Positions 1-23,198 of a stretch of DNA of 23,198 nucleotides are shown in pieces. The position numbers were made by a program, and so were the translations under genes. The stretch covers positions 1 to 23,198 of the IMG/VR virus record IMGVR_UViG_3300023172_000199. The stretch is one strand, 5' to 3'. The notes beneath the pieces are model-generated. The model did no database searches and was not told where the DNA came from. It saw only the letters and a list, made by a program, of their open reading frames with translations. Position 1 is the first letter of the stretch. Each line of letters opens with the position of its first letter. The DNA is from a virus.

Positions 1-1240
1 AGCAAACGGTCTGGCATCTGCTGCTGACGAACTGCATATTGTAGTGTATGACACAACTGGTGAAATCACTGGTTATGACATTGATGTTGCTGGTAACAGA
101 ACACTTGCTGTTATTGAACAGTTTGCATTCCAATCTAAGCATCCAAATGCAAAAGATGCTTCTGGAACTACACTTTTCTACCCAACTACAGTGAACAGAG
201 GTTCATCGTATATTTGGTGGACTGACCATGACACAACTGGAACAGATTGGGGTTCAAACCTTACATCTGCTGGTTCTGATACAACTTTCGTTGCACAAGA
301 CCTTCCAATCGTTGACACATTGTCAATTGGTGCTGATGACCTTGCACCTACTGTTGGAGAACTTGACCTTGCATATGATATCTTCTCAGACACAGAAACA
401 GTTGACGTAAACCTAGTAATGGCAGGGCCTGCTCCTACTGGTGCAGACGGTGTAACTCACGCAACTAACATCATTGACCTTTGCGAACTTCGTAAAGATT
501 GTGTTGGTTTCATCTCACCAAGACGTGCAGATGTTGTGGGTGTAACTTCTGGTGCAACTCAGACTACTAATGTAAAAGCATTCTTTGATGGACTTGCTTC
601 GTCTTCTTATGCAGTATTCGATTCTGGATACAAGTATATGTATGACAAGTATAACGATGTTTATCGTTACGTTCCATTGAATGGTGACATTGCTGGTCTT
701 GCTGCAAATACTGATAACGTTGCTGACCCTTGGTTCTCTCCTGCTGGTTATAACAGAGGACAGATTCGTGGTGCAGTGAAACTTGCGTTTAACCCAACTA
801 AGGCACAAAGAGATATTCTTTATCCTGCTCGTATCAACCCTGTTGTTACATTCCCAGGCCAAGGAACAGTTCTCTTCGGTGACAAGACTGCATTGTCTAG
901 ACCATCTGCATTTGATAGAATCAATGTTCGTAGATTGTTCATTGTTCTTGAAAAGGCGATTTCAACTGCTGCGAAATTCCAGTTGTTTGAATTCAACGAT
1001 GAGTTTACTCGTGCTCAGTTCAGAAACTTGGTTGAACCATTCTTGAGAGACGTTCAAGGTAGACGTGGTATCACAGATTTCTCTGTTGTTGCAGATGAAA
1101 CAAATAACACTGGTGAAGTAATTGATAGAAATGAGTTTGTTGCAGACATCTACATCAAACCTGCTCGTTCAATCAACTTCATTACACTTAACTTTATTGC
1201 TGTTAGAACTGGTGTTTCTTTCAGTGAGATTGGTGGATAA
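1..1240 (+). CDS. 18: Tail sheath protein gp18 (5' end outside window)
   Basis: This is the contractile tail sheath subunit, which polymerises around the tail tube and shortens during infection. The reading frame is open from the first bases (frame starting at base 2), so the gene begins upstream and only the C-terminal ~412 residues are seen; the GTG at 44 is not its start. The identification rests on the C-terminal domain: segments such as VIDRNEFVADIYIKPARSI followed by NFITLNFIAVRTG closely resemble the end of T4 gp18 (VIDNNEFIADILIKP, SINFITLNFVA). The downstream neighbour is the tail tube gene 11 bases away with a GGAG ribosome site, the T4 order 18-19-20. Complete family members are roughly 650-800 residues. 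Identity is confident; only the N-terminal domains cannot be judged. Confidence 0.95.
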   Translation, partial: ANGLASAADELHIVVYDTTGEITGYDIDVAGNRTLAVIEQFAFQSKHPNAKDASGTTLFYPTTVNRGSSYIWWTDHDTTGTDWGSNLTSAGSDTTFVAQDLPIVDTLSIGADDLAPTVGELDLAYDIFSDTETVDVNLVMAGPAPTGADGVTHATNIIDLCELRKDCVGFISPRRADVVGVTSGATQTTNVKAFFDGLASSSYAVFDSGYKYMYDKYNDVYRYVPLNGDIAGLAANTDNVADPWFSPAGYNRGQIRGAVKLAFNPTKAQRDILYPARINPVVTFPGQGTVLFGDKTALSRPSAFDRINVRRLFIVLEKAISTAAKFQLFEFNDEFTRAQFRNLVEPFLRDVQGRRGITDFSVVADETNNTGEVIDRNEFVADIYIKPARSINFITLNFIAVRTGVSFSEIGG

Positions 1241-1251
1241 GGAGATAAAAA

Positions 1252-1776
1252 ATGGCTAGTATTGACGACTTTAAAGCAAACCTTATCGGTGGTGGTGCTC
1301 GTGCCAACCAATATCGTGTTATTATTACAACTCCCCCAGCAATCGCAACTGGATTAGACATTAATCGTGCGTCATTCCTGTGTAAGGCAACTTCTTTGCC
1401 AGGACAGACAATCGGTGAAGTTCCTATTCAGTTCAGAGGTAGAACACTTTACCTTGCTGGTGATAGAGAGTTTGAAACATGGACTACAACTGTCATTAAT
1501 GACACTGACTTCATGGTTCGTAATGCGATGGAACGTTGGATGAATGGTATCAATGACTTGGACGAAAATACAGGACTTGTCAACGTATCTGACTACACTG
1601 CTGATATTACAGTAGAACAACTAGATAGAGATGATAACATTCTGAAACAGTATACGATGAGAAACGTATGGCCTACAGCTGTTACACAGATTGACCTATC
1701 ATACGATACAGCAAACGAAATCGAAACATTTGACGTGACATGGAGATACACTTCATTCACTTCTCCAACAATTTAA
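1252..1776 (+). CDS. 19: Tail tube protein gp19
   Basis: Major tail tube subunit of 174 residues (T4 gp19 is 163), forming the hexameric rings inside the sheath through which DNA passes. The N-terminal pattern fits the gp19 family: an ANQYRVIITTPP strand, then a short loop with the SLPGQTIGE motif, then FRGRTLYLAGDREFETW and a helix around RNAMERWMNGIND. The C-terminus ends with the antiparallel strand FDVTWRYTSF. The ATG is preceded by GGAG about 7 bases upstream. It lies directly after the sheath gene and before the portal, as in T4, and is probably cotranscribed with gp18. A second, more divergent protein of the same fold is encoded at 7407-7967. Confidence 0.95.
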   Translation: MASIDDFKANLIGGGARANQYRVIITTPPAIATGLDINRASFLCKATSLPGQTIGEVPIQFRGRTLYLAGDREFETWTTTVINDTDFMVRNAMERWMNGINDLDENTGLVNVSDYTADITVEQLDRDDNILKQYTMRNVWPTAVTQIDLSYDTANEIETFDVTWRYTSFTSPTI

Positions 1777-1777
1777 G

Positions 1778-1810
1778 GTTTTACAGACCTACTAAATAGT
1801 AGGGTAAAAC
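1778..1810 (+). other. Intergenic hairpin between gp19 and gp20
   Basis: The 50-base gap between the tail tube and portal genes is almost filled by an inverted repeat. GTTTTAC (1778-1784) pairs with GTAAAAC (1804-1810), and CCTACT (1788-1793) pairs with AGTAGG (1798-1803). The two stems are separated by a 3-base bulge (AGA) on the left arm, and the loop is AAAT. This gives 13 pairs. The right arm ends immediately before the gp20 ribosome site (TTAGGAG, 1811-1817). There is no T run, so it is not a classical terminator. The apex (CTAAATA) resembles a degenerate late promoter box, but only weakly. A role in mRNA processing or partial attenuation is inference. Confidence 0.6.
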
Positions 1811-1826
1811 TTAGGAGACTTATAGT

Positions 1827-3359
1827 ATGGCGGAACTTTTTGGTTTCAGAATTACAAGAGCTAATCAGAGTAAGGGTAGTGATGCATTCACTGCCCCTAC
1901 TACTGATGACGGCACACTTGACGTAGTTTCGGGTGGAGGTCATTATGCCTCTGTCTTGGACATGGATGGTCGTGACCGTAATGAACTTGACCTAATTCGT
2001 AGATATCGTGACATTGCACAACAACCAGAGTGTGATAGTGCAATTGAAGATATTGTAAATGAAGCAATCGTCTCTGATGAAAGAGACCAATCAGTATCAG
2101 TATCACTTGACCGTTTAGACGTATCCCCACAAATCAAACAAAAGATTCGTGAAGAGTTCAATGAAATTCTTCACCTTTTAGACTTTAATGCTAAAGGACA
2201 TGATATCTTTAGACGTTGGTATGTGGATGGAAGAATGTATTACCATAAGGTAATTGATTCAAACAATCCTCGCAAGGGACTTAAAGAACTACGTTACATT
2301 GACCCTCGTAAAATTAAGAAGGTTCGTGAAAACAAAAAAGATATTGATAAAAAAACTGGTATTGATGTTGTAAAGAAAGTAGATGATTTCTACATCTACA
2401 ATGACAAAGGTTGGGAACAAAATGTAGGAACATCTGATGGAATTAAGATTACTTCAGATTCTATTACATACTGTCCATCTGGACTAGTAGATATGTCCAA
2501 AGGGACAGTTCTTTCACATCTCAATAAAGCAATTAAACCAGTAAACCAGTTGCGTATGATTGAAGACGCATTGGTTATCTATCGTATTTCTCGTGCTCCA
2601 GAGAGACGTATTTTCTACATTGATGTTGGTAACTTACCAAAAATCAAAGCAGAGTCTTATCTGAAGGACGTAATGAATCGTTATCGTAACAAACTTGTTT
2701 ACGATGCAAGAACTGGTGAAATTCGTGACGACAGAAATCACATGTCTATGTTGGAAGATTTCTGGTTACCTCGTAGAGAAGGTGGTAGAGGAACAGAGAT
2801 TACTACTTTGCCTGGCGGTTCTAACTTGGGAGAGATTGATGATATCACTTACTTCCAAAAGAAACTGTATCGTTCTTTGAACGTTCCAGTATCTAGACTC
2901 GCAGAGGAAAGTGGATTCCAAATCGGACGTTCTGATAATATCACTCGTGACGAATTGAAGTTCACAAAGTTCGTTCAAAGACTTCGTAAAAAATTCTCTG
3001 TTATGTTCGCAGACATGCTGAAAACACAACTTGTGTTGAAGGGTGTGATTGCAGTTGAAGAATGGGATACGTTTAAAGAACATATCCAATTTGACTTCTT
3101 GCAAGACGGACACTTTACAGAGTTGAAGAATGCAGAAATTCTAAGAGAAAGACTTGACATGTTGGGTCAGATTGAGTCATATGTCGGTCAGTATTTCTCT
3201 AAAGAATATGTAAGAAAACACGTTCTCAGAATGTCCGATGAGGAGATTGAAGAAATTGAGAACCAAATTAAAGATGAATCTGGTGGTGAAATGGGTGGAG
3301 ACGGTGCCGATGATGGTATGTTTGCACACAATGACCCCACTAAAGGAGATAATAAATAA
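1827..3359 (+). CDS. 20: Portal vertex protein gp20
   Basis: Portal protein of 510 residues (T4 gp20 is 524). It forms the dodecameric ring at the unique head vertex, nucleates head assembly, is the docking site for terminase and later joins the neck. Family signatures seen are QQPECDSAIEDIVNEAI near residue 70, the region ELRYIDPRKIKKVRE, VYRISRAPERRIFYIDVGN-type sequence near residue 255 (here ALVIYRISRAPERRIFYIDV), and the tunnel region with FWLPRREGGRGTEI and LPGGSNLGEIDDI around 315-340. The C-terminus is acidic and Gly/Asp rich. Start ATG 1827 has a TTAGGAG site 10 bases upstream. The last codon overlaps the start of the next gene (TAATG). Confidence 0.96.
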   Translation: MAELFGFRITRANQSKGSDAFTAPTTDDGTLDVVSGGGHYASVLDMDGRDRNELDLIRRYRDIAQQPECDSAIEDIVNEAIVSDERDQSVSVSLDRLDVSPQIKQKIREEFNEILHLLDFNAKGHDIFRRWYVDGRMYYHKVIDSNNPRKGLKELRYIDPRKIKKVRENKKDIDKKTGIDVVKKVDDFYIYNDKGWEQNVGTSDGIKITSDSITYCPSGLVDMSKGTVLSHLNKAIKPVNQLRMIEDALVIYRISRAPERRIFYIDVGNLPKIKAESYLKDVMNRYRNKLVYDARTGEIRDDRNHMSMLEDFWLPRREGGRGTEITTLPGGSNLGEIDDITYFQKKLYRSLNVPVSRLAEESGFQIGRSDNITRDELKFTKFVQRLRKKFSVMFADMLKTQLVLKGVIAVEEWDTFKEHIQFDFLQDGHFTELKNAEILRERLDMLGQIESYVGQYFSKEYVRKHVLRMSDEEIEEIENQIKDESGGEMGGDGADDGMFAHNDPTKGDNK

Positions 3360-3538
3360 TGGAACAAGTAAGAAACTTTGTAGATGCAATTGCATCTGGT
3401 GATAACCTAGAAGCGGAAGCACAATTCAACCAAGCACTTTCACAGAAGGTTGGAGATGCTCTGGAAACAAAAAGACAAGAAGTTGCAAACACACTTGTAA
3501 CTGGACATGTGCCACAGGATAAAGAAAACAGTGACTAA
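3359..3538 (+). CDS. 67: Prohead core protein, gp67-like
   Basis: A 59-residue protein beginning MEQVRNFVDAIASGDNLEAE and ending in a short acidic tail (QDKENSD). Its ATG overlaps the portal stop codon (TAATG), and GGAG lies 8-11 bases upstream inside the portal gene, so translation is probably coupled. The position between genes 20 and 21, the small size and the helical sequence with a conserved VRxFVDAIxxGDN pattern match the gp67-like prohead core proteins of marine T4-like phages. T4 gp67 is a small internal scaffold component cut by gp21 during maturation. Assignment is by position and N-terminal pattern; similarity to T4 gp67 itself is weak. Confidence 0.75.
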   Translation: MEQVRNFVDAIASGDNLEAEAQFNQALSQKVGDALETKRQEVANTLVTGHVPQDKENSD

Positions 3539-3782
3539 ACTATTCTCGCAGTTTCAAAAGGAACTACCAGAAAAAGATGAACACAAAATGTCTAGGGAGT
3601 ATAAGAAGTTATCTCCCAAGATGAAAGATGCTGTGGACGCAATTTTTAAGGAAATGGAAGACAAACCTTCAGATTTCCTAAATAGTTTTGATAAAACAAT
3701 AAATAATGTCTCAAAGAAGTATAAGGTTCCGCAAAAGAAACTTATGGACTACTTTGAGAATGAAGTATTAACGGTAATGTAA
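3531..3782 (+). CDS. Small helical protein in the prohead core cluster (position of gp68)
   Basis: About 83 residues if read from GTG 3531 (TKLFSQFQKELPEKDEHK...). I prefer this start because AGGA at 3516-3519 serves as ribosome site and the N-terminus has the SQF/EEP style opening seen in other T4-like small proteins. An ATG at 3507 in the same frame would add 8 residues but lacks a visible ribosome site. The sequence is highly charged and probably all-helical: KKLSPKMKDAVDAIFKEM, then a DFLNSFDKTINNVSKKY helix and KLMDYFENEVL. No catalytic motif is visible. It sits where T4 has gene 68, another prohead core protein, but homology to gp68 cannot be claimed. It overlaps the gp67-like gene by 8 bases. 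Confidence 0.7.
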   Translation: MTKLFSQFQKELPEKDEHKMSREYKKLSPKMKDAVDAIFKEMEDKPSDFLNSFDKTINNVSKKYKVPQKKLMDYFENEVLTVM

Positions 3783-3793
3783 GGACTAGGACA

Positions 3794-4042
3794 ATGCAAG
3801 TAAAAGGAACAGCAACTGACCTCGCAACTGGAACCACAGGGTTCGTAGGTGCTGGTGCAGTTTGGGTATTTAACACTGGTTCTGCTCAAGTAGTCACAGT
3901 TCGTAACTCAGCAGACGATGCAGACGTAGGAACTATCTATGTTGGTGCCGGTGCTGGCATTGTTATCCACTTGGAAACAGGGCAAGGGTTGCGTGGCGCA
4001 ACTACCTTGAAGGGAACAAAAATTACGAATTCGGGGTATTAA
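3794..4042 (+). CDS. Small Gly/Thr/Val-rich protein, probably beta-structured, unknown function
   Basis: An 82-residue protein rich in Gly, Ala, Thr and Val. Alternating hydrophobic stretches (GAVWVFNTGSAQVVTVRN, then VGTIYVGAGAGIVIHLETG) suggest a small beta-sandwich or beta-roll. There is no signal peptide, cysteine or catalytic motif. It starts 11 bases after the preceding gene, with AGGAC as ribosome site, and ends 3 bases before gp21. T4 has no gene of this kind here. Location inside the head-assembly operon suggests a head-associated role (decoration, vertex or core component), but that is inference from position and fold type only. Confidence 0.75.
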   Translation: MQVKGTATDLATGTTGFVGAGAVWVFNTGSAQVVTVRNSADDADVGTIYVGAGAGIVIHLETGQGLRGATTLKGTKITNSGY

Positions 4043-4045
4043 GAC

Positions 4046-4693
4046 ATGAAACTTATTGCAGAACAGATACAAGAAGTAGAATACATCGTTGAAGAAAAAG
4101 ACGGTGGTAATAAAGAAATGAAGATTCGTGGAATCTTCATGCAGGCAGACATGAAAAACCGTAATGGTCGTGTCTATCCAATGAACGTGTTGACAAAAGA
4201 AGTCGCACGTTATAATAAAGAATTTGTTGCTGAAGGTCGTGCGTTTGGGGAACTGGGTCATCCAGAAGGCCCTACTGTCAATCTTGACAGAGTATCGCAC
4301 ATGATCACAAAACTGGAAGCGGATGGAAAGAACTTTATTGGTGAGGCGAAACTGCTCTCTACTCCAATGGGGGAAATTGCGAAAGCACTAATCAAAGATG
4401 GTGGTAAACTTGGTGTCTCTTCAAGAGGCATGGGTTCACTTGAAAATAGAGGTGGTGCAAACTATGTGAAAGATGATTTTTATCTTGCCACTGCGGCAGA
4501 TATTGTTGCAGACCCTTCTGCACCTCAGGCCTTCGTTGAAGGTATCATGGAAGGTAAAGAGTGGGTTTGGGATAACGGACTACTTAAAGAAGTAGAGATT
4601 CAAAACATCAAAGATGAGATTAATGAAGGTGTAAGAGCGAAACAATCTAATGTTTCCGCCCTCGCATTTGCAAAATTCTTGTCAAAACTTTAA
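4046..4693 (+). CDS. 21: Prohead maturation protease gp21
   Basis: Serine protease of 215 residues (T4 gp21 is 212) that assembles in the prohead core and cleaves scaffold, core proteins and the capsid protein before DNA packaging. Features of the T4 gp21/herpes assemblin-like fold are visible: IRGIFMQADMKNRNGRVYP near the N-terminus, the conserved His in FGELGHPEG (His72) with a second His at 85, the nucleophile region LGVSSRGMGSL (Ser125/Ser126), and VADPSAP (Asp156). Which His, Ser and Asp are catalytic should be taken from an alignment. The start follows the preceding stop by 3 bases. The C-terminal tail (residues 183-215) is helical and may be removed by self-cleavage. Confidence 0.93.
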   Translation: MKLIAEQIQEVEYIVEEKDGGNKEMKIRGIFMQADMKNRNGRVYPMNVLTKEVARYNKEFVAEGRAFGELGHPEGPTVNLDRVSHMITKLEADGKNFIGEAKLLSTPMGEIAKALIKDGGKLGVSSRGMGSLENRGGANYVKDDFYLATAADIVADPSAPQAFVEGIMEGKEWVWDNGLLKEVEIQNIKDEINEGVRAKQSNVSALAFAKFLSKL

Positions 4694-4697
4694 TCAT

Positions 4698-4705
4698 TAT
4701 AAATA
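4698..4705 (+). promoter_or_regulatory. Late promoter (TATAAATA) for gp22
   Basis: A perfect T4-type late box TATAAATA lies just after the gp21 stop and 32 bases before the gp22 ATG. In T4 this box at about -13 to -6 is read by RNA polymerase with gp55, gp33 and gp45. That geometry would put the transcript start near 4711, giving a ~26-base leader with an AAGGAG ribosome site. Confidence 0.8.
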
Positions 4706-4736
4706 TGTTAATAGACAACTCAAGGAGAAAATCCCA

Positions 4737-5960
4737 ATGTCAGAACTAGACAAGACAATTGAGGAACTAGAAGCGGAAGTCCAAGCAGAACTTGAAGAAG
4801 CTGCACAGGACGCCCCAACAAAGGGTGCTGCTAAAGGCGACTCAATGGAAAAAGTAGATGGGGAAGTTCAAGACCTAGGCAAAGCAGTTGAAAGTCCAGA
4901 GACAGCAAAGGGCCCAGATGGTGCGAAAGCAACAAAGAAGGCCAGTGATGCTCAGACTAAAGGTGCAAAAGATGCCGGTGGAAATGATACTCCAACTGCA
5001 ATTAAAGAACCCCTTGCTGCTGGTGATCAAGTAGATCACGATGGTGAGGAACTAGAAGAAGGTAAGATGACTAAAGAGATGATGAAGGCAGAAATGCAGA
5101 AGAAGATGGAAAGCATGAAAGCCCAAGATCTCAAGGCAGCATACGAAGCAATGTGTAACGGTGAAGGTTACGGTTCAATGGAAAAGAAAGATGAGTCAGT
5201 TGACGAATCTACTCTTGATGACCGTCTTGCATCTGTAGACGTTTCTGAAGATGTTACTGCTCTCGTAGAGGGTGAGGAACTTACTGAAGAATTCAAAGAA
5301 AAGGCATCAACAATTTTTGAGGCTGCTGTTAAATCTAAACTTCGTTCTGAAGTTGAAAGAATTGAGGAAGCAAAAACTCAAGAAATCGCTGAAGAAATCA
5401 ATAGAGTGCGTGATGAGTTGACTGAAAAAGTTGACGCATACATGAACTACGTTGTAGAAGAGTGGATGAAAGAGAACGAAATTGCAATCGAAAGAGGTCT
5501 CAAAGGTGAGATTGCTGAAGATTTCATTTCAGGCCTTAAATCACTTTTTGAGGAGCATTACATTGATGTTCCAGACGAGAAGTATGATATTCTAGGAACT
5601 CAGTCTGAAAAGATTGACGAACTTGAAGCAAAACTCAACGAACAGATTGAAAAAACTGCTGCAATGAAAAAGCAGAATGACCAATTGGTTCGTGAATCAG
5701 TCTTTGCAGAAGTCGCTTCTGACCTCGCCGATACAGAGGTAGAGAAGTTCAAGTCTCTTGCAGAAGATGTAGATTTTACTGATGAAGATTCTTTCAGAAG
5801 TAAACTCGACACGCTTAAGGAAAGTTATTTTCCAAAGGCAACCACTATCGCTGAATCTGTAGACTCTGAAACTGATGGTTCAGAATCTTTCGATACAACT
5901 GGTGCAATGTCTGCTTACATGGCAGCAATCAGTAAAAATGTAAAGCGGGCAAAAGACTAA
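4737..5960 (+). CDS. 22: Prohead scaffold (core) protein gp22
   Basis: Major internal scaffold around which gp23 assembles; it is later degraded by gp21. It has 407 residues from ATG 4737, chosen because of AAGGAGAAAA just upstream; the frame extends further left but that part overlaps gp21 out of frame. Residues 1-110 are a low-complexity acidic Ala/Lys/Gly/Glu segment, 110-150 a Met/Lys-rich stretch, and 170-330 a long charged helical or coiled-coil region. The family core is recognisable at DFISGLKSLFEEHYIDVPDE and ESVFAEVASDLADTEVEKF. It is much longer than T4 gp22 (269 residues), the extra length being in the N-terminal acidic part. Its own late promoter and the next one before gp23 allow high, separate expression. 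Confidence 0.9.
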   Translation: MSELDKTIEELEAEVQAELEEAAQDAPTKGAAKGDSMEKVDGEVQDLGKAVESPETAKGPDGAKATKKASDAQTKGAKDAGGNDTPTAIKEPLAAGDQVDHDGEELEEGKMTKEMMKAEMQKKMESMKAQDLKAAYEAMCNGEGYGSMEKKDESVDESTLDDRLASVDVSEDVTALVEGEELTEEFKEKASTIFEAAVKSKLRSEVERIEEAKTQEIAEEINRVRDELTEKVDAYMNYVVEEWMKENEIAIERGLKGEIAEDFISGLKSLFEEHYIDVPDEKYDILGTQSEKIDELEAKLNEQIEKTAAMKKQNDQLVRESVFAEVASDLADTEVEKFKSLAEDVDFTDEDSFRSKLDTLKESYFPKATTIAESVDSETDGSESFDTTGAMSAYMAAISKNVKRAKD

Positions 5961-5996
5961 TTAGCGGAAGAAATTATCTTCTAAAAATCTAGTTTT

Positions 5997-6004
5997 TATA
6001 AATA
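5997..6004 (+). promoter_or_regulatory. Late promoter (TATAAATA) for gp23
   Basis: TATAAATA within the 76-base gp22-gp23 gap, with expected transcript start near 6010 and the gp23 ATG at 6037 behind an AAGGAG site. The box is bracketed by AGTTTTT (5991-5997) and AAAAACT (6012-6018), an inverted repeat centred on the promoter. A small GAAGA/TCTTC hairpin (5967-5981) lies upstream and could slightly reduce read-through from gp22, though it lacks terminator strength. Confidence 0.82.
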
Positions 6005-6036
6005 TTATTAGAAAAACTCAACAAGGAGAAAACAAA

Positions 6037-7320
6037 ATGTTCAAAGCAGAACATCTACAGGAAAAGTGGCAGCCAGTACTAGAGCACAACGATCTTCCAG
6101 AGATCAAGGACTCTTATCGTAAGGCTGTAACCACGATTATCCTAGAAAACCAAGAAAAAGCACTTCGTGAAGATAGAGGTTTCCTCGGCGAAGCTGCACC
6201 AACTAACGCTACAGGTGCTAGTGTAGATAATTGGGATCCGATCCTAATCTCTCTAGTCCGTAGAGCAATGCCAAACCTTATCGCTTATGATATTGCTGGC
6301 GTTCAACCTATGACAGGCCCAACTGGACTTATCTTTGCAATGCGTTCACGCTATGCATCACAGACAGGTACAGAAACATTCTACAACGAAGCAGACTCAG
6401 ATTTCTCTGGTACTGGTACACAAGCTGGTACAAACCCTGCTATCTTGAATGACACTCCTGCTGGTACATACACCAATGGTACTGGTATGACAACTGCTGC
6501 TGCAGAAGCATTGGGTGACTCTGCTGGTAACTCTTTTGCAGAAATGTCTTTCTCAATTGAGAAGAACTCTGTTACTGCAAAGTCAAGAGCTCTTAAAGCA
6601 GAATACACAATGGAACTTGCACAAGACCTTAAAGCAATTCACGGTCTTGACGCAGAAACAGAACTTGCTAACATTCTTTCTGGTGAAATTCTTAACGAAA
6701 TCAACAGAGAAGTTGTTAGAACTGTTTATACATCTGCTAAAATCGGTGCCCAAGCTGATACTGCAAACGCTGGTATCTTTGACATGGACGTTGATTCAAA
6801 CGGTAGATGGTCAGTTGAGAAGTTCAAAGGACTTATGTTCCAAGTTGAGAGAGAAGCAAACGTAATCGCTCAGCAAACTCGTAGAGGTAAAGGTAACATG
6901 ATTATCTGTTCTTCTGATGTTGCTTCTGCACTTCAGATGGCCGGACAGTTGGATACATCCCCTGCTCTTAACAACAACTTGTCAGTTGACGATGCTGGTA
7001 ACACATTTGCTGGTGTTCTTAACGGACGTTACAAAGTGTACATTGATCCATATTCAGCAAACGCTGCCGCAAAGCAGTTCTTTGTTGTTGGATACAAAGG
7101 TACTTCACCATACGATGCTGGTATCTTCTACTGCCCATACGTTCCACTTCAGATGGTTCGTGCAGTTGGTGAGAACACATTCCAGCCAAAAATTGGTTTC
7201 AAGACACGTTATGGTCTTACTGCAAACCCATTTGCTGGTGGTGCTACAGTCAGAAGTGGTGCAATCACTGCTAACGACAACGTATATTACAGAAGAGTTC
7301 AAGTTACGAACATCATGTAA
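6037..7320 (+). CDS. 23: Major capsid protein gp23
   Basis: HK97-fold major head protein of 427 residues, shorter than T4 gp23 (521) as is common in marine T4-like phages. Recognisable blocks are WDPILISLVRRAMPNLIAYD, GVQPMTGPTGLIFAMRSRY, the ELAQDLKAIHGLDAETEL segment, and YCPYVPLQMVRAVGENTFQP with GFKTRYGLTANPFA near the C-terminus. These match the conserved gp23 core. The N-terminal ~52 residues are a charged helical propeptide ending in FLGEAA. LGE then Ala fits the gp21 cleavage rule (Leu/Ile-x-Glu, cut before a small residue), so mature gp23 probably starts at Ala53. Strong ribosome site AAGGAG; a strong terminator follows. No gp24 vertex gene follows, unlike T4. Confidence 0.97.
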   Translation: MFKAEHLQEKWQPVLEHNDLPEIKDSYRKAVTTIILENQEKALREDRGFLGEAAPTNATGASVDNWDPILISLVRRAMPNLIAYDIAGVQPMTGPTGLIFAMRSRYASQTGTETFYNEADSDFSGTGTQAGTNPAILNDTPAGTYTNGTGMTTAAAEALGDSAGNSFAEMSFSIEKNSVTAKSRALKAEYTMELAQDLKAIHGLDAETELANILSGEILNEINREVVRTVYTSAKIGAQADTANAGIFDMDVDSNGRWSVEKFKGLMFQVEREANVIAQQTRRGKGNMIICSSDVASALQMAGQLDTSPALNNNLSVDDAGNTFAGVLNGRYKVYIDPYSANAAAKQFFVVGYKGTSPYDAGIFYCPYVPLQMVRAVGENTFQPKIGFKTRYGLTANPFAGGATVRSGAITANDNVYYRRVQVTNIM

Positions 7321-7348
7321 TAATAATAAGAAACTTGTTTCTGAACTT

Positions 7349-7377
7349 GGGGGAGGGCTTTTGCTCTCCCCTTTTTT
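7349..7377 (+). terminator. Rho-independent terminator after gp23
   Basis: GGGGAGGGC (7350-7358) pairs with GCTCTCCCC (7363-7371) across a TTTT loop. The stem has nine pairs including one G-U, and six T (7372-7377) follow. It is GC-rich in an AT-rich genome and sits 30 bases after the capsid stop. It should isolate the very abundant gp23 mRNA from the next gene. Confidence 0.93.
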
Positions 7378-7380
7378 CTT

Positions 7381-7388
7381 TATAAATA
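7381..7388 (+). promoter_or_regulatory. Late promoter (TATAAATA) for the tail-tube-like gene
   Basis: TATAAATA begins four bases after the T run of the gp23 terminator, so termination and re-initiation are back to back. Expected transcript start is near 7394, leaving only about 13 bases before the ATG at 7407, with an AAAGGAAG ribosome site in between. Confidence 0.8.
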
Positions 7389-7406
7389 CTATAAAGGAAG
7401 AAAACT

Positions 7407-7967
7407 ATGGTAAAACTTAATCCACTTGCACGACAACCAAATAATCTAGACTTTGCATCACCGACTCAGTTTAGATTTAATTTGTTGAAAACACCTAACG
7501 TAGAATATTTTGTTACATCTGTAAACTTGCCTGGCATTAGTTTTAGTGGTGAAGCAAATATGAATACACGTTTTAAGAGTATTGCTCTAATGGGAGATAC
7601 ACTTGAATTTGAAGATTTAGAATTAACATTCCTTGTGAATGAAGATTTATCAAACTATCGTGAAGTACATGATTGGATTACTGGAATTGGTTTTCCAAAA
7701 GATACTGAACAGTTTAAAACTGCATCTTCAGAAAATTCTGAATTGAGACCTAATACATCAAGTTTAACTAATCCCAATACTATGGCTTCTGATGCAAGTC
7801 TCACACTTCTTACAAATAAAAATAATCCAACACTCAGAGTGAATTTCAAAAATTGTTATCCTAACTCTCTTTCTGGATTGACATATAATACACAGGTTAC
7901 TGACACAGAACAACTAACGGCAACTGCAAGTTTTAAATACGATTTTTACGAATTTGAAACTTTATAA
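7407..7967 (+). CDS. Second tail-tube-fold protein (gp19-like; position of marine 'gp3')
   Basis: A 186-residue virion protein with the layout of the gp19 family. It has FASPTQFRFNLLKTPNVEYF, then the VNLPGISFSGEA turn (compare SLPGQTIGEVP in gp19), ALMGDTLEFEDLELTFLVNE, and the helix SNYREVHDWITGIGFP, which aligns with the RNAMERWMNGIND helix of gp19. It lacks strong overall identity to the tail tube gene at 1252-1776. It may be a tube-terminating, tail-completion or baseplate-hub tube component. In related marine phages the gene after gp23 has been labelled gp3; I cannot confirm that from sequence alone. The stop codon TAA lies inside the next late promoter box. Confidence 0.8.
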   Translation: MVKLNPLARQPNNLDFASPTQFRFNLLKTPNVEYFVTSVNLPGISFSGEANMNTRFKSIALMGDTLEFEDLELTFLVNEDLSNYREVHDWITGIGFPKDTEQFKTASSENSELRPNTSSLTNPNTMASDASLTLLTNKNNPTLRVNFKNCYPNSLSGLTYNTQVTDTEQLTATASFKYDFYEFETL

Positions 7968-7970
7968 ATA
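7963..7970 (+). promoter_or_regulatory. Late promoter (TATAAATA) for the structured leader and uvsY
   Basis: A perfect TATAAATA overlaps the stop codon of the preceding gene (TAA = 7965-7967). The T4 spacing predicts a transcript start at about 7976, which coincides with the 5' edge of the foldable segment at 7975-8061. Confidence 0.8.
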
Positions 7971-7974
7971 TACC

Positions 7975-8061
7975 GAGCAGACAATGGTTGACTTGGACAA
8001 TCATAGTTTGAGTCTCTTTAAAGAGATAATATAGTAACGCAAGTTACAACCCACTCTGCTC
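7975..8061 (+). ncRNA. Structured RNA or structured 5' leader upstream of uvsY
   Basis: No ORF occupies the 121-base gap, but it folds well. GAGCAGA (7975-7981) pairs perfectly with TCTGCTC (8055-8061). Inside this 7-bp closing stem are three hairpins: ATGGTTG/CAATCAT with loop ACTTGGA (7984-8004), TCTCT/AGAGA with loop TTAA (8013-8026), and GTAAC/GTTAC with a GCAA tetraloop of the GNRA type (8034-8047). GGTTG (7986-7990) can alternatively pair with CAACC (8047-8051), so two exclusive folds are possible. Transcription from the late promoter would start at the first paired bases. CTTTTATTATT follows. It is not a tRNA: no T-loop GTTC or usable anticodon loop is found. I do not recognise a known RNA family. 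Confidence 0.6.
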
Positions 8062-8088
8062 ACTTTTATTATTAGGATGTGAAATATA

Positions 8089-8517
8089 ATGACACTTGAA
8101 GAACTACAGGCTCAGGCCGCAAAAGACTTAGAAATCGACAATATAGAACTTGGTGATGAATCACTTAGGTCTGCAAGTCTACATCAAAAATATCTAACCA
8201 TCTACAATAACTTTAGACAACTCGTTCTTATGAATGAGGGTACTTACAATGTACTCAAACGTAAGAAGTGGGAATACTATGGTGGTAAAGCATCGCCAGA
8301 AGTCTATCGTGATAATCCCTTTGACTACAAAATTTTAAAACAAGACATTCCACTTTATCTGGATTCTGATGAAGAACTCATCAAAGCAAAACAGAAAGTA
8401 GAATACTATAAGATGTGTCAAGATTCCTGTGAACGGATTCTGAAACAAATTCAGTCTCGTGGTTGGGATATTAAAAATGCAATTGAATGGCGTAAATTTG
8501 TGGATGGGGCAATATGA
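8089..8517 (+). CDS. uvsY: Recombination mediator UvsY
   Basis: A 142-residue protein (T4 UvsY is 137) that helps load the UvsX recombinase on gp32-coated single-stranded DNA. The start MTLEELQAQAAKDLEID parallels T4 MRLEDLQEELKKDVFID. Other matches are LKRKKWEYYGGKASPEVY (T4 KARLDYYSGRGD) and the C-terminal CERILKQIQSRGWDIKN with WRKFVDGAI (T4 ALDAIKSRGFAIKH, MRAFEAGK). The ATG has a TTAGGATG site upstream. The gene overlaps the following oxygenase by ATGA. Expression appears to be under a late promoter with a structured leader; other early promoters outside the visible gap are not seen. Confidence 0.9.
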   Translation: MTLEELQAQAAKDLEIDNIELGDESLRSASLHQKYLTIYNNFRQLVLMNEGTYNVLKRKKWEYYGGKASPEVYRDNPFDYKILKQDIPLYLDSDEELIKAKQKVEYYKMCQDSCERILKQIQSRGWDIKNAIEWRKFVDGAI

Positions 8518-9059
8518 GGTATTGTCAACCATACATCATTGAACGTATTGGTGCAATAACCATATCTAAAGCTCTCGCAAAAGTTAATACTCAGTTAGAG
8601 GACGCAAAGATAGTGGGTGCGAGTGGACAAGTTCGCAGAAGCACTAAGGTTGATTGGATTAATGATAAAGATGTTTTAACATCATTCTTGGAATATGCAC
8701 AAGCGGCAAATAAAAATGCTGGGTGGGATTTTCATATTGATGTTATAGAACCACTACAATATGCAGAGTATTCTATTGAAGATGAGTTTGGATGGCATAT
8801 TGACCAACACAACAAACCATATGATGATGGTAGAGTGAGGAAGATTAGTTTCTCTATTTTTCTGAATGATGATTATGAAGGTGGTGAGTTTGATATAGAA
8901 ACAGGAAACCCACAGGAAGAAAAAAGATATACAACAATTAAAAGACAACCAAATACTGGTTTTTTCTTTCAATCGCACTATTGGCATAGAGTAAGACCAA
9001 TTACTAAAGGTGTACGCAAAAGTTTAGTTGGATGGGTACTTGGGCCTAAATTTAAATGA
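8514..9059 (+). CDS. 2-oxoglutarate/Fe(II)-dependent oxygenase (prolyl-4-hydroxylase type)
   Basis: A 181-residue dioxygenase of the P4H/PKHD fold. The iron-binding triad is visible: His95 and Asp97 in FGWHIDQHN, and His158 in SHYWHRVRP; Arg168 ten residues later (KGVRKSLVGWV) fits the 2-oxoglutarate carboxylate ligand. The central strand ISFSIFLNDDYEGGEFDIE is characteristic. Such proteins are frequent in marine T4-like phages, but the substrate (protein side chain, nucleic acid base or small molecule) is unknown. The ATG overlaps the uvsY stop (ATGA) and its own stop overlaps the uvsW start (ATGA), so it is translationally embedded between two recombination genes. Confidence 0.88.
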   Translation: MRYCQPYIIERIGAITISKALAKVNTQLEDAKIVGASGQVRRSTKVDWINDKDVLTSFLEYAQAANKNAGWDFHIDVIEPLQYAEYSIEDEFGWHIDQHNKPYDDGRVRKISFSIFLNDDYEGGEFDIETGNPQEEKRYTTIKRQPNTGFFFQSHYWHRVRPITKGVRKSLVGWVLGPKFK

Positions 9060-10531
9060 CCATAATCACCAAAAAGAATGAAGTATACCTACAAGTAGAA
9101 ACTGAACCCTCAACTGCAAGGGCGATTTCTGACTTCTTTACGTTTGAAGTTCCTGGCGCTCGTTTTATGCCTGCGTATCGAAATCGTATTTGGGATGGAA
9201 AGATTAGACTATTTTCTCCATCAACAGGAGAACTTTATCTTGGATTACTGCCATATTTACAAAAATATTTGACAGATTATGAAGAAGAATTTACAATAAG
9301 TGAGGAACTAAAAAATGAAAAAACAATCGACAGACCAACTCTTGATGGATACATTAGACAACTTAGACTTCGATCCAGTGGAAGAAATATCAAACCTCGT
9401 GATTATCAAATTGATGCCGTGGATTATGCTATCCGAAATCATAGGGCCCTTCTTCTTAGTCCTACCGCTTCTGGTAAGTCACTTATAATCTATATTCTGG
9501 TAAGGTATTATCAATTACTATTACAAGAAACCCAACAAGACAAAATCCTTATTCTTGTTCCGACAACATCTCTGGTTGAACAGATGTATTCTGATTTTAT
9601 CGACTATGGATGGCAAGAAGCTTATATGCAGAAGATTTACAGTGGACATGATAAACAAGTAACGAAACCAGTTGTTATATCGACATGGCAATCTATCTAC
9701 AAGTTTCCTAAGAGTTACTTTGAACAATTCGGTTGTGTGATTGGTGATGAAGCACATTTATTTAAGGCAAAATCTCTTACTTCAATTCTTACAAAACTTC
9801 ATTTGTGTAAATATAGGTTTGGACTAACTGGTACACTGGATGGTATGCAAACGCATCGCCTAGTACTAGAAGGATTATTTGGAACACTTAATAAAGTTAT
9901 TACAACAAAAGAACTGATAGATGAAAAGACACTAGCTGAATTTAAGATTAGGGCGCTAGTCTTAACATATCCAGAACATGAGTGTAAACTCGTAAAGGAT
10001 ATGAACTATCAAGATGAAATTGATTTTATTGTTACACACCCAAAAAGAAATGAATTTATAAAAGACTTGACATTGGCACTAAAAGGCAATACACTGGTGC
10101 TATTTCAATTTGTAGAGAAACATGGAAGTGTTATCTATGATATGATTAAGTCTAACACAGATAGAAAAGTGTTTTATGTGTTTGGTGGTACTGACACCCA
10201 AACCAGAGAGGATATTCGTGCAATTACAGAAAAAGAGAGGGATGCCATTATCGTTGCATCTTATGGCACGTTTTCTACTGGTATTAACATTAGGAATCTT
10301 CACAACATCGTGTTCTCAAGTCCAAGTAAGTCCAGAGTTCGTACCTTGCAATCAATTGGCCGTGGACTGCGTAGGAGTGAAACTAAGGATTCCGCTATCC
10401 TCTTTGATATTGCTGATGACCTCACCTATAAATCAAAAAGAAACTTTACAATTAACCATTTCATGGAACGAATAAATATCTATAATGAAGAGCAATTTGA
10501 TTATGAAATTAAAAGGATAAAACTAAAATGA
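9056..10531 (+). CDS. uvsW: UvsW helicase (SF2 RNA-DNA / recombination helicase)
   Basis: A 491-residue helicase (T4 UvsW is 587 in its longer form) that unwinds R-loops, regresses forks and promotes branch migration, helping the switch from origin- to recombination-dependent replication. The N-terminal ~100 residues are the small UvsW DNA-binding domain (FEVPGARFMPAYRNRIWDG). Then come the RecA-like domains: Q-motif region KPRDYQIDAV, Walker A SPTASGKS (135-142), DEAH box (231-234), motif III LTGT (257-260), and motif VI QSIGRGLRR (432-440). All key residues are intact. The start overlaps the oxygenase stop; the end overlaps the next ATG. Confidence 0.95.
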   Translation: MTIITKKNEVYLQVETEPSTARAISDFFTFEVPGARFMPAYRNRIWDGKIRLFSPSTGELYLGLLPYLQKYLTDYEEEFTISEELKNEKTIDRPTLDGYIRQLRLRSSGRNIKPRDYQIDAVDYAIRNHRALLLSPTASGKSLIIYILVRYYQLLLQETQQDKILILVPTTSLVEQMYSDFIDYGWQEAYMQKIYSGHDKQVTKPVVISTWQSIYKFPKSYFEQFGCVIGDEAHLFKAKSLTSILTKLHLCKYRFGLTGTLDGMQTHRLVLEGLFGTLNKVITTKELIDEKTLAEFKIRALVLTYPEHECKLVKDMNYQDEIDFIVTHPKRNEFIKDLTLALKGNTLVLFQFVEKHGSVIYDMIKSNTDRKVFYVFGGTDTQTREDIRAITEKERDAIIVASYGTFSTGINIRNLHNIVFSSPSKSRVRTLQSIGRGLRRSETKDSAILFDIADDLTYKSKRNFTINHFMERINIYNEEQFDYEIKRIKLK

Positions 10532-10929
10532 CAGAAAATAATATAAAAATACTAAAGCTGTCTAGTGGTGAAGAGATTATTTGTGATGTTGTTCAGTCTT
10601 TAGATTCACCCTATCTTAGTGTAACCTCTCCTATGAAATTAAATTCATATCCAAAAGCAACAAGAAATGGTATAGAAGAAGCCTTGTCTTTACAAAGGTG
10701 GATTCACTTTGCTAAAACCAACACATATGATATCCCCAAGTCTCAAATCATCGTACTTACTGAGGCCTCTTATGGGTTATCAAAGTTTTATGAGTATTGT
10801 GTTAGTAAATCTAGATTGGAGGATGAAGATGTATTAACTGGAGCTCCCACCAATAGAGAATTAGATGATATTGTTGAGGAACAATGGGATGAGGAGTTTG
10901 GTAGTCCAGACTCTAAGCTTATACATTAG
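10528..10929 (+). CDS. Conserved T4-like phage protein of unknown function, possible Sm-like fold
   Basis: A 133-residue acidic protein. Its N-terminal ~85 residues (IKILKLSSGEEIICDVV, then YLSVTSPMKL, and ALSLQRWIHF followed by IPKSQIIVLTEAS) read as a series of short beta strands reminiscent of Sm/LSm-type small barrels; that fold is inference only. After this comes a helix GLSKFYEYCVSKS and an acidic tail rich in Glu and Asp (residues 95-128). No catalytic motif. It overlaps uvsW by ATGA. The gene usually found between uvsW and 55 in marine T4-like phages is of this type. It closes the uvsY-uvsW transcription unit; the following 156 bases are non-coding. Confidence 0.8.
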   Translation: MTENNIKILKLSSGEEIICDVVQSLDSPYLSVTSPMKLNSYPKATRNGIEEALSLQRWIHFAKTNTYDIPKSQIIVLTEASYGLSKFYEYCVSKSRLEDEDVLTGAPTNRELDDIVEEQWDEEFGSPDSKLIH

Positions 10930-10966
10930 ATCTATTCATTCTCAAACCCAGCATAGTAAATATACC

Positions 10967-10979
10967 CTCTTGTCAAGAG
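10967..10979. repeat. Inverted repeat upstream of the gp55 promoter
   Basis: CTCTTG-T-CAAGAG, a 13-base near-perfect palindrome. Its left half continues as CTCTTGTCA, almost the same as CTCTTGACA at 11009-11017 in the promoter 42 bases downstream. The promoter itself contains a second inverted repeat, TCTTGA (11010-11015) with TCAAGA (11024-11029). A protein-binding site (operator) is possible but unproven. The rest of the 10930-11085 gap holds only the promoter and a short TCGC/GCGA hairpin in the leader. Confidence 0.4.
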
Positions 10980-11011
10980 AAAGTCAATAGATTTTTATAA
11001 TTATTTTTCTC

Positions 11012-11040
11012 TTGACATCTGAATCAAGATATAGTATGAT
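11012..11040 (+). promoter_or_regulatory. Sigma70-type promoter of the gp55 operon
   Basis: TTGACA (11012-11017), 17-base spacer, TATGAT (11035-11040). The -35 is preceded by CTC, giving CTCTTGACA as in two other promoters of this window. Expected start is around 11047, 40 bases before the gp55 ATG with a GGAG ribosome site. The leader carries TCGC/GCGA around ACTTTAA (11052-11066). Confidence 0.88.
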
Positions 11041-11085
11041 GTATCTATTAATCGCACTTTAAGCGACAATATATGTGGAGTTATT

Positions 11086-11652
11086 ATGGCTAAAAAACCA
11101 AAAGGAGCGCATTATGTCAATAATGCACAGTTCCTAGAAGCAATGAAAGAATGGAAAGAGCGTTGCAAAGAGGCTGAGGAACTAGGTGAACCACAACCAC
11201 CAGTGACTAATTATATCGGCGAATGCTTCTTGAAAATTGCAAACCACCTTTCTTACCGACCAAATTTTATCAATTACACCTATAGAGAAGAAATGATTTC
11301 TGATGGTATTGAAAACTGTCTACAGTATTGTAGCAACTTCAATCCAGATAAATCAAACAATCCTTTTGCGTATTTCACACAAATTATTTACTACGCCTTT
11401 ATTCGTAGGATACAAAAAGAAAAGAAACAACAACATATCAGACACAAAATAATTGAGAACATGAGTGTTGATGTTCTTGCAGTTGGAGAAGATATGGAAC
11501 AAGGACAGTTTGTTGATTATCTACAGAAGAATTTTCTACCAGCTGAAGATGTATATAAACCTAAGAAGAAAAAGAAGAGTGAACCAAAAGGCCTTGAAAA
11601 ATTTTATGATGACGATGGTGAAGAGATAAATGAAAATAGCGCTGATAACTGA
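11086..11652 (+). CDS. 55: Late-transcription sigma factor gp55
   Basis: A 188-residue sigma factor (T4 gp55 is 185) that directs host RNA polymerase to TATAAATA late promoters, acting with the gp45 clamp. The family core is clear: NNAQFLEAMKEWKER near the N-terminus, NYIGECFLKIANHLSYRPNF, YREEMISDGIENCLQYCSNF and FAYFTQIIYYAFIRRIQKEK, which is the region 2-like helix that binds the -10 element. The C-terminal part is lysine-rich and acidic, as in the family segment that contacts the sliding clamp. It is driven by a host-type promoter, consistent with being made before late genes. Its 3' end overlaps gp47 by 23 bases. Confidence 0.95.
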   Translation: MAKKPKGAHYVNNAQFLEAMKEWKERCKEAEELGEPQPPVTNYIGECFLKIANHLSYRPNFINYTYREEMISDGIENCLQYCSNFNPDKSNNPFAYFTQIIYYAFIRRIQKEKKQQHIRHKIIENMSVDVLAVGEDMEQGQFVDYLQKNFLPAEDVYKPKKKKKSEPKGLEKFYDDDGEEINENSADN

Positions 11653-12706
11653 TACTCACTTTGGCGCCCGTAATGATAGTTTAGCATTTAATGAATACTT
11701 CTATAAGTTTTGGGAAGAGATTTTCTTTCCTTACTTAGATGAACACAACATTAAAACGGTTATTCATTTGGGCGACCTTATGGACAGACGTAAGTTTGTT
11801 TCATATAAGATTGCAAAAGACTTGCGTGAAAGGTTTATCAAACCTTTTGTTGATAGAGGTATCACTGTCCATATTATGGCAGGGAATCACGACACCTACT
11901 ATAAAAACACCAATGAAATAAACTCATTATACGAACTGTTAGGTGGCCCAGGCGAGGAGAAATATCCTAACATTCATTGTTATGATGCACCTCTTACTGA
12001 AGAGTTTGATGGTACTGGTATTCACTTTATGCCATGGATTTGTACTGAAAACTATGAACAGTCTATGAGAAGTATTGAAATGACTTCTGCACAGATTTGT
12101 ATGGGGCATTTTGAAATCAATGGTTTTGAGATGCACGCTGGACATTTTTCAGAAAGTGGATATGATAAAGATTTTCTAAGAAAGTTTGATACTGTATTCT
12201 CTGGACACTTTCACAAGAAGTCTGACGATGGCCATGTTTATTATCTTGGTAACACCTATCAAATGACTTGGAGTGATGATGGTTGCCCAAAGGGTTTCCA
12301 TATCTTTGACACAAATACGAGAGAACTAGATCGTATTATTAATCCATACACAATCTTTGAAAAAATCTACTATGATGATTCAACAACAAATTATTCTGAT
12401 TTTAATGTATTGACATTGAAGGAAAAGTTTGTTAAAATAATCGTTGTTAATAAAAAGGACTTTTATCAGTTCGATAGGTTTATTGACAGAGTTTTGAATG
12501 AATCTGGTGCCCATGAGGTAAAGATTGTTGAGGACTTTAGTGAACTTGATGCAGAGAATGTTGATGATGCAATCATTGAGAATGCAGAAGATAACATGAC
12601 TTTGATTGAGCGTTACATTGATGAACTTGATGTTGACTTAGATAAAAAACGATTGACTAATATGATGAAGTCGTTGTATGTAGAAGCGAGTGACCTAGAA
12701 CTGTGA
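11630..12706 (+). CDS. 47: Recombination nuclease subunit gp47 (Mre11/SbcD-like)
   Basis: A 358-residue metallophosphoesterase (T4 gp47 is 339). With gp46 it resects DNA ends for recombination-dependent replication and takes part in host DNA degradation. All phosphoesterase motifs are visible: DTH (Asp8, His10), GDLMD (48-52), GNHD (85-88), MGH (His160) and GHFHKK (192-197). The C-terminal ~100 residues are helical and acidic and should bind the base of the gp46 coiled coil. ATG 11630 is used because the phosphoesterase domain begins immediately after it; GAAGAGAT serves as ribosome site inside gp55. Its stop overlaps the gp46 GTG start. Confidence 0.96.
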   Translation: MKIALITDTHFGARNDSLAFNEYFYKFWEEIFFPYLDEHNIKTVIHLGDLMDRRKFVSYKIAKDLRERFIKPFVDRGITVHIMAGNHDTYYKNTNEINSLYELLGGPGEEKYPNIHCYDAPLTEEFDGTGIHFMPWICTENYEQSMRSIEMTSAQICMGHFEINGFEMHAGHFSESGYDKDFLRKFDTVFSGHFHKKSDDGHVYYLGNTYQMTWSDDGCPKGFHIFDTNTRELDRIINPYTIFEKIYYDDSTTNYSDFNVLTLKEKFVKIIVVNKKDFYQFDRFIDRVLNESGAHEVKIVEDFSELDAENVDDAIIENAEDNMTLIERYIDELDVDLDKKRLTNMMKSLYVEASDLEL

Positions 12707-14409
12707 TTACTTTTAAATATGTACGCTGGAAGAACTTTCTTTCTACTGGCAATAATTTTACAGAAATACAGTTGGATAGAAGTCCAACTACTTTGATCAT
12801 TGGCGAAAACGGAGCAGGAAAGTCAACCATTCTTGATGCACTTTGTTTTGGCCTATTTAATAAACCATTTCGTAACATCTCAAAATCACAACTTGTTAAT
12901 TCAGTTAATGGTAGTGCTTCTATTGTTGAAGTTGAGTTTATTGTTGGTGGTAAAAATGTAAAGGTTATTCGTGGCATCAAACCTAATAAGTTTGAAGTAT
13001 ACGTTAATGATAACATGATTAATCAAGATGCGAATGCTCGTGATTATCAGAAACATCTAGAACAACAGATTTTGGGATTAAACTATCGTTCTTTTACACA
13101 GGTTGTTATTCTAGGTTCTTCTACCTTTGTTCCATTCATGCAGTTGTCTACAAAGGCACGCCGTGAGGTTGTTGAAGATATTCTAGATATCAAAGTATTT
13201 TCTTTGATGAACTTCTTGCTCAAGAACAAGAACAAAGAATTGAATGAAGAGATTCGTAATGTTGAATATCAGTATGATTTGACTAGTGAAAAAATTACTT
13301 TACAGGAAAAGTTTATTAAAAATGTAGTTGATAATAAATCTGTTATCATTACAGAAAACAAACAAAAGATTTCTGATAATAACTCTACTATCAATTCTAG
13401 AAAAGAAGAAATTAAATCATTTGAGAAAGATAAAAGTGATTTATCTTTTGATGCAGAGATAAAAATAAAGACTGAACAGAAACTTAAAAAACTAAGTCAA
13501 ACTGAAGCCGCACTTCAAAACAGAAAGGCAGAACATGACCGTCAAATCCAATTCTTCCAGAACAACGATGAATGTCCGACTTGCGAACAATCAATTACGA
13601 CTGCAACAAAGCAGACGCAGACAGAACTTCGCACTACAAAAATCGGAGAACTCGACACAGCAATCGACAGTTGCAAAACCCTTGAACGTGCCGAACAAGA
13701 CAGACTCAACACAATCTTAATCGACCTTGAAACCATTCGTCAGCATGATGTTGAGATTGCAAAGATTCGTTCCTCTATTATTGAACTAGAAAAGTTTAAT
13801 GTCAAGTTGCAGAAAGACATTGAGGCTTATGAAGCTGGTTCTATATCAGAAGATGATAAATCTAAACTTGATGAACTCAAAGGTAAAATTAAATACATCA
13901 ATGAACAAAAGTCTAAGTTAAACGAGGATAGATTCTATATTGATGTAGCACGAAATCTTTTACAAGACAGTGGTATTAAAACTAAGATTGTAAAACAATA
14001 TTTGCCAATTATGAACAAGTTGGTAAATACATATCTCAGTTCTATGGATTTCTTTGTCAACTTTAATATTGACGAAAACTTTCAAGAAACTATCAAGTCA
14101 CGTTTTCGTGATGAGTTTTCTTATGCATCATTCTCTGAAGGTGAGAAGATGCGTATCGACTTGGCACTACTCTTTACATGGAGAGCTGTCGCAAAGATGA
14201 AGAACTCAACCAATACTAATCTACTCATTCTTGATGAAATCTTTGATTCATCTTTGGATGGTACTGGTACAGATGATTTCCTCAAAATCTTGAATACGTT
14301 CAGTGATCAGAATGTATTCGTTATTTCCCATAAACAGGATATGTTGTTTGATAAATTCAGAAGCGTTATCCAATTCAAAAAAGAGAAGAACTTCTCAAAG
14401 GTGGCATAA
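12703..14409 (+). CDS. 46: Recombination nuclease subunit gp46 (Rad50/SbcC-like)
   Basis: A 568-residue ABC-type ATPase (T4 gp46 is 560), partner of gp47. Walker A GENGAGKST (34-42), signature FSEGEKMRIDLAL (477-489), Walker B LLILDEIFD (507-515) and the switch His in VISHKQD are intact. A long coiled coil (about 165-415) is interrupted by the zinc hook CPTC (291-294), through which two molecules dimerise. The start is GTG 12703, overlapping the gp47 stop (GTGA); it places the first strand ITFKYVRWKNF directly at the N-terminus. Codon use changes sharply at 13505-13740, around the hook: most pyrimidine-ending codons there end in C, unlike the rest of the gene. Confidence 0.96.
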   Translation: MITFKYVRWKNFLSTGNNFTEIQLDRSPTTLIIGENGAGKSTILDALCFGLFNKPFRNISKSQLVNSVNGSASIVEVEFIVGGKNVKVIRGIKPNKFEVYVNDNMINQDANARDYQKHLEQQILGLNYRSFTQVVILGSSTFVPFMQLSTKARREVVEDILDIKVFSLMNFLLKNKNKELNEEIRNVEYQYDLTSEKITLQEKFIKNVVDNKSVIITENKQKISDNNSTINSRKEEIKSFEKDKSDLSFDAEIKIKTEQKLKKLSQTEAALQNRKAEHDRQIQFFQNNDECPTCEQSITTATKQTQTELRTTKIGELDTAIDSCKTLERAEQDRLNTILIDLETIRQHDVEIAKIRSSIIELEKFNVKLQKDIEAYEAGSISEDDKSKLDELKGKIKYINEQKSKLNEDRFYIDVARNLLQDSGIKTKIVKQYLPIMNKLVNTYLSSMDFFVNFNIDENFQETIKSRFRDEFSYASFSEGEKMRIDLALLFTWRAVAKMKNSTNTNLLILDEIFDSSLDGTGTDDFLKILNTFSDQNVFVISHKQDMLFDKFRSVIQFKKEKNFSKVA

Positions 14410-14410
14410 T

Positions 14411-14719
14411 ATGAAACAAAGTGAACGATTTTATGAATTACTAGAAGAAATGAAAATAACACATGACGCAAAACGTCACGACTATGCAAGTACGGAAGAT
14501 GTGTTTGCAAACTTTAGACACTGTGAGATTGCTGGTATTCCAGCATGGAAAGGTGTTGCAGTTCGTATCAGCGACAAGTTTAGTCGTATCATGGGATTTG
14601 CAAGGAAAGAAAGATTGCAAGTAAAAGATGAGAGTATCAAGGATACTTTGGTTGACATGGCAAACTATGCTTTAATCGCACTAATTCTTTATGAGGAAGA
14701 TAATGGGAAAAAGAAGTGA
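14411..14719 (+). CDS. Nmad1/DUF1599-type small protein (nucleotide metabolism/modification-associated)
   Basis: A 102-residue, probably all-helical protein. It shows the DUF1599 pattern: KRHDYASTEDVFANF (the K-x-x-DY motif), a Gly-Ile-x-x-Trp turn (AGIPAWKG), ISDKFSRIMGFAR (D-K-x-x-R motif), and IKDTLVDMANYALIALIL (D-x-x-x-D-x-x-N-Y motif). The spacing of acidic residues resembles all-alpha NTP pyrophosphohydrolases (MazG/dUTPase-like), and phage members are linked with modified-nucleotide pathways. The enzymatic activity here is inference. The ATG lies one base after the gp46 stop; the C-terminus overlaps the methyltransferase gene by 17 bases. Confidence 0.78.
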   Translation: MKQSERFYELLEEMKITHDAKRHDYASTEDVFANFRHCEIAGIPAWKGVAVRISDKFSRIMGFARKERLQVKDESIKDTLVDMANYALIALILYEEDNGKKK

Positions 14720-15224
14720 TTTTGAAAGAATAGAAAGAGATTTCTATCCAACACCATATTCGGCAGTTGCGCCTCTTATTGCACATCTACCACAAAAACC
14801 ATTTACCTTTGTTGAGCCATGTGCTGGTGACGGTAGATTGATTGACCACTTGGGGTTGCATAATGGAATGTGCATTCATGCATCTGATATTGAACCACAG
14901 TCTGACGAAATAATGGAAATGGATTGTTTTGATGTAAATGCAAAGGCACAATACATTATTACAAATCCACCTTGGAATCGTAAGATACTCCATCCAATGA
15001 TAGAACATTTTTCTAATATTGCTCCTACATGGTTTCTTTTTGATTCAGATTGGATGCATACAAAACAATCAATTCCCTTCTTGACAAAACTAAAAAAAGT
15101 TGTTAGTATAGGAAGAGTAAAGTGGATTGAGGGTAGCAGTAGCGTTGGTAAAGACAATTGCTGTTGGTATCTATTCGACAACACAGATATGGTGAAACCT
15201 ATCGAATTTTGGGGCAGAACATGA
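14703..15224 (+). CDS. SAM-dependent methyltransferase, DNA adenine-N6 type motifs
   Basis: A 173-residue protein with the class I methyltransferase fold. ERDFYPTPYSAV (11-22) and EPCAGDGRL (38-46, motif I, SAM binding) are followed by the acidic SDIEP (motif II) and NPPW (88-91, motif IV, typical of adenine-N6 or amino-group methylation). There is no separate target-recognition domain, so specificity, if on DNA, must lie in short loops; an RNA or protein target is not excluded. I chose ATG 14703 over an upstream in-frame ATG because it places the DFYPTP motif at the usual distance from the N-terminus. The stop overlaps the deformylase start (ATGA). Confidence 0.82.
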   Translation: MGKRSDFERIERDFYPTPYSAVAPLIAHLPQKPFTFVEPCAGDGRLIDHLGLHNGMCIHASDIEPQSDEIMEMDCFDVNAKAQYIITNPPWNRKILHPMIEHFSNIAPTWFLFDSDWMHTKQSIPFLTKLKKVVSIGRVKWIEGSSSVGKDNCCWYLFDNTDMVKPIEFWGRT

Positions 15225-15751
15225 TATATAAACTAATTGAGGCAGAAAGTCCATCACTAAATGTGAAACTGCCTGATATAACATTTGATGATATTAAAAC
15301 AAAATATGACTTGACACCACAAGAATTATATGATAATCTAAAAGGTACTATGTCTGCTATGCGTGGTATTGGATTGTCTGCGAATCAATGTGGACTATCT
15401 ATTCGTGCATTCGTTATGTACACAGACTTGAAAGATGGAAATGTTGAGATTTACTTCAATCCTAAAATCATTTGGGAATCTGAAGAAACTGAATTCTTTG
15501 TTGAGGGGTGTTTAACTTATCCACATTTATTCTTGAATCTCAAAAGGCCAAAGATGATTGAGTTTGAATATATGGACATTAATGGTGAACAAAAGAAGGG
15601 CAAGTTTGCTGGACTGACTGCTCGTATCTTCCAACATGAGTATGACCATATGGATGGTAAGAACTTTACTATGTATGCATCAAAGTTGAAGATGGATATG
15701 GCCAGAAAAAAACAACAAAAAATGTTGAAAAAAGTTGTAAAAACATCTTGA
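15221..15751 (+). CDS. def: Peptide deformylase
   Basis: A 176-residue metalloenzyme that removes the N-formyl group from new proteins at the ribosome exit. All three catalytic motifs are present: GIGLSANQ (49-56; usual GxGLAAxQ), EGCLTYP (95-101; usual EGCLS, Cys97 binds metal), and QHEYDHMDG (138-146; His139 and His143 bind metal, Glu140 is catalytic). After this a basic tail of Lys/Met-rich residues (157-176) replaces the long C-terminal extension of bacterial enzymes. Phage deformylases are known from marine viruses, where they are thought to serve rapid synthesis of viral or photosystem proteins. ATG 15221 overlaps the methyltransferase stop; its own stop lies within the next promoter's -35. 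Confidence 0.94.
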   Translation: MIYKLIEAESPSLNVKLPDITFDDIKTKYDLTPQELYDNLKGTMSAMRGIGLSANQCGLSIRAFVMYTDLKDGNVEIYFNPKIIWESEETEFFVEGCLTYPHLFLNLKRPKMIEFEYMDINGEQKKGKFAGLTARIFQHEYDHMDGKNFTMYASKLKMDMARKKQQKMLKKVVKTS

Positions 15752-15776
15752 CTTTGTTCTTAAAACAGTCTATACT
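15748..15776 (+). promoter_or_regulatory. Sigma70-type promoter of the DUF932 gene
   Basis: TTGACT (15748-15753), 17-base spacer, TATACT (15771-15776). The deformylase stop codon TGA (15749-15751) is part of the -35 hexamer. Preceded by ATC instead of CTC, otherwise like the other early promoters here. The leader to ATG 15816 is about 33 bases with CGGAGAA as ribosome site. Confidence 0.85.
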
Positions 15777-15815
15777 GTGTATATAAAGTGAGAAAACAAA
15801 CGGAGAACTTTTATT

Positions 15816-16775
15816 ATGGCACACGAACTTGAAATCGTAAATGGACAGGCCCAGATGGCCTATGTTGGTGAACTTCCTTGGCATGGACTTGGAACTAAAG
15901 TAGAACAGGATTTGACTCCTGCTCAATTCCAAGAAGTCGCTGGACTTAACTGGACTGTTGAGAAACAACCAATTGTCACTGCATCTGGTGTTCCTATCAA
16001 AAACAAAGAGGCACTTGTAAGAACCTCTGACAACACTGTACTTGATGTTGTTGGTACTGGTTGGAATCCAGTACAGAACTCAGAAGCATTTGAATTCTTC
16101 CACGAGTATGTGATGGCTGGTGACATGGAAATGCACACTGCTGGTTCACTGAAAGATGGACAAATGGTTTGGGCACTTGCAAAAACCAAAGAATCATTTG
16201 AGTTGTTCAACGGTGACGTTACTGACAACTACTTCTTGTTTACTAACCCACACCAGTTTGGTAAGGCGATTAACATTCGTATGACACCAATTCGTGTAGT
16301 ATGTAACAACACTCTTACACTGTCTCTATCACAGAATGCAGATAAGATGTTGACTGTAAATCACCGTAAAGAGTTTGATGCTTCTGAAGTCAAAGAACAG
16401 ATGGGTATCGCTCGTGAGAAGATGGAACAGTACAAGTCAATGGCTGCATTTCTTGGTTCTAAGAAATACACTTCTGATAATGTAATCCAGTACTTCAATG
16501 AGGTATTCGGTGCGCCTGCGAAAGAGAAAGTGGATAACGTAATTCCTTTCACTTCTCGTAACTCAAAACTTGCATTTGAGAACTTGGATGTTCAGCCTGG
16601 TGCTGAGTTCGCACAAGGAACTTGGTGGACTGCATTCAACTCTGTTACTAACATGACAGACCACTTGCAAGGACGTTCTAATGATGGACGATTGGTTTCA
16701 TCATGGTACGGACGTAACCGTAAGGTAAAACTAAATGCACTTGATAAGGCACTTGAATACGCTGATGCTGCATAA
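15816..16775 (+). CDS. DUF932 (phage/plasmid-like) protein
   Basis: A 319-residue protein of the DUF932 family, recognised by the opening MAHELEIVNGQAQMAYVGE with PWHGLGT, then LNWTVEKQPI, LDVVGTGWNPVQNSEAFEFF and RMTPIRVVCNNTLTLSL. The C-terminal block contains FTSRNSKLAFENL and SWYGRNRKVKLNALDKAL. DUF932 proteins occur in many phages and plasmids and are of unknown biochemical function; they often appear in early or replication-linked regions. Here it has a dedicated host-type promoter and a strong ribosome site. Codon choice is like that of the highly expressed structural genes, suggesting an abundant product. Confidence 0.88.
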   Translation: MAHELEIVNGQAQMAYVGELPWHGLGTKVEQDLTPAQFQEVAGLNWTVEKQPIVTASGVPIKNKEALVRTSDNTVLDVVGTGWNPVQNSEAFEFFHEYVMAGDMEMHTAGSLKDGQMVWALAKTKESFELFNGDVTDNYFLFTNPHQFGKAINIRMTPIRVVCNNTLTLSLSQNADKMLTVNHRKEFDASEVKEQMGIAREKMEQYKSMAAFLGSKKYTSDNVIQYFNEVFGAPAKEKVDNVIPFTSRNSKLAFENLDVQPGAEFAQGTWWTAFNSVTNMTDHLQGRSNDGRLVSSWYGRNRKVKLNALDKALEYADAA

Positions 16776-16787
16776 AAAAAATTGAAG

Positions 16788-16921
16788 AGAGGGATTGAAA
16801 AATCCCTCTTGGATGTATATATAATATAGGGTGCGATTCGTAAGTCGCCCTGTTCGACACAAATATGCTTACTCTGTGTCGCAAATCACGGTTTTGGTAG
16901 TTTCCGCCCAAAAAACTACCA
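16788..16921 (+). ncRNA. Hairpin-rich non-coding segment between DUF932 and hsp20
   Basis: The 215-base gap has no plausible ORF but four hairpins. (1) AGAGGGATT/AATCCCTCT with GAAA loop, 16788-16809. (2) GCGA/TCGC extended by two G-C pairs with a bulged T, loop TTCGTAAG, 16829-16850. (3) CGACACA/TGTGTCG with a 13-base loop, 16855-16881. (4) TGGTAGTTT/AAACTACCA, 16895-16921. GTAAG in loop 2 (16840-16844) is complementary to CTTAC in loop 3 (16868-16872), so a kissing interaction is possible. None has a proper T run, so they are poor terminators. It could be a structured 3' UTR, a processed small RNA or a DNA structural site. No known family recognised. Confidence 0.5.
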
Positions 16922-16924
16922 CTT

Positions 16925-16932
16925 TATAAATA
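16925..16932 (+). promoter_or_regulatory. Late promoter (TATAAATA) for hsp20, with leader hairpin
   Basis: TATAAATA directly after the last hairpin of the preceding segment. Predicted start is near 16938. The transcript would begin with an imperfect hairpin, GTGATA (16936-16941) with TATCAC (16954-16959), then about 30 unpaired bases and an AAAGGAG ribosome site before ATG 16991. Confidence 0.8.
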
Positions 16933-16990
16933 AACGTGATATGCCATAATGGGTATCACACTGTAACTTGCTTTTTAAAGGAGAAACAAA

Positions 16991-17419
16991 ATGGTAAATA
17001 CAGCTCTTACAGACCCTTTTGACAGGGTTAAAACTTACTCTATCGGATTCGATAGAATGTTCGACAGACTACTTGATGATAGTCTTGTTACAACAACAAA
17101 CTACCCCCCTTACAATATCGTAAAAATGGATGACACCAATTATGCAATTCAGATTGCAGTTGCTGGATTCGGTAAAGACGATATTGAGATTGAAACAAAA
17201 GAGAATACTCTTTCAATCAAATCGAAAGAAAAGGGTGATGTTGTTGATGAAACAACTTATCTGCACAAGGGCATTTCAAATCGTGCCTTCAAGAGAACTT
17301 TCACTATCTCTGATGATGTGGTAGTTAAAGGTGCAACTTTTGAAAATGGGTTGTTGAACGTAGAACTTGAAAGAATCATTCCAGAGGAAAAGAAGCCTCG
17401 CCTGATTAAAATCAAGTAA
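16991..17419 (+). CDS. hsp20: Small heat shock protein Hsp20
   Basis: A 142-residue alpha-crystallin-type chaperone that holds unfolding proteins in solution. The N-terminal arm (1-38) includes SIGFDRMFDRLLDD. The alpha-crystallin domain starts at NYPPYNIVKMDD and contains IQIAVAGFGKDDIEIE, NTLSIKSKEK, the KGISNRAFKRTFTISDDV segment and the signature FENGLLNVELER. The C-terminal LIKIK carries the I-x-I-type anchor. Hsp20 genes are a recurrent marker of marine T4-like phages. The late promoter suggests a role in folding or holding virion proteins, or protection of the host late in infection. Followed by a strong terminator. Confidence 0.95.
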   Translation: MVNTALTDPFDRVKTYSIGFDRMFDRLLDDSLVTTTNYPPYNIVKMDDTNYAIQIAVAGFGKDDIEIETKENTLSIKSKEKGDVVDETTYLHKGISNRAFKRTFTISDDVVVKGATFENGLLNVELERIIPEEKKPRLIKIK

Positions 17420-17425
17420 TTTTGT

Positions 17426-17455
17426 AAGAGCGCCTCTTGACAGGGGCGCTCTTTT
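17426..17455 (+). terminator. Rho-independent terminator after hsp20
   Basis: AAGAGCGCCTC (17426-17436) pairs with GGGGCGCTCTT (17443-17453), 11 pairs with one G-U. The six-base loop is TTGACA, and the T stretch is 17452-17455 (TTTT including the last stem bases). The loop is exactly the -35 hexamer of the next promoter. Confidence 0.88.
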
Positions 17456-17465
17456 ATGTTATAGT
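17437..17465 (+). promoter_or_regulatory. Sigma70-type promoter of the DUF3310 gene, inside the hsp20 terminator
   Basis: TTGACA (17437-17442) forms the terminator loop. A 17-base spacer contains the whole right arm of the stem, and TATAGT (17460-17465) follows. Upstream bases give CTCTTGACA as at the gp55 and gp43 promoters. Expected start is near 17472, about 20 bases before ATG 17492. Confidence 0.85.
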
Positions 17466-17491
17466 ATGTGTAATTGAATTGAGGATTTGTA

Positions 17492-17806
17492 ATGAAATAT
17501 TTTAAGAACAAAGATGAGCCTACAGTAGTTGATAAAATTGACTACAAATATTCAGAGGATAGAATCCTCAAAGAGTTGCAAGAGTATATTGATAAAACTT
17601 ACTCTGCACACTATTCCCACAATAGATTTCAAGCAACAGAATTCATCATGGACTCGGGCCATGGAGAAGGTTTCTGTATCGGCAACATTTTAAAGTATAG
17701 TCAACGATACGGAAAGAAAGACGGCAAGAACAGAAATGACTTGCTAAAAGTGATCCATTATGGTATAATGGCACTTCATAATCACGATACAACGGAGAAT
17801 AATTGA
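17492..17806 (+). CDS. DUF3310-type protein
   Basis: A 104-residue protein. The C-terminal two-thirds match the DUF3310 pattern common in phages: a YIDKTYSAHYS motif, then QATEFIMDSGHGEGFCIGN followed by ILKYSQRYGKK and NDLLKVIHYGIMALH. The E-x-x-x-x-x-G-x-x-x-C-x-GN core and R-Y-x-x-K-x-G are seen. It is sometimes annotated as a nucleotide-kinase-associated protein, but its activity is unknown. It is short, helical and cytoplasmic by composition. Its 3' part contains a candidate promoter for gp45, whose ATG begins two bases after its stop. Confidence 0.85.
   Translation: MKYFKNKDEPTVVDKIDYKYSEDRILKELQEYIDKTYSAHYSHNRFQATEFIMDSGHGEGFCIGNILKYSQRYGKKDGKNRNDLLKVIHYGIMALHNHDTTENN
17741..17769 (+). 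promoter_or_regulatory. Candidate sigma70-type promoter of gp45
   Basis: TTGCTA (17741-17746), 17-base spacer, perfect TATAAT (17764-17769), located inside the end of the DUF3310 gene. The start would be near 17776, with a 32-base leader and CGGAGAA before ATG 17808. The -35 matches only 4 of 6, so confidence is moderate. Confidence 0.55.
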
Positions 17807-17807
17807 T

Positions 17808-18467
17808 ATGAAACTTAGTAATGATACCAGAGAAGTTCTGAAGAACTTTTCTACCATTAACCAGAATCTTCTGGTAAAAAATGGAACTGTGATTGGAACA
17901 ATGTCAGCGATGAAAAACATCGTTGCAAAGGCAACTGTTCCAGATACTTTCAACAATGAATTTGCCATCTATGACTTGAATGAGTTCTTGTCTGCAATGT
18001 CTCTATTCAAAGACCCAACTCTCACATTCGATGAGAAGAGTGTAAAACTTAATGAAGAGGGTGGTGGTAGTAAACTGACTTATATGTTCAGTGACCCATC
18101 TATCGTGACAGCTCCCAAGACAGAAATCACTATGCCAAGTGTTGATGTAGAGTTTACTTTTACACAAGACACATTTAACCAAATCCAAAAGGCATCTGCT
18201 GTTCTTGGTGTTCCAGATGTGGTTCTCAAAGGAACTGCTGGTGGTAGTATTGAACTTACTGTTACTGATCGTAAGAATGATACATCCAATGACTTCAGTA
18301 TTACAGTCGGCGAAAACTCACCAACTGATTTCACATACTTCTTTAAGGTTGAAAACCTAAAACTCCTGTCAGGCGACTACAAGGTAGAAGTTTCTTCAAA
18401 AGGTATCTCACATTTTACTAATGTGTCGAAATCTATTGAATACTTTATTGCACTTGAAGCTGCTTAA
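17808..18467 (+). CDS. 45: Sliding clamp gp45
   Basis: A 219-residue processivity clamp (T4 gp45 is 228). It trims as a ring around DNA, tethers polymerase gp43 and also activates late transcription with gp55. The opening MKLSNDTREVLKNFSTINQN and LLVKNGTVIGTMS are typical. Other family features are FAIYDLNEFLSAMSLF, the acidic-basic face with KLTYMFSDPSIV, and the C-terminal SSKGISHFTNVSKSIEYFIALE. ATG 17808 follows a CGGAGAATAATTG ribosome site. It heads the replisome order 45-44-62-regA-43 of T4. A short hairpin separates it from gp44. Confidence 0.96.
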   Translation: MKLSNDTREVLKNFSTINQNLLVKNGTVIGTMSAMKNIVAKATVPDTFNNEFAIYDLNEFLSAMSLFKDPTLTFDEKSVKLNEEGGGSKLTYMFSDPSIVTAPKTEITMPSVDVEFTFTQDTFNQIQKASAVLGVPDVVLKGTAGGSIELTVTDRKNDTSNDFSITVGENSPTDFTYFFKVENLKLLSGDYKVEVSSKGISHFTNVSKSIEYFIALEAA

Positions 18468-18480
18468 TGTATCATAAAAA

Positions 18481-18503
18481 AGTCATTAAACCACTTAATG
18501 ACT
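18481..18503 (+). other. Hairpin between gp45 and gp44
   Basis: AGTCATTAA (18481-18489) pairs perfectly with TTAATGACT (18495-18503) over the loop ACCAC. No T run follows, so it is not an obvious terminator. It could set the clamp:loader ratio by mRNA processing or partial attenuation. The remaining bases to the gp44 ATG hold its AAGGAG site. Confidence 0.6.
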
Positions 18504-18537
18504 CATATATGAAACATTATTGACAAGGAGATATATT

Positions 18538-19476
18538 ATGAATGATGTGATGCTTTGGGTGGAGAAATATCGTCCATCCAAAATCAGTGAGTGTATTCTT
18601 ACTGATGATTTGAAAACGACTTTCCAGACCTTTGTAGATGAAGGACATATTCCAAACCTTCTTTTATCTGGTGGGCCTGGAGTAGGTAAAACCACAGTTG
18701 CAAAAGCAATGCTTGAGGAACTTGGTGCTACTTATATGATGATAAACGGTTCTGAAGAATCTGGTATTGATGTTCTCAGAAACAAGATTAAGAACTTTGC
18801 TTCTACTGTCTCTATGGATGGTAATCGTAAGTTCGTGATTCTTGATGAGGCAGACTATCTAAATCCACAATCAACTCAGCCTGCCTTGCGTGGGTTCATT
18901 GAAGAGTTCCATAAGAACTGTGGATTTATCCTTACCTGTAACTTCAAGAACCGTATTATCGACCCTTTGCACAGTCGGTGTTCTGTAGTAGAGTTTCGTA
19001 TTCCTACTACTGATAAACCTAAACTTGCTGGACAATTCTTCAAAAGAGTGCAAACCATTCTGCAAGAAGAAAAGGTTCAGTTTGAACCAAAGGCTGTCGC
19101 TGGTATTGTTGAGAAACACTTCCCAGATTGGAGAAGAGTTCTTAATGAACTGCAAAGGTATTCTGCCTCTGGTATTATTGATGGTGTTATACTAGTTAAT
19201 CTATCAGAAACAAACATGAAGGACTTAACAACTTTCCTTAAAGAGAAAGACTTTAAGTCTATTCGCAAATGGGTTGCAAACAACCTAGATAATGATCCTG
19301 CTCGTATGTACCGTAAGGTATACGATTCTCTGTATGAAGAAGTACAGCCTTCTACTGTTCCTCATCTTGTTCTCGCAACAGCAGACTACTCTTATAAATC
19401 TGCCTTTGTCGCTGATCAAGAAATCAATATGCTTGCATTTATGATTGAGGTTATGACACAGGTGAATTGGAAATGA
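18538..19476 (+). CDS. 44: Clamp loader large subunit gp44
   Basis: A 312-residue AAA+ ATPase (T4 gp44 is 319) forming the 4:1 loader with gp62, which opens and closes the gp45 ring on primed DNA. It starts MNDVMLWVEKYRPSKISEC, with the typical W-x-E-KYRP motif. Walker A is GGPGVGKTT (45-53), Walker B ILDEAD (101-106), and the SRC arginine-finger motif is at 146-148. The C-terminal collar region contains LKEKDFKSIRKWVANN. ATG 18538 is preferred over TTG 18520 because of AAGGAGATAT directly upstream. The stop overlaps the gp62 start. Confidence 0.97.
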   Translation: MNDVMLWVEKYRPSKISECILTDDLKTTFQTFVDEGHIPNLLLSGGPGVGKTTVAKAMLEELGATYMMINGSEESGIDVLRNKIKNFASTVSMDGNRKFVILDEADYLNPQSTQPALRGFIEEFHKNCGFILTCNFKNRIIDPLHSRCSVVEFRIPTTDKPKLAGQFFKRVQTILQEEKVQFEPKAVAGIVEKHFPDWRRVLNELQRYSASGIIDGVILVNLSETNMKDLTTFLKEKDFKSIRKWVANNLDNDPARMYRKVYDSLYEEVQPSTVPHLVLATADYSYKSAFVADQEINMLAFMIEVMTQVNWK

Positions 19477-19862
19477 GTTATGAACTAAAAGATTATCTAA
19501 AGTCTATCAATGAAACAAAGGAAAATCTGATGGATTCAGATGATCCTATGTGGGAAAAGAAATATTCGCCGTTCATCATTAACAAGTGTTTGGCGCCATT
19601 CAATGACACCATAATGCTTGTTAATGAGGTGAATCAACGTCACCACCTTGACACAAAACTCCAATATGACTTTTTACTAAATACTATTAGATCGAAGAAA
19701 CGCTATGCTCCTTGGGTAAAGGCAGATAAGTTGAAAGATTTAGAGTATGTAAAAGAGTATTTTGGTTATAGTAATGCAAAAGCAAAAGCCGCTCTTCAAA
19801 TACTTGATAATGAACAGATAACGACTATAAAAAATAGTTTGAATAAAGGTGGAAGAAAATGA
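19473..19862 (+). CDS. 62: Clamp loader small subunit gp62
   Basis: A 129-residue protein at the exact position of gp62, between gp44 and regA. It is shorter than T4 gp62 (187). The sequence is helical: MSYELKDYLKSINETK, WEKKYSPFIINKCLAPF with NDTIMLVNEVN, and RSKKRYAPWVKADKLKDLEYVKEY in the second half, a pattern shared by marine gp62 proteins. There are no ATPase motifs, as expected for this non-catalytic subunit. ATG 19473 overlaps the gp44 stop (ATGA); a TTG two codons earlier is unlikely. The end overlaps the regA start by ATGA. Confidence 0.88.
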   Translation: MSYELKDYLKSINETKENLMDSDDPMWEKKYSPFIINKCLAPFNDTIMLVNEVNQRHHLDTKLQYDFLLNTIRSKKRYAPWVKADKLKDLEYVKEYFGYSNAKAKAALQILDNEQITTIKNSLNKGGRK

Positions 19863-20263
19863 ATGAAATTGAATGGCATCCAGAAAAGATGCTGGAAGTA
19901 AAATTAAAAGAACCAGATGACTTCCTAAAGGTTCGTGAGACATTATCTCGTATTGGTGTCGCCTCTCGTAAAGAGAGAAAACTCTATCAGTCTTGTCACA
20001 TCCTACATAAACAAGGTAAGTATTACATTGTCCATTTCAAGGAACTTTTTGCTCTTGATGGTAAAGATACAAACCTAAACGAGAACGATGTATCAAGACG
20101 AAACTCAATCGCCGGACTACTTGGTGATTGGGGGTTGATTGAAATAGTTGGTGAAGCTGAACCTAAAGCACCTCTTTCTCAAATTAAAGTAATCGCTTTT
20201 AAAGAGAAGGATGAGTGGGAACTGGAAACAAAATACAATATCGGTAAAAAAAGAGAAGCTTAA
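19859..20263 (+). CDS. regA: Translational repressor RegA
   Basis: A 134-residue RNA-binding repressor (T4 RegA is 122) that blocks initiation on several early phage mRNAs, including in T4 rIIB, 44, 45 and its own. It is recognised by EVKLKEPDDFLKVRETLSRIG, SRKERKLYQSCHILHKQGKYY, IVHFKELFALDGK and DVSRRNSIAGLLGDWGLIE. The conserved basic and aromatic residues of these segments form the RNA-binding surface in T4. It is coupled to gp62 by an ATGA overlap. It ends only one base before the TTG start of the next gene, so read-through coupling and RegA control of the neighbour are plausible. Confidence 0.95.
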   Translation: MNEIEWHPEKMLEVKLKEPDDFLKVRETLSRIGVASRKERKLYQSCHILHKQGKYYIVHFKELFALDGKDTNLNENDVSRRNSIAGLLGDWGLIEIVGEAEPKAPLSQIKVIAFKEKDEWELETKYNIGKKREA

Positions 20264-20264
20264 A

Positions 20265-21338
20265 TTGACACAAAAATTCTCCCAATTCATTACAGAAGAA
20301 CCAAAAGAACAGAAGTATAAACTCCTCATTCTTTCGCATGACGATCCACTAGACCCTAATGAAACAGGGCCTATGATTCGTAAGACTGCGAAATCAATGG
20401 GTATTGAATGTTATCTTGCTGAATTCTCTGGTTCTTATATGGAGTCTGATGGAGACAGTAAGTTAGTTTATTCTTTTCCAGTAAATGATGAAGGCAAGGC
20501 AGAACTTCCTACAATGAAGTCTGATGCTGAATACGATAAACCGTTTAAGATTAATCCTAAAGATACTCTTGTTATGGCAAGAGGATTGGGTTCTACAGTA
20601 AAGCTTGGAAACCGTTCTTGGTGGGTAACTATTAATAATCTAGAAGAAGAAGGTTACACTGTCATCAACTCTACAAAGTGCCATGACATTTGTGGTGATA
20701 AATGGTACAACCAAGTTGTTTTCCAAAGAGAAGATTTTAATACACCAAAGACAGTTTTGGTTCGTCATGCAGAAGGTGGCGCAGCTGCAGCAGAGAAACT
20801 TGGAAATAAGTTTCCAATGATTCTTAAAACATCTACAGGTTCTAGGGGTGTTGGTGTTATGTGGGTTGAGAGTTTGAAATCTCTTCACAGTGTTATCCAA
20901 CTACTATATAGAGAAGATGAGTATGTAGACATTCTTTTGCAAGAATATATTAAGACAGATTATGACGTAAGAGTTATTATTGTTGCTGGACAAATAATTG
21001 GTGCGATGAAACGACCTGTTATCAGTGATGATTTTAGAAGTAATGTTTCTCAAGGTTCTGAACCAGAGATACATGAGTTGACTGAATTAGAAAAAGAAGA
21101 ATCAATTCGGGCGGCTAAAGCAGTGGATGGAATGATTGTCGGAGTTGACTTCATTCCTGCTAAAAACAGAGATAAAGATAAACCATATATGATTGAGGTG
21201 AACTCTACTCCTGGCCTTATGGGTATTGAAGCAGTTTACAAAGATGCAGCTTCCAAACCACTTATCAAAGATCAGAAGAGAAGTATCTCAAAAGAAATAT
21301 TGGAAATCTTTATGAATAGAGACAATTGGAGTATATAA
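20265..21338 (+). CDS. RimK-like ATP-grasp ligase
   Basis: A 357-residue ATP-grasp protein from TTG 20265, one base after the regA stop, with AGAGAAG as ribosome site; the frame is open further upstream within regA, but that part is unlikely to be coding. The first ~130 residues (YKLLILSHDDPLDPNETGP, LVMARGLGS) form a pre-ATP-grasp domain. The ATP-grasp core is FPMILKTSTGSRGVGVMW (183-200), LLQEYIKTDYDVRVIIV (224-240), AMKRP, and the Mg-binding strand IEVNSTPGLMGIE (310-322). This matches RimK/glutathione-synthetase-type amino acid ligases. RimK adds glutamate to ribosomal protein S6 in bacteria; the target here is unknown. Its place in the replisome operon is conserved in some marine phages. 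Confidence 0.85.
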   Translation: MTQKFSQFITEEPKEQKYKLLILSHDDPLDPNETGPMIRKTAKSMGIECYLAEFSGSYMESDGDSKLVYSFPVNDEGKAELPTMKSDAEYDKPFKINPKDTLVMARGLGSTVKLGNRSWWVTINNLEEEGYTVINSTKCHDICGDKWYNQVVFQREDFNTPKTVLVRHAEGGAAAAEKLGNKFPMILKTSTGSRGVGVMWVESLKSLHSVIQLLYREDEYVDILLQEYIKTDYDVRVIIVAGQIIGAMKRPVISDDFRSNVSQGSEPEIHELTELEKEESIRAAKAVDGMIVGVDFIPAKNRDKDKPYMIEVNSTPGLMGIEAVYKDAASKPLIKDQKRSISKEILEIFMNRDNWSI

Positions 21339-21559
21339 TGACACTACTAGAAGCAATCAAAAAACACAACGAAGGTAAGATTGCCCTACATAAAGCAAAT
21401 GTTGCAATCTATTTGAAGAACCCTGCTGGTATTGGAGAACATTCTGATATTGCAGAGGCCGTAGAAGCAGAACTACTTAAAATTGCAGAAGCACAAGATG
21501 TTATCGACATGATTGATAGACACTTCACCTCAGAGGAACAATTACCTCTTTTCTCTTGA
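21338..21559 (+). CDS. Small conserved helical protein of unknown function
   Basis: A 73-residue protein, MTLLEAIKKHNEGKIALHK..., almost entirely helical, with an Ala/Glu-rich centre (DIAEAVEAELLKIAEAQD) and ending EEQLPLFS. The QLPLF end resembles clamp-binding peptides (Q-L-x-L-F), which bind bacterial beta clamps; whether it binds gp45 or a host clamp is inference. ATG 21338 shares its A with the preceding stop. The gp43 promoter -35 overlaps its last codon and stop. Not recognised beyond being a typical small gene next to gp43 in this phage group. Confidence 0.7.
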   Translation: MTLLEAIKKHNEGKIALHKANVAIYLKNPAGIGEHSDIAEAVEAELLKIAEAQDVIDMIDRHFTSEEQLPLFS

Positions 21560-21584
21560 CATTTCCCCCTAATGGTGGTATATT
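21556..21584 (+). promoter_or_regulatory. Sigma70-type promoter of gp43
   Basis: TTGACA (21556-21561), 17-base spacer, TATATT (21579-21584), with the CTC extension (CTCTTGACA). The -10 lies only 6 bases from ATG 21591, so the expected start is at or next to the ATG. The polymerase mRNA from it would be leaderless or nearly so; ribosome site use would need transcripts from upstream. Confidence 0.75.
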
Positions 21585-21590
21585 TACATA

Positions 21591-23198
21591 ATGAAGTTTT
21601 ACACACATATCGCCCAATGGGGTAATCAATTACTTGTTCGTGCAGTAGAGAATGGTGTTCGTTCTAACTACAAAGTTAAATACGAGCCCACTCTTTATGT
21701 TCCAGTAAAGAAGGAAACTGGCTGGAAAACACTTGACGGTAATAATGTCAGTCCAATGAAGTTCCTCTCTATCAAAGAGGCAAAGGAATTTGTTGCACAG
21801 TACGAAAGTCAACCACACCTTGTGCATGGTATGACACAGTTTCCTTATACCTATATTTCAGAAACATATCCCAAACAGATTCAGTTTGATAGTTCACATA
21901 TGCGAATTGTCACTATTGATATTGAGGTAGAATGTGAGAACGGTTTTCCAAATGCTGATCAAGCACTTGAACCAATGCTGTCTATCACTATCAAAAACCA
22001 TGACACTGGACGTATCAAGGTTTGGGGATTGCACGATTATCATAACGATAGAGAAGATGTACAATATATCAAATGTCAGACTGAACGTGAATTACTAGCT
22101 CAATTCCTTTCGTGGTGGGAAAGTGATCATCCAGACATTATCACTGGTTGGAATACAGAGTTCTTTGATATTCCCTATATCTGTAACCGTATCAAATCGG
22201 TTATGGGTGAGGATGCTATGAAGCGTCTTTCGCCATGGGGTGTTGTGAACTCTCGTATGGTAAACTCTGGTTTTGGACGTAAAGATCAAGTCTATGATAT
22301 TATGGGTGTTGAAGAACTTGATTATTTACAGCTCTACAAAAAGTTTACTTATTCTAATCAAGAATCATATCGACTTGACCATATTGCTTGGGTTGAACTT
22401 GGTGAACGTAAAGATGAAAATCCTTACGAAACATTTCGTGAATGGTACACAAAGGACTATCAGTCGTTCCTAGACTATAATATCCAAGACGTTGAACTTG
22501 TCGATAGACTTGACGATAAAATGAAATTGATTGATTTGCTTCTGACTATGACGTATGAGGCTAAAGTCAATATGTCTGATTCATTCACATCAGTTAAGTA
22601 TTGGGATGTTCTTATCTATAATCATCTTCTCAAGAAAAAGATTGTCATTCCACAGAAAACAAGTCATGTTAGTAAGGGTGACAAGTATATTGGTGCATAT
22701 GTCAAAGAGCCACAGGTTGGACAACACAAGTGGGTTCTGTCTTTTGACTTGAACTCTCTGTATCCACACTTGATTATGCAATACAATATTTCGCCAGAAA
22801 CACTTCTTCCCAAAACAATGGGTTTTGATTCAGAAAAGTCTGTCAACGAGTTGTTACAAAAACAACATGACTTATCTCTCCTAAAACCAGCTGATGTAAC
22901 TTGTACACCAAATGGTGCATTGTTCAGAACTAAGATGATGGGGTTCTTGCCAGAGATGATGCAAGAGATGTACAATGATCGTACTATCTACAAGAAGAAG
23001 ATGTTGGAAGCAAAACAACAATATGAAAATACAAAAGATCCAAAGTATCTAAAAGATGTGTCTCGTTACACCAACATTCAGATGGCAAGAAAGATTTCAT
23101 TGAACTCTGCTTATGGTGCGATTGGTAATGAGTGGTTTCGTTATTATGACTTGAGAATTGCAGAAGGTATTACAACTTCTGGCCAGTTATCCATTCGC
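21591..23198 (+). CDS. 43: DNA polymerase gp43 (3' end outside window)
   Basis: Family B replicative polymerase; the first 536 codons are seen without a stop, so the gene runs off the window (T4 gp43 is 898 residues). N-terminal MKFYTHIAQWGNQLLVRAVE and PTLYVPVKKETGW form the NTD. The proofreading exonuclease has Exo I TIDIEVE (Asp110, Glu112), Exo II GWNTEFFDIPYI and Exo III YNIQDVELVDRLDD. Polymerase motif A is SFDLNSLYPH with catalytic Asp386, and motif B ends in LNSAYGAIGNEW (Asn505). All visible catalytic residues are intact. There is no upstream ribosome site of note; a sigma70 promoter lies just before the ATG. No intron or split-gene break is seen in this part. Confidence 0.97.
   Translation, partial: MKFYTHIAQWGNQLLVRAVENGVRSNYKVKYEPTLYVPVKKETGWKTLDGNNVSPMKFLSIKEAKEFVAQYESQPHLVHGMTQFPYTYISETYPKQIQFDSSHMRIVTIDIEVECENGFPNADQALEPMLSITIKNHDTGRIKVWGLHDYHNDREDVQYIKCQTERELLAQFLSWWESDHPDIITGWNTEFFDIPYICNRIKSVMGEDAMKRLSPWGVVNSRMVNSGFGRKDQVYDIMGVEELDYLQLYKKFTYSNQESYRLDHIAWVELGERKDENPYETFREWYTKDYQSFLDYNIQDVELVDRLDDKMKLIDLLLTMTYEAKVNMSDSFTSVKYWDVLIYNHLLKKKIVIPQKTSHVSKGDKYIGAYVKEPQVGQHKWVLSFDLNSLYPHLIMQYNISPETLLPKTMGFDSEKSVNELLQKQHDLSLLKPADVTCTPNGALFRTKMMGFLPEMMQEMYNDRTIYKKKMLEAKQQYENTKDPKYLKDVSRYTNIQMARKISLNSAYGAIGNEWFRYYDLRIAEGITTSGQLSIR

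Follow-up and report, generated by a model that had tools for sequence, protein, structure and literature searches.

Promoter-early stem-loops (PeSLs) of T4-like phages were reportedly described by Arbiol et al. in 2010 (GBE 2:140) and by Comeau et al. in 2014 (GBE 6:1611), the latter as "Composite conserved promoter-terminator motifs". Papers that cite this work present PeSLs as composite conserved promoter-terminator motifs mediating modular shuffling in T4-like phages. The definition used here, which comes from those citing papers, is that of a short intergenic element in which a strong sigma-70-like early promoter is combined with a terminator stem-loop, with many copies per genome in hyperplastic regions. 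According to these secondary sources composite promoter-terminators are already known in T4-like phages; what differs at the locus analyzed here from the RB49 and KVP40 copies that we examined is the geometry, in which the -35 box is the loop of the terminator. In RB49, 4 of the 14 promoters listed have a hairpin that takes up the spacer separating GTTGAC from TATAAT, and in the composite GTTGAC-GCGGGGagaaaTCCCCGC-TATAAT the hairpin lies wholly within that spacer. The KVP40 genome contains five copies of AAAGGGTTGAC-N4-GTCARCCCTTT-CNNG-TATTAT, where the -35 box is located within the upper stem (AAAGGGTTGAC-TACG-GTCAGCCCTTT); these copies, at 21147, 85859, 97800, 100194 and 121377, are near-identical and are probably the published PeSLs. 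Because RB49 and KVP40 already differ from each other, we treated the geometry of PeSLs as variable and not as defining.

Two other arrangements are related to the element described below. Terminators followed by promoters in T4 and RB49 provide the same two functions in the same order, but their separate promoters begin 13 to 60 nt past the hairpin, whereas here the bases are shared. The morons of lambdoid phages are promoter-gene-terminator insertions (PMC1524935) and similarly use regulatory signals that permit the insertion of a gene as an independent unit; their signals flank the gene, while here terminator and promoter are fused within 40 bp at one end. Our literature search, in which the original PeSL papers were covered through citing papers, found nothing direct on promoters sited in terminator loops.

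A predicted terminator-promoter nested downstream of hsp20

The window, which is the whole stretch of 23,198 nt analyzed (IMG/VR record IMGVR_UViG_3300023172_000199), is a fragment of a marine T4-like phage. Its nearest isolate is Methylophilales phage Melnitz (Kyanoviridae), with 75.6% DNA identity across 91% of the queried region. The features of the locus are collected in Table 1.

Table 1. Genes and regulatory features at the hsp20-gp45 locus of the window
Feature	Position	Strand	Basis
T4-type late promoter TATAAATA of hsp20	16925..16932	+	exact motif, same place in most relatives
hsp20 (small heat-shock protein)	16991..17419	+	phrog_432, E 4.6e-47
Terminator stem, left arm AAGAGCGCCTC	17426..17436	+	covaries with right arm in relatives
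Terminator loop = promoter -35 box TTGACA	17437..17442	+	invariant in 23/23 distinct type-A site sequences
Stem right arm GGGGCGCTCTT, within promoter spacer	17443..17453	+	fold and covariation
Terminator T-rich tail, within promoter spacer	17452..17457	+	sequence
Promoter -10 box TATAGT	17460..17465	+	extended TG at 17457-17458; 11/12 consensus matches
Predicted transcription start	17472..17473	+	inferred from -10 position
GAGG ribosome site of DUF3310-like gene	17481-17484	+	sequence
DUF3310-like gene, first of downstream unit	17492..17806	+	phrog_480, E 1.5e-31
gp45 sliding clamp	17808..18467	+	phrog_223, E 1.7e-78
Clamp loader large subunit	18520-19476	+	phrog_168
Clamp loader small subunit	19467-19862	+	phrog_225 / phrog_242 for small subunit and RegA
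RegA translational repressor	19859-20263	+	phrog_225 / phrog_242 for small subunit and RegA

The initial annotation had proposed that TTGACA is the six-base loop of an 11-bp terminator of hsp20 and that TATAGT follows exactly 17 bases further on, with the right arm of the stem inside the spacer. Direct reading of positions 17426-17465 gives exactly this order (AAGAGCGCCTC, TTGACA, GGGGCGCTCTT, TTATGT, TATAGT), with 11 stem pairs including one G-T, a loop of six bases and a -35/-10 spacer of 17 nt; the hsp20 stop codon (17417-17419) ends 6 nt 5' of the stem. The hairpin folds as RNA at -22.5 kcal/mol (z -3.5; 0 of 200 shuffles were as good); in the RNA, pairing of the first T of TTGACA with its last A can extend the helix to a 12-bp stem with a UGAC tetraloop. 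It ranks first in a terminator scan that covered half of the window, and it has the GC-rich hairpin and U-tract of an intrinsic (rho-independent) terminator, with a T-tract that is modest (CTCTTTTATG). The promoter scan score of 11 of 12 consensus positions is that of a strong sigma-70-like early promoter. The -35 box thus lies neither in the upper stem, as in KVP40, nor outside the hairpin, as in RB49, and the element is a third geometry beside those two forms. In the window and related genomes, with a minimum stem of 9 bp and 5 GC and the hexamer as the exact 6-nt loop, random hexamers formed the loop in 3 of 244,349 draws (1.2e-5), compared with 7 of 498 TTGACA copies. We also surveyed the TTGAC-type promoters of the window and of 14 related or comparison sequences; of these 217 promoters 11 are nested, 10 of them at the hsp20 site. 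The draws and the survey rule out a chance overlap of hairpin and promoter; the nested terminator-promoter is correctly observed and well above chance.

Nesting as a genome-wide habit of this phage group was also ruled out, there being essentially one nested site per genome: one in the 23 kb window and one per related contig, these being metagenome-derived fragments in which the site lies between core genes. Terminator and promoter abut, without nesting, at window 21532-21584, where TTGACA-17-TATATT comes within 7 nt after a weak hairpin (AGAGGAACAATTACCTCT) and its T-rich tail. Neither the window nor the nested sites of 13 loci matched any Rfam 15 covariance model at gathering level; downstream of one of these 13 the models located PhotoRC-II.

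Conservation, covariation and exchange at the hsp20 site

We gathered 80 loci by means of the gp45 protein. Almost every locus with enough upstream DNA carries TTGACA-N17-TANNNT 5' of the DUF3310-like gene or of an extra inserted gene, and the promoter is retained at all site sequences compared. A survey of related phages for TTGACA in terminator loops, which the initial annotation had suggested as a check, found the nested arrangement in 36 of 45 distinct hsp20-site sequences, every one with 17-nt spacing. TTGACA does not vary among the relatives of the window's own stem type (type A), while the letters of the stem vary by matched changes (for example GAGTGCGCC/GGCGCACTT, GAAGGTGCC/GGCACCTTT and GAGAACGCC/GGCGTTCTT). 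In 23 distinct sequences of this site 96.4% of the cells are paired, with 21 two-sided changes and a covariation score of 0.367; when the partner columns are moved by 1 to 3 positions, at most 74.7% are paired, with 3 two-sided changes and a score of 0.166. The counts of pairs and of pair types at the hsp20 site in these 23 sequences are not above those of shuffles, and the shuffle control ignores kinship, so we put weight on the slid control and on the stem replacements. The latter include other stem types that still enclose TTGACA (GGGGGGA, GAGGGGA, GTAGGGGA) and, in other lineages, unrelated stems (ATGGGGGGAA.., AAGAGGGGA.., AGTAGGGGAA..) whose loops, 12-17 nt long, contain TTGACA. A loop that changes while the stem stays, named beforehand as evidence against the idea, is the opposite of what we see: the loop is fixed, the stem varies with compensatory pairs, and this objection fails because loop and stem are jointly conserved. 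As in PeSLs, a stem-loop is fused with the promoter, with a covarying stem that surrounds the -35 box. With the -35 box in the loop, the stem is free to change pair by pair and the promoter is left untouched. This shows how termination and initiation can be packed into 40 bp, with the fixed promoter box taking the part of the terminator that is free of letter requirements.

These comparisons bear on two readings of the palindrome at the DNA level. An inverted repeat centered on the -35 box is the classic geometry of an operator for a repressor or activator covering that box, and elsewhere these phages have promoters with a recurring palindrome, TGTTN5AACA, in the spacer; the arms, however, are wholly different among relatives and only their complementarity is retained, which a sequence-specific protein would not tolerate, and the T-tract is on one side only, so that an operator is very improbable. 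The initial annotation had also suggested that in supercoiled DNA extrusion of the repeat as a cruciform competes with the use of the promoter; such extrusion would leave TTGACA as a single-stranded loop. The repeat of 11 bp is near-perfect and compensatory changes would equally preserve a cruciform, but the several lineages with loops of 12-17 nt argue against it, since loops of this size disfavor extrusion. A cruciform also leaves the T-tract unexplained, which is found only 3' of the stem and is needed by an RNA terminator, and the site has no cruciform-specific feature; this part of the annotation was not upheld and we regard it as extremely improbable. In the 36 nested sites the mean T fraction in the 6 nt 3' of the stem is 0.62, compared with an A fraction of 0.33 on its 5' side.

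In many early promoters of the clade the 17-nt spacer contains a shared palindrome (TTGACwTTTGTTnTnAnAACAnGTATAcT), with about ten copies in Melnitz; such promoters are found in Melnitz (L085-L091), in G001 (L099-L101), at window 15748 and elsewhere. The palindrome resembles an operator used by all of them, or else a stem-loop in the spacer as in the PeSLs of RB49.

Melnitz (MZ577097, PMC9004378) shares with the window the end of hsp20 and the position of the promoter, there TTGACA-17-TATTAT, and its clade keeps the window's gene order at the hsp20 locus. The clade differs in having no enclosing stem and in carrying a spacer hairpin, CCCTA-GAAA-TAGGG, which lacks a T-tract and resembles the RB49 form; termination is therefore not essential at this site. 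On this comparison with RB49, KVP40 and the Melnitz clade we file the window element as a loop-nested PeSL variant; its functional class, terminator plus promoter, is more secure than this family label.

In a gp45 DNA tree with 73 rows and two stem types, the stem type switches at least 11 times on well-supported branches. The nearest gp45 relative of the window, L002, is identical to it in gp45 after rounding (100%), yet carries the other stem type; at the hsp20 end the two are only 78% identical, and L002 also has an extra gene. The pairs L008/L018 and L044/L046 repeat this pattern at 99% gp45 identity. Since all of these differ at the hsp20 end at 99-100% gp45 identity, the element travels with that end. 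Elements located after regA show a related break: three phage types are 97-98% identical upstream and about 60% (unrelated) downstream, and the breakpoint falls inside the spacer of the element, so that each phage type has its own -10 box. The breaks after regA and the switches at the hsp20 site mark the element as a point of gene shuffling, as PeSLs are described. As far as the citing papers describe PeSLs, both kinds of element fuse an early promoter with a terminator stem-loop and have gene exchange at or beside them; the window element occupies a fixed late/early junction among core genes, while PeSLs are also tied to hyperplastic regions. Many relatives, unlike the window, have an additional gene for a protein of about 90 aa (MARKALTKKQK...) between the nested element and the DUF3310-like gene; this optional gene is present in L002 (629-934) and in further loci whose promoter is near -680.

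The same design at other sites

Scanning viral contigs with the pattern CTCTTGACAGRGG-N5-TTT-N5-TANNNT returned at least 119 stretches. About half of the viral matches listed are the hsp20 site; the others come from different phages and lie in the gaps separating pstS from hli and psbD from a PurS-like gene, in the region 5' of psbA, where the site sits upstream of a PhotoRC-II leader, and in the region 3' of regA (gene names at sites other than hsp20 are our reading of the translations, except for the annotated genes of isolates). Apart from the 3 pairs that the pattern itself requires, 57 of the 64 distinct viral matches listed have 5 or more further pairs, against 4 of 45 matches when this pattern was run on 84,980 prokaryote genomes; the prokaryote set served as the negative control and rules out that nesting is common in bacteria. 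A general feature of viral promoters was ruled out likewise, an enclosing stem being present in 4 of 145 consensus extended -10 viral promoters. The set of sites other than hsp20, sampled by this pattern, covaries as well, with 92.8% of cells paired and 26 two-sided cells, compared with at most 61.8% and 9 in the slid control. Among isolated cyanophages, Bellamy has AGAGGAACCC-TTGACA-GGGTTCCTTTTTTACTATATAAT between pstS and hli, and S-SM2 and ACG-2014d have the nested element before hli03; the Syn9 and T4 genomes examined gave no clear nested case. Three further sites (Syn19 44066, ACG-2014d 28255 and S-SM2 46772) have TTGAC in a terminator loop and were left uncounted because their -10 boxes are weak or misplaced. 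With the nested sites, composite promoter-terminators, known from work on coliphages and vibriophages, extend to abundant marine phages and to their auxiliary metabolic genes.

At three nested sites before hli (L144 2563, S-SM2 167151 and Bellamy 184228) a late-promoter-like TATAAAT lies just 5' of the left arm, and a late transcript would therefore start almost at the hairpin.

The late/early boundary and the proposed function

The T4 late promoter motif TATAAATA occurs 5 times in the window, always on the + strand; the mean in shuffles, counting both strands, is 1.33, and 1 of 100 shuffles reached 5. Three copies lie 26-40 nt 5' of the scaffold, major head and tail tube genes, the copy at 7963 is further from the next gene than these, and one is 66 nt 5' of hsp20. 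The last supports the earlier proposal that the hsp20 transcript is late, as does its position at -62 to -72 relative to hsp20 in most relatives; the exact motif is missing 5' of hsp20 in L007, L008, L012, L014, L016, L019 and L030, and also in L053-L055, L057, L058 and L061. With a late promoter before hsp20 and the clamp, clamp-loader and RegA operon after it, the site fits a late-to-early boundary. Two related loci, L056 and L070, have lost hsp20 together with its late promoter and retain the promoter TTGACA-17-TATATT, while their hairpins are down to -10.2 and -4.0 kcal/mol; their deletion joint is common to both, and so they count as one event. A weak hairpin in loci without hsp20 fits a stem that is kept for terminating hsp20 RNA.

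The hairpin could instead stabilize or process the 3' end of hsp20 RNA and overlap the promoter because the intergenic space is short. RNA 3' ends are also protected by hairpins, the intergenic spacing is small and the T-tract of the window is modest; on the other side, a T-rich 3' tail is retained across unrelated stems, the stem is weaker in the loci that lack hsp20 and its late promoter, and the exact geometry recurs in other contexts with long T-tracts, which makes this reading quite improbable. The element is very probably a loop-nested PeSL variant that would end the late hsp20 RNA and start the early replication operon, and the sequence comparison supports the proposal of the initial annotation that one 40-base element serves as both terminator of hsp20 and promoter of the DUF3310/gp45 unit. 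From the structure, the conservation of both parts, the covariation, the context and the exchange, all established by comparing sequences, we infer that termination and initiation occur here and bring a benefit. The geometry would be compact, with the terminator loop acting as the -35 box and the right arm and T-tract filling the 17-nt spacer. At the RNA level, hairpin and U-tract would stop transcripts arriving from the hsp20 late promoter, with release in the T-tract expected from what is established for intrinsic termination. At the DNA level, TTGACA and TATAGT would recruit the host sigma-70 polymerase, and initiation near 17472, as established knowledge of such promoters predicts, would drive the replication unit DUF3310-gp45-gp44-gp62-regA. 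The likely benefit is that late RNA is kept out of the gp45 operon and that the upstream gene and its terminator can be exchanged among phages without loss of the promoter; that blocking late RNA from the gp45 operon is the purpose of the element is a weaker suggestion. In T4 the gp45 clamp is itself a co-activator of late promoters. Late transcription might in principle silence the early promoter, as proposed earlier.

An addition to the loop-nested PeSL reading is that after termination the polymerase remains on the DNA and begins again at the promoter overlapping the terminator, so that late transcription would feed the gp45 operon instead of silencing it; this is unlikely. The late-modified polymerase of T4 carries gp55 instead of sigma-70. 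In its favor, E. coli polymerase slides on DNA after termination and re-initiates at nearby promoters, in vitro after 37% of terminations, or 55% with added sigma-70 (Kang et al. 2020, PMC6978380), and the distance from terminator to promoter is here zero. The element might be a hand-over device in which the polymerase, left on the promoter after ending the late hsp20 RNA, re-initiates the gp45 operon in cis and would couple late and replication transcription, and marine T4-like phages might punctuate their photosynthesis and phosphate genes in the same way, but we consider this rather unlikely. The relatives form a natural mutant series, with paired stem swaps, weakened or lost stems and a spacer hairpin, and therefore termination, promoter strength and possible re-use of the polymerase can be separated experimentally.

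Between a phrog_1221-like gene and hsp20, directly 3' of a TATATAAT-like promoter, window 16828-16924 (+) probably encodes a structured RNA about 100 nt long. This RNA has three hairpins and the invariant stretches TTCGTAAG and CYTACTCTGTG, shows two-sided changes in 8 of 17 predicted pairs (25 sequences), and has no Rfam match in the window. Besides the window it occurs in L003, L007, L033, L056, L070 and others; it is present in 89 viral stretches and persists after the loss of hsp20.
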